Source of the DNA: Luminiphilus sp.
GTDB taxonomy: Bacteria > Pseudomonadota > Gammaproteobacteria > Pseudomonadales > Halieaceae
Direction: 5' to 3'
Assembly (NCBI GenBank): GCA_012270045.1
Contig: JAAXJC010000153.1
Coordinates: forward strand, 43,655-107,654
DNA length: 64,000 nucleotides
Position numbers and translations under genes: made by a program. This document shows, in pieces, positions 1 to 64,000 of the stretch (position 1 is the first letter of the stretch; each line of letters starts with the position of its first letter). The notes under the pieces were generated by a model that searched no databases, was not told the DNA's origin, and saw only the letters and a program-made list of their open reading frames with translations.

Positions 1-192
1 TGTAGCAGTGCCCACAGCCGTACCAGAAGAATTCCGTAACGATCACTTGGTCGGTCGGTCCAACCCGCACAGCTGGGGAGACCACCTTGTAATGCTCCCC
101 TTCCCGCCACTCGGACTCTGCCCGGGCGCCGCCGGCGATAAGGACAAGGGAGGCGAGTAGCACTCCCATCAGCTGTTTAGCAAAAACGACCA
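1..192 (-). CDS. dsbA: Thiol:disulfide interchange protein DsbA, N-terminal part only (truncated by window edge)
   Basis: Reverse-strand translation gives a signal peptide (MVVFAKQLMGVLLASLVLIAGGARAE) followed by ...EFFWYGCGHCY, a DsbA-type thioredoxin active site. It sits next to cytochrome c4, a common gammaproteobacterial arrangement. Confidence 0.75.
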
Positions 193-306
193 TACTTGGC
201 TCCACTGGGCTCATTGATTGCGTGCCAGCACGGTGCCAACACCGTTGCCAGCCTACCAAGGGTTGGACTCGATGGGGAGGCCGGAGTTCCGGCCACGCCT
301 CTGGAA

Positions 307-945
307 CTAGCGCAGGCCCGCCGCGTAGCTGGCAACGGCTTCGATTTCAAGGTCACTGAGCTCGAAGGCCGTGGTGCGCATGATTTTGGTATCGCCGTCG
401 TTGGTCCGGCCTGCCGGGTCCTCATAACCCTTGCGGAACATTTTCAGCTGGGCTGCAATGTAATCGGCATGCTGACCGGCCAGGCCGGGAAAGCCACCAG
501 GGCCATTGCCTTTACCGGTGGGGCTGTGGCACCCCGAGCAGGCGGCGACCTTGCGCTCCATGATGCCCGACATGTAGACCTTCCGACCCAGTTCCAGCAG
601 ATCGGCATCGGCCATTTCGGTACTGCGGACCTTGCTGTCATAAAAAGCAGCGATGTCAGCCAGGTCCTGATCAGACATGTTGTCAACCTGCCCGGCCATG
701 GCAGCCACCGGGCGGCGACCGTCACGGATATCCTGCATCTGCTTGAGCAGGTACTTTTCACCCAGCCCCGCGAGCTTGGGGAAGTTCGGCACCACACTGT
801 TGCCATCTGCTCCGTGGCAGGCACCGCAGGTGACCGCCTTGGCTTCCCCGGCAGCGGCATCACCCTGAACCGGGTCGGCTGCCTGGGCCGTTGCCATTGC
901 CAGGACCAGCGCTGCTGTCGCGATTATCCTCATCATATTGAACAT
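307..945 (-). CDS. Cytochrome c4 (diheme)
   Basis: 212 aa, signal peptide, two CxxCH motifs (CGACHG, CSGCHS), c4-like layout. Confidence 0.9.
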   Translation of the reverse strand: MFNMMRIIATAALVLAMATAQAADPVQGDAAAGEAKAVTCGACHGADGNSVVPNFPKLAGLGEKYLLKQMQDIRDGRRPVAAMAGQVDNMSDQDLADIAAFYDSKVRSTEMADADLLELGRKVYMSGIMERKVAACSGCHSPTGKGNGPGGFPGLAGQHADYIAAQLKMFRKGYEDPAGRTNDGDTKIMRTTAFELSDLEIEAVASYAAGLR

Positions 946-969
946 TCCAAATTACAGTTGCTGTTGGTG

Positions 970-1287
970 CTACTCGGGCGACGCCATATAGGTAATCAGT
1001 GCCGCGTATTCCTCGTCGCTGCAATCGGCGCACAAGCCGGTGGGTGGCATGGCGTTCAAACCATTTTTGACCGACGCCACCAGCGCCTCCATTCCCTTCG
1101 CCATTCGGGGCTCCCAGGCCGCCACGTCGTGGGTTTTTGGGGCACCCGCCGCACCGGACACATGGCACATGGCACAGGACTTGCCGTACTTGTCCATATC
1201 GGGCTCAGCCACAACCGGAGTGGCAATGGCGGCTACCGTCAGCGCGGCTGGTGCAGCTATACGCCGCAGTACTCTCATTCGGTTCAT
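970..1287 (-). CDS. Cytochrome c5 family protein
   Basis: Probable start at MNRMRVLRRIAAPAALTVAAIA inside the 970..1416 ORF; CAMCH heme motif, MPPTGLCADCSDEEYAALITYM typical of cytochrome c5. Confidence 0.85.
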   Translation of the reverse strand: MNRMRVLRRIAAPAALTVAAIATPVVAEPDMDKYGKSCAMCHVSGAAGAPKTHDVAAWEPRMAKGMEALVASVKNGLNAMPPTGLCADCSDEEYAALITYMASPE

Positions 1288-1418
1288 AACAATTCCTCGG
1301 TCTGTGATGCGAACACAACGCGCCCGGGCGGTTATTGTCCTCCCCACTGACACACATGTGCCGCAGGGAAAAGCGCGTGGCATTATAGACAAACACCCCG
1401 CCCGGACAAAAGCCAACC

Positions 1419-2087
1419 ATGGCCAAGGATTACAACCCTGAAAAGACGCTGCAGAGCATTGACTTTCGCGCCACCGCGTTTTTGCAAAGCGCCAGCCAGC
1501 TGTCCAATGCGCCCCCGGATCTGGGCTCCGAGGTCGCTTTTGCAGGTCGCTCCAACGCCGGAAAATCCAGCGCCATCAATACCCTGACAGGTAATCGTAA
1601 ACTGGCAAGGACCAGCCGCACCCCCGGGCGCACCCAGTTGATCAATTTTTTCTCTCTCAGTGACAACCAGCGGCTGGTGGACCTGCCCGGCTATGGCTAC
1701 GCGAAAGTGCCACTGAAAATGAAACGGGAGTGGAACCGACACATGGCGGCTTATCTGCAGCGCCGTGAGAGTTTGCGCGGCCTGATCCTGCTCATGGATA
1801 TCAGGCACCCGCTCACTGATGCCGATGAGCAGATGGTCGGTTGGGCTGCCGCGGCGCAAATGCCGGTGCACGTGCTGCTGACCAAGGCCGATAAGCTGAA
1901 GCGGGGACCCGCCAAATCGACCCTGCTGGGGGTACAGGCGCGACTGCTGGAGTTCGGCAACCTCACCACCGCCCAGTGCTTTTCCTCGCTCAAGGGCGAC
2001 GGCTTACCGGAACTGCGAAAAAAACTTACCGCCTGGCTGACGGACGAGTCGGTACTGATGGCCGAGGACCCCGACGCCGATCAGTGA
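1419..2087 (+). CDS. yihA: Ribosome biogenesis GTP-binding protein YihA/YsxC (EngB)
   Basis: [16 protein letters not shown]-loop, [21 protein letters not shown]. Confidence 0.93.
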
Positions 2088-4801
2088 GCCTCATCCCAGT
2101 TGCTGCCGACTCCGGCTTCTACGATCAGCGGCACATCAAGGTTGACCACGCCCGACATCAGGTCTGGCAATGTTGCCAGCAGTGTATCCGTTGCATCCTC
2201 GGCCACCTCAAATACCAGTTCATCGTGCACCTGCATGATCATCAGGGCATCGACCTGCTGCCCGGACAGCCACCCATCGACGGCGATCATCGCCAGCTTG
2301 ATGATATCTGCCGCCGTGCCCTGCATGGGGGCATTGATCGCCGTGCGCTCGGCCGCCATCTGTCGCTGCTTGTTGCGGGCATTGATTTCCGGCAGGTACA
2401 GCCGGCGGCCCAGCAGGGTCTCGACATAGCCCTGCTGATGGGCCAACTCCCGGGTAGCGGTCATGTAATCCGCAACACCCGGGTAACGCTCGAAGTAGCG
2501 ATCAATGTAAGCCTGGGCCTCGTTACGCCCCAGCTGTAGCTGGCGGGCCAGGCCAAAGGCGGACATGCCGTAGATGAGACCAAAGTTGATGGCCTTGGCT
2601 TTTCTGCGTTGGTCGGCTGATACCGCCTCCAGTTCGACACCGAATACCTCGGCGGCAGTAGCGCTGTGGACATCAAGGTCGGCGCCAAAGGCACCCAACA
2701 AGCCGGCGTCCTGTGACAGATGGGCCATGATGCGCAATTCAATCTGGGAGTAATCCGCGGCCACAATTTGGCGCCCCGGCCGCGCGCAAAAGGCCTGTCG
2801 GATCCGACGCCCCTCCTCGGTACGGATGGGGATGTTCTGGAGATTGGGGTCCGATGATGACAAACGGCCGGTGGCGGTAACCGCCTGGTGGTAGGAGGTA
2901 TGGACTCGTCCGGTATCGGGGTCGATCATCTCGGGCAGCTTGTCGGTGTAGGTAGACCGCAGCTTGCTCAGACTCCGATACTCCATGAGCACTGCCGGTA
3001 ACGGATAGTCCAGCGCCAACTCGGCCAGCACCTCCTCCGCGGTCGAGGGGGCACCCTTGGGGGTTTTTTTCAGTACCGGCAGCTCCAACTTCTGAAACAG
3101 TATTTCCCCCAGCTGTTTGGGCGAGCCCAGGTTGAAGGGCTGCCCTGCCAGCTCATGGGCGCGCTGCTCCAGGGCCGCCATGCGCTCACCCAGCTCATGG
3201 CTGTGGTCCACGAGCCGCTGTCGATCAACCCAGGTGCCATTGCGCTCTATCCGCGACAGCACCGGGACCAGAGGCATTTCCACATCCTGATACAGGTCCT
3301 TGAGCCTCTGTTCCGCTTCCAGGCGAGGCCACAGGGTCTGGTGCAGTTTCAGGGTGACAGCGGCATCTTCAGCCGCATAGGGTGCGGCCTGTTCTAGGGC
3401 CACCTGATTGAATGTCAATTGTTTAGCGCCCTTGCCCGCCACCTCCTCGAAATGGGTGGTTTTTTGACCCAGGTATTTTAGCGCCAGGCTGTCCATATCA
3501 TGACGGCTGCCGGTGGCGTCCAGGACATAGGACTGCAACATGGAATCGTGGGCAATGCCCTTCAGCTGAATGCCATAGTTGACCAGTACATTGGCGTCGT
3601 ACTTCAGGTTCTGGCCCACCTTCGGACGCTCCGGGTCTTCCAGCAGCGGCCGGAGCCTGGCGAGCACGGTATCCCGGTCCAGCTGTTCCGGAGCGCCGGG
3701 GTAATCGTGGGCGACAGGGATGTAGGCAGCCCTGGACCCCTCCACAGCCAGGGCAACCCCAACAATCTCCGCCTGCATGTAGTCGAGACTGGTGGTTTCG
3801 GTATCGAAGGCAAACACCGGCGCCGCTTCGATAGCTGCCAGCCAGTGATCGAACTGCTCAATATCCAGCACCGTCACAACCTCCAGCGCCGGCTCGGCCG
3901 GAGCGGGTTCCCCCTCTGTGTCCGGGCCGGGCTCGGACAGGGCGTCGGACAACCAGCCCTTGAATTCGAGCTCCCGGTACCAGTCGGTCAGGACGGCCTG
4001 GTCGGGGGGCGTCGCCAATAACTCGTCGGGCTGCAGCGCCAGGTCACAATCGGTTTTTATGGTGGCCAGCTGATAGGAGAGCTGCGCCGATTCCCGGTGC
4101 TCTGCCAGCCGTCCACCCAGTTTCTGGGCACCCCGAACCGGCAGATCAGCCACCTTATCAAGGCCGGCATAAATCGCCTCGATACCGCCCAGGGCCTGCA
4201 GCAATGCCAGCGCAGTTTTTTCGCCCACACCGGGCACCCCGGGGATGTTGTCGACCTTATCCCCCTGCAGAGCCAGCAGGTCAATAATCAGGTCGGGCGG
4301 CACACCGAACTTTTCGACAACACCGCCGTGGTCCATGGTGGTGTTGGTCATGGTGTTAACCAGCGTGACATGGTCGTTGACCAATTGGGCCATGTCCTTG
4401 TCGCCGGTGGATATCAGCACTCGCTGGTCACGTCCCGCCGCCGCCACCGCCAGTGTGCCGATAACATCATCGGCCTCCACTCCGGAGACACAGACAAGTG
4501 GCAGACCCATCGCCCGGATAATGGCGTGGATGGGCTCTATCTGCTCCCGCAGCTCCTCGGGCATGGGCGGCCGGTTGGCCTTGTACTCGGCATAAATTTC
4601 GTTGCGAAAGGTTGGACCCTTGGCATCAAAAACAACCACCACCTGGTCGTCGGGGTAATCGGCAACCAGCTTGCGGATCATGCCAATAACGCCCTTCACC
4701 GCACCGGTATTGAGGCCCTTCGAATTGGTCAGGGCAGGCAGGGCGTGGTAGGCGCGAAACAGATAAGAGGAACCATCAACCAGAACCAGTGCAGGGCTCA
4801 T
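2081..4801 (-). CDS. polA: DNA polymerase I
   Basis: 906 aa; 5' nuclease domain ([16 protein letters not shown]), 3'-5' exonuclease (FDTETTSLD), polymerase motifs ([36 protein letters not shown]). Confidence 0.97.
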
Positions 4802-4805
4802 AACA

Positions 4806-5456
4806 TCAGTTCTCCCAAAGGTAGCGGGCCGAGCGGTAGGTCACCTTTGCCTTGGCCAGGTCCAGGGGCGCCTTGAAAAAGCCGTGGTAATGACCCCGGG
4901 GATTCACCAATGCAATGTTGGCGCTGTGATCCAGCTGATAGCTGCCGTCAGCCGCCGTAACCTTTTTGAACGGCGCATTGAAACCACGGGCCAGACCCAG
5001 CACGTCAATGAAATTCCCGGTCACCCCGAGAAATGCCGGATCAAAATAGGGCACATATTGGGCCAGCACCTCGGGTGTATCCCGTGCCGGGTCCACGGTG
5101 ACCATAACCACCCGGGTATCGGCAGCTTCCGTGCTTTCCAGTTCCTGCACCAGTCGCGCGAGGAAGGACATGGTGGTCGGGCAGATATCGGGACAGTGGG
5201 TGAAGCCAAAGAACAACAGGGTCCAGTGCCCCGTCAGAGCGGCCCTGTCGAAGCTGTCACCCCGGTGATCCAGCAGTTGAAAATCCCCCAACTCCCGTGG
5301 GGTATCAAAGACATAGAGGCCATTGATCTGCATTTCGGTCGGGCTCATTACCCGGGGCATCTGTATCCGATTTACGAAGCTTACAAGAATTACCGCAACC
5401 AGCAGCAACACTCCCAGCACGGTCAGCCGGATTCGATTTTTTTCAGACAGCGGCAA
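4806..5456 (-). CDS. SCO1/SenC family copper chaperone
   Basis: FFGFTHCPDICPTTM motif; adjacent to cyoE and the cox cluster. Confidence 0.9.
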   Translation of the reverse strand: MPLSEKNRIRLTVLGVLLLVAVILVSFVNRIQMPRVMSPTEMQINGLYVFDTPRELGDFQLLDHRGDSFDRAALTGHWTLLFFGFTHCPDICPTTMSFLARLVQELESTEAADTRVVMVTVDPARDTPEVLAQYVPYFDPAFLGVTGNFIDVLGLARGFNAPFKKVTAADGSYQLDHSANIALVNPRGHYHGFFKAPLDLAKAKVTYRSARYLWEN

Positions 5457-5481
5457 GAGAAGACTCCGTCGGAATGCGGTG

Positions 5482-6381
5482 CTACAACAACACGCCCAAC
5501 AGCCAGTGGTCAGCCAGCATGATGACGAAAAGCATCAGCAGGTAGGTTATAGAGTATTTGAAGGTCTCCATGGGTGCCTTGTCATTCTTACCGCGCACGA
5601 TTTCGATGGCCCAGTAGATGAAAACACTGCCCAGCAGCACGGCCCCGGCCAGATACAGGGGCCCACTCATACGGGTAGCAAAGGGCAGCAGGGTGACCAG
5701 GAACATGATGATGGTGTAAAGCAGGGTATGCAGGGCGGCGAACCGGGTGCCGTGGGTGACCGGCAACATGGGAATACCCACGGAGGCGTATTCGTCACGG
5801 CGATGGATGGCCAGCGCCCAGAAATGGGGCGGCGTCCAGGCGAAGATGATCAGTACCAGCAGCAGGGCGTGTCCGTGCAGTTCCCCGGTCACAGCCGTCC
5901 AGCCCAGCAAAGGCGGCGCCGCTCCTGCAAGGCCCCCAATCACGATGTTCTGGGGTGTCGCCCGCTTGAGATACATGGTGTAAACAAAGGCGTAGCCAAT
6001 CAGACTGGCCACCGTCAGCACGGCGGTTAACACGTTGACCCAGAGCACCAGCACCGTCACACCCAGGGTGGCCAGGGCAAAGGCAAACAGTGTGGCGTCC
6101 TGCTGGGAAATTCGCCCGGTGGCAACGGGACGGGCCTGGGTCCGCGCCATTTGCTGGTCAATACGCTCGTCGACAATGTGGTTAATGGCCGCCGCGGCAC
6201 CGGCGCAGAGGGCGATGCCCAGGTTACCGAACACCAGGGGCTGCCATGGCACCAGACCCGGCACGGCCATACACATGCCGATGACGGCCGTGAGAATCAT
6301 AAGCGCCACAACCCTGGGTTTGGTTAACTCAAGGTAATCCTGCCAGAGCGGTGCAGCATAGACTGTGGATTCAGCCATCAC
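5482..6381 (-). CDS. cyoE: Protoheme IX farnesyltransferase
   Basis: UbiA-family motifs: LTKPRVVALMILTAVIGM, NHIVDERIDQQMARTQARPVATG. Confidence 0.93.
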   Translation of the reverse strand: MMAESTVYAAPLWQDYLELTKPRVVALMILTAVIGMCMAVPGLVPWQPLVFGNLGIALCAGAAAAINHIVDERIDQQMARTQARPVATGRISQQDATLFAFALATLGVTVLVLWVNVLTAVLTVASLIGYAFVYTMYLKRATPQNIVIGGLAGAAPPLLGWTAVTGELHGHALLLVLIIFAWTPPHFWALAIHRRDEYASVGIPMLPVTHGTRFAALHTLLYTIIMFLVTLLPFATRMSGPLYLAGAVLLGSVFIYWAIEIVRGKNDKAPMETFKYSITYLLMLFVIMLADHWLLGVLL

Positions 6382-7886
6382 CCCCCTCCGGAGTTTTTCA
6401 GCAGGAATTTCAGGTCAGAGATCACAGCCTTGTAGTCCAGTCCATCCTCGTAGCGCATCATTATCCAGCCGGCAGGATCTGCCAGATACCAGCCGCCCTG
6501 CCACTCTACACTGTCTTCCAACGCGGATTCATTGAACAGGTTGGCAAAGTCCTGTTTTTGCGCCTGCAGCGCGAGAACCCCCGAGTGCCCCAGTGCCAGA
6601 TACTCCAATACACTGCCAGAGTCAAAGCCCGCAGGCCATCCCTCGGGATCGACTGGCCCCCGCTCAACAGCCATCTCCGCCGCGGGATAGTCGGTGATAA
6701 CAACCCGGCGCACCCGATTGAAGTCCTTGCCCAGGGCCACGTGGATCTGTCGGGTAAACCAGATTCGCCGCTCACAGGCGGCATCACAGGCGTCCCCGGC
6801 TGCAGGCACGATGAGGGTCCAGCGTGGCTCGACGTCGCCCCAGCGGAATGCGATGCCGTTGTCATCGACAAAGCCAAGATGCTGTAAGCCCCGGGGGGGT
6901 GTCACCAGATCACCGTTATTGGCGGTGCCCAGAGCAGCCACCAGGTCCATGTCGCCCCTGGCGACCAGATACCACAGCAAGGACGCGCCCAGGATCATGG
7001 CCAGTGGGATGCCCCCGCTCAGCAGCAGGGTACCCCTGCCCGACCCCGTAACCGCCGCCTGTGGCGCCATGCCGATCCCGCCTGGTTGCGGGTGCCGGCG
7101 CCCGACCAACAACGGCCATACATTCGAACTGCGCAGCAGGAACGCCAACAGCAGGACCGCGGCCATGGCAAACCACTGCACGGCGTAACCGGTATGCTTT
7201 TCCGGGCTCTGGTTCACCGTCGTCCAGTTGGTACGCAGGGCAAGCGAATCCTCGGGCGCAATCCTCACCACCGCAGGCAGTACGCCTGCGCCCAACAGAC
7301 CGGACAGCCCACTACCCATGGCAGCGGCTTCATAGGCCTGGACAACGGCAGGCAGGGCCTCTGGAACCTGCTGCTCCGCCAGCAGAAAGGGCGCCTTCTG
7401 GGGCACATACAGGTGGCCGGAGACACTGTGGTAACCGGCCTCCAGCTCGGGGTCGGGCAGGCTGCGGCGCGCCGGATCCCCGGCGATCCAACCGATGTTA
7501 ACCGGGATATAACCCTCCGCTGCCGCCACCAGAGCCACCACCTCGTAGCCAAAGCGACCCTCCATGATCCTGTTGTCGATCAGCACATACCGGTCTGGGG
7601 CCAATGTACCCGCCACCAGCACCCTGCGGTCCGCAACAGCGGAGGCAGCGCGCCCGGTGGCGTCAGGTCCTGCCAGCGCCTGAAACAGATCGGCATCGGA
7701 GAGTGCTACCATTGCGCTGCGGGCCGCATGACGCGCTGCCAGATCCCGCTTTTCCCCTGCGCGATCCAACTGCCAAAAGCCCAGGGCCAGCAGGCAGGGA
7801 AAGAGGACCGCCGTAAACAGGGCAAGGCGCCATTCGAGTAACAGCTGCACCGGCCCCCAGGAAAGTTTATAGATACGCGCGGTCAT
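6378..7886 (-). CDS. SURF1 family protein fused in frame to a second cox-cluster membrane/thioredoxin-fold-like hypothetical protein
   Basis: N-half: WRLALFTAVLFPCLLALGFWQLDRAGEK ... YVLIDNRIMEGRFGYEV ... HTGYAVQWFAMAAVLLLAF (SURF1). C-half: GGIPLAMILGASLLWYLVARG ... CDAACERRIWFTRQIHVALGKDFNRVRRVVITDY. No stop in between. Start placed at MTARIYKLSWG. Confidence 0.8.
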   Translation of the reverse strand: MTARIYKLSWGPVQLLLEWRLALFTAVLFPCLLALGFWQLDRAGEKRDLAARHAARSAMVALSDADLFQALAGPDATGRAASAVADRRVLVAGTLAPDRYVLIDNRIMEGRFGYEVVALVAAAEGYIPVNIGWIAGDPARRSLPDPELEAGYHSVSGHLYVPQKAPFLLAEQQVPEALPAVVQAYEAAAMGSGLSGLLGAGVLPAVVRIAPEDSLALRTNWTTVNQSPEKHTGYAVQWFAMAAVLLLAFLLRSSNVWPLLVGRRHPQPGGIGMAPQAAVTGSGRGTLLLSGGIPLAMILGASLLWYLVARGDMDLVAALGTANNGDLVTPPRGLQHLGFVDDNGIAFRWGDVEPRWTLIVPAAGDACDAACERRIWFTRQIHVALGKDFNRVRRVVITDYPAAEMAVERGPVDPEGWPAGFDSGSVLEYLALGHSGVLALQAQKQDFANLFNESALEDSVEWQGGWYLADPAGWIMMRYEDGLDYKAVISDLKFLLKNSGGG

Positions 7887-7915
7887 TGCCCGCTGCCACA
7901 CCCGAGGACGTTGAA

Positions 7916-8170
7916 TTGCTGAAAGTACTGATTGTGTTCTTTATGTTGGCGTTGGTCATGAGTCTGGGGTCGGGTCTGTACTTCCTGATGGCGGACCAGG
8001 GCAACCTTGCCAAAAAGCGGCTGTTCACCTCTCTGGGCATTCGGCTGGCGCTGGCGACAGGCCTCATCACCGTCATTGTATTCGGTGTCGCAACGGGGCA
8101 GCTGGGCCACAAGAACCCCTGGGACGCCGGCACTGTGGAACGACAGCAGCGCACCTCGGAAACCGACTGA
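7916..8170 (+). CDS. Small twin-transmembrane protein (DUF2909-like)
   Basis: Two hydrophobic segments (MLKVLIVFFMLALVMSLGSGLYFL; FTSLGIRLALATGLITVIVFGV). TTG start preceded by GAGG; an upstream TTG at 7886 is an alternative. Lies between coxC and the SURF1 gene on the opposite strand. Confidence 0.65.
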   Translation: MLKVLIVFFMLALVMSLGSGLYFLMADQGNLAKKRLFTSLGIRLALATGLITVIVFGVATGQLGHKNPWDAGTVERQQRTSETD

Positions 8171-8199
8171 GGTTTGCCCGACGCGCCGGGCCAGGTCAT

Positions 8200-9186
8200 C
8201 TACAGTATGTAGACAAACAAAAACAGGAATACCCAGACCACATCGACAAAGTGCCAGTACCAGCTGGAGGCCTCAAAGCCGAAATGGTCTGATGCTGTGA
8301 AATGATGGCCCTTCACCGAGCGAATCAGCTGCACCAGCAACATGGTCATACCCATGGCCACATGGAAGCCGTGGAACCCTGTCAACATGAAGAACGTAGA
8401 CCCGTAAATACCGGAGTTCAGGGTCAGGCCAAAATGGGCATAGGCCTCGTAGTACTCCGCCGCCTGCAGGCCAACGAAAATGATGCCCAGGGCGACGGTA
8501 ATGCCAAGCCAACGGTTGAATCGGGCCCGCTCGTCATTGAGTAGCGCCGTGTGGGCTACGTGTACGGTGAAGCTGGAGGACAACAGGATGATGGTGTTCC
8601 ACATGGGCAGCCACTGGTACCAATGGTGGGCATCAGCAAAGCTCATGCTTCGGTCCTGGGTCACGAAGTCACCGTTGTTGGCGATGGGCTGAGCATCGGT
8701 GCCGCCCACTGCCTCCTGGGGGGTAATCGCCGGTGGCCAGGAGAACTCAAACCCCGGCCAGAGCAAATCGTTCATGCGCCCCGCTTCGCCCTCGCCAGCC
8801 AGCCACGGGCCCGCCAGTTGCCGGACGTAAAACAAGGTGCCGAAAAACGCGGCAAAAAACATGACCTCGGAAAAAATAAACCAGAACATACCCAGCACGT
8901 AGCTGTGGCTCAGCTGGGCGCTGTTCATGCCCTGCATATTTTCCCGGATGGTCGTACGGAACCAGCTGGCCAAAGTGAGAATGAAGAAGGCCAGACCAAT
9001 GAACAACACCCATTTGGCGCTGCCCGCTTCGTGACTGCCGCCGAAGGTCATGTTGTTGAGCACCAGGCCGCCACCAAATACCGTCAGCAGCAGTCCAACC
9101 GTAGCGCGAACGGCGAGGCTCGAACTGTCAGGTACGTAGTACTTCTGGTAACCGGATGCTGCCTGTTCAGTGGCCGCCATGTGCAT
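8200..9186 (-). CDS. coxC: Cytochrome c oxidase subunit III
   Basis: FGFEASSWYWHFVDVVWVFLFLFVYIL, TGFHGFHVAMGM, EVMFFAAFFG. Confidence 0.95.
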   Translation of the reverse strand: MHMAATEQAASGYQKYYVPDSSSLAVRATVGLLLTVFGGGLVLNNMTFGGSHEAGSAKWVLFIGLAFFILTLASWFRTTIRENMQGMNSAQLSHSYVLGMFWFIFSEVMFFAAFFGTLFYVRQLAGPWLAGEGEAGRMNDLLWPGFEFSWPPAITPQEAVGGTDAQPIANNGDFVTQDRSMSFADAHHWYQWLPMWNTIILLSSSFTVHVAHTALLNDERARFNRWLGITVALGIIFVGLQAAEYYEAYAHFGLTLNSGIYGSTFFMLTGFHGFHVAMGMTMLLVQLIRSVKGHHFTASDHFGFEASSWYWHFVDVVWVFLFLFVYIL

Positions 9187-9221
9187 TCTCCAATTCTATG
9201 TTCATCCAGCGGCCGGACATG

Positions 9222-9782
9222 TCAGCGGGCCGCGATTTTGTCACCGGTCATATCGGTGACATCAAATAGTGTGTAGGACAAGGTGATGGTGCGGATATCA
9301 CTGGGCAGCGCTTGGTCGACCACAAACTGCAGCGGCATTTCGGCTGCGGACCTGCCCTCAAGGGGCTGTTGGTCGAAACAAAAACACTCCGTCTTGTGAA
9401 AATACGCCGCCGCCCGGGATGGCGTGACGCTGGGGATGGCCTGGGCCACCATGGCAGCGCCGGTGGGATTGGTGGCATGGAACAGCATGTCGACCGCCTC
9501 CCCCGGATGCACCGTTAACTGCCTTACTTCAGGACGAAATACCCAGGGCATACCATCGTTGTTGGTGGCAATGAACTGGACCGTCACCTGGCGGCTGGTA
9601 TCGACCTGGGCCGGAACCGCCGTATAGGCACTGCCCGAAGTCTTGCCGTTGATACCCAGGACGTCGCACATAACGTCGTACAGCGGCACCATCACGACAA
9701 AAACAAAGGCGAACATGACACAGGCGACCGCCGCCAGCTTTAGCGCGGTATCGGTTCCTGGGTTGTTCGTCAGCCGCAGCAC
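9222..9782 (-). CDS. ctaG: Cytochrome c oxidase assembly protein CtaG/Cox11
   Basis: VMVPLYDVMCDVLGINGKT, FHKTECFCFDQQPLEG. Confidence 0.94.
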   Translation of the reverse strand: MLRLTNNPGTDTALKLAAVACVMFAFVFVVMVPLYDVMCDVLGINGKTSGSAYTAVPAQVDTSRQVTVQFIATNNDGMPWVFRPEVRQLTVHPGEAVDMLFHATNPTGAAMVAQAIPSVTPSRAAAYFHKTECFCFDQQPLEGRSAAEMPLQFVVDQALPSDIRTITLSYTLFDVTDMTGDKIAAR

Positions 9783-9794
9783 CCGTCCTTCCTC

Positions 9795-11375
9795 TTAGCC
9801 GTGGGCAGCTGCGGTGTCGACTTTCGGCGGCACCTCAAAAGTATGGTACGGGGCCGGTGTCGGCACCGTCCATTCCAGGCCTTCAGCGCCGTCCCAAACC
9901 TTCTCATCGGACACCTTCTCGCCCGCAACAATGGTGGCGATGACGTTATAGAGGAACAGGATCTGGGATGCTCCGTAAACAAAGGCACCGATCGAGGACA
10001 TCATGTTGAAGTCCGCAAACTGCAGGGCGTAGTCCGGCACGCGACGGGGCATACCTGCCAGACCGACGAAATGCTGGGGGAAGAAAGTAATGTTGAAGCC
10101 GACGAAGGAAACCCAGAAATGCAGCTTGCCCATGGTCTCGTTGTACATTCGGCCGGTCCACTTGGGCAGCCAGAAATACACCGCAGCGGTCATTGAGAAC
10201 ACCGCGCCAGCCACCATGACATAGTGGAAGTGGGCGACTACAAAATAGGTGTCGTGGTACTGAAAATCCGCCGGCGCAATGGACAGCATCAGGCCCGTGA
10301 AGCCACCGATGGTGAACAGCACAAGAAAGCCAATGCTGAACAGCATCGGGGTTTCAAAGGACAGGGCGCCACGCCACATGGTGCTGATCCAGTTAAACAC
10401 CTTCACTCCGGTCGGCACCGCAATCAGCATGGTGGCGTACATAAAGTACAGCTCTCCAGCTACCGGCATACCCACCGTATACATGTGGTGGGCCCAGACA
10501 ATAAAGGACAGGAAGGCGATCGATGCAGTGGCGTAAACCATCGACGCATAGCCGAACAGGGGCTTGCGGGAGAACGCCGGGATGATCTGGGAAACCACCC
10601 CGAAGGCGGGGAGGATAATGATGTAGACCTCGGGATGGCCGAAGAACCAGAAAATGTGCTGGAACAGCACGGGGTCACCACCACCCGCCGCAGAGAAAAA
10701 GCTGGTACCGAAATGAATGTCCATCAGCATCATGGTCACCGCACCGGCCAGCACGGGCATAACCGCTACCAGCAGGAAGGCGGTTATCAACCAGGTCCAG
10801 ACGAACAGGGGCAGTTTCATGTAGGACATGCCGGGGGCCCGCATATTCATCACGGTAGCGATGATATTGATGGAGCCCATGATGGATGACATACCCAGCA
10901 CGTGGATCGCGAAAATGAAGAAAGTCACCGACGGCGCGGCGTAGGTGGTAGACAGCGGCGCATAGAAAGTCCAGCCGAAGGCGGGGGCTCCCCCCTCCAT
11001 GAACAGGGTCGATGCCAACATCAGAAAGCCCGGTGGCAGAATCCAGAAGCTCCAGTTATTCATGCGCGGCAGTGCCATATCCGGCGCCCCGATCATCATG
11101 GGAATCAACCAGTTGGCCAGGCCGACAAAGGACGGCATGATGGCGCCAAATACCATGACCAGACCGTGCAGGGTGGTCATCTGGTTAAAGAAGCCGGGCT
11201 CAACCAGCTGCATGCCGGGCTGAAAGAGTTCCGCACGAATAATCATGGCGAACGCGCCGCCAAGAATGAACATCGCGAATGAAAACCACAGGTACATCGT
11301 GCCGATGTCCTTATGGTTTGTCGTGAACAGCCAGCGGGTGATACCTCTGGCGGGACCGTGATGATGAGCACCCAT
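9795..11375 (-). CDS. coxA: Cytochrome c oxidase subunit I
   Basis: 526 aa; heme-copper oxidase motifs WFFGHPEVYIIILPAFG, HHMYTVGM, DTYFVVAHFHYVM. Confidence 0.97.
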   Translation of the reverse strand: MGAHHHGPARGITRWLFTTNHKDIGTMYLWFSFAMFILGGAFAMIIRAELFQPGMQLVEPGFFNQMTTLHGLVMVFGAIMPSFVGLANWLIPMMIGAPDMALPRMNNWSFWILPPGFLMLASTLFMEGGAPAFGWTFYAPLSTTYAAPSVTFFIFAIHVLGMSSIMGSINIIATVMNMRAPGMSYMKLPLFVWTWLITAFLLVAVMPVLAGAVTMMLMDIHFGTSFFSAAGGGDPVLFQHIFWFFGHPEVYIIILPAFGVVSQIIPAFSRKPLFGYASMVYATASIAFLSFIVWAHHMYTVGMPVAGELYFMYATMLIAVPTGVKVFNWISTMWRGALSFETPMLFSIGFLVLFTIGGFTGLMLSIAPADFQYHDTYFVVAHFHYVMVAGAVFSMTAAVYFWLPKWTGRMYNETMGKLHFWVSFVGFNITFFPQHFVGLAGMPRRVPDYALQFADFNMMSSIGAFVYGASQILFLYNVIATIVAGEKVSDEKVWDGAEGLEWTVPTPAPYHTFEVPPKVDTAAAHG

Positions 11376-11390
11376 CTATAACTCTCCCGA

Positions 11391-12515
11391 TTACCCTTTC
11401 TTGTAACTGGCCACATCAGCGGGCTGCACAACGTCGCCCGTGTTGTTGCCAAACGCATTTCGCTGGTAGGTGATGACGGCCGCCATCTCCGTGTCACTCA
11501 GCTGCCCGCCGAAAGCCTGCATGGCTGTACCGGCAACGCCCTTGATGCTGACATCAAGGTGCGTGTTGATATCACCCAGCGCGACGGCACTGCCTGCGAT
11601 AGCTTTGCCCACGCCGCCCTCGCCGGCAGCGCCGTGGCAGGCGACACACTGTGTGTTGTAGATTGCCTCACCTTCCGACATCAGCGCGTCGAGGCTCATT
11701 TCCACGGATGCTGACGCCAGTTCGGTGGCTTTCTCGGCCCGTTTGGCAGCCATCCAGCTGTCAAACTCTTCCTGGCTGACGGCATGGACAACAACCGGCA
11801 TGAAGCCGTGGTAGGCGCCGCAGAGCTCGGTGCATTGGCCCCGGTAGATGCCCTCCTCACTCACTTTCGACCAGGCCTCGTTGATAAAGCCAGGGATGGC
11901 ATCGCGCTTCACCGCCATCTCGGGTACCCACCAGGAGTGGATGACATCATTGGCGGTGATCAAAAAACGGACCTTGGTATCGACGGGGATAACCAGAGGC
12001 TCATCGACCTCAAGCAGGTAGTTCTGACCCTTGTCCTCGGTGTTGTAGATGGCTTCCTGGGACGTGGACAGGTTGGAAAAAAACGCCACCGGTGCGCCCG
12101 AATCGTCCAGATACTCGTACCGCCACTTCCACTGGTAGCCGGTAATGAGAATATCCAGCTCGGCCTCGTCGTTGTCGTATACCTCCAACAGCGTGGAGGT
12201 GGCAGGCACCGCCATGCCCACCAGAATCAGAAACGGAACCGCCGTCCAGGCAATTTCAACCTTGGTGCTCTCGTGGAACTGGGCCGGTACCACACCACGG
12301 GACTTCCGGTGATAGATGATGGAGTAAAACATCACCCCAAAGACCAGCAATCCGATGATCACGCAGATGATCAGAATCAGCATGTGCAGGTCGTATATCT
12401 CCGCGCCGATCTCGGTAACCCCGGGGGACATATTGACCTGGTTCTGGGCCAGTGCCAGCAGCGGCCAGGATGACATGGCAGCGCCAGCAACAAACAAACT
12501 TTTCTTGAACGACAT
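11391..12515 (-). CDS. coxB: Cytochrome c oxidase subunit II with C-terminal cytochrome c domain
   Basis: CuA site GQCTELCGAYHGFMPVVV; C-terminal CVACHG heme motif; start at MSFKKSLFVAG with signal peptide. Confidence 0.94.
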   Translation of the reverse strand: MSFKKSLFVAGAAMSSWPLLALAQNQVNMSPGVTEIGAEIYDLHMLILIICVIIGLLVFGVMFYSIIYHRKSRGVVPAQFHESTKVEIAWTAVPFLILVGMAVPATSTLLEVYDNDEAELDILITGYQWKWRYEYLDDSGAPVAFFSNLSTSQEAIYNTEDKGQNYLLEVDEPLVIPVDTKVRFLITANDVIHSWWVPEMAVKRDAIPGFINEAWSKVSEEGIYRGQCTELCGAYHGFMPVVVHAVSQEEFDSWMAAKRAEKATELASASVEMSLDALMSEGEAIYNTQCVACHGAAGEGGVGKAIAGSAVALGDINTHLDVSIKGVAGTAMQAFGGQLSDTEMAAVITYQRNAFGNNTGDVVQPADVASYKKG

Positions 12516-12858
12516 GTTCGCCTCTCCAAGGTGGCTTTGGGGCAAACCGGGTTTTGACCGCCGGCCACACAGCATCGCTAACCACGCCGGTTGTGGATGC
12601 CAGGAAGGTGTGGTGTTCCCCCAAAAAATGTATGGGCAACCGGGTTGATCTCTCGGCTACCCCGCCGCCAATGGCTCACCCACACCGTGGGTGCCATCTC
12701 AAGCGCGGCGAATTATAAACAAATGATCGAACAAACACAGGCTGCACCGTGTTTTTCAGTATCATTCACAGGAATGTGCCAGACCGGACCTGGGCTGCCC
12801 TTTATATAGTGGCTTGTAAAGTCGCTGGGCACTAGATATGGCGTAGCCCGGTCGGGGT

Positions 12859-13134
12859 TTATTCGTCGCTGCCATCGGGTTCGGCTGCACCGTCAGCCAC
12901 ATCAACCAGTCGAACGACATCGGCGGGGGTTTCTACCCGGCGCGCAGCGGGCCGGGACACCCGTGTTGCCACCGGCGCCGGCACTTCTACCGGACGCTCA
13001 TCACCAAACCCGCAGTCCACGCAACGTCGGGTTGCTCCATCACCGCTGACCACAATTCTATCCATGACCCCGCACCGGGGGCACACAGCTCCGGCAATGA
13101 AGCGAACGGGGGGTGGTCTTTGCTTACCTGGCAT
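12859..13134 (-). CDS. YheV-family putative metal-binding protein
   Basis: RFIAGAVCPRCGVMDRIVV...RRCVDCGFGDE, two CxxC pairs. Confidence 0.75.
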   Translation of the reverse strand: MPGKQRPPPVRFIAGAVCPRCGVMDRIVVSGDGATRRCVDCGFGDERPVEVPAPVATRVSRPAARRVETPADVVRLVDVADGAAEPDGSDE

Positions 13135-13207
13135 GTTGGGGTTTCCGGGTCGGGGTCTGTTACCTTAGGGGAATTCATAGCACTTTTCGCGTTCAGGGGT
13201 AATAGCA

Positions 13208-13780
13208 ATGCGCCGCGTTTCCTATCGCGCTGAAGACAACGTCCGCCAGTGGACCACCAGCGAACCGCGTATTGGCGCCCGGGTGATGGTGGACCCCACC
13301 GCCATGGTCCTGGGCGATATCAGTCTTGGTGACGACGTCAGTATCTGGGCCAACTGCTCGATCCGTGCGGATATGCATCGAATCAGTATTGGCTCTGGCA
13401 GCAATATTCAAGACAACTCGGTACTGCACATCACCCACGCCGGTCGCTTCAATCCTTCGGGCTGCCCGCTCGTTATTGGCGAGCAGGTGACGGTGGGACA
13501 CCGTGCGGTGCTGCACGGTTGCTCCATCGGCGACCGGGTCCTTGTTGGCATGGGCGCCATTGTCATGGACGGCGCCGAAGTGGCCGATGAGGTGATGATT
13601 GCAGCGGGGGCCCTGGTCACCCCGGGCAAAAAACTGACCAGCGGCTGGCTTTATGGTGGCAGCCCTGCAAAAGCCATGCGCGAGATCACTGCCTCAGAGC
13701 GGGAGTTCCTGAGCTACAGCGCAGAGAACTATGTGCGCCTCAAGCAACAATATCTCGATGACGGCAGCGATAACCCGGTG

Positions 13781-13810
<30 letters not shown>
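13208..13810 (+). CDS. Gamma-class carbonic anhydrase family protein (YrdA-like)
   Basis: Left-handed beta-helix hexapeptides: VLGDISLGDDVSIWANCSIRADMHRISIGSGSNIQDNSVLHI, VTVGHRAVLHGCSIGDRVLVGMGAIVMDGA. Confidence 0.92.
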
Positions 13811-15585
<1,775 letters not shown>

Positions 15586-15635
15586 TTAACATCCATCTGC
15601 TGCACACTGTGCCCTGCAAACCCAAGACCGAGCCA

Positions 15636-16193
15636 TCAGGCTCTCAGTACTTCTCCGGTGCCCAGCCGGCGTATTGTCGACGGTTTGGCGGTGGCGTCAA
15701 CCGACCCCCGGGCCCGGGGCAGATTCGGACCAAAGTAACGCACGACCTGGAATCCCTGGCGCGCTGGCTGAGACCCGGCAGGATTCGCCGATGTCGAAAC
15801 AACCGGTCCACCAAAAGCGCAACTCAGCGCCTTTAAGCTGGGCGCCCCGGTGACACGAACCGCAACCTCCTCACTGTCCCCGGTAATCCAGGGCGGAAAC
15901 AGTCCCCGATTGGGGAGCAACCAGGTATTGCCGCCGGGCCAGCTCATTTCCAGCTCGGCGCGCAGGGGCGCGGGCAAGGGCGCCAGTATCGGAGCCAGCA
16001 TATCAATGTCCCCCGCCACCACGATCAGTCCCTTGGTCACGGAACGCTGCTTGAGTGCCAGGACCGTATCGACTGCGGACTCGCAAAAGGGATCACAGCT
16101 GAGCCCCCAGACCGCCTCCGCAGGACAGGCAACCACACCTCCCTGCCCCATGTGCTGGGCCAGCCCCTGTATGGCAAATCTTGAAACTTTCAA
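15636..16193 (-). CDS. tsaC: Threonylcarbamoyl-AMP synthase (YrdC/Sua5 family)
   Basis: GGVVACPAEAVWGLSCDPFCESAV, VAVRVTGAPSLKALSCAFGGPVVSTSANPAG. Confidence 0.9.
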   Translation of the reverse strand: MKVSRFAIQGLAQHMGQGGVVACPAEAVWGLSCDPFCESAVDTVLALKQRSVTKGLIVVAGDIDMLAPILAPLPAPLRAELEMSWPGGNTWLLPNRGLFPPWITGDSEEVAVRVTGAPSLKALSCAFGGPVVSTSANPAGSQPARQGFQVVRYFGPNLPRARGSVDATAKPSTIRRLGTGEVLRA

Positions 16194-17341
16194 TGGGCAC
16201 CTGTTCCCCGGAAACCGGCGTGAGTCTGCTCCACATAGCCAGCAAGCTCAAGCCGCGTAATGGTAATCAGCAACTCACCGGTCGACAGTCCGGTGGCAGT
16301 CGCCAGAGAGCCGAGGTCAACCTCACCATCCCCCAGCAGGGTCATTATGCGCGCCTCCTGTGCTCCCATTTGGGCACTGGACCGGCTTTGGGCATCCGGG
16401 CCACTCCCGCTGCCAACAGCAACCCCAGCCCCGTCCTCCAACGCCGCCCAACCGCGCAGGTTTACCCCCAGTTGTGTGATGAGCTGCTCCGGCGTCTCCA
16501 GCAGCTGTGCACCCTGACCCAGCAGGTAGAGACAGCCGGCGCCGTTCCTGTGGAACAGGGACCATGGCGCGGCGAACACCTCCCGGCCCTGCTCAACGGC
16601 AGCGGTTGCCGTGATCAGGGAGCCGCTGGGGCGGCCTGCCTCGATCACAACGGTGGCCAGGCACAGGCCGGCCAGGGTTCGATTGCGCCTGGGAAAATGC
16701 CAGCGGTGGGGTACAGCACCCGGGCAAAACTCGGTAAGCAAAGCACCACGGGCCTGAATATCCCGGGCCAGCCCCCGGTGTTTGCTGGGATAGATGCGAT
16801 CCAGGCCCGTGGCCATGACCGCCAGGGTTTGCCCACCACTGTCCAGCGCCCCGCGGTGAGCCGCAGCATCGATGCCCTTCGCCAAACCGCTGACCACCAG
16901 AAACCCCGCCGCGGCAAGTGCCCCGGCCACCCGTTCAGCAAGCCGCAACCCATCCCTGGATGGCTGCCGTGTACCCACCACAGCGATGGCCGGCTTACGC
17001 AGGCATGAAGGGTCTCCGGACAGAAAAAATCCCAGGGGGGCATCCGGAAGCTGCGCCAGTAGCGGCGGGTAATGGGCGACCCCCGGGGGCTGCTCCCCGA
17101 GGTGAACCAGCACCCCCGGGAATAGCGGCTCCGGGCTGGCCTGCCGGCCCTGTTCAGCGTCCAGCAGTGGGCGCAGATCGGCAAGTCCGGGGGGGCCAAG
17201 ACCATGGTTTGCCCGCCAGGCAACCGGATCGAAACCCGATATCAACAGGTCTTTTTTGGTCTCTCGAGCTATCCGGTCCGTTGTCAGAAACCCATACCAA
17301 AGGGCATCAGCCCCAGGGTTCTGGGCCAGGGTGTGTGGCAT
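16190..17341 (-). CDS. dprA: DNA-processing protein DprA (Smf)
   Basis: [58 protein letters not shown]. Confidence 0.93.
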   Translation of the reverse strand: [383 protein letters not shown]

Positions 17342-17407
17342 TGCGCTCGTCCTTGAGCTGGGTAAAAGCGGAAGCTGTGGCCTATGTCAGCCCCAACCCG
17401 TCACGCC

Positions 17408-18556
17408 TCAGGGGTTTTTAACCTTGTCCCCCACCGCCAGCGGCCGGGTGGCGGTCAATACCAGGCCATAGCTCGCCTTTTCATAGACCGAAAACAGCAT
17501 CAGCACGCCGGCACGCACATCGGGCAGGGACACCATTTCATTATTGACGGGATCCTTGACCACGTCTCCGGTTTGATAAATGGCCAGCACATCACCCAGT
17601 TCCAGGCCCTCTCGGGCGCCGCGGTTGATGGTAACGATATTCATCTCGCCAATTTGGGTCACGCCGGAGGTCACTGCGACCATGAAGCCATTCTCGACCT
17701 CAACCCCGGGTGCCTTGGGCTGGAAAAATGCATCCAGGATGCCCTCCTCCAGGGGTATCAGGCGGTCCCCGATCCGAATTTCCTCGGTCATTCGGGTGAT
17801 TTCAAATTCCTTGACATCCCCGGGGGCAGAACTGGGTTCCTCGCCGGGCAGCAGGGAGGCGCTGCCAATGTCTATCGCTGTTATACCCAGCATTTCCTGG
17901 GTGATGGGGTCCACGATGGGGCTGCCCTCACGGATTATTCCGAAAGCGCGATCCTCGGGGTCAATGGGGCCCCTCACGTAAATGCGATCCCCCAAACCAC
18001 TGATGATGCGCTTGGCATCTCCCGCGATGACGTAGGCCAGCGAGCCCATCAGCCCCGGGTCCAACACCCGGTTGGCGCGCAGGAATGGGTCAATCTGGTC
18101 TCGGGGTATGGGCGGAATGGCGGTGTCCAGGGACTCGCTGCGCACGCTGGGGGACAGTTTGACATCGCCCCGGCTGGCCAACCCCAGCCGTGGCCGACCG
18201 TCTTCCCAGCGCAGGGAGAGGACATCCCCCGGGTAAATCAGGTGTGGGTTATCAATTTGGGGGTTGCTGTCCCAGAGCTCCGGCCAGCGCCATGGCTCCT
18301 CAAGATAGATGCCACTGATGTCCCACAGGGTGTCGCCCTGCTTGACCACGTAGGTCAGGGGGACATCGCTTCTCAATTTAACAGTGTCCGGGCGCTGGGC
18401 GCCCACTGTCACCGACACCAAAACCAGCCAGACAACCATTGCCGCCAACAACCACCTTGCGGCGGCCGGGCTGCTGCGACCACTATCCAAACTGCAAGCA
18501 GAACGTCTCACTATCGAGCCCCTCTTTTGACACGTCCGGTGACCATCCCTGGCCAC
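17408..18556 (-). CDS. LysM peptidoglycan-binding domain protein
   Basis: LysM motif YVVKQGDTLWDISGIYLEEPWRWPELWDSNPQIDNPHLIYPGD; N-terminal hydrophobic segment; adjacent to dprA. A downstream start (around MVVWLVLVSVTVGAQ) is also possible. Confidence 0.85.
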   Translation of the reverse strand: MARDGHRTCQKRGSIVRRSACSLDSGRSSPAAARWLLAAMVVWLVLVSVTVGAQRPDTVKLRSDVPLTYVVKQGDTLWDISGIYLEEPWRWPELWDSNPQIDNPHLIYPGDVLSLRWEDGRPRLGLASRGDVKLSPSVRSESLDTAIPPIPRDQIDPFLRANRVLDPGLMGSLAYVIAGDAKRIISGLGDRIYVRGPIDPEDRAFGIIREGSPIVDPITQEMLGITAIDIGSASLLPGEEPSSAPGDVKEFEITRMTEEIRIGDRLIPLEEGILDAFFQPKAPGVEVENGFMVAVTSGVTQIGEMNIVTINRGAREGLELGDVLAIYQTGDVVKDPVNNEMVSLPDVRAGVLMLFSVYEKASYGLVLTATRPLAVGDKVKNP

Positions 18557-18700
18557 GCTGTTTGATTACCCCGGGGTCACCAGCACCGGTTTTTAATGCA
18601 CGTCCGGCGTGGCACCTTGCAAGGTATCCAATAGCGCGACGGCGGCTCCCGGAATACTGCGTGTATAAAGGCGCTTGGGACGGCGAGCCTGCACAGGCGC

Positions 18701-18706
18701 TATAAT
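18701..18706 (+). promoter_or_regulatory. Possible -10 element (TATAAT) upstream of def-fmt-rsmB
   Basis: Exact TATAAT about 90 nt upstream of def. The best -35-like hexamer (TTGGGA, 18675-18680) has a suboptimal 20-nt spacer. Confidence 0.35.
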
Positions 18707-18795
18707 CCCAGTTTGATGCGGCAATTTGACGCTGGCAAGCGCAAATGCTGCCACCTTATACCGTTCCAGGTCACACCGGAGCCGAACCCCAGACC

Positions 18796-19302
18796 ATGGC
18801 ATTACTCCCCATTCTCGAATTTCCTGACCCGCGCCTGAGAACCGTGGCGGCCCCCGTTACGGACGTCGACGCGCGTGTACTCCGGCTCATTGATGACATG
18901 CTGGACACCATGTACGACGCGCCCGGGATTGGGCTTGCAGCAACACAAGTGGATGTTCATGAACGCATCATCGTCATCGACGTGTCGGAAGGACGCGACG
19001 AACCCAGGGTCTTCATCAACCCGGAAATCGAAATTCTGGACAATGAACTTGGGGAATACGACGAAGGCTGTCTGTCCGTGCCGGGCTTTTATGAAACCAT
19101 AAACCGGCCCAGGACAATCCAGGTCACAGCCTTGGACCGGACCGGAGCGACCTACAGCGAACAGCTGGATGGCCTGTTGGCCATTTGCCTGCAACACGAG
19201 ATCGATCACCTGGAAGGCAAGCTGTTTGTCGATTACCTGTCGCCGCTGAAACGTCAACGCATACGCCGCAAGCTTGAGAAAAGCCAACGGCAGCGCGGCT
19301 GA
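18796..19302 (+). CDS. def: Peptide deformylase
   Basis: [57 protein letters not shown]. Confidence 0.96.
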
Positions 19303-19305
19303 GCA

Positions 19306-20271
19306 ATGAGCGCGCCCCTGCGGGTCATTTTTGCCGGCACGCCGGAATTTGCCGCTGAACACCTGGACGGTTTGCTGTCCGCTGGGCACCTCGTCTGTGC
19401 CGTGCTCACCCAGCCCGATCGCCGGGCTGGGCGCGGCAAACGCCTGCAACCCTCGCCGGTCAAAGCCAGGGCGCTGGCCGCGGGCTTACCCGTGCTGCAG
19501 CCTGATTCCCTGGGCTCGACAGACATACAGAGCCAACTGGCCGCACTGGAGGCGGACGTCATGGTGGTGGTCGCTTATGGGCTGCTTTTGCCCCAGGCGG
19601 TTTTGGACATACCCCGGCACGGCTGTCTCAACGTACACGCCTCCTTGCTACCCCGCTGGCGCGGCGCGGCCCCCATTCAGCGGGCGATTGAAGCGGGGGA
19701 TGCCGAGAGCGGCATCACCATCATGCAGATGACCGCCGGGCTGGATACCGGCCCCATGTTGCGACAGCTACGCTGGCCATTGGACGCCCACGAAACCGCA
19801 GGCACTCTGCAGGCGCGCATGGCAGAGGCTGGCCCCCCGGCATTGCAGTCGGTGCTGGCCTCCCTACCCGAGCAACTGGCCAACGCCCAGCCACAAAACG
19901 ATGGGCTGGCGACCTATGCCAGCAAAATCAAGAAAGCGGAATGCCAACTGGACTGGCAGGGGGACGCCCAAACCCTGTGCCGGCAAATCCGCGCATTCAA
20001 TCCCGCGCCGGTGTGTTTCAGCTTTCTGGACGGCGAGCGCATCAAATTCTGGCAGGCTGAGGAGGTCGCCATGCCGGAGCCCCAGCCTCCGGGAACCATA
20101 TTGGCGGCAACCGATGAGGGAATCACCGTCGCCTGCGGCGCCGGGGCACTGCAAGCGACCCAGCTGCAGTTTCCGGGCGCGCGCCCGCTGCCCTGTGCAG
20201 AAATCATGCGGGGCCGTTCCTCGGCACTGGCCCCGGGCCAGCGTTTCGCCGGGCTCGACCCGAACCCATGA
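19306..20271 (+). CDS. fmt: Methionyl-tRNA formyltransferase
   Basis: VIFAGTPEFAAEHL, LTQPDRRAGRGK, NVHASLLPRWRGAAPIQRAI. Confidence 0.96.
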   Translation: MSAPLRVIFAGTPEFAAEHLDGLLSAGHLVCAVLTQPDRRAGRGKRLQPSPVKARALAAGLPVLQPDSLGSTDIQSQLAALEADVMVVVAYGLLLPQAVLDIPRHGCLNVHASLLPRWRGAAPIQRAIEAGDAESGITIMQMTAGLDTGPMLRQLRWPLDAHETAGTLQARMAEAGPPALQSVLASLPEQLANAQPQNDGLATYASKIKKAECQLDWQGDAQTLCRQIRAFNPAPVCFSFLDGERIKFWQAEEVAMPEPQPPGTILAATDEGITVACGAGALQATQLQFPGARPLPCAEIMRGRSSALAPGQRFAGLDPNP

Positions 20272-21566
20272 GCAAATCACTGCCGGCCCGGGCGATGGCT
20301 GCCAAAGCCCTGGCTGCGGTCTGCAACGGGGAATCCCTGGCGCGAGCCCTGCCGGCCCAGCTTGAAGACGCCGCCAGCGAACAACGGCCGTTTATTCAGG
20401 AGTTGGTTTACGGGTCATTACGGGAGTGGCCTCGACTGGCGGCCATTGCCAGGCAGTTGTTACGCAAACCCCTGCGCAGCAAGGACCATGACATCCACGC
20501 CCTGATCATGCTGGGATTGCACCAGTTGTCCAGCCTCAGTACCCCGGACCACGCGGCGGTCGGGGAAACCGTGGCAGCAACACGCAGCCTGGGTAAAAGC
20601 TGGGCAACGGGCCTGGTCAACGGCTGTTTGCGCAGCTACCAGCGGGATGCTGCCGAGCTTGAATCCCGGCTCACAACCCCAGAACAGCTGGCCTTACCCG
20701 ATTGGTTTTGGCAGTCAATTGACCGGCAATGGCCTGGGCAAGCCGCCACAATTGCCGCTGCCAGCCGCAGCCACCCACCCCTCACCCTGCGCTGCAACCG
20801 GTCGCGCATTAGCCCGGAGCAGTACCACAAACGCCTCACCGAGGCCGGTTGCAGCGCGCACTTTAGCGCCGAAGTAGCAACCGCCATCACTCTGGATCCG
20901 CCGCGACGGGTTGAGGACATCCCGGGGTTTGCCGACGGACTGAGTTCCGTGCAGGACGCATCGGCACAACTGGCCGCCCAGTTCCTTGAGCCCCAGGACG
21001 GTGAGTCCATCCTTGACGCCTGTGCAGCCCCCGGGGGCAAAACCTGCCACCTGCTGGAATGGGCCCCCGGGGCCAAAGTGCTGGCCACGGATAACAACGA
21101 GCAGCGGCTGGACAGCGTCGCAGAGAACGCCCGGCGTTTGGGCCTGACGCCGGAAATGGCTGTCCTGGATGCAAGCTGCGCCGATACCGTTCTGGCGGGC
21201 CGCTCCTTCGATGCCATCCTTGCAGATGTGCCCTGCTCCGCCACCGGCGTCATGCGACGCAACCCTGACATCAAGATCACACGCAGCCGGTCAGACATCG
21301 AGGGCTTTGCCAGGCAACAACGCAGTATTCTGGCCGGCCTCTGGCCCCTGCTGCGACCCGGCGGACGCCTGCTCTATGTGACCTGTTCTGTTTTGGGCGA
21401 AGAGAATGATGACGTTATTGCGGCGGTGCGCCCTGATTTGGACGGATGCTCCATTGCACCACTGGCATCATCGGCGGCTGTTGAGACGAAATACGGCTTG
21501 CAGACCCTGCCCTGCCAGGGCGGGGGCGACGGGCTTTATTTTTCCCTACTGGTGAGAAATTGCTGA
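20268..21566 (+). CDS. rsmB: 16S rRNA (cytosine-967-C5)-methyltransferase
   Basis: DACAAPGGKTCHLLE, DVPCSATGVMRRNPDIK, NusB-like N-terminal domain, def-fmt-rsmB order. Confidence 0.95.
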   Translation: MSKSLPARAMAAKALAAVCNGESLARALPAQLEDAASEQRPFIQELVYGSLREWPRLAAIARQLLRKPLRSKDHDIHALIMLGLHQLSSLSTPDHAAVGETVAATRSLGKSWATGLVNGCLRSYQRDAAELESRLTTPEQLALPDWFWQSIDRQWPGQAATIAAASRSHPPLTLRCNRSRISPEQYHKRLTEAGCSAHFSAEVATAITLDPPRRVEDIPGFADGLSSVQDASAQLAAQFLEPQDGESILDACAAPGGKTCHLLEWAPGAKVLATDNNEQRLDSVAENARRLGLTPEMAVLDASCADTVLAGRSFDAILADVPCSATGVMRRNPDIKITRSRSDIEGFARQQRSILAGLWPLLRPGGRLLYVTCSVLGEENDDVIAAVRPDLDGCSIAPLASSAAVETKYGLQTLPCQGGGDGLYFSLLVRNC

Positions 21567-21661
21567 CACCAATTGACGCCCAATGCGGTAAAAAACACCA
21601 TGAAAATCCGACGCTGTCCGTTTAAGGTCGTGTCACCTCCAGAGGAGAGGTTCGACAAACC

Positions 21662-23038
21662 GTGAAAATTATCATCCTGGGCGCAGGCCAGGTCGGGGGC
21701 ACCCTGGCGGAACAACTGGCTGACGAGCAAAACGAAATTACGGTTGTCGACAGCCAGGCCACCACCTTGCGGGCGCTGCAGGAGCGGCTTGATATCCGCA
21801 CGGTGCTGGGAGATGCAGCACACCCTTCCACGCTTCTGAACGCGGGTGCTGAAAATGCCGATCTGCTGATAGCGGTAACCAACTCGGACGAGATCAACAT
21901 GCTCGCCTGTCAGGTGGCTTTTACCCTGTACAGAACACCCACCAAAATATCCAGAATACGCTCCTCTGATTACCTCGAACGCAGCAGAGAGCTGTTTAAA
22001 AACGGTGCCATCCCCGTCGACGTCATCATCGGCCCGGAGCAGTTGGTAACCAACAACATCGAGCAACTCATTGCCAACCCCGGATCGCTGCAGGTACTGG
22101 ACTTTGCCGAAGGGCGAATACAGCTGGTGGCCGTGCGCGCCATCGAGGGTGGGCCCATCGTTGGCCGACAACTGCAGGAAATACGCGACCACATGCCCAA
22201 CATCGATACCCGGGTGGCTGCGATTTTCAGACAGGACGCGCCACCCATCATTCCCGAAGGGCTGACTGTGGTACAGCCCAACGACGAGGTGTTTTTTATC
22301 GCCGCCCGGGAGAATATCAAGGCGGTAACCTCGGAGCTGCGCACCATCGACGAACCCTACCGCCGGGTCATGATTGCCGGCGGCGGAAACATTGGTGCGA
22401 CACTGGCCAGCCGCCTGGAGCGAAATTATCAGGTCAAGGTCCTGGAACTGTCCTATGACCGCTGCCGGTTTCTTTCGGAGATGCTGGAGGAGACCATCGT
22501 GCTGCATGGCAGCGCCAACGAACCGTCTTTGTTGTTGCAGGAGAACGTTGAGAACACCGATGTGTTCTGTGCGCTGACCAACAACGACGAATCAAACATC
22601 ATGATGTCCATGCTGGCCAAGCGCTTGGGGGCCAAGAAAGTCATCACGCTGATTACCAACGCGGCCTACGCCGACCTCGTGGGAGAAGAGATCGACATTG
22701 CCATCTCGCCCCAGCAGATCACGATTGGCAGCCTGCTGACCCATGTGCGCCGGGGCGATATCAGTAATGTGCACTCCCTGCGCCGGGGCGCAGCGGAGGC
22801 TATTGAACTTATCGCCCACGGTGATGAGCGATCCTCAAAGGTAATTGGGCGGCGGCTGGACGAGATCGACCTGCCCCCCGGGGTAACCGTAGGCGCCATC
22901 CTGCGTGGCAGCGATGTGGTCATAGCCCACAGTCACATCACCGTGGAGCCCGATGACCACGTGATTCTGTTCCTCACCGACCGCAACCGTATCGCTGAGG
23001 TCGAGCGACTGTTTGCCCCGGGGTTTGGATTCTTCTGA
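21662..23038 (+). CDS. trkA: Trk system potassium transporter TrkA
   Basis: KIIILGAGQVGGTLAEQLADEQNEITVVD; second Rossmann domain VMIAGGGNIGATLASRLE; GTG start. Confidence 0.94.
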   Translation: MKIIILGAGQVGGTLAEQLADEQNEITVVDSQATTLRALQERLDIRTVLGDAAHPSTLLNAGAENADLLIAVTNSDEINMLACQVAFTLYRTPTKISRIRSSDYLERSRELFKNGAIPVDVIIGPEQLVTNNIEQLIANPGSLQVLDFAEGRIQLVAVRAIEGGPIVGRQLQEIRDHMPNIDTRVAAIFRQDAPPIIPEGLTVVQPNDEVFFIAARENIKAVTSELRTIDEPYRRVMIAGGGNIGATLASRLERNYQVKVLELSYDRCRFLSEMLEETIVLHGSANEPSLLLQENVENTDVFCALTNNDESNIMMSMLAKRLGAKKVITLITNAAYADLVGEEIDIAISPQQITIGSLLTHVRRGDISNVHSLRRGAAEAIELIAHGDERSSKVIGRRLDEIDLPPGVTVGAILRGSDVVIAHSHITVEPDDHVILFLTDRNRIAEVERLFAPGFGFF

Positions 23039-24486
23039 TGCACCTGTCGGTGTCACTGCGCATTACCGGGGTATTGCTGATGTTGTTCAGCACGGCAATG
23101 TTGCCGCCCATGCTGCTTGGCCTGGTGGACAACGACGGTTCGGCCCACGCTTTTGCGGTGGCCTTTGGCATCAATATTCTGGCGGGGCTGGCCCTGTGGT
23201 TGCCAACCCGTGACGCCCGGCGGGACCTGCGTATACGGGATGGCTTCCTTGTCACCGCCATGTTCTGGATTGTTCTCGGCGCCTTTGGGGCAGTGCCCTT
23301 TCTGACCAGCGCCGCCCTGCCCCTGTCCGTCGCAGAGGCGCTTTTTGAGTCCGTGTCGGGATTGACCACCACCGGTGCCACGGTCATCGCGGGACTCGAC
23401 GAGCTGCCGCGCTCCCTGCTGCTGTACAGACAGCAGCTGCAGTGGCTGGGCGGCATCGGCATTATCGTGCTGGCGGTTGCGGTCCTGCCCATGCTCGGCA
23501 TCGGCGGTATGCAGCTGTATCGGGCGGAAAGCACCGGTCCGGCCAAAGACCGGAAACTGACCCCCCGGATCACCGGTACCGCCAAGGCATTGTTCGGCAT
23601 TTATCTGGGCCTGACCGCACTCTGTGCGATTGCCTACTGGCTGGCCGGCATGACCGCCTTTGATGCGATCTGTCACGCCTTTTCGACCATTGCCATCGGC
23701 GGGTTTTCCACCCATGACGCCAGCATGGGGTTTTTCCAGAACAACACCATCCTGCTCATCTGCACCTTCTTCATGGTGGTATCAGCGATAAACTTTGGTC
23801 TGCATTTCATTGCCCTGCAGCGAAAAAGCCTAGACATTTACCAGGGCGACTCGGAGACCAAATTCTTCTGCAGCGTGATCTGCATCGCCATCGTTGTCAC
23901 CTGCGCCACGCTGTTGATTACCCACACCCTGCCCCCCACCGAGGGGCTGATCCACGGCATGTTCCAGACCGTCTCCATTGCCACGACGACCGGGTTCACG
24001 ACCCAGGACTTTGCACTCTGGCCCCATTTTTTGCCGGTTATGCTGCTGATTTTGTCTTTCATGGGCGGCTGCGCCGGATCGACCGGGGGCGGGCTCAAGG
24101 CGATGCGCCTACTGCTGATTTTTCGCCAGGGCATGCGAGAACTGAAACAACTGCTGCATCCCAACGCCATCATCCCGTTGAAGCTCGACGCCCGGAGAGT
24201 GCAGCCCAGCGTGGTCAGCGCGGTGTGGAGTTTCTACGCCGTGTATATGGTGTGCCTGGTGACCATCATGCTGCTGATGCTGGCAACGGGGCTGGACTTT
24301 ACTTCGGCGTTCTCGGCGACCACGGCGGCCATGAACAACCTGGGCCCAGGCCTGGGCAGTGTCGCCAACAACTACCACCAGGTCAGCGAGATAGGAAAAA
24401 TTATCCTGTGCTTTGCCATGCTGCTGGGGCGGCTGGAGGTTTTTACCCTGCTGGTGCTCTTTACCCCGGCGTTCTGGCGTCCCTGA
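23038..24486 (+). CDS. trkH: Trk potassium uptake system membrane protein TrkH/TrkG
   Basis: SVSGLTTTGATVIAGLDELP, FMGGCAGSTGGGLKAMR, LGRLEVFTLLVLFTPAFWR; follows trkA. Confidence 0.94.
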   Translation: MHLSVSLRITGVLLMLFSTAMLPPMLLGLVDNDGSAHAFAVAFGINILAGLALWLPTRDARRDLRIRDGFLVTAMFWIVLGAFGAVPFLTSAALPLSVAEALFESVSGLTTTGATVIAGLDELPRSLLLYRQQLQWLGGIGIIVLAVAVLPMLGIGGMQLYRAESTGPAKDRKLTPRITGTAKALFGIYLGLTALCAIAYWLAGMTAFDAICHAFSTIAIGGFSTHDASMGFFQNNTILLICTFFMVVSAINFGLHFIALQRKSLDIYQGDSETKFFCSVICIAIVVTCATLLITHTLPPTEGLIHGMFQTVSIATTTGFTTQDFALWPHFLPVMLLILSFMGGCAGSTGGGLKAMRLLLIFRQGMRELKQLLHPNAIIPLKLDARRVQPSVVSAVWSFYAVYMVCLVTIMLLMLATGLDFTSAFSATTAAMNNLGPGLGSVANNYHQVSEIGKIILCFAMLLGRLEVFTLLVLFTPAFWRP

Positions 24487-24489
24487 TGC

Positions 24490-25296
24490 CTACCGCAGTC
24501 CCCGGGCGTTTTTGATCACCTCATAAGCAGTTGATATTTCCTGGGACCGCTCGGTAGCAAGTTTTACCATCTCGTCCGGTACGCCCTTGGCAATCAGTTT
24601 GTCCGGGTGGTTTTCACTCATCAGGCGGCGATAGCTTTTCTTGATGACATCGTCACTGTCATCCGCTTTGACACCCAACGCCTGGTAGGCGTCGGCCAGG
24701 CGATCCCCTGGGGCCGCCTGGGTCGAACCGGCCCCGGCACCGCCATGGAAGCGGGCCTGGGCCACCAGCATGGCCACCAGGCGATCAACCTCCTGGGTGG
24801 GCATGCCCAGAAGCCCGGCAATATGGTGCAGTGCTGTTCGCTCAACACCGTCAAGTTCACCGTCCGCCAGGGCCATGGTGGCCAGGAAGGCAAACAGCGT
24901 TTGCTGCACCTGCCGCCGGGGGCCAACCCGTTCGGCAAAGGCCCGAACAGTAGCGGCGGGGTCGAAACCCGGTTGAGCCCCCCTTTGAAATTGCTGGATA
25001 GCGGACTGGCGCTGTGCCGGGCTCAGCCTGAGCTGCCTGAACAGGACCTCTGCCTGCGCAATCTCTGCCTCGCTGACACGGCCGTCGGACTTGGCGATGT
25101 AGCCCAGCAGGGTAAAGGTTGTTTCGAAAAACTGTTTCTGTATGCGGGCCAGATTTTCCGGACTGGCAGCCTGCAGGGCCTGCCAGAGGCCGCGGTCAAA
25201 GGCATGGCCAATGGCCAGACCAAAAAACAAGCCGACAATGCCCAGAGTGACAAAGCCAATGAGGCCCGCGACAACTTTTCCAGCAACCCTGTTCAA
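24490..25296 (-). CDS. djlA: Co-chaperone DjlA (TerB + DnaJ domains)
   Basis: TerB-like YIAKSDGRVSEAEIAQAE...; J-domain YQALGVKADDSDDVIKKSYRRLMSENHPDKLIAKG; N-terminal membrane segment; TTG start inferred. Confidence 0.88.
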   Translation of the reverse strand: MNRVAGKVVAGLIGFVTLGIVGLFFGLAIGHAFDRGLWQALQAASPENLARIQKQFFETTFTLLGYIAKSDGRVSEAEIAQAEVLFRQLRLSPAQRQSAIQQFQRGAQPGFDPAATVRAFAERVGPRRQVQQTLFAFLATMALADGELDGVERTALHHIAGLLGMPTQEVDRLVAMLVAQARFHGGAGAGSTQAAPGDRLADAYQALGVKADDSDDVIKKSYRRLMSENHPDKLIAKGVPDEMVKLATERSQEISTAYEVIKNARGLR

Positions 25297-26267
25297 CGTT
25301 TTTGCTCCGGTCTGATCTGGAAGCGGGACCTGGGCGCTTTCAGGTCCCGATAGTGATCTGTGCCATCCTCGGGACGACAGCGAAAGCGCTTGTAGGACCA
25401 CTGATACTGTGTGTCATGGCCCCTGACAAGATCGGCAACGGCGTCGTTCATCGCCACCAGTGCCGCCACCTCATCGTCATGGTAAACGCCTTCGGGGGCA
25501 GGAACATAATGAACCCGAAAGCCGCCTTTACAACGGAACGCCACACCCATGAAGGCGCTGGCATTTGAGCGACGGATGAGATTACAGGCGAGGCTGGCGG
25601 TGCCGCAGGTAACGCCCATGAACGGCACGTTGTGTCCCCCGGCAGCCGCGTCCGGAACCTGGTCCGGGAGGATTCCCGAGATACCGCCCTTGCGCACACA
25701 GCGAACCAGTGCCGCTAGACCCCGGGGGTCGGTGGGCACCAGACGACTGCCGCTGCGTTCCCTGGCACGCTGGATAATGGGCCCCAGGCCCGGAATTTTG
25801 GGCGGCTCGAACAGAGCCACGGTGTCCCCCAAGGTGGCGAGATGCAGACCCAGAACCTCCCAGTTGCCCAGGTGGGGAGCCAGGATGATGACCCCGTGGC
25901 CCTGGTCAAGGGCCTGTCGCACCTGGTCTGAACCCTCAGCGCTGGCGATCAAGCCCGCGGTATGCGGCCAGGGCGCATGCCAGACATGACCCATCTCTGC
26001 GGCAAGGGCGCCGGTTTCCTCCAGGCTGCTGCGCACGAGTTCCCGTTGCGCCGTCGGGTCAAGTTCGGGATAGGCCAGGGCGATGTTGCGCTCGGTCACC
26101 CGGCGACTGCGACCGTCTGCTCGGTAGAGCAGGCGGCCCAGCCAGCGCCCCAAACCCCTGGTCCACTCCAGGGGCAGGCGGTAGCTGCACCACAGCGCAA
26201 CCCGAAGCAGGGGCGGGACCAGTCGGTCACGGAGGTATTTCGTCTTCGGCGAGGACACGGGAGACAT
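25293..26267 (-). CDS. Lipid A biosynthesis lauroyl/myristoyl acyltransferase (LpxL/HtrB family)
   Basis: GHGVIILAPHLGNWEVLGLHLA, GISGILPDQVPDAAAGGHNVPFMG; start set at MSPVSSPKTKYLRDRLVPP. Confidence 0.88.
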   Translation of the reverse strand: MSPVSSPKTKYLRDRLVPPLLRVALWCSYRLPLEWTRGLGRWLGRLLYRADGRSRRVTERNIALAYPELDPTAQRELVRSSLEETGALAAEMGHVWHAPWPHTAGLIASAEGSDQVRQALDQGHGVIILAPHLGNWEVLGLHLATLGDTVALFEPPKIPGLGPIIQRARERSGSRLVPTDPRGLAALVRCVRKGGISGILPDQVPDAAAGGHNVPFMGVTCGTASLACNLIRRSNASAFMGVAFRCKGGFRVHYVPAPEGVYHDDEVAALVAMNDAVADLVRGHDTQYQWSYKRFRCRPEDGTDHYRDLKAPRSRFQIRPEQKR

Positions 26268-26308
26268 CTCTGGGGGTATGACGCGTATTATGCCCGCCCC
26301 ATCGTGGG

Positions 26309-26314
26309 TATAAT
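26309..26314 (+). promoter_or_regulatory. Possible -10 element upstream of glyQS
   Basis: Exact TATAAT 30 nt upstream of the GTG start of glyQ; -35 not obvious. Confidence 0.4.
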
Positions 26315-26344
26315 CAAGCGGCAACTTGTCGATCGGACCCAACA

Positions 26345-27268
26345 GTGATCCCCGAAACCTTCCAAGAACTGATTCTGCGACTGCAGAATTTCTGGGGCAG
26401 CCACGGCTGCGTCGTCCTGCAACCCCTGGATATGGAAGTGGGGGCGGGCACCTTTCACCCCGCGACATTTCTCCGTGCGGTAGGCCCGGAGAACTGGAAC
26501 GCCGCCTATGTTCAGCCAAGTCGACGACCCGCCGACGGCCGTTATGGGGAAAACCCCAATCGCCTGCAACATTACTATCAATTTCAGGTGGTCATGAAAC
26601 CCAGTCCGGACAACTTTCAGGAGTTGTATCTGGCGAGCCTCGCCGATCTGGGCCTGGACGCGCTGGAACACGATATCCGCTTTGTGGAAGATAACTGGGA
26701 GTCACCTACCCTGGGCGCCTGGGGCTTGGGCTGGGAAGTCTGGCTCAACGGTATGGAAGTCTCCCAGTTCACCTATTTCCAGCAGGCCGGTGGCCTGGAA
26801 TGTTTTCCCGTGACCGGGGAAATCACCTACGGCCTGGAGCGCATCGCCATGTACCTGCAGGACGTGTCCTCGGTATATGACCTGGTCTGGGCCCAGACGC
26901 CCGCGGGGGTAGTGACCTATGGGGATGTGTTCCACCAGAACGAGGTGGAAATGTCGACCTATAACTTTAAGGAGGCCGATACCGACGCGCTGTTCGCAGC
27001 CTTTGATTTTTGCGAACATGAGGCCATGCGGTTGGTGGATTGCAAACTGCCGCTGCCGGCCTATGAGCAGGTGATGAAGGCCTCCCACGCGTTCAACCTT
27101 CTTGATGCCCGACATGCCATCGGTGTCACTGAGCGCCAGCGCTATATCCTTCGGGTACGCAGCCTGGCGAAAGCCGCCGCCAAGGGGTACTACGATTCCA
27201 GGGCTGCCCTGGGCTTTCCCCAGGCCGATCCCGACTTGAGACAGCAAGCCCTGGAGGCCCAAGAGTGA
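26345..27268 (+). CDS. glyQ: Glycyl-tRNA synthetase alpha subunit
   Basis: [47 protein letters not shown] start. Confidence 0.97.
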
Positions 27269-29349
27269 CCATGGCCAGGACCGACCTGTTATTTGAATTG
27301 GGTACTGAGGAGCTGCCCGCGGGATCGCTGATGGTGATGGCGGAGGCCTTGCAGCAGGGCTTGTCAGAGGGCCTCGCCTCCCATGACCTGGGGTTCGAGA
27401 CCTCGCAACTGTTCGCCACCCCACGCCGTTTGGCTGTGCTGATCACGGGGCTGGCTGTACAGGCACCGGAACGGACAGTCGAAGCCCTGGGGCCACCGGT
27501 GGCAGCGTCCAGGGACGCTGACGGCAACTGGTCACCCGCGGCCCTGGGTTTTGCCAAAAAGCAGGGCGTTGATGTTGAGACCCTGGACGCCATTGCTACA
27601 CCAAAAGGTGAGCGGCTGGGGCTGCGCAGGGTCGAGGCCGGGGCGACGGCGACAGCGGTGCTACCCGACGTAATCGAAACTGCAGTGGCCGGGATTCCGG
27701 TCAGCAAGCGCATGCGCTGGGGACGAACGCAGCACGAATTCCTGCGGCCGGTGCAGTGGTTGGTGGCCCTGTTGGGTGATGACGTGGTACCCGTACAACT
27801 CATGGGCATACGTTCCGATCGTGTCACCCGGGGACACCGGTTCCACCACCCCCAACCCATCAGTCTCGATCGGGCGGCGGACTACGAAAAGACGTTACAT
27901 GATGCCTTCGTGCTGGCGGACTTTGCCGCGCGCCGGGAGCAGATCAGGTCCCAGGTGGTGGCGAGTGCCGCAGAGGCAGACGCCGAGGCGGTGATTGCTG
28001 ACGACCTGTTGGATGAAGTGACAGGGCTGGTCGAGTGGCCGGTGGCGCTGCGGGGCAGTTTTGATCCCGCGTTCCTGGAAGTGCCCGCCGGCGCCTTGAT
28101 CTCTTCCATGAAAGAGCATCAAAAGTACTTTCATCTGCTGGATAAACAGGGACAGTTGCTGCCCCTGTTCATCACCATCGCCAACCTCGAGAGCAGCCGC
28201 CCGGAGACCATCATTGCGGGCAATGAAAAGGTCATCAGGCCCAGGCTCAGTGACGCCGCCTTCTTTTTCGACAATGACAAGTCGACCCCCCTTGCCGACC
28301 GCCGGGCGCGGTTGGAAACCGTCATATTCCAACAAAAGCTGGGTAGCCTGGCCGACAAGACGGAACGAATCACAACGCTGAGCGGCTGGTTGGCGGACAA
28401 GCTGGGCGCTGACCCTGACACCACCCGCCGCGGCGCGGAATTAGCGAAGTGCGACCTGGTTTCCGACCTGGTGCTCGAATTTCCAGACCTTCAGGGGATA
28501 GCGGGCGCTCACTACGCTGCCCACGACGGCGAACCGCAAGGGGTCGCAGACACCATCGAACAGCATTATTGGCCCCGTTTCGCCGGTGACGCATTGCCGG
28601 CCAGCCCGGAGGCCGCCGCGGTGGCCTTGGCGGATCGCATGGACACATTGGTGGGTATCTTCGGTATTGGTCAGCTGCCAACCGGCTCCAAGGACCCCTT
28701 CGCCCTGCGCAGGGCATCCTTGGCCGTGCTGCGCATCCTGATGGAATTGGGCAGCGACCTCGACCTGGGCCAGATCGCCCAAAAAGCCGCATCAGGATTC
28801 ACCGATGGTGTGCTTGATGGGGATACCGCCCAGCGGGTCAGCGACTACGCCATGGATAGGTTCAGGGCTTGGTACGAGGACCAGGGCGTACCCGTTGCTG
28901 TCCTCCGCGCCGTGATCGCGACAGGTGTCACCTGCCCCGCAGAAGTAGACCGGCGTGTGCAGGCTTTGACAGCGTTTATAGGCACCGAAGCGGCGACGGC
29001 CCTGGCCGCCGCCAACAAACGGGTGGCCAACATCCTCGCCAAGTCCGAAGACGAAGCCACCGGCAAGCCCGACCCCGCTCTTTTCGAACAACCCGCTGAA
29101 CAGCAATTGCACGATCGCCTGCTGGCCGTCCAGCCCGGGGTGCAAACCGCTGTTGCGTCCGGGGACTTCGGTCACGCCCTGGCGCAACTGGCGAACCTGC
29201 AGGACCCCGTGGATGCGTTTTTTGATGAGGTGATGGTCAACGCCGATGACCCAGCAACCAGGAATAACCGGCTGGAATTGCTGGCGGCTTTACGCAATGC
29301 ATTTACCGGCATCGCGGATTTCGCGTTGCTGAGCGGCGCCGGGAAGTAG
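27265..29349 (+). CDS. glyS: Glycyl-tRNA synthetase beta subunit
   Basis: [30 protein letters not shown]-like region, SMKEHQKYF, follows glyQ. Confidence 0.96.
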
Positions 29350-29504
29350 ACCCCTCTCGGCCTATCCCCTCGCCTTGGGTTCTGCTGTCAGACCGCAGAC
29401 ACGCTTAACAACGGACCGGGTCGTATCCGTTGCTGAGCGCTGATAGCTGCTCAGTGATAAAACCAACGACGACATGAGGGTGAATATACCCAGCCCAGCA
29501 CCCA

Positions 29505-29819
29505 TTACGTAAAAAGCAGCTCGTACACTGCTTGGAAACCTCCTTCCAAAAATATATCCAACATCATTGGAGCGACACCGCCCAGCATTACGCCCCAGAA
29601 AAGTGAAAATACAAAGGGGTTCTCCGGCTTGTTTGCTGTCGGCCAGAATGAGTCCAGGAAGGACGCAAAAATGATAGATAAAAGTCCTATCAGTCCAGCG
29701 ACGTAGCCGAGAATGGGTGACTGCAAAGAACCCCAGAACACAAGGGCTGCAACAATAACGGTGAACGATATGGACTGCCTGCTTGGCTTTGCCAGCTCTC
29801 CGCCTCTGAACATACCCAT
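29505..29819 (-). CDS. Hypothetical small membrane protein (104 aa)
   Basis: Three hydrophobic stretches (FTVIVAALVFWGSL; ILGYVAGLIGLLSIIFASFL; FVFSLFWGVMLGGVAPMML); flanked by non-coding sequence; no family recognised. Confidence 0.55.
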   Translation of the reverse strand: MGMFRGGELAKPSRQSISFTVIVAALVFWGSLQSPILGYVAGLIGLLSIIFASFLDSFWPTANKPENPFVFSLFWGVMLGGVAPMMLDIFLEGGFQAVYELLFT

Positions 29820-29989
29820 TACCGATTTATTATTGACAAGTGGGACCGCCGCTTCGTGGACGAAAGCAGGCGTTCAGGAAGCAATAACACAGAGTGCGCT
29901 GGCAACTATCCGAAATAAGCGGACATGGCGAGTGGCCTGTTGCAGCTATCCTGGGTGTCGCCTGGCGCTACAGACGACACATGCCCGAT

Positions 29990-32425
<2,436 letters not shown>

Positions 32426-32442
32426 TCAATCCGTTATCCGTA

Positions 32443-33570
32443 TTACAAATCGTTACCACGGCCTGAGCCTGGTGAGCCCGTTACCGCTCCCTGTTCCACG
32501 TGGAACAGTTTTTTGTTCGCACCAGACCAAAACCCAGCGACCTCTTGCTCACTAACCGTGGTGATGAGCACCTGAGAGGCCTCGTTCTCGAGCAAACCAC
32601 CGACCCGGGCGGCATGATCCAGGTCCAGTTCCGCGGCAATATCATCAACCGCGTAAACTGGCGAGCCGCCCCGGCCGTCGGCCATCAGTCGCCCCTGTGC
32701 CAATCTCAGGGCGATGGTGGTCAGTTTCAACTGGCCCCGGGACATGACCTCTGCCGCCGGGCGACCTCCCCATTGCAAACGCAGATCAGCCCTGTGCGGC
32801 CCAACATGGGTGAACCCCCTGGCCCTGTCGGACTCGAGACTCCTGACCAAACCAGCCTCCAGAGTCCCCGCCTGGTCCCACCCGGGGCGATAAGACAAGC
32901 AAACCGACGCCAGCTCCGGGCTTAATTCAGCCATCACCCCCTCAAATACAGGGCCCAGCTCTTCAACCAATGACGCACGTTGTGTTGTCAGGATGCTGCC
33001 GGTCTTTACCAGCTCGGGCAACCAGGGATCATCCCTGCCTATAGTACCATGGCGAAGCCCCGCATTACGCTGTTTTAGCGCTCGCTGATATCGCCTCCAA
33101 ATATTGATAAAGCCCTGTTCCACGTGGAACAGGGCCCCATCCATCAGCCGCCGCCGGCCCTCGGGCGGCCCCCCAACGAGCTCAGTGGAGGTGGGGTCAA
33201 TAATTATCGTTGGCAACACGGTGGCGAACTCTGCCAGGGATGCGGCGGGCTCGCCGTTAATTTTCAGGGTGAGCTCGCCAGTCCGGGTACGTCTCATACC
33301 CAGGGACAAGACCCCGGCCTTCACCACCACACGGGCCTGAACCACGCAGTCCTCCCGGTCGTGCTGGATTACCGGCCCAATGGTGTTGGAACGAAAGGAC
33401 CGGCCGGTGGCCAACAGGGATACGCCCTCGAGAATGCTGGATTTACCGCTGCCGTTGGGGCCCGCAATAACGTTGCCACCGGCGGCAAATTCGATCCGCT
33501 GCGTAGCCAGGTTGCGCACCCCTTCTACATAAAGGCTCTCAAGCCATGGGCCATGGTTGTCTTTGGTCAT
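32443..33570 (-). CDS. recF: DNA replication and repair protein RecF
   Basis: GPNGSGKSSILEGVSLLATGRSFR, MSRGQLKLTTIALRLAQG, gyrB-recF-dnaN-dnaA order. Confidence 0.95.
   Translation of the reverse strand: MTKDNHGPWLESLYVEGVRNLATQRIEFAAGGNVIAGPNGSGKSSILEGVSLLATGRSFRSNTIGPVIQHDREDCVVQARVVVKAGVLSLGMRRTRTGELTLKINGEPAASLAEFATVLPTIIIDPTSTELVGGPPEGRRRLMDGALFHVEQGFINIWRRYQRALKQRNAGLRHGTIGRDDPWLPELVKTGSILTTQRASLVEELGPVFEGVMAELSPELASVCLSYRPGWDQAGTLEAGLVRSLESDRARGFTHVGPHRADLRLQWGGRPAAEVMSRGQLKLTTIALRLAQGRLMADGRGGSPVYAVDDIAAELDLDHAARVGGLLENEASQVLITTVSEQEVAGFWSGANKKLFHVEQGAVTGSPGSGRGNDL
32492..32507. promoter_or_regulatory. parS: parS centromere site (perfect 16-bp palindrome)
   Basis: TGTTCCACGTGGAACA, matching the ParB/Spo0J parS consensus family; parAB is encoded about 11-12 kb away. 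Confidence 0.93.
33116..33131. promoter_or_regulatory. parS: parS centromere site (second perfect copy)
   Basis: TGTTCCACGTGGAACA, identical to the site at 32492. Confidence 0.93.
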
Positions 33571-33605
33571 CCTGGGCTAGGCCTGACGGGGGCGCCCGGG
33601 GTGGT

Positions 33606-34703
33606 TCAGAGCCGCATTGGCATAACCACGTAAAGCGAGTCGCCCTCCTCCGCCTCTTCGAGCAGTGCGCTGCTCGCCGAGTCCGACAGGGACAGCCTGA
33701 TTTTCTCGCCATCCAACACGGAGAGCACATCCAGGAGATAGCTGACATTGAAGCCCACCTCCAGCTCATCTCCCTGATATTCGACAGCGACCACCTCCTC
33801 AGCCTGCTCCTGCTCTGGGTTGTTGGCGGTGATATCCAGGGTGTCCTCGCTTAGCTTTAACCTGACGCCTCGATACTTTTCGTTGGAAAGGATGGCCGTC
33901 CTGGTAAAGGCCTGGCGAAGTTCAAGGCGCTCACCTATCACAGTTTTATCAGCCGACTTGGGCAGTACCCGTTCGTACTCAGGAAACTTGCCGTCGACCA
34001 GCTTTGAGGTGAAGGTGAACTGTTTGTTCACCGCTCGAATATGGTTGCTGCCAATCACAAGCCGCAGCGTATCGTCGGCATCCAACAGGCGTGACAGCTC
34101 CAAAATGCCCTTGCGAGGGACAATGACCGAGGCGTCTCCAACACTGACCGCATCGTCCGCGGTACACAGTGCCAGGCGATGCCCGTCGGTCGCGACCATG
34201 CGCAAGCGCCCCGCCTTCAGCTCCAACAGCATACCGTTCAAGTAGTAGCGCACATCCTGCTGCGCCATGGCGAAGCTGGTCCGCTCTATCAGCCGTTTCA
34301 GCACCGCCTGGGGTAGTTCGAGGGACAAATCACCCCCCTGCTCATCCACCGACGGAAACTCAGACGCTGGCAAGGTGGAGAGTGTGAATCGGCTGCGCCC
34401 CGCCTTCACCATGGCCTTACCCGAGCTGACACTGAATTCTATTGTGGAACCGTCTGGAAGGGACTTACAGATGTCCACCAGCTTGCGCGCCGGAACGGTG
34501 ATTTCCCCATCCTCGCTATCACCATCCACAGGCACCCGACCCACCAGCTCCACCTCCAGGTCCGTCCCCGTAAGAGACAGCTGCCCCGCCTCCAGGCTCA
34601 TGAACACGTTGGACAATATGGGCAGGGTCTGGCGCCGCTCGACCACACCGGCTACCAGGTTGAGCGGTTTGATCAGGGCATCCCGGGAAATACTGAACTT
34701 CAT
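33606..34703 (-). CDS. dnaN: DNA polymerase III subunit beta (sliding clamp)
   Basis: MKFSISRDALIKPLNLVAGVVERRQTLPILSNVFM, C-terminal VVMPMRL. Confidence 0.97.
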   Translation of the reverse strand: MKFSISRDALIKPLNLVAGVVERRQTLPILSNVFMSLEAGQLSLTGTDLEVELVGRVPVDGDSEDGEITVPARKLVDICKSLPDGSTIEFSVSSGKAMVKAGRSRFTLSTLPASEFPSVDEQGGDLSLELPQAVLKRLIERTSFAMAQQDVRYYLNGMLLELKAGRLRMVATDGHRLALCTADDAVSVGDASVIVPRKGILELSRLLDADDTLRLVIGSNHIRAVNKQFTFTSKLVDGKFPEYERVLPKSADKTVIGERLELRQAFTRTAILSNEKYRGVRLKLSEDTLDITANNPEQEQAEEVVAVEYQGDELEVGFNVSYLLDVLSVLDGEKIRLSLSDSASSALLEEAEEGDSLYVVMPMRL

Positions 34704-34753
34704 GGTGTTACGGCTCCAAGCAGAATGCGTCCAGGACGCTCCTGAACCGCTGT

Positions 34754-36202
34754 TCAGGTGGTCAGTAGACGCAGCAAATTCTTGTAATCTTCGCGAATAT
34801 CTGAGGTGGTTTCACGAAGCTCCTTTATCTTACGACAAGCGTGCAGCACTGTCGTGTGGTCTCTACCCCCAAAGGAGTCACCAATTTCCGGCAAGCTGTG
34901 ATTGGTAAGCTCCTTGGACAGCGCCATCGCAACCTGGCGCGGACGCGCAATGGAGCGACTGCGTCTCTTGGACATGAGATCAGCGAGTTTAATTTTATAG
35001 TATTCAGCGACAATGCGTTTGATGTTGTCGAGGCTGACCTGCTTGTCCTGCAGCGCCAGCAGATCCTTCAGGCTTTCTTTTATCAGATCAATATCAAACG
35101 GTCTGCCGGTAAAATTGGCGCTGGCAATGACACGCTTCAATGCGCCCTCAAGCTCCCGAACATTGGAACGAATACGCTGGGCAATGAAAAAAGCCGCCTC
35201 AGGTGACAGGGAAATTCCAGATTGCTCGGCCTTCTTCATCAAAATGGCCACCCGGGTTTCAAGCTCGGGGGGCTCCACTGCCACAGTGAGACCCCAGCCG
35301 AAGCGGGACTTCAGACGCTCCTCAAGCCCGTCAATTTCCTTGGGATATCGATCGCAGGTGAGAATCATCTGTTGGCCGCCCTCGAGCAGCGCGTTAAAGG
35401 TGTGGAAAAACTCTTCCTGGGACCGGTCTTTATTGGCAAAGAACTGAATATCGTCAATCAGCAGTGCATCCACCGAACGGTAATAGCGCTTGAAGTCATT
35501 GATGGCATTAAGCTGCAGGGCTTTGACCATATCCGCGACAAACCGCTCTGAGTGCAGGTATACAATGCGCGCGTCCGGTTTGTGCCGGCGCAGGGAATTG
35601 CCCACAGCGTGCATCAAGTGGGTCTTGCCAAGGCCCACCCCTCCATAGAGAAACAACGGGTTGTAGGAGTCACCCGGATTGTCCGCCACTTGTTGGGCTG
35701 CTGCCAGCGCCAACTGGTTGCTCTTCCCCTCCACGAACGACCGGAAGGTATAGCTGTCCACGAGATTGTGCTGGTGAGTGGGAACGGCTCTGATCGGGGC
35801 CCGTGGGGCACCGGCAGAAGTCACGCCGCCACGAATACTGCTGTTACTGGTAACGACGGTAGCAACCGTGGTCGGACGCTCCGCTGGCTGTATCCCGGGT
35901 AACGCTGGCCTGCCCCGCTCGGGCTGGGAGGGAGTCGCCGGGTTCGCACCAACAACCACACTGACACGCGCCCCTTTAATGCCAGCCTCGGACAGAATTT
36001 GGGAGATCATGGCGGCATAACGCTCTTCCACAAAGTCCCGGATAAACCGGTTGGGGGCTGAAAGGGTGACCCCGCCACTGGACGTGTCGGCCAACAGTGG
36101 GCGGATCCAGGTGTTGAATTGTTGGGAGGGCAGTTCGTCCTCCAGTCGACCGAGGCACCACTGCCAGGAATCTGTGTTTATAGCGCTGAGTGACACGTGC
36201 AT
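34754..36202 (-). CDS. dnaA: Chromosomal replication initiator DnaA
   Basis: [62 protein letters not shown]; start placed at [36 protein letters not shown]. Confidence 0.97.
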
Positions 36203-36348
36203 CTCCGTTGGGTGACTGCTCACCACAACTTGTTGTTGGCGCCGCTCGGAGGGGCTTGTGGCCCTGTTTCCGGCGTCGGCTCTTATGGTTAAGGGCATGT
36301 ACCAGCGGCCCGGGGCTGGAACGCAGCAAACCGCTTGTGCAGACATAG

Positions 36349-36357
36349 TTATCCACA
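36349..36357 (+). promoter_or_regulatory. DnaA box (consensus)
   Basis: TTATCCACA exact. Confidence 0.8.
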
Positions 36358-36467
36358 AACCCAATCCGTTCGCAAACGCTTTTTTTATCAACAAAATCAA
36401 TGGTTTGTGCGTTGTCTTGGCGCTAACCCGAAACCCAAAACAAATCAAGTATCAACAACGATCTGCC

Positions 36468-36476
36468 TGTGGATAA
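36468..36476 (-). promoter_or_regulatory. DnaA box (consensus, reverse orientation)
   Basis: TGTGGATAA = reverse complement of TTATCCACA. Confidence 0.8.
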
Positions 36477-36697
36477 GCTGTGTATTTTGCTGCGGGGTTA
36501 CGCCTAAATGCAGGGGCTGTTATGGGGTGGATTTTATCAAGTGCACCTCCAGCCCAGCCGGCTATGTAAGTGGGTACACACTTCAAAAAAATATGACTTT
36601 TTTGCGCGCCGGTCATCCTGCTCTCACCAGCACTTGCTACGGGGCTATGCCGCACGTATACTCCGCGCCCCCAATCTTCCTGCACAGGCACACTGCC

Positions 36698-36832
36698 ATG
36701 AAGCGTACATTTCAGCCCAGCGTATTGAAGCGCAAACGCACCCACGGCTTTCGCGCCCGCATGGCGACCAAGAGTGGCCGCCAGGTCATAGCCCGTCGTC
36801 GAGCGCGTGGACGCAAGCGCCTCGCCTGCTGA
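36698..36832 (+). CDS. rpmH: 50S ribosomal protein L34
   Basis: [44 protein letters not shown]. Confidence 0.98.
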
Positions 36833-36873
36833 CCCAACAACACCCCGCGGACAGCACCGAACGGCCCGGCCTG

Positions 36874-37236
36874 ATGGCGGATCAGGGCTTCACATTTCCC
36901 CGGACCAGTCGGCTCCTCAATGCCAGCGACTTCAGTCGCGTGTTTAAGCATTGCGAATTCAGGGCAGCGTCAAAGCACCTGCTGCTGCTATCGATCACCA
37001 ACCCCAGTCATTCCCGCCTGGGTTTGATCATTGCCAAGAAGCATGTTCGGCTGGCGGTTCAGAGAAACCGTATTAAACGCATTATCAGGGAACATTTCCG
37101 ACTGTCTCCGCCCAACAAAAACATCGACGCCGTGGTTTTGGCCAGACCGGGCCTCGCCGATCTGTCTAACGACGAAATTCGCCGCACGCTCGCCACCCTG
37201 TGGCAAAAGATTGAGCGCCAGGGTGCAACAACATGA
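36874..37236 (+). CDS. rnpA: Ribonuclease P protein component
   Basis: [46 protein letters not shown]. Confidence 0.95.
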
Positions 37237-37496
37237 CGCCGGCCACCTCCTCCAGCCCGCTGAACCAGATTAGCCAGTTGTTGCGTCTCGGGTGCGCAAA
37301 ATTAATTCAGCTGTACAGACTGGTCCTCAGCCCATGGGTTGGCCGTGCCTGCCGATTTGAGCCTACATGCTCCCACTACACCGAAGAGGCCATAATCCGG
37401 TTCGGTGTTGTGCGAGGCATTTGGCTGGGCATGCGGCGCATTGGGCGGTGTCATCCTGGGTGCCAAGGCGGTTATGATCCGGTGCCCGACGACTGA
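37233..37496 (+). CDS. yidD: Membrane protein insertion efficiency factor YidD
   Basis: [31 protein letters not shown]. Confidence 0.94.
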
Positions 37497-37551
37497 TGAA
37501 GACCTTACCAACAGAACCCCAAACCACCACATTGATGTACAGACGAGCCCA

Positions 37552-39267
37552 ATGGACATTCAACGCTATTTACTGATTGCGGTTGCAGCCGCACTGTCAT
37601 TTATGCTGCTGACCGAATGGACCGCCTTCAAAGACCAGCGGTTGGCAGACGAGCGTGACCTGCGCTCCGGCGTTGTAACCGCCTCGGGTTCCCTTGCCGA
37701 CAACACCGAGCTGCCCGCCGCCACCGACGCGCCTGTAGTGCCGATAAGCGTCCCGGACACGGGTGATGACCTTCCCGCGGTTGAGTTGCCAGAGGCTTCT
37801 TCCCCCGGGGATGTCGATGCTGGCTCTTCAGCAGACAACGCCATCCGGATAACCACCGAGGTGCTTGATGTCGTCATCGACCTTACTGGTGGTGACATCA
37901 TTGAAACATCCCTGACCAAATTCCCAGAAAAAATTGATGACCCCGACACGCCCCTGTTACTGCTGGAGCAGAACGGCAACCGGACCTACATCATGCAGTC
38001 GGGCTTGGTAGGGCCCGACGGCATCGACACGCCCTCCCGGGCGCGCTATTCGGCAGAACAGCGTCATTTTCGCGTTGCCGGTTCCGCACCGACAACGGTC
38101 ACCCTGGTCGCCCTGGATACGCCTGAGGGCGTCCGTGTTGAAAAACAATTCACACTGACCGGCGACAGTTACACCATCGAGATCGGCTACCGCGTCAGCA
38201 ACAGCGGCATGGATGAATGGCAGGCGGTACCTTTCGCACAACTGAAACGAGACAGCTCCGCGCCCATTAACGCCGACTCCAGTGGTTTTGGTATGCAGCC
38301 TTTTCTCGGCGCAGCAACCACCACACCGGAAGACCGGTTTCTGAAGTTCAGCTTTTCAGATATCGCCGAGGACCCCTGGAAGATTCAACAAACGGGCGGC
38401 TGGATTGCCATGCTGCAGCACTACTTCACCGCCGCCCTGATCCCCGCGCCGGATCAAAGCCACAGTTATTCCACCCGGCAAACCAAGACTGGATTCAACA
38501 TAGCCGGCTTCACCAGCACACCTCTGCGGGTTGGCCCCCAAAACGAGGGTCAGTGGTCAACCCGTTTTTATGTTGGACCCAAAGATCAATACACCCTGGC
38601 TGCCCTGGCCCCTCACCTGGAATTGGTGGTGGACTACGGCTGGCTGTGGTGGATTGCCCAGCCACTGTTCTGGCTGCTCACCCAAATTCAGGCCATCGTC
38701 AGCAACTGGGGTGTTGCCATCATCCTGCTGACCTTGCTGATCAAAACCGCCTTTTACAAGCTTTCTGCGGCGAGTTATCGATCCATGGCAAGAATGCGAA
38801 AAGTGCAGCCCAAGATGATGGCAATCCGGGAACAGCACGCCAGCGATAAGCAAAAACAATCCCAGGCCATGATGGAGCTGTACAAAAAAGAGAAGATCAA
38901 CCCGATGGGGGGCTGCTTGCCCATCCTTGTCCAGATGCCGGTCTTTATTGCCCTGTACTGGGTGTTAATGGAATCCGTGGAGTTACGACAGGCGCCGTTC
39001 GCGCTGTGGATCAAAGACTTGTCTGTGATGGATCCCTACTTTGTCTTGCCGGTGATGATGGGCGCTTCCATGTTTTTCATGCAAAAGCTGAACCCGCCGC
39101 CACCGGACCCCATGCAGGCGAAACTGATGCAGTGGTTACCTGTGGTCTTTACATTCTTCTTCCTTTGGTTCCCGGCCGGACTGGTGCTGTACTGGGTGGT
39201 GAACAACCTTCTCTCCATGGCACAACAATATGTCATCACCCGGAAAATCGAGCGAGAAGGCGCCTGA
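37552..39267 (+). CDS. yidC: Membrane protein insertase YidC
   Basis: MDIQRYLLIAVAAALSFMLLTEW, NWGVAIILLTLLIKTAFYKLSAASYRSMARMRKVQPKM, NPMGGCLPILVQMPVFIALYWVL. Confidence 0.97.
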   Translation: MDIQRYLLIAVAAALSFMLLTEWTAFKDQRLADERDLRSGVVTASGSLADNTELPAATDAPVVPISVPDTGDDLPAVELPEASSPGDVDAGSSADNAIRITTEVLDVVIDLTGGDIIETSLTKFPEKIDDPDTPLLLLEQNGNRTYIMQSGLVGPDGIDTPSRARYSAEQRHFRVAGSAPTTVTLVALDTPEGVRVEKQFTLTGDSYTIEIGYRVSNSGMDEWQAVPFAQLKRDSSAPINADSSGFGMQPFLGAATTTPEDRFLKFSFSDIAEDPWKIQQTGGWIAMLQHYFTAALIPAPDQSHSYSTRQTKTGFNIAGFTSTPLRVGPQNEGQWSTRFYVGPKDQYTLAALAPHLELVVDYGWLWWIAQPLFWLLTQIQAIVSNWGVAIILLTLLIKTAFYKLSAASYRSMARMRKVQPKMMAIREQHASDKQKQSQAMMELYKKEKINPMGGCLPILVQMPVFIALYWVLMESVELRQAPFALWIKDLSVMDPYFVLPVMMGASMFFMQKLNPPPPDPMQAKLMQWLPVVFTFFFLWFPAGLVLYWVVNNLLSMAQQYVITRKIEREGA

Positions 39268-40636
39268 GGTAGCAGCTGAAGAGCTCCCCCAGAGACCTGG
39301 TGTCGAGCGGGATACCATCGCCGCCATTGCCACACCCGCTGGCGTTGGGGGTGTCGGCATCATCAGGCTTTCAGGCACGAAAGTAACAGACATCGCCGGC
39401 TCCCTTTGCGGCGACACCCACCTGCGCGAACGCTTTGCCCACTACCGCGAATTCCTGGACAGCAACGGTGACGTTATCGACGACGGCTTGGCCATCCGGT
39501 TCACTGCTCCCCGTTCGTTCACAGGCGAAGACTGCCTCGAACTACAGTGCCATGGTGGCCGGTACGTACTTGCTAGATTGCTACAGCGCTGCCTGGAACT
39601 CGGTGCCCGGGAGGCCCGGGCCGGAGAATTTACCGAACGGGCATTTCTGAATGACAAGATCGATCTGGTGCAGGCGGAGGCCATAGCGGATTTGATAGCT
39701 GCCAACAGCGACGCCGCAGCCCGCCAGGCCCAAGCCAGCCTGCGCGGCGTTTTTTCCGACGCCGTAAACAGTCTGGCCGGCGACGTCACAGCGCTGCGTG
39801 TCTACGTTGAAGCAGCGTTGGACTTTCCGGATGAAGACGTGGATTTTCTTTCCGATGGCAAGGTCGCAGCGTCACTGGAAAGCCTTACGGCGGGACTGCA
39901 ACAACTACTCGATAAAGCGAGGGAAGGGGCATTGTTCCAGGCGGGCGCACAATTGGTGCTGGCCGGCAAACCCAATGCCGGTAAAAGTAGCCTGCTGAAC
40001 GTGTTATCGGGAGATGATGTGGCGATTGTCACCAGCATACCAGGGACTACCCGGGACCTGCTGAAAGAGAACATCGTCATCGGGGGTGTGCCCTTCCAGG
40101 TTGTCGACACCGCAGGCCTGCGCACCAGTGACGACCCCATCGAGCGAGAGGGTATCCGTCGGGCAGAAACCGCTATCCGTGACGCCGACATCACCCTGCT
40201 GGTGATTGATGATGACGCCGAGGATTCGCCAACCACGGATATTGAATCCAAAGACAGCACGCTGCTGGTTTTCAACAAAATAGACCGAAGCGGTCGCTCC
40301 CCCGGGTTTTTTCAACACATCAACAAGGATGCCGTCGCCCTGTCGGTGCACACAGGAGCCGGCATCGACGCTTTGAAGTCTGCAATACTGGACAAGCTGG
40401 GGCTGCAGCAAACCACAGACAACCGGTTCAGTGCCCGACAACGACATATCCAGGCGCTGGAGTCGGCACGGGAGCAACTGGAGGGTTGTCGGCAACGATT
40501 TTCAGAGAACGGCGCCGGGGAGTTGCTGGCCGAGGATCTCAAGTTGATCCATGCCACACTGGGTCAAATAACCGGCGTACTGTCCAGCGATGAATTGTTG
40601 GGCGAAATCTTTGCCAGCTTCTGTATCGGCAAATAA
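39230..40636 (+). CDS. mnmE: tRNA uridine-5-carboxymethylaminomethyl(34) synthesis GTPase MnmE
   Basis: DTIAAIATPAGVGGVGIIRLSG, GKPNAGKSSLLNVLSGDDVAIVTSIPGTTRD, C-terminal FCIGK. Exact start uncertain; the ORF overlaps the yidC end. Confidence 0.95.
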   Translation: MSSPGKSSEKAPEVAAEELPQRPGVERDTIAAIATPAGVGGVGIIRLSGTKVTDIAGSLCGDTHLRERFAHYREFLDSNGDVIDDGLAIRFTAPRSFTGEDCLELQCHGGRYVLARLLQRCLELGAREARAGEFTERAFLNDKIDLVQAEAIADLIAANSDAAARQAQASLRGVFSDAVNSLAGDVTALRVYVEAALDFPDEDVDFLSDGKVAASLESLTAGLQQLLDKAREGALFQAGAQLVLAGKPNAGKSSLLNVLSGDDVAIVTSIPGTTRDLLKENIVIGGVPFQVVDTAGLRTSDDPIEREGIRRAETAIRDADITLLVIDDDAEDSPTTDIESKDSTLLVFNKIDRSGRSPGFFQHINKDAVALSVHTGAGIDALKSAILDKLGLQQTTDNRFSARQRHIQALESAREQLEGCRQRFSENGAGELLAEDLKLIHATLGQITGVLSSDELLGEIFASFCIGK

Positions 40637-41119
40637 CACAGCCTTATCACAGCTTGCTGACAATCTGCCCGGACTACCACAGGTTGCTACGGCACAATCC
40701 ACAGCTTGTTAGCCACGGCCGCCGGCTTATCCCGGGGCTGTGATTAATGTCATGGACCACTCGGTGACTGAACTGTGAATAGCCTGGAGAGTAATTCGCG
40801 CCCCAGCTACGGCCTGCAGTTATGCACGGACTATAAAAGGGAATTACCGCTGCTCAGGGCCGGATACCCATAGGGTTACGAGTTCGTAAAACCAGCGAAA
40901 AACCTACGCTGTGACCGGTTATCCCCTGACCAGCAGCGCACTAATAACAACAGCATTAAGATAACCTAACTCATATAAAAATCTTACTTCTTAATGTTTA
41001 TAAGACGGAGGAATAGAAGATCGGGTAATGTCAGGCGACCCAATAGTGGCACTACAACCATTTTCCTCACCTCCCTGTGCGCCTATACTCCGCGGTCGGG
41101 AATTTTCGGGTGAACGGTT
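40637..41119. other. Origin-like intergenic region between mnmE and mnmG
   Basis: 483-bp gap in an otherwise tightly packed region; several DnaA-box-like 9-mers with one mismatch to TTATNCACA (40739-40747, 40774-40782, 40820-40828); A/T-rich stretch about 40936-41015. Confidence 0.4.
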
Positions 41120-43015
41120 TTGACTAACCCCTCACAACAGTACGACGTCATCGTGGTTGGCGGCGGTCATGCGGGTACCGAGGCTGCTCTCGCGGCTGCG
41201 CGGACCGGTGTCCGCACGCTGCTGTTGACCCACGCTGTTGATACCCTGGGCCAGATGTCCTGTAACCCGGCCATTGGTGGCATTGGCAAGAGCCATCTGG
41301 TGCGCGAGATCGACGCCCTCGGTGGCGCCATGGCGGCGGCGACTGATCAGGCGGGTATCCAGTTTCGAGTCCTGAACCGACGCAAAGGCCCTGCGGTCAG
41401 GGCAACCCGCGCCCAGGCTGACAGGTCACTTTACCGAACCGCCATACAGGGGCTGTTACTTAATCAACCCCATCTCGATATTTTCCAGGACTCGGTAGAA
41501 GACCTGTCACTGGAAGGCAATCGTGTGACCGGAGCGAAGACCCGGTCAGGTCTTCATTTTATGGCTCGCACCGTCGTCCTGACGGCGGGTACTTTTCTGA
41601 GGGGCCAACTGCACCTGGGAATGAGTAGCCACCAGGGTGGCAGGGCAGGCGATGCCGCAGCCATCGGTCTGGCAGACCGGCTGCGGGAGTTGTGCCCCCG
41701 GGTTGGCAGATTAAAAACCGGTACGCCTCCCAGACTTGATGCCCGTTCCATAGATTTTTCTTCCATGCAGCAGCAGTGGGGCGATGAACCCCGGCCGGTC
41801 ATGTCCCTGTTTGGCGACAGGAACAGTCACCCACGCCAGTTATGTTGCTGGATCACAGCAACCAATGAGCGGACCCATGACATCATCAGGGGCAACCTGG
41901 ATCGTTCGCCCATGTTTGGTGGCGTTATAGAGGGTACCGGACCCCGTTACTGTCCCAGCATTGAGGACAAGATTCATCGCTTTGCCGACAAGGAATCCCA
42001 CCAGATATTCCTGGAGCCTGAGGGTTTGGCAACCACCGAACTTTACCCGAACGGCATATCAACCAGTCTGCCCTATGATGTCCAGCTTGAGTTCGTGCGC
42101 TCTATCCAAGGCATGGAGAACGCACACATCATCCGCCCCGGATACGCCATAGAGTACGATTATTTTGACCCCCGGGATCTGCGACATTCCCTAGAGACTC
42201 GCACCATAGAAGGGTTGTTTTTTGCCGGCCAGATTAATGGCACCACCGGGTACGAGGAGGCCGGTGCCCAGGGCCTGCTCGCCGGACTGAATGCCGCCCG
42301 CAAGGTACGCGACCTGGCACCCTGGGAGCCCCGCAGGGATGAGGCTTACCTGGGCGTGCTGATCGACGACCTGGTGACCCTGGGCACCCAGGAACCCTAT
42401 CGAATGTTCACCTCCAGGGCGGAGTACCGATTATTGTTGCGGGAGGACAATGCCGATCTGCGTTTGACTGACATTGGGCGGGAACTTGGGTTGGTACCCG
42501 ATGCCCAATGGCAGGCTTTTCAGGAGCGCAGGGACACGATTACTCGCGAAGTCGGGCGTCTGGAAAGTACCTATATCCAACCCGAGTCCCCCGAGGCAGC
42601 AGAGCTTAACCAGAAAATACCTTCGCCCCTGACCAGGGAGTACTCCCTGGCGGACCTGCTGCGCAGGCCGGAACTTGAGTACCGGGATGTGGCGAGCCTT
42701 GCAGCGGGCCCAGGGCTAATTCCGGAGCATGCTGCCAACCAGGTAGCAACCCAGATCAAATATGCGGGGTACATCGATCGCCAGGCGGATGAGATAGCAC
42801 GTCTGCGGCGACAGGAATCCCTGCCCATCCCGGAGAATCTGGATTACAGCGCTGTTCGGGGGTTATCCAACGAGATCCAACAAAAACTGAGCGCAGCCCA
42901 ACCCACAACCCTGGCCAGGGCGGGTCGTATTTCCGGCGTTACACCGGCAGCTTTGTCCTTGCTGTTGGTACACCTGAAGCGCCAGGCGGGAAATCAACAA
43001 GCCTCTAATGCCTGA
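41120..43015 (+). CDS. mnmG: tRNA uridine-5-carboxymethylaminomethyl(34) synthesis enzyme MnmG (GidA)
   Basis: [69 protein letters not shown] start. Confidence 0.97.
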
Positions 43016-43640
43016 ATCGGCGCCGGTGCTGCTGCAACAAGGCTTGCGCCGCTTGGGGGTTTGCCTGGCAGATGCCCAGCAGGACACGCTGCTGGCCTAC
43101 CTTGATCTGGTGCACCGTTGGAACAAGGCCTACAACCTGACTGCGGTCCGGGGCCTGGATACCATGGTCACCCGTCATCTGCTCGACAGTCTGGCGGTAA
43201 TAGATCTGCTGCCATCGGGTGTGGTTTTGGATGTTGGCTCGGGTGCGGGCTTGCCCGGTGTACCTCTCGCCGTCGCCCGCCCGGACCAAACGTTCCATCT
43301 TTTGGACAGTAATGGAAAAAAAACCCGGTTTCTGTATCACGTAAAAACCCAACTGGCACTGGATAATGTTGAGGTCCTGGAACAACGTGTTGAGAGTTAC
43401 CGGCCAAGCTCCCGGTATCCAACCATTATCAGCCGGGCCTTTGCGAGCCTGGATACCATGGTGAGTTCCTGTGCCCATCTTCTGGCGCCCCAGGGAGTAA
43501 TGTTGGCCATGAAAGCCATCGGTGTTCATGACGAGTTACCGGCCCTGGAGGACCGGGGTGTCTCAGTAGCGCTGCAGGAACTGCAGGTACCGGGGCTGGA
43601 TGAGACAAGGTATCTTGCCCAGCTGGCATTGTCCCAGTGA
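43008..43640 (+). CDS. rsmG: 16S rRNA (guanine-527-N7)-methyltransferase RsmG
   Basis: [43 protein letters not shown]; follows mnmG. Confidence 0.95.
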
Positions 43641-43665
43641 GCGAAACGAGAGCCGAATACCCGTT

Positions 43666-44436
43666 ATGAAAATCGTAGCCGTTGCAAATCAGAAAGGGGG
43701 CGTTGGCAAAACCACCACCAGTGTCAACCTGGCAGCCAGTTTGGCGGCGATGGGTAGGCAGGTTCTGCTGGTGGATCTGGATCCCCAGGGCAATGCCACC
43801 ATGTCTTCCGGTGTCGACAAGCAGGCCGCTGAGTTAACGACCTATGATCTGCTGGTTGATGAACTGCCCCTCAACGAGGTGATGGTGCCGGCGGCGGACA
43901 GCGGCTATTTTGTTGTACCTGCCAACCGCAACCTGACAGCTGCGGAGGTGGAATTACTTGACGTCGATGGTCGGGAGCGCCGGCTGGCAAAAGCACTTTC
44001 TGCAGGTTACCAATTCGACTTGATCATCATCGACTGCCCGCCTTCCCTGAGCATGCTGACCATCAATGCCCTCGTTGCCGCCCAGTCGGTCATTGTTACC
44101 ATGCAGTGTGAGTACTTTGCCCTAGAGGGCCTGTCTGCCCTGCTCAACACCATTCGCCGTATCGCGGACACGGTCAACCCAAAGCTCAAAATAGAGGGTA
44201 TTCTGCGTACCATGTACGACCCCAGAAACTCCCTGACCGGGGAGGTATCGAAGGAACTGCAGAAACATTTTGGCGATTTGGTGTACCGGACAGTAATACC
44301 GCGCAACGTTCGTCTTGCAGAGGCGCCAAGCCACGGCTTACCGGCCCTGCATTATGATCGGTACTCTTCTGGAGCCCGGGCTTATGCGGCGCTGGCGGGT
44401 GAGTTCGTGAAGAAACAGAATCAGGATGCGTCCTGA
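43666..44436 (+). CDS. parA: Chromosome partitioning ATPase ParA (Soj)
   Basis: MKIVAVANQKGGVGKTTTSVNLAASLA, DLDPQGNATMSSG, DCPPSLSMLTINAL. Confidence 0.96.
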   Translation: MKIVAVANQKGGVGKTTTSVNLAASLAAMGRQVLLVDLDPQGNATMSSGVDKQAAELTTYDLLVDELPLNEVMVPAADSGYFVVPANRNLTAAEVELLDVDGRERRLAKALSAGYQFDLIIIDCPPSLSMLTINALVAAQSVIVTMQCEYFALEGLSALLNTIRRIADTVNPKLKIEGILRTMYDPRNSLTGEVSKELQKHFGDLVYRTVIPRNVRLAEAPSHGLPALHYDRYSSGARAYAALAGEFVKKQNQDAS

Positions 44437-44484
44437 ACGAGGGCATTTCAGCGTGTCACAAAGGTGCGTCCCCGGGGGGTTTGA

Positions 44485-45396
44485 TTGAGCACAAAAAAAC
44501 AACGCGGCAAACTGGGTAAAGACCTGGACCTGTTGTTGGGCGACCTGAAGGCACCGATCCCGTCCCAGGATGGGCCCGGGCAAACAGAGTCCGGTGCACC
44601 GGCTCGTGAGGCCCAGTCGGGGAGCCGGTCTGACCTGCGCCACCTGCCCCTGGAGCAACTTCGGCGGGGTCAGTTCCAGCCGCGCAGGGATTTTGATGAC
44701 CAGACGCTGGCGGAACTCGCTGACAGTATCCGGGTGCACGGGGTGTTGCAGCCGATAGTGGTCAGGCCCCTGGCCACGGGCGGTTGGGAAATTGTAGCCG
44801 GCGAGCGCCGTTGGCGCGCCAGCCAGATTGCGGGCAAAGACAGTATTCCGGCGGTGGTCAGGGACGTGGGTGACGAGGCCACGGTGGCGATGGCCCTGAT
44901 CGAAAATATTCAACGTGAAAACCTGAACGCCATAGAAGAAGCCCAGGCCCTGCAGCGTCTGCAGATGGAATTTACCCTCAGTCAGCAGGACATTGCGGAC
45001 CGGGTAGGCAAGTCCAGGCCGGTAATCGCCAACTTGTTGCGGCTGTTAACTCTGGAACCCGCGGTCAGAGGCTTGCTGGAAGCAGGTCATATCGACACGG
45101 GTCATGGCAAGGTGCTGCTGGCGTTACAGGGGGGCGAGCAGGTCAAAGCCGCCCAGCAGGTTGCCAAAAAGGGTCTCTCGGTACGCCAGACAGAAGCTTT
45201 GGTGAAGTCCCTGCAGGGAAGTGGTGGTTCTGACAGCAACGGGCAGGACCCGGATGTTGCGCGACTGGAGCGGGAGTTGTCCGGCCGGCTTGGCTCCCCG
45301 GTCGCCATCACCCAGGGTAAAGGGGGTAAAGGCAAGATTGAAATCCGTTACTCCAGCCTCGACGAGTTGGATGGCATTCTTGGTCGCATCCGCTGA
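44485..45396 (+). CDS. parB: Chromosome partitioning protein ParB (Spo0J)
   Basis: LPLEQLRRGQFQPRRDFDD, VAGERRWRASQIAG, ENIQRENLNAIEEAQALQRL, HTH region; TTG start. Confidence 0.95.
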   Translation: MSTKKQRGKLGKDLDLLLGDLKAPIPSQDGPGQTESGAPAREAQSGSRSDLRHLPLEQLRRGQFQPRRDFDDQTLAELADSIRVHGVLQPIVVRPLATGGWEIVAGERRWRASQIAGKDSIPAVVRDVGDEATVAMALIENIQRENLNAIEEAQALQRLQMEFTLSQQDIADRVGKSRPVIANLLRLLTLEPAVRGLLEAGHIDTGHGKVLLALQGGEQVKAAQQVAKKGLSVRQTEALVKSLQGSGGSDSNGQDPDVARLERELSGRLGSPVAITQGKGGKGKIEIRYSSLDELDGILGRIR

Positions 45397-45407
45397 AACA
45401 CAACGTG

Positions 45408-45436
45408 TTGAAGGGCCTTGGCCTTTCGACTAGACT
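45408..45436 (+). promoter_or_regulatory. Candidate sigma70-type promoter for the atp operon
   Basis: TTGAAG (45408-45413), 17-nt spacer, TAGACT (45431-45436), between parB and atpI. Confidence 0.45.
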
Positions 45437-45438
45437 AG

Positions 45439-45460
45439 CGCCCCCACCAATTCGGGGGCG
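45439..45460 (+). other. GC-rich stem-loop upstream of atpI
   Basis: CGCCCCC-ACCAATTC-GGGGGCG, perfect 7-bp stem; no following T-run. Confidence 0.6.
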
Positions 45461-45468
45461 GTGTACTG

Positions 45469-45864
45469 TTGGATAAAAAAGGGTCACCGGACTCGATATT
45501 GGACGTTCGACAGGGGGTGATACGGGCGTTTTGCTGGTCCCTTGGATGCACAGCCCTGGTGGCCCTTGCGGTTGCTGCCGGATGGGGCTTGGGGGCCGCG
45601 ACAGCTGTCTTGATGGGGGGGGGCATTGTGCTAGTGCCCCACGGATGGCGCGGGCGTCGGGTCGCGCGCCATGCGGGGTCCCGAACGGCCACGCAGGTGG
45701 CGTTGTTAAAGTTCACATTATGCGGCTTGGGTTTCGGGGTTTTGTTTGCGCTGAGGCCCGAGGTGAGTGCCCCCGGGGGTTTTTTGGGGGCGTCGGTGGC
45801 GCTGGTAGCGCTGCCGGTTACTACGGCGCTGGCACAGCAGCAAGGCCAACGCCAAAACGGGTAA
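45469..45864 (+). CDS. atpI: ATP synthase subunit I
   Basis: Four hydrophobic segments, position directly before atpB; TTG start. Confidence 0.75.
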   Translation: MDKKGSPDSILDVRQGVIRAFCWSLGCTALVALAVAAGWGLGAATAVLMGGGIVLVPHGWRGRRVARHAGSRTATQVALLKFTLCGLGFGVLFALRPEVSAPGGFLGASVALVALPVTTALAQQQGQRQNG

Positions 45865-45877
45865 AAAGAGAGTCTAA

Positions 45878-46771
<894 letters not shown>

Positions 46772-46806
46772 GCTCGAAACTTTTACCCCAACAAAGCACT
46801 ACCTAA

Positions 46807-47046
<240 letters not shown>

Positions 47047-47110
47047 ACGTCCTTGATAATGATGGCCGGCAACCTTGTGCCGGCGTCACAGGTGACAACA
47101 GGAGCACACA

Positions 47111-47581
47111 GTGAACATTAACCTAACGCTTATCGGCCAGCTGATTGCATTCGTGGCCTTTGTTGCGTTCTGCATGCGCTTTGTCTGGCCGCCCATCGTG
47201 GCGGCAATGGCAGAGCGTCAGCAGAAGATCGCCGATGGACTCGCGGCAGCTGACAGGGCCGGCCATGATCTCGAGTTGGCCCAGAAGCGGGCTGTTGAGG
47301 AGATGGCGGAGGCCAAGCGCGAAGCGGCGGCCATCATTGACGCGGCCAACAAGCGCGCCGCTGCTTTGGTCGACGAGGCCAAGGTGGCTGCACAGGCCGA
47401 GGCCGAGCGGGTGAAGGCGGCTGCGACAGCGGAGATAGAGCAGGAGCGAGCCCGGGCACAGGAACAGTTAATGGCCCAGGTGAGCAGCCTTGCGGTTGCC
47501 GGCGCAGAGAAAATCCTCGCCAGCGAAATAGATGCGGCCAAACATGCGGAGCTCCTCAGGGGCCTGACGGTGGACGGCTGA
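47111..47581 (+). CDS. atpF: F0F1 ATP synthase subunit B
   Basis: [44 protein letters not shown]. Confidence 0.97.
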
Positions 47582-47583
47582 CC

Positions 47584-48120
47584 ATGGTGGAACCCAGAAC
47601 CCTGGCGCGTCCCTACGCGCGGGCAGCCTTCGAGTACGCCCGGCAGGCGGCCGACCTGGACAAGTGGTCTGCGGCCCTGAACCTGGCCGCCGCCGCCAGC
47701 AGTGAGCCTTCGGTGCAAGCTGTGTTGGGGGACCCTGGCAAAACCGCCCAACAGCGCGCCCAGATTCTTGCAGAGGTTCTGGGTGATGCACTGGACGGCC
47801 CAGTTCGGGGGTTTCTCGCCATCATGGCAGACAACGGCAGGTTGGCCCTGCTGCACGAAACCGCCGCGCTGTTTGCCGAATTCAAAGCGGCCCAGGAAGC
47901 ATCAGTCAACGTTGAGGTTATCTCGGCATTCGATGTCGATGAGGCAGCGCTCAACCAAATATCAGAAGCCATGTCTCGCCGTTTCGAGCGCACGGTTTCA
48001 ATTACATCAGAGACGGACCCCAACCTGGTTGGTGGCGCCGTTATTCGTGCCGGCGACATGGTTATCGACGGTTCGGTTCGCGGTCGGCTGAACAAATTGG
48101 CCGGCACGCTGACACCCTGA
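47584..48120 (+). CDS. atpH: F0F1 ATP synthase subunit delta
   Basis: TLARPYARAAFEYARQAADLDKWSAAL, DGSVRGRLNKLAGTL. Confidence 0.96.
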   Translation: MVEPRTLARPYARAAFEYARQAADLDKWSAALNLAAAASSEPSVQAVLGDPGKTAQQRAQILAEVLGDALDGPVRGFLAIMADNGRLALLHETAALFAEFKAAQEASVNVEVISAFDVDEAALNQISEAMSRRFERTVSITSETDPNLVGGAVIRAGDMVIDGSVRGRLNKLAGTLTP

Positions 48121-48134
48121 CAGAGGAATAGGTC

Positions 48135-49679
48135 ATGCAACAACTCAACCCTTCGGAAATCAGCGACATCATTCGGCAGCGAATTGATCAGCTTGATGTG
48201 ACGTCCCAAGCCACAAACGAAGGCACCATCGTATCGGTCACCGACGGCATCATCCGAATTCATGGCCTTACCGAAGTCCAGTACGGCGAGATGATCGAAT
48301 TCGACGGTGGGGTGTTTGGTCTCGCGCTGAACCTGGAGCGGGATTCAGTGGGCGCGGTGGTTCTGGGTGACTACAAGCAACTTGCCGAGGGTCAGACCTG
48401 TCGCTGCACGGGCCGTATTCTGGAAGTGCCGGTGGGACCTGCATTGCAGGGCCGGGTGGTTGACGCCCTGGGTAACCCCATTGATGGCCGTGGCAGCATT
48501 GATACCGATGAGACCGATGCTATCGAGAAGATCGCCCCCGGGGTTATTGCCCGACAATCCGTTGACCAGCCGGTGCAGATTGGCCTGAAGGCCATCGACG
48601 CCATGGTGCCGATTGGCCGGGGTCAGCGGGAACTGATCATCGGTGACCGGCAGGTGGGTAAAACCGCCATTGCGGTTGACGCGATCATCAACCAGAAGGG
48701 CACTGGCATTAAGTGTGTCTATGTTGCCGTTGGCCAGAAGGCTTCCTCGGTTGCTTCGGTGGTGCGTAAGCTGGAGGAGCACGGGGCCATGGAGCACACC
48801 ATCGTGGTGGCGGCCAACGCTTCCGATCCCGCAGCAATGCAATACCTTGCGCCCTTTGCGGGCTGCACCATGGGTGAGTACTACCGGGACCGCGGTGAAG
48901 ATGCGCTCATCATTTATGACGATCTGTCCAAACAGGCGGTGGCCTATCGCCAGATCTCCCTGCTGCTGCGTCGCCCCCCGGGTCGTGAAGCCTATCCGGG
49001 CGACGTTTTTTACCTGCATTCCCGCCTGCTGGAGCGGGCAGCCCGGGTTAATGCGGACTACGTCGAGAACTTTACCAACGGCGAAGTCAAAGGACAGACC
49101 GGATCACTGACTGCGCTGCCAGTTATTGAAACCCAGGCGGGTGACGTCTCGGCCTTCGTACCCACCAACGTTATTTCCATTACTGACGGGCAGATTTTCC
49201 TGGAAGCAGACATGTTCAACGCGGGCATCCGCCCTGCCATGAACGCCGGCATTTCAGTATCCCGCGTTGGTGGTGCCGCCCAGACCAAGATCGTGAAGAA
49301 GCTGTCCGGAGGCATCCGTACCGCCCTTGCCCAGTATCGCGAGCTCGCGGCCTTTTCCCAGTTTGCCTCGGACCTTGATGATGCGACCAAAGCCCAGCTT
49401 GACCACGGCGAGCGGGTTACCGAACTCATGAAGCAGAAACAATATGCACCCCTCTCCATTGCAGAGATGGGCGTACTGCTATACGCCGCCAACGAAAATC
49501 ACCTGAATGACGTCGAGGTTGCCAAAGTGGGTGGTTTTGAAACGGCGCTGCTGGCGTACATGCAGGCCGAGCATGGGGACCTGATGGCCGAGATCGTCGC
49601 CGATGGCAACTGGAATGATGACCGGGAGGCGGTTTTCAAAACGGCTATCGAGACTTTCAAGTCAACCCAGGCCTGGTAA
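48135..49679 (+). CDS. atpA: F0F1 ATP synthase subunit alpha
   Basis: [52 protein letters not shown]. Confidence 0.98.
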
Positions 49680-49685
49680 CAGACG

Positions 49686-50549
49686 ATGGCGGCCGGAAAG
49701 GAAATTCGCACCAAGATCTCGAGTATCCAGAGTACTCAAAAGATCACCAGCGCCATGGAAATGGTCGCCGCGAGCAAAATGCGCCGGGCCCAGGACCGAA
49801 TGGAGCTGGGTAAACCCTATGCTCGTCGCATCCGCGATGTGGTGGGACATATCGCCAATGCCGTGCCCGAGTATCGCCATGCCTACATGGAGCAACGGGA
49901 AGTCAAACGGGTTGGTTATGTGATTGTGTCCACCGATCGCGGCCTGTGTGGCGGGTTGAACATCAACCTGTTCAAGGCGGCGATTGCAGCCATGCGGCCC
50001 CAACATGAGGCGGGGCTGGAGGTGGACCTGTGCCTGATAGGTGCCAAGTCCCTGGCGTTTTTCAAAAGTGTCGGTGGCAATGTAGTGGCCAGTGTCCGGG
50101 ACGTGGGAGAAGAGCCCACCGTAGACCAACTCATTGGCGGCGTGAAGCAGATGCTCGATGCCTATGTTGAGGGGCGTATAGACACCCTTTACCTGGTTAG
50201 CAACGAGTTTGTAAATACCATGACCCAGGTGCCCCAGGTCGAGCAGCTGTTGCCACTGGAAGCCAGTGAGGATGACGGTTTGTCCCACCACTGGGACTAC
50301 ATCTACGAACCTGACGCACGGGAGCTGCTGGATGCGCTGTTGGTGCGCTATGTGGAATCCCTGGTGTACCAGGCCGTGGTGGAAAACGGCGCCTGTGAGC
50401 AGGCTGCGCGCATGATTGCCATGAAGAACGCCAGTGATAATGCCGGTGAGCTGATTGATGAGTTGCAGCTGGTTTACAACAAGGCGCGCCAGGCGGCCAT
50501 TACCCAGGAACTGGCAGAAATTGTGGGTGGCGCAGCGGCCATTGGCTGA
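49686..50549 (+). CDS. atpG: F0F1 ATP synthase subunit gamma
   Basis: [46 protein letters not shown]. Confidence 0.97.
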
Positions 50550-50572
50550 TCGCCAACCGGTTGAATTTTTGA

Positions 50573-52024
<1,452 letters not shown>

Positions 52025-52043
52025 TCGCGGGGAGTAGCGGATT

Positions 52044-52472
52044 ATGGCGATGACAATTCACTGTGACATCGTGTCCGCCGAGGCCCAGATCTACTCGGGT
52101 TTGGTGGAGTTGCTGGTGGCCACCGGGTCCGAGGGCGAGCTGGGAATTTGTTATGGCCACGCGCCGCTGCTGACGGCTCTGGTTCCCGGGCCGGTGCGAC
52201 TGGTGGAGCAGGGTGGTGAAGAGCAGGTGTTCTACGCCTCCGGTGGTTTTCTCGAGGTCCAGCGTGATGTGGTCACCATCCTGGCTGACACCGCACTGCG
52301 TGCAGCCGATGTCGATGAAGCGGCAGCTGAGGAAGCCAGAAGGTCCGCCGAGGAGGCGCTGGCCAATCAAAGTGGCGAGCTGGACTACGGTCGCGCGTCA
52401 GCGCAGCTGGCAGAGGCGGCAGCCCAGCTTGCGACCCTGCGCAAATTGAAAACCCGGGCAGGGCGAGGCTGA
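52044..52472 (+). CDS. atpC: F0F1 ATP synthase subunit epsilon
   Basis: [42 protein letters not shown]. Confidence 0.96.
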
Positions 52473-52485
52473 CAGGTCAAGCAGC

Positions 52486-52513
52486 AAAAACCGCCACCCC
52501 GGCGGTTTTTTTT
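52486..52513 (+). terminator. Rho-independent terminator at the end of the atp operon
   Basis: AAAAACCGCC-ACCCC-GGCGGTTTTTTTT: perfect stem and T8 tail, 14 nt after the atpC stop. Confidence 0.88.
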
Positions 52514-52539
52514 CGTCTTTTATTCCTGGCCTCCTTGCT

Positions 52540-53949
52540 ATGATGCAGCTCGCTTTGGAGGGCGACGTCGTGAGCAGCGAGGACCCCAAACTGGAAATCA
52601 TCGTATTGGCCGCGGGTCAGGGGTCGCGTATGCGCTCCCACAAGCCCAAGGTCCTGCATCGGCTGGCGGGCAAGCCCCTGCTTGAACATGTGCTCGATAC
52701 TGCCAGGGCCCTCAGCCCGGCCGCCATCCATGTGGTTGTCGGCCACGGTGCCGAGGCGGTCCAGGCCGCTGTCTCGGCCACCGATCTCAGCTTTCATCAG
52801 CAGACCGAGCAGTTGGGCACCGGTCATGCGGTGTCCTGCGCTCTGCCATCCTGTCACCCGGACGCCAGGGTGTTGGTGCTGTTTGGTGATGTTCCCCTAA
52901 TGTCCGGCGAGACCCTGGCCCGTTTGATTGAACGGGCCGCTGACGGACCGGCACTGCTCGCGGCCCAACTCAGTGAGCCTGCGGGTTATGGTCGCGTGCT
53001 GCGGGACGCCGCCGGCAACTTTGCGGCGGTGGTCGAGCATGCCGATGCCAGTGCCGAGCAGCGCACCATCAAAGAGGTCAACACCGGGGTGCTGGTGGCA
53101 CCCGCAGAACTGCTTGGGACGCTCCTTGCAGAGGTGAACAACAACAACGCCCAGGGCGAATATTATCTGCCGGATGCCCTTACCCAGGCGGTGCAGCGCA
53201 ATATTCCAGTCCAGTTGGTGGTCACCGGGGACGCCGTGGAAATAACAGGCGTCAACGACCGGGCCCAACTGCAGTCCCTGGAGCGGGCATTTCAAACCCG
53301 TCTGGCCGATGGCCTGATGGCTGATGGCGTAGGGGTCGTGGATCGCCTGCGCATTGATATTCGTGGCGAGTTGCAGTGCGGCAGGGATGTTGAGATCGAC
53401 GTCAACGCCGTCTTCGAGGGACAGGTTGTCCTGGGAGACGGGGTAAAGGTTGGACCCAACTGCCTGCTGAAGGATGCAGTGGTGGGGCCTGACACGGATA
53501 TCCAGGCCTTCTGCCATATTGAAGGGGCAGCCATCGGTGCGGGCTGCCGCATCGGCCCCTACGCGCGCCTGCGACCGGGGACTGACCTTGGGGCGGCCGC
53601 CCGGGTCGGTAACTTTGTGGAAACCAAAAACTCCGTGCTGGGGCCCGGTAGCAAAGCCAATCACCTTGCCTATATTGGTGACGCCGAGATTGGCGCCGAC
53701 AGCAATGTCGGTGCCGGCACCATCACCTGCAACTACGACGGTGTCGACAAGCACCCTACCCGCATCGGTGATGGTGTTTTTGTCGGTTCCAACAGCACTC
53801 TGGTTGCACCGGTCACCCTCTCGGACCACAGCTTCGTCGCTGCCGGCTCGGTGGTGACCGAGGATGTGCCGGAGGACCAGCTGGCGCTGGGCAGGGCCCG
53901 GCAACGTAATGTATCGGGCTGGACCCCCCCCGGCCGTAAAGAGGACTGA
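52540..53949 (+). CDS. glmU: Bifunctional UDP-N-acetylglucosamine pyrophosphorylase / glucosamine-1-phosphate N-acetyltransferase
   Basis: LAAGQGSRMRSHKPKVLHRLAGKPLLEHVL; C-terminal hexapeptide repeats; start may be the GTG at 52570. Confidence 0.95.
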   Translation: MMQLALEGDVVSSEDPKLEIIVLAAGQGSRMRSHKPKVLHRLAGKPLLEHVLDTARALSPAAIHVVVGHGAEAVQAAVSATDLSFHQQTEQLGTGHAVSCALPSCHPDARVLVLFGDVPLMSGETLARLIERAADGPALLAAQLSEPAGYGRVLRDAAGNFAAVVEHADASAEQRTIKEVNTGVLVAPAELLGTLLAEVNNNNAQGEYYLPDALTQAVQRNIPVQLVVTGDAVEITGVNDRAQLQSLERAFQTRLADGLMADGVGVVDRLRIDIRGELQCGRDVEIDVNAVFEGQVVLGDGVKVGPNCLLKDAVVGPDTDIQAFCHIEGAAIGAGCRIGPYARLRPGTDLGAAARVGNFVETKNSVLGPGSKANHLAYIGDAEIGADSNVGAGTITCNYDGVDKHPTRIGDGVFVGSNSTLVAPVTLSDHSFVAAGSVVTEDVPEDQLALGRARQRNVSGWTPPGRKED

Positions 53950-53952
53950 AGT

Positions 53953-55773
53953 ATGTGTGGCATCGTTGCTGCCGTCGGCCAACGGGATGTGCCCGAAATC
54001 TTGCTGGAGGGCCTGCGGCGCCTGGAGTACCGCGGTTACGACTCGGCGGGTCTGGCGGTAATCGATGGCGCCGGCCAGCTTCGGGTGTGCAAGCGCCAGG
54101 GAAAAGTAGCGGCACTGGAGTCGGCACTGGACAGTGGGCCGATAGCGGGGCGGACCGGTATAGCCCACACCCGCTGGGCCACCCACGGCGCGCCCAGCGA
54201 GATCAACGCCCACCCCCACACCAGCGGCGACCGGATAGCGCTGGTGCACAACGGCATTATTGAAAACCACCAGGAACTGCGGGATGAACTGGAGGCATCC
54301 GGCGTCGTGTTTTCTTCAGAGACCGATACCGAAGTGGTAGTGCACCTCATTGCGGCCGCGCTGGCCGAGGGGGGAGGATTGTTTGAGGCCCTGCAGCAGG
54401 TTGTGCCACGACTACAGGGGGCCTATGCACTGGCCGTGGTCGATGCCGAGGCTCCGGACCGACTGGTCGTGGCCCGGGAGGGCAGCCCCTTGGTATTGGG
54501 AGTTGGTGTGGCCGAGACCTATGCGGGCTCGGATACCCTGGCACTGCGCCCGGTGACCGACCGCTTCGTCTATCTTGAAGAAGGGGACATGGCGGAGCTG
54601 GTGGCAGGAAGCTACCGTATCGTCGACCGCTCAGGTGAGCCGGTGCTTCGGCCCGTCACCCGAATTGAAACAACCCAGGACAGTGGTGACCTGGGTGACT
54701 ATGAGCACTACATGCTCAAGGAAATCCACGAACAGCCAAAATGCCTTGACGATACCCTGGCCATGGATTGGCGCGGTGCCGACTGTTTTGGCGAGCAAAC
54801 CGATGCCCTGCTTGGCAAAGTCGCCGCTGTGCAGATTATTGCCTGTGGCACCAGCTATCACGCCGGTCTGGTGGCCCGCCACTGGATTGAAGCCGAGGCG
54901 GGTCTGCCCTGCCAGGTTGAAGTGGCGTCCGAGTACCGCTATCGGCGCTCGGTCACACTGCCCGGGACGCTGATTGTGTGTATCTCGCAAAGTGGTGAAA
55001 CCGCGGACACCCTGGCGGCCTTAAAACATGCCGGGGGCGACAATGTGGTGGCCCGGCTGGCCCTGTGCAATGTCGATCATTCCGCTATTGTCCGGGCCAG
55101 CGATTTGGCCATTCTTACCCGGGCCGGCGCTGAGATCGGCGTCGCTTCAACCAAAGCCTTTACCACGCAACTTGCGGCTCTGATGCTGTTAACGGGCAAG
55201 CTGGCTGGTATTAAAGGTAGGCGGGGTGTTGATGCCCTTGACCTGGATACCGCCCTCGCCGGTCTGTCCAGGGATGTCAGCAGCGTGTTGGCCATGGAGA
55301 CCGCCATACGGGGCTGGGCCAGGCACTTCGTCAACCGTCACCATGCCCTGTTCCTTGGCCGGGGTATTTTTAACCCGGTGGCGATGGAGGGAGCGTTAAA
55401 ACTCAAGGAGATCTCCTACATCCATGCCGAGGCCTACCCCGCTGGAGAGCTCAAACACGGCCCTCTTGCTTTGGTGGATGCAGATATGCCTGTGGTGGCG
55501 GTGGCGCCAAACGACCAACTGCTGGAAAAGTTGCGCTCAAACCTGGAAGAGGTCAAAGCCCGGGGCGGCGAGTTGTTTGTGTTTGCCGACACCGAAGCGG
55601 GCTTTGAGTCGGAAGAGGGCACCCACGTGTTGTCGATGCCCCATTGCTCCCCGTGGTCGGCACCCATCGTCTATTCCGTGGCACTGCAGCTGCTCGCCTA
55701 CCACGTCGCCTTAGCCAAAGGAACCGACGTGGACAAGCCCAGGAATTTGGCTAAATCCGTTACCGTGGAGTAG
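53953..55773 (+). CDS. glmS: Glutamine--fructose-6-phosphate aminotransferase (isomerizing)
   Basis: MCGIVAAVGQRDVPEILLEGLRRLEYRGYDSAGLAV; C-terminal DKPRNLAKSVTVE. Confidence 0.97.
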   Translation: MCGIVAAVGQRDVPEILLEGLRRLEYRGYDSAGLAVIDGAGQLRVCKRQGKVAALESALDSGPIAGRTGIAHTRWATHGAPSEINAHPHTSGDRIALVHNGIIENHQELRDELEASGVVFSSETDTEVVVHLIAAALAEGGGLFEALQQVVPRLQGAYALAVVDAEAPDRLVVAREGSPLVLGVGVAETYAGSDTLALRPVTDRFVYLEEGDMAELVAGSYRIVDRSGEPVLRPVTRIETTQDSGDLGDYEHYMLKEIHEQPKCLDDTLAMDWRGADCFGEQTDALLGKVAAVQIIACGTSYHAGLVARHWIEAEAGLPCQVEVASEYRYRRSVTLPGTLIVCISQSGETADTLAALKHAGGDNVVARLALCNVDHSAIVRASDLAILTRAGAEIGVASTKAFTTQLAALMLLTGKLAGIKGRRGVDALDLDTALAGLSRDVSSVLAMETAIRGWARHFVNRHHALFLGRGIFNPVAMEGALKLKEISYIHAEAYPAGELKHGPLALVDADMPVVAVAPNDQLLEKLRSNLEEVKARGGELFVFADTEAGFESEEGTHVLSMPHCSPWSAPIVYSVALQLLAYHVALAKGTDVDKPRNLAKSVTVE

Positions 55774-55802
55774 CACGGGACAGCAAGTTAGGAGGAGGAA
55801 TC

Positions 55803-55922
55803 ATGGAGGCCTTTGGGATTTTGGGCTTTATTTTTGGGGTGGTTGCCTTTGTGCGAGTTGAAAAACTCACCAAGACCTTAAAGGAAAAAAACATCCTGGA
55901 AGAGGACTACAAGGAAGAGTAG
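55803..55922 (+). CDS. Small membrane protein (39 aa), absent from the supplied ORF track
   Basis: ATG preceded by AGGAGGAGGAATC (very strong Shine-Dalgarno); MEAFGILGFIFGVVAFVRVEKLTKTLKEKNILEEDYKEE*: one hydrophobic segment and a charged tail. Confidence 0.75.
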   Translation: MEAFGILGFIFGVVAFVRVEKLTKTLKEKNILEEDYKEE

Positions 55923-55958
55923 GGCGCTGCCCTGATCCGATTCGCAACGGTAAAACAG

Positions 55959-56168
55959 GTGCTTCCAGTGATTTGTATCAAGACAGAAATTCCAGACGAC
56001 CTCTGTGCAATAGATGATGAGCTCAAGGCCATTTACCATTCACGTGATACGGTCTGCGTCTGGGTCTTCAAATCCAGGGAGGACAGAAACCGTTTCATGG
56101 ACGAGACAGTGGGTATGGACAAAGCCCATAGGGAAGCTTACTTCGCACAACACTTTGGTCAGCAATGA
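55959..56168 (+). CDS. Hypothetical small protein (about 66-69 aa)
   Basis: Open frame with protein-like composition (ICIKTEIPDDLCAIDDELKAIYHSRDTVCVWVFKSREDRNRFMDETVGMDKAHREAYFAQHFGQQ); start uncertain. Confidence 0.5.
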   Translation: MLPVICIKTEIPDDLCAIDDELKAIYHSRDTVCVWVFKSREDRNRFMDETVGMDKAHREAYFAQHFGQQ

Positions 56169-56186
56169 ACGCGCTGGCCAGCTGCG

Positions 56187-56321
56187 CTATTCCTTCTCAG
56201 CTTCCTTGCTTTCTGCCTGTTCCTGATGCTCTTTTAGTTTCTCTTGATACTCTTCCTCGGAAAGTGCATGCCAACCAATGCACTTGCCCGTGGGACTCCG
56301 TCCACAGCCACAGTCCGCCAT
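56187..56321 (-). CDS. Small cysteine-containing protein (44 aa), absent from the supplied ORF track
   Basis: MADCGCGRSPTGKCIGWHALSEEEYQEKLKEHQEQAESKEAEKE*: N-terminal CGCG/C cluster with a Trp-His, then a charged helical tail. Confidence 0.65.
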   Translation of the reverse strand: MADCGCGRSPTGKCIGWHALSEEEYQEKLKEHQEQAESKEAEKE

Positions 56322-56604
56322 TATCTGCTCCCATTCACGCTACGTGATCTGATCACCGAAATTAGGCGATTTGCTGTGGACTGGCAATACGTTGACGGCC
56401 ATCCCCGGCCGGTGGCGAGATCTTGAGGTCGTGTTGAACATCATGGCCGGGGGGCGGCTGTTGATCTGAAGCCTGCCAGCAAGGAACATAATAACCCTCT
56501 GATGAACCACCCACCCGGCGCCAACAGCCCGCCTGACTGAGGCGGCAGAGAACAGGGTAAATAGCCCTGCGAAACCCAAACCCCAAGGATTGCGTAGTTA
56601 ACCC

Positions 56605-57240
56605 ATGAACCCTATCCGCGAACGAGTCAAAACCAATGTGCCGGCTGTCGTTCTGGCGCTATTGGGGATTATCCAGGCCTTTGCCATAGAATTACTGTGG
56701 TCGTTCCTGGTGGCAGAACCCGCCATTTACCAGTTCAGCTTCGCTACCTTGATCACCTGGTTGCAAATCCTGCTTGGCTTGTTGGGTATGCTGATGATCT
56801 GGCTGGTCTACGCGATGAATGTTGCAAGGTTTGTCTGGGTCCCCACCGCCAGCGAGTTTGTTACGCCGTTTTGGGTCGGGTTCTTACAGTTCTTTTCTGT
56901 CTATAGCCTTGAACTCGAAAACCCTGGGCTGTGGTTTATATGCTTCGCCCTGATCATGGCGACCATGAACTGGATTGCCCACAGCACCATGAGGCGGGCG
57001 CGTATCGAGCCGGAGAACGCCGCTTTCTTTCAGGGCCGTCACAAGGCCACCCGCCATGACTTTTATCCCGCAATTGCGGCCATTGCCGCCATGACTGCGA
57101 CTGGGCTCGGTTGCCTGGTCTTCGGTGTCAACCAGTGGGTTGTCCTGCTGGTTCTGGTCGTTGTTGTTGGGGGCTATTGTATTTGGCAAACGGCCCGGTT
57201 GCGGGCATGGTGGCAGCTGTCGGTTGCTCCTGCCCAGTAG
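56605..57240 (+). CDS. Hypothetical multi-pass membrane protein (211 aa)
   Basis: About six hydrophobic segments; no recognised family. Confidence 0.6.
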   Translation: MNPIRERVKTNVPAVVLALLGIIQAFAIELLWSFLVAEPAIYQFSFATLITWLQILLGLLGMLMIWLVYAMNVARFVWVPTASEFVTPFWVGFLQFFSVYSLELENPGLWFICFALIMATMNWIAHSTMRRARIEPENAAFFQGRHKATRHDFYPAIAAIAAMTATGLGCLVFGVNQWVVLLVLVVVVGGYCIWQTARLRAWWQLSVAPAQ

Positions 57241-57355
57241 TCACCCCCCACCTCTCTGGGTATTGGGACTGAGGGGGTGATTGGATAACCGATTGCCCCT
57301 GTAACCATGTCCAGACAGAAGTGCCAAAGAGCTGCAAAAGGAGTACGAACACGCC

Positions 57356-57754
57356 ATGGCGCGGGTTAAAAGTTCAGCTTTCGTGCGGCGGTTTGCCATT
57401 GCCAGCTGTTGCTTGGCCGGCATCCATTTCCTTCTGGAAACAGCGTACACCGTTCAATACGGCCAGGCATTACTGGGTTTGTTGCCCGATTATCTGGCGG
57501 ACCTACTGTTGATCTGGGGGAGTGTAGTGGCTTTGAAAGATCATAAAGCCACCGGTGTTCTCTGCGGCGCCTGGGGGTTCACCCTGTGTCTGCATTACCG
57601 GGCATGGGCGTGGCGGTTTCAATCCGTTATGGACGGCACCGCCAACGCCGTTGATCAGGGCACCATGGTTGTGCTGGCCTCGACCATGGCCGTCTCAGCC
57701 TTGTGTTTCCTGCTGACCTTGCTTATGGCGCTGCCAGATAAACCACAGGCCTGA
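57356..57754 (+). CDS. Hypothetical membrane protein (132 aa)
   Basis: Several hydrophobic segments; no recognised family. Confidence 0.5.
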   Translation: MARVKSSAFVRRFAIASCCLAGIHFLLETAYTVQYGQALLGLLPDYLADLLLIWGSVVALKDHKATGVLCGAWGFTLCLHYRAWAWRFQSVMDGTANAVDQGTMVVLASTMAVSALCFLLTLLMALPDKPQA

Positions 57755-57847
57755 TGTCAGCGCGACCAGGTCGCCAATCCGTCGATTTCCTGTACCCACC
57801 CCGCTACCCCAGCAAGGCGCTGCAGAAGCCAGGGTGGTGGTTTTACA

Positions 57848-58210
57848 TCAACTGGGGTTGGCGGCTTTGTAGGCTCGAATTGACTGATTGAATTGCTCTG
57901 CAACCTGCTCTTCCACCGTTACCGATTTGTTGTAAGCATCCGTTGCTGCCTGATAGGCCGGCGCAGCGTCGGGATCCCCTTCCTCAACAGCGGCTTTCAT
58001 GGCTTCCATGCGGCCGTCCTGGCAACCTCGATAGTCCGCTACCGCGGCCTGAAAAGCCTTGACGGCTGACTGCCCCGCGATCATCTCCTCCATGGTGGCA
58101 GTACTGCCATCGGGAATTTCAGGCACCTCGGGCATGGTGCAGTCCTTGGCGACAGCCGGCCCTGCCAGCAGGGTGAGAAGTAGTGCAAGGGAGGTGATCA
58201 TTCTGTTCAT
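57848..58210 (-). CDS. Hypothetical secreted/periplasmic protein (120 aa)
   Basis: Signal peptide MNRMITSLALLLTLLAGPAVAKDC, then a helical, Ala/Glu-rich region with two cysteines. Confidence 0.65.
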   Translation of the reverse strand: MNRMITSLALLLTLLAGPAVAKDCTMPEVPEIPDGSTATMEEMIAGQSAVKAFQAAVADYRGCQDGRMEAMKAAVEEGDPDAAPAYQAATDAYNKSVTVEEQVAEQFNQSIRAYKAANPS

Positions 58211-58252
58211 AGTGGTTTTTCCGTATTTCGACGTTATGGTTGGTTTATGTGA

Positions 58253-59764
58253 TCAATATTGTCGGAGCTGCAAATTCGGCATGTCCCCCCTGGCAGCCAG
58301 GGTTTCGATAATATCCTCACCCTGCCCTCGGGATTCAATACCCACAATTTGCACCCGGTAAAACAATTCATTTGACCGGTATTCCACGGCTACTTTGGCG
58401 GCGTAGCCCGCATCCTCTATCTGTTGCGCCTTTTTATCCGCTTCAAGGCCCTGGGCATAGGTATCTACATAAATAAACCAGCCCCCGGGTCCGGTTCCAG
58501 TTGTGGGTGACGGTGTCGGTGGCATGGCTGCTGCCGTTGGGCTGGTCTCGGGGGCGGGTGTTTCAACGGCCGGGTCCAGGGCATCGACTGGTTTTGCAGG
58601 GGCCAGAGAGCTGTCCTCTCCCACCCACAGGGGTCCTATTTTGTAGGCGTCCTCCAGTTCGGCTGCAGCTGCTTTTGCCTCTGTTTGTGTTGAGAAGCCC
58701 ACGGCACGAACCCGGTACAGGGTGCGGCCTCCGGTATCCACGGTCTGGGTGATGGCATTGAATCCCTCCCCGACAAGCTTATCCCGCCAACTCTCAGCCG
58801 TCGTTGACTTCGAATAGGCCGCCACGTTGACAAACCAAGCCCCAGTGACGACCTCTGTGGGTTCAGGGGGGGTGCTATCGTTATCTGCCACCGCTGATTC
58901 TGGTTGTGGCGCCGCCACCGGTGCGGGCGGCGGGTCTTCTGAAACCCTTGTCTCAGGCTCTTCCGGGGCAATTTCAACCTCGGCCACGGGCACGGGTGCC
59001 TCGGCCTCGACACCCCCCGCGCTTGCATCGAGCTCAGCCTGTAAGTCGCTGATCATTGAATTGGCGACGTTGTATTGATCACGCAGGGATGAGAGTTGCA
59101 TTTGAAGGGCCTGGTTTTCCGCTGCCAACTCAGCTTCCGCGCCGGCGTCCAGGTCACCCATGGACTTGGGAGTGGACTGCTGTTGCTCGAGTTCGACGAT
59201 GCGCTGCTGCAGCGCGGTGCGTTCAGAGATCGCGCCCCAACCGCCAATCATCAACAAGACCACGGCTACAGCACCCCCCAGGGTGGGCCAAAGGGGCAGG
59301 CGACCGGCCGACCCGGTGCCGACTATCTGGTGATCTGTCAGCAAATCCTCTGAGGAAAAATTAATGTTCTCCCCGGTCTTTGCGGTGGGCGGCGCCTTTT
59401 CGGGGCGGGCACTGCTGTCTGCAGGCGCCTTGGGCGGTGCCGGACTCGGATCGGGTGCCGCCGCGAGATCATCCTCGGAGAACCAGTCGGCTTCCGGCTC
59501 GCTATCGGCCGCCGGCGCGAAGTCGGGTTCCGGCGGCGCGTCCTCCGCCGTCAGCCAACCCGCATCGTCCACTTCCGGTCTTTCGGGGGTTTCCTCTTTG
59601 CCCTGCTGATCGGGCTCCGACTCAGCATCACTGAGCCAATCCGAGTCTGAATCGCTGTCGTCCTGATCACCATTCCACTCCTTGGGCGGGGTCATGACAC
59701 GACGCTTCTCGTCTTCATCACGGTCATCCATAGCCGTTTCGATCCTCTGTTTTGACTGCGACAT
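58253..59764 (-). CDS. SPOR-domain membrane protein (two SPOR-like repeats, acidic cytoplasmic N-terminus)
   Basis: Asp/Glu/Pro-rich N-terminus, TM segment (LPLWPTLGGAVAVVLLMIGGWGAI), coiled-coil stretch, then GAWFVNVAAYSKSTTAESWRDKL...YRVRAVGF and GGWFIYVDTYAQGLEADKKAQQIEDAGY...YRVQIVGI. Confidence 0.8.
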   Translation of the reverse strand: MSQSKQRIETAMDDRDEDEKRRVMTPPKEWNGDQDDSDSDSDWLSDAESEPDQQGKEETPERPEVDDAGWLTAEDAPPEPDFAPAADSEPEADWFSEDDLAAAPDPSPAPPKAPADSSARPEKAPPTAKTGENINFSSEDLLTDHQIVGTGSAGRLPLWPTLGGAVAVVLLMIGGWGAISERTALQQRIVELEQQQSTPKSMGDLDAGAEAELAAENQALQMQLSSLRDQYNVANSMISDLQAELDASAGGVEAEAPVPVAEVEIAPEEPETRVSEDPPPAPVAAPQPESAVADNDSTPPEPTEVVTGAWFVNVAAYSKSTTAESWRDKLVGEGFNAITQTVDTGGRTLYRVRAVGFSTQTEAKAAAAELEDAYKIGPLWVGEDSSLAPAKPVDALDPAVETPAPETSPTAAAMPPTPSPTTGTGPGGWFIYVDTYAQGLEADKKAQQIEDAGYAAKVAVEYRSNELFYRVQIVGIESRGQGEDIIETLAARGDMPNLQLRQY

Positions 59765-59916
59765 TAATGTGTGGGTTGCTTACCCCAACCGCACGGCCTG
59801 CCACTCCATTGATTGTCATGAGTTCTGGCACTAAAACAAGTGCAAACTTGGTTAAAGTACACGATGTTATCGGGCGCCGATCGGGTCAATGGATGATTTT
59901 CCGGTAGACTTTGACC

Positions 59917-62064
59917 ATGGATGTGTCTGATATTTTGGCTGATCTCAATGCGGCACAGCGGGAAGCTGTGGCTGCGGAGCCCGGCAACCTTCTGGTACTG
60001 GCGGGAGCCGGCTCGGGCAAAACCCGTGTTCTGGTACACCGTATCGCCTGGCTGATCCGGGCCGACGGCGTCTCCCCCAACGCCGTGCTGGCGGTAACCT
60101 TTACCAACAAGGCTGCCCGGGAAATGCGCCTTCGCATCGAAACCATGCTGGGCTTGCCTACCCATGGCATGTGGGTGGGTACCTTCCACGGACTCGCCCA
60201 CCGGCTGCTCAAGCAGCATTGGTCTGAGGCGGGATTGCCCCAGAACTTCCAGATATTGGACAGTGATGACCAGCTCCGCCTGGTGAAACGCGTCTGTCGT
60301 GAGCTCGATCTCGACGAGGCGCGCTGGCCACCCCGGCAGGCCCAGTGGTACATCAACGCCCAAAAAGATGAGGGTTTACGCGCCCGGCACATCGAGCCTC
60401 CCTTCGGAGACCTGTACGCAAAAACCATGCATCGGCTCTACACGGCCTATGAGGAGGCCTGCGAACGGGGTGGGCTGGTCGATTTTGCCGAACTATTGCT
60501 GCGCGCCCATGAACTGTGGCTCAAGTCTCCCGACACCCTCGCCCACTACCGGCGGCGTTTCCGCTCGATACTGGTTGATGAGTTCCAGGACACCAACACC
60601 ATCCAATATGCCTGGCTACGAGTGCTGGCGGGGGACGAAGTACCCGTGGTGGCCGTGGGGGATGACGACCAATCCATTTATGGTTGGCGCGGTGCCAAAA
60701 TTGAAAATATCCACCGCTTCTCAGAGGACTTTTCACCCGCGCAAACCATCCGCCTGGAACAAAATTACCGCTCCACACAAACGATTCTGGATGCCGCCAA
60801 CAGCCTGATAGGCCATAACTTTGGCCGGTTGGGTAAGGAGCTGTGGACCGCCGGCGATCCCGGCGACCCGATCAGCCTGTACGCCGGCTTCAACGAGCAG
60901 GATGAGGCCCGGTTTATTGTCGAGCGGATAGACGGCTGGGTTGGGGAGGGCAACGCCAGACGATCCAGCGCCATTCTGTACCGATCCAACGCCCAGTCCC
61001 GGGTGTTGGAGGAGGCCCTGATCAGGGCCCAGATACCTTATCGAATTTATGGTGGGCAGCGCTTTTACGAGCGACTGGAGATTCGCAACGCCCTGGCCTA
61101 CATGCGCCTGCTGCTGACCCGAAGCGATGACATGGCCCTGGAGCGTGTGCTCAACATCCCGCCCCGGGGTATTGGTAACAAGACCGCCGAACAGCTGCGG
61201 GATCTGGCCCGCAGCCGACAGGTGCCGCTGTGGCAGGCCATCACTATTGCCCGGGATGAAAAATTGTTCACCCCCCGGGCGCTGAATGCCCTGGTCGGTT
61301 TTATGGCCCTGGTGGATGAACTGGATTCGGGAACGCTGGAGCTGCCCCTGGAGGAACTCACCGAGCACGTTGTGGCGCAGTCGGGTCTACTTGAATACCA
61401 CCGAGCTGAAAAGGGCGAGCGCGGACAGGCTCGGGTTGAGAACCTGGAGGAACTGGTATCCGCTGCCAAGACCTTTGTGCCTGAAGAGACTGAATTGTCA
61501 GCGTTACAGCAGTTTCTGGATGCCGCCGCCCTCGATGCCGGCGATGCCCAGGCCGACCCCCATGAGGACAGCGTGCAGTTGATGACCCTGCATTCTGCCA
61601 AGGGTCTTGAATTTCCCCTGGTGTTTTTGGCGGGTATGGAGGAAAACCTGTTTCCCCACCGCATGTCGTTGGATGAACCCGGCCGTCTGGAGGAGGAGCG
61701 CAGGCTGTGTTACGTGGGAGTTACCCGGGCCATGCAGAAATTGGTGCTCACCTATGCAGAGAGCCGTCGCATACACGGGTCCGAGTCCTACAACACGGCC
61801 TCCCGGTTTGTTCGGGAGATCCCCGCAGAACTGATCCATGAGGTGCGACTGGGTGCCTCGGTATCCCGGCCGCTGGCGACACTGGCACCGGCCGCCCACG
61901 CGGAGAGCGGGGTTAGCCTGGGCCAGCGGGTTATGCACAAGGTGTTTGGTGAAGGCGTGGTGACAAACTTCGAGGGCCGGGGTGCCAATGCCCGGGTTGA
62001 GGTCAGTTTCGCCGAGGGTTCCAAATGGCTGGTGCTGCAATACGCAAACTTACAAACACTTTGA
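59917..62064 (+). CDS. uvrD: DNA helicase II (UvrD/Rep family)
   Basis: LNAAQREAVAAEPGNLLVLAGAGSGKTRVLVHRIAWLI, VDEFQDTNTIQYAW, GDDDQSIYGWRGA, LMTLHSAKGLEFP, CYVGVTRAMQKL. Confidence 0.95.
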   Translation: MDVSDILADLNAAQREAVAAEPGNLLVLAGAGSGKTRVLVHRIAWLIRADGVSPNAVLAVTFTNKAAREMRLRIETMLGLPTHGMWVGTFHGLAHRLLKQHWSEAGLPQNFQILDSDDQLRLVKRVCRELDLDEARWPPRQAQWYINAQKDEGLRARHIEPPFGDLYAKTMHRLYTAYEEACERGGLVDFAELLLRAHELWLKSPDTLAHYRRRFRSILVDEFQDTNTIQYAWLRVLAGDEVPVVAVGDDDQSIYGWRGAKIENIHRFSEDFSPAQTIRLEQNYRSTQTILDAANSLIGHNFGRLGKELWTAGDPGDPISLYAGFNEQDEARFIVERIDGWVGEGNARRSSAILYRSNAQSRVLEEALIRAQIPYRIYGGQRFYERLEIRNALAYMRLLLTRSDDMALERVLNIPPRGIGNKTAEQLRDLARSRQVPLWQAITIARDEKLFTPRALNALVGFMALVDELDSGTLELPLEELTEHVVAQSGLLEYHRAEKGERGQARVENLEELVSAAKTFVPEETELSALQQFLDAAALDAGDAQADPHEDSVQLMTLHSAKGLEFPLVFLAGMEENLFPHRMSLDEPGRLEEERRLCYVGVTRAMQKLVLTYAESRRIHGSESYNTASRFVREIPAELIHEVRLGASVSRPLATLAPAAHAESGVSLGQRVMHKVFGEGVVTNFEGRGANARVEVSFAEGSKWLVLQYANLQTL

Positions 62065-62120
62065 TTCGGCACTATTGGTAAGCCGGCCTGTGGCGGCCCA
62101 TTAAAATAAGGAGTGTGTCC

Positions 62121-63278
62121 ATGTTTGAGCGACGCTTTTTACCGGTGGTGGTTGTCGCCCTTGTGGCCCTGCTGGTGCTGGTGACCGGCTTGTGGGCGGT
62201 GGACAGCAATCGCCAGTCAACAACAGAGGTTGATCCCTCCGGGCAACCTCGCCAGATCGTCCACAACTGGAAGTTGGTAACAACCTGGCCAAAGAATCTG
62301 CCGGGGCTGGGCACTGCGCCGGAAAACTTCGCACGCTATGTCAACGAAATGAGCGCCGGCCGAATGCAGGTTCGGGTGTTTGGCGCCGGGGAGATCGTAC
62401 CTGCGTTCGAGGTTTTTGATGCGGTGTCCCAGGGCGCTGCCGAGGTCGGACACGGCGCAAGCTACTACTGGAAGGGCAAAATTCCCGCTTCGGTTTTTTT
62501 CACCGCAGTCCCCTTTGGCATGACGGCCCAGGAAATGAACGGCTGGCTGCATTATGGGGGTGGCCTGGAGTTATGGCAGGAGCTTTATGCGCCCTTTGGC
62601 GTCATCCCTTTTGCGGGCGGTAGTTCGGGTGTACAGATGGCAGGCTGGTTCAACCGAGAACTGAAAACCACCCAGGACCTGGTGGGTTTGAAGATGCGTA
62701 TTCCCGGCCTGGCCGGAGAAGTATTTGACGCGGCCGGCGGCACGGCGGTTCGAATCGCCGGTGGTGAAGTCTATACGTCCATGCAAACAGGCGTGATTGA
62801 CGCGGTGGAATGGGTCGGACCGTACAACGACAGGACGTTGGGACTCAATGAGGTCGCTGAGTTCTATTATTACCCGGGCTGGCACGAGCCCGGCGCCCTG
62901 CTGGAGTTCACGGTCAATGCCAAAGCCTTCGCCAAGCTGTCACCCGATTTACAGGCCATTGTTCGTGCCGCCGCCCGTGCCGCGAACCAGGATATGCTCG
63001 ACGAATTCACTGCCCGCAACAATGAATCACTGCAACAGCTGTTGCAGGCCGGCACCAAACTGCGCCCCCTTCCAGACGACATACTTGCCCTGCTCTACGA
63101 AAAATCGCTGGTGGCCATGGCGAAGCTGCGGGCCGCTGACCCAAGGGCGGAAAAGATTGCCCGGTCCTATGATGCTTTTGCCACCAATGTCAGGGCTTAC
63201 CACGAGATATCAGAGCGCGCCTATCTCAATGCCCGGGACAAGGTGCTGCCGCCGGTCATGCCCGAGCCGGTTGACTAG
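62121..63278 (+). CDS. TRAP transporter substrate-binding protein (DctP family)
   Basis: WKLVTTWPKNLPGLGTAPENFARYVNEMSAGRMQVRVFGAGEIVPAFEVFDAVSQGAAEVGHGASYYWKGK; GGEVYTSMQTGVIDAVEWVGPYND. Confidence 0.9.
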   Translation: MFERRFLPVVVVALVALLVLVTGLWAVDSNRQSTTEVDPSGQPRQIVHNWKLVTTWPKNLPGLGTAPENFARYVNEMSAGRMQVRVFGAGEIVPAFEVFDAVSQGAAEVGHGASYYWKGKIPASVFFTAVPFGMTAQEMNGWLHYGGGLELWQELYAPFGVIPFAGGSSGVQMAGWFNRELKTTQDLVGLKMRIPGLAGEVFDAAGGTAVRIAGGEVYTSMQTGVIDAVEWVGPYNDRTLGLNEVAEFYYYPGWHEPGALLEFTVNAKAFAKLSPDLQAIVRAAARAANQDMLDEFTARNNESLQQLLQAGTKLRPLPDDILALLYEKSLVAMAKLRAADPRAEKIARSYDAFATNVRAYHEISERAYLNARDKVLPPVMPEPVD

Positions 63279-63679
63279 CTGATACCCGGGCGTTGTATAG
63301 CCCGGGTGCGTTTATCGTCACCGATAGCGACATACACGAATGTGCCCTCAGTGACCTTTATCGGCTCGCCATCCTGTCGCGAGTTAATCCAAACCTCCAC
63401 CACCACACGCACGGAGCTGCGGCCGATCTCCAGAATGTCCGAGTAACAGCTGACCACGGCCCCCACATGCACCGGGGTAAGAAAGACCATTCCATCCACG
63501 GCGACCGTGGCCACTCGGCCGCCGGCCACTTCACAGGCGGTGACGTAGCCTGCGAGGTCCATCTGGGACATCAGCCAGCCGCCAAAAATATCGCCATGGG
63601 GGTTGGTATCTGCCGGCATGGCAACCGCCTGTAAACTCAACTCGCCCTGGGGCGTCGGGTTCATATCGAGGTCAGTCAT
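63275..63679 (-). CDS. Acyl-CoA thioesterase (YciA-like hotdog fold)
   Basis: MPADTNPHGDIFGGWLMSQMDLAGYVTACEVAGGRVATVAVDGMVFLTPVHVGAVVSCY. Confidence 0.9.
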   Translation of the reverse strand: MTDLDMNPTPQGELSLQAVAMPADTNPHGDIFGGWLMSQMDLAGYVTACEVAGGRVATVAVDGMVFLTPVHVGAVVSCYSDILEIGRSSVRVVVEVWINSRQDGEPIKVTEGTFVYVAIGDDKRTRAIQRPGIS

Positions 63680-63750
63680 GGATCAATCTGCCTTTGGCCA
63701 GGGAGTTATCGCCCGATCATACCGACTGTTTTGCCTACCTGTCCTGCGGT

Positions 63751-64000
63751 TCAGCCCCTAAGCTGCGCCGGCAGCCAGGTGGCCAGTTCGGGGATCATCC
63801 AGAGCATGGCCAGCAGGGCGATCTGCAGCATTACAAAGGGTATGACGCCCCGGTATAGCTGCGCCGTTTGCAAACCCTCCGGTGCCACGCCGCGCAGGTA
63901 AAACAAGGCAAAGCCAAAGGGTGGTGTCAAAAAGGACGTCTGCAGGTTGATCGCCACCATGATTCCCAGCCAGATCGGGTCGAAGCCCATGGCCAGCAGT
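63751..64000 (-). CDS. TRAP transporter large permease (DctM family), C-terminal fragment truncated by window edge
   Basis: LLAMGFDPIWLGIMVAINLQTSFLTPPFGFALFYLRGVAP, typical DctM C-terminal region. Confidence 0.88.
   Translation of the reverse strand, partial: LLAMGFDPIWLGIMVAINLQTSFLTPPFGFALFYLRGVAPEGLQTAQLYRGVIPFVMLQIALLAMLWMIPELATWLPAQLRG

Follow-up and report, generated by a model that had tools for sequence, protein, structure and literature searches.

Two identical 16-bp palindromes lie inside the coding sequence of recF in the oriC region of a Luminiphilus-like gammaproteobacterium, and the question that they raise is whether they form a centromere written into a gene for a repair protein or reflect what RecF itself, or some other factor, requires. 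The window, as the whole analysed stretch of 64,000 nucleotides is called here, has Luminiphilus as its closest named relatives.

A palindrome pair beside the chromosomal origin

The gene order gyrB-recF-dnaN-dnaA, followed by yidC-mnmE-mnmG-rsmG-parA-parB, is that of the standard oriC block (Table 1). Two exact DnaA boxes (TTATCCACA, at 36349 and 36468) and one mismatched copy fall inside 128 bp, the exact boxes sitting in the dnaA/rpmH interval, and the cumulative GC skew has its minimum at 38-42 kb of the window. Because of these exact boxes and the skew minimum, the putative origin is placed between recF and parAB. The original prediction had put the partition genes across the candidate origin from the palindromes, and both do lie beyond the dnaA/rpmH interval. 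The adjacency of a KGGVGKTT ParA to ParB, in the order mnmG-rsmG-parA-parB, marks the system as ParABS (type Ia-like). ParB contains the sequence GERRWRA, with the CTP-binding GERR motif, and a helix-turn-helix, and scores above the TIGR00180 cut-off; its nearest sequence relatives among solved chains belong to the ParB/Spo0J/Noc group (7bnk, 6t1f, 1vz0).

Table 1. Coordinates of the parS sites and neighbouring features in the window.
Feature	Positions	Strand	Description
gyrB	29990-32422	minus	downstream flank of recF; PRK14939, 1291 bits
recF	32443-33570	minus	375 aa, host of both parS sites; TIGR00611, 301 bits (cut-off 172)
parS, C-terminal recF position	32492-32507	none	exact 16-bp palindrome TGTTCCACGTGGAACA; RecF residues 355-360, LFHVEQ
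parS, internal recF position	33116-33131	none	exact 16-bp palindrome TGTTCCACGTGGAACA; RecF residues 147-152, LFHVEQ
dnaN	33606-34703	minus	upstream flank of recF; TIGR00663, 357 bits
dnaA	34754-36448	minus	TIGR00362, 594 bits
candidate oriC (DnaA-box cluster)	36349-36476	none	dnaA 5' end; boxes and GC skew
parA	43600-44436	plus	chromosomal partition ATPase, deviant Walker motif KGGVGKTT; ParA-family matches
parB	44485-45396	plus	probable binder of both parS; TIGR00180, 184 bits (cut-off 58); GERR motif, helix-turn-helix

As originally predicted, the two exact copies lie 624 bp apart within recF, each read in its frame as CTG TTC CAC GTG GAA CAG with Gly as the next residue. Even when two mismatches are allowed, the whole window contains no third copy of TGTTCCACGTGGAACA (chance expectation 0.17). 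A scan of the entire assembly (3,356,165 bp in 225 contigs, 100% complete, a draft whose gaps may hide more parS) for TGTTNCACGTGNAACA with at most one mismatch returned just two matches, both in recF, while the reversed pattern gave none. The copies are not scattered: they are few and origin-proximal, neither being more than about 4 kb from the DnaA-box cluster, as expected of a chromosomal parS. A chance origin of the palindromes was ruled out by sequence shuffles and the genome-wide scan. In alignment, the sites occupy the same RecF positions, in the same reading register, as the parS pair of Pseudomonas-like sequences (L184-L187).

The two palindromes are almost certainly the chromosomal parS centromere, presumably bound by ParB and embedded in recF in the register seen in Pseudomonas and most Gammaproteobacteria. 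In ParABS systems, parS is where ParB is loaded as a CTP clamp; ParB then spreads, and ParA moves it. ParB binding and a segregation function of recF sites have been demonstrated in P. aeruginosa only, and by analogy the same steps may be expected here: ParB, encoded 11-12 kb away across oriC, would be loaded at both sites as a sliding clamp and would spread over the gyrB-recF-dnaN region, and ParA would move the ParB-parS complex, so that newly replicated origins separate.

Codon constraint on the shared bases

If RecF itself needed LFHVEQ twice, the palindromes could simply follow from codon bias, and conservation at the protein level would be explanation enough. Codon choice argues strongly against this. 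Among distinct recF genes encoding the peptide.FHV[EK]., the trio CAC-GTG-RAA is found at 291 of 298 sites, where the codon usage of the individual genes would predict about 20; the excess is seen at both the internal (147/150, 9.8 predicted) and the C-terminal position (144/148, 10.1 predicted). The dual-coding constraint proposed for these bases thus holds, with CAC, GTG and GAA or AAA kept at nearly all sites. In the recF of the window, GAG is used 19 times and GAA seven times, and both parS sites nonetheless have GAA. Synonymous entropy was compared across 97 conserved recF columns: the six His, Val and Glu columns of the parS sites are the lowest (0.10-0.23 bit), the next lowest stands at 0.76 and the median at 1.93. 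The codons under the palindromes are therefore not free, as the original prediction had it, whereas other conserved columns vary freely. The degenerate positions of parS do vary (TTC or TTT at the Phe wobble, Glu or Lys). Selection for ParB binding would freeze the synonymous positions of the coding copies, which spell xTG-TTY-CAC-GTG-RAA-CAx, and would also constrain the RecF peptide to [LMV]-F-H-V-[EK]-[QH].

The protein sequences bear on the same question. The internal Phe and usually the His stay in some gammaproteobacteria that have no palindrome (VFHSEP, LFHAEP, VFHTES, CFHNES), as a demand of RecF itself would have it, but Val and Glu drift once the core is gone (in these peptides and in LFHTQD), and two Vibrio-like sequences (L188/L189) keep a C-terminal MFHVEH with its His written CAT. 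Outgroup RecF proteins have unrelated residues at both sites: in 49 sequences from other Pseudomonadota, FHVE never occurs at the internal site and hardly ever at the C-terminal one, and the 14-bp parS core occurs at neither position of recF (0/49).

The sixth residue shows a trade-off between the two codes. The perfect 16-mer requires a final CA, hence Gln or His, and many internal sites have Pro (CC). The internal sites with Pro, Arg or Leu here keep CAC GTG RAA in 51 of 52 cases and are therefore still selected as parS, which fits the P. aeruginosa parS1 (TGTTCCACGTGGAACC), where ParB binding is only slightly weaker than at parS2 (PMC4368675). On a recF tree built without the parS columns (FastTree, approximate), residue 6 has changed from Pro to Gln/His or back no fewer than 38 times.

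Distribution across the class and loci without recF

Among high-quality relatives in the genus and order, 30 of 31 have exact parS, in most cases exactly two copies; one genome (G054) has six. The cultured L. syltensis NOR5-1B (L037) likewise has both sites. The recF loci of 61 relatives carry the exact 16-mer at both positions (43), at the C-terminal position only (14), at the internal position only (3) or at neither (1). In one metagenome-assembled genome (G033, L087), recF is split by a frame change and two exact parS remain, 608 bp apart; the assembly may be in error here, or recF may be decaying while the centromere is kept. Across the class, surveyed with 140 gammaproteobacterial genomes, one per family, exact parS is present in 94. 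Among the 187 distinct recF genes compared from Gammaproteobacteria, 138 have the 14-bp core GTTNCACGTGNAAC in frame at each of the two positions, 30 have it at one and 19 at neither; these are slight undercounts, given that the set includes four or five fragments. Placement in recF is thus not obligatory, about 10% of these genes being without both cores, and the double motif is missing from Vibrio-like and Pasteurellaceae-like RecF (taxon names inferred). At the internal site of L066, L083, L135 and L158, GTG has become ATG (FHMEQ, FHMEH, FHMKP and FHMKH, respectively), breaking the central CACGTG; such changes are possibly early steps of site loss. Three loci of one family (f32: L200, L201, L210) carry, besides the two recF sites, extra cores that either precede the recF frame or fall within a 5' extension of it. 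In G185 (L264:2493-5926), gyrB is displaced by about 3 kb and five cores are present: recF contains one, and the other four lie beyond its 3' end, ahead of the start of gyrB.

No recF match was obtained in 25 of the 140 class genomes. Five of these (G058, G101, G111, G168, G169) were dropped, as they also have no full-length gyrB and their assemblies probably do not include the operon; three genomes without ParB and one with a divergent recF (G150) were set aside as well. Among the 16 ParB-positive genomes left, 13 have parS cores at the dnaN-gyrB locus, eleven of them in a dnaN-gyrB gap of 65-268 bp and two immediately upstream of gyrB, at loci where dnaN was not seen. Seven of the eleven gaps hold a pair of cores 26-43 bp apart. 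No exact core was found in the recF-less G091 and G149. In G148, also without a recF match, three cores lie in mnmG/rsmG beside parAB (L258:2585-3712), a centromere placed across the origin. Several independent losses of recF are probable, because the recF-less genomes require at least ten changes on the gyrB tree, five of them forced by well-supported branches. The sites in the gaps could be either originals left by deletion or newly formed. A further arrangement is seen in G157, a genome with no detectable recF, where 14.3 copies of a 43-bp unit form a tandem array directly upstream of gyrB (L273:1244-1858, contig C48); twelve copies have the exact core GTTTCACGTGAAAC, and the array is an iterated, satellite-like bacterial centromere.

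Since parS cores are found at the dnaN-gyrB locus where recF is gone, the DNA sites are selected independently of the RecF protein. Together with the codon excess, these loci show the DNA to be conserved beyond protein coding, and a need of RecF for the peptide as the sole cause of the palindromes becomes very improbable. Much the same slight probability attaches to a factor other than ParB: a conserved palindrome in DNA or RNA within a gene could serve another protein, through transcription, mRNA structure or autoregulation of RecF, but the palindrome has the canonical sequence of a ParB site, the P. aeruginosa recF sites bind ParB and support segregation, the genome bears ParAB and offers no parS candidate other than this pair, and the cores also occur at loci that have no recF. 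Recent duplication or gene conversion of one palindrome, with no long-term constraint, would account for the 16 shared bp and the common hexapeptide and has next to no probability, as families that are only distantly related have both positions filled, the two sites of a genome can differ in their degenerate bases and the flanks of the two sites are unrelated.

Significance and comparison with known systems

The occurrence of parS in recF is already known from Pseudomonas, a point that the original prediction left out together with the class-wide extent of the arrangement, and the window is a new example of it. In the literature searched, placement in recF is stated only for P. aeruginosa, and neither its class-wide extent, nor a measurement of its codon signature, nor the occurrence of parS between dnaN and gyrB where recF has been lost was found; the main parS survey (Livny 2007) lay outside this search, and no priority is claimed for the class-wide pattern. 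Beyond the centromeric reading of the window itself, it is likely that the recF parS pair is the ancestral centromere of the Gammaproteobacteria, dictating RecF residues and codons across the class, and that the DNA sites outlived the gene in several lineages, where a compact pair (usually 26-43 bp apart) was left or re-formed in the dnaN-gyrB gap. Claims of non-coding functions within genes are common, but such functions are rarely quantified; here, across a bacterial class, the same bases serve a centromere and a repair protein and show a clear signature in codon choice, and the system also offers a protein-level trade-off (Pro versus Gln/His at residue 6) and natural gene-loss experiments. 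As a practical consequence, the centromere of an uncultured gammaproteobacterium can be sought by checking recF or the dnaN-gyrB gap.

The closest known system is that of P. aeruginosa, whose parS1 and parS2 are located in recF (Bartosik 2004; Jecz 2015, PMC4368675; PMC5521831; PMC3909081) and bind ParB (PMC4368675, PMC5521831). Segregation requires one of parS1-4, any of which is enough by itself, and synonymous mutation of the recF sites (CAC>CAT, GTG>GTA, GAA>GAG) abolishes high-affinity ParB binding (PMC4368675); an excess of ParB reduces expression of recF-gyrB and neighbouring genes (PMC5521831). The likeness to the window is close: two recF sites lie at a distance of about 4 kb from oriC and parAB lies across the origin from them, parS2 (TGTTCCACGTGGAACA) is identical to the 16-mer of the window, and Pseudomonas-like genomes carry parS at the same RecF motifs, WGVFHVE[P/Q] and MFHVEH. 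However, the parS sites of P. aeruginosa number ten, of which four are near oriC, whereas the genome of the window has the two recF sites only, and parS1 ends in CC (a Pro codon), unlike the perfect palindromes found here. In Xanthomonas citri, parS (TGTTCCACGTGGAACG) is placed at the dnaN 3' end (PMC3937727, citing Livny 2007); it resembles the sites of the window in being chromosomal and within the dnaN-recF-gyrB block, at 3 kb from the origin, but it is described as a single site at the end of dnaN and not as two in recF. In Caulobacter crescentus, a hot spot for parS insertion extends over recF-gyrB (PMC5815017). The insertions are experimental and the native parS cluster lies elsewhere, but the likeness is that the recF-gyrB neighbourhood tolerates and favours parS.
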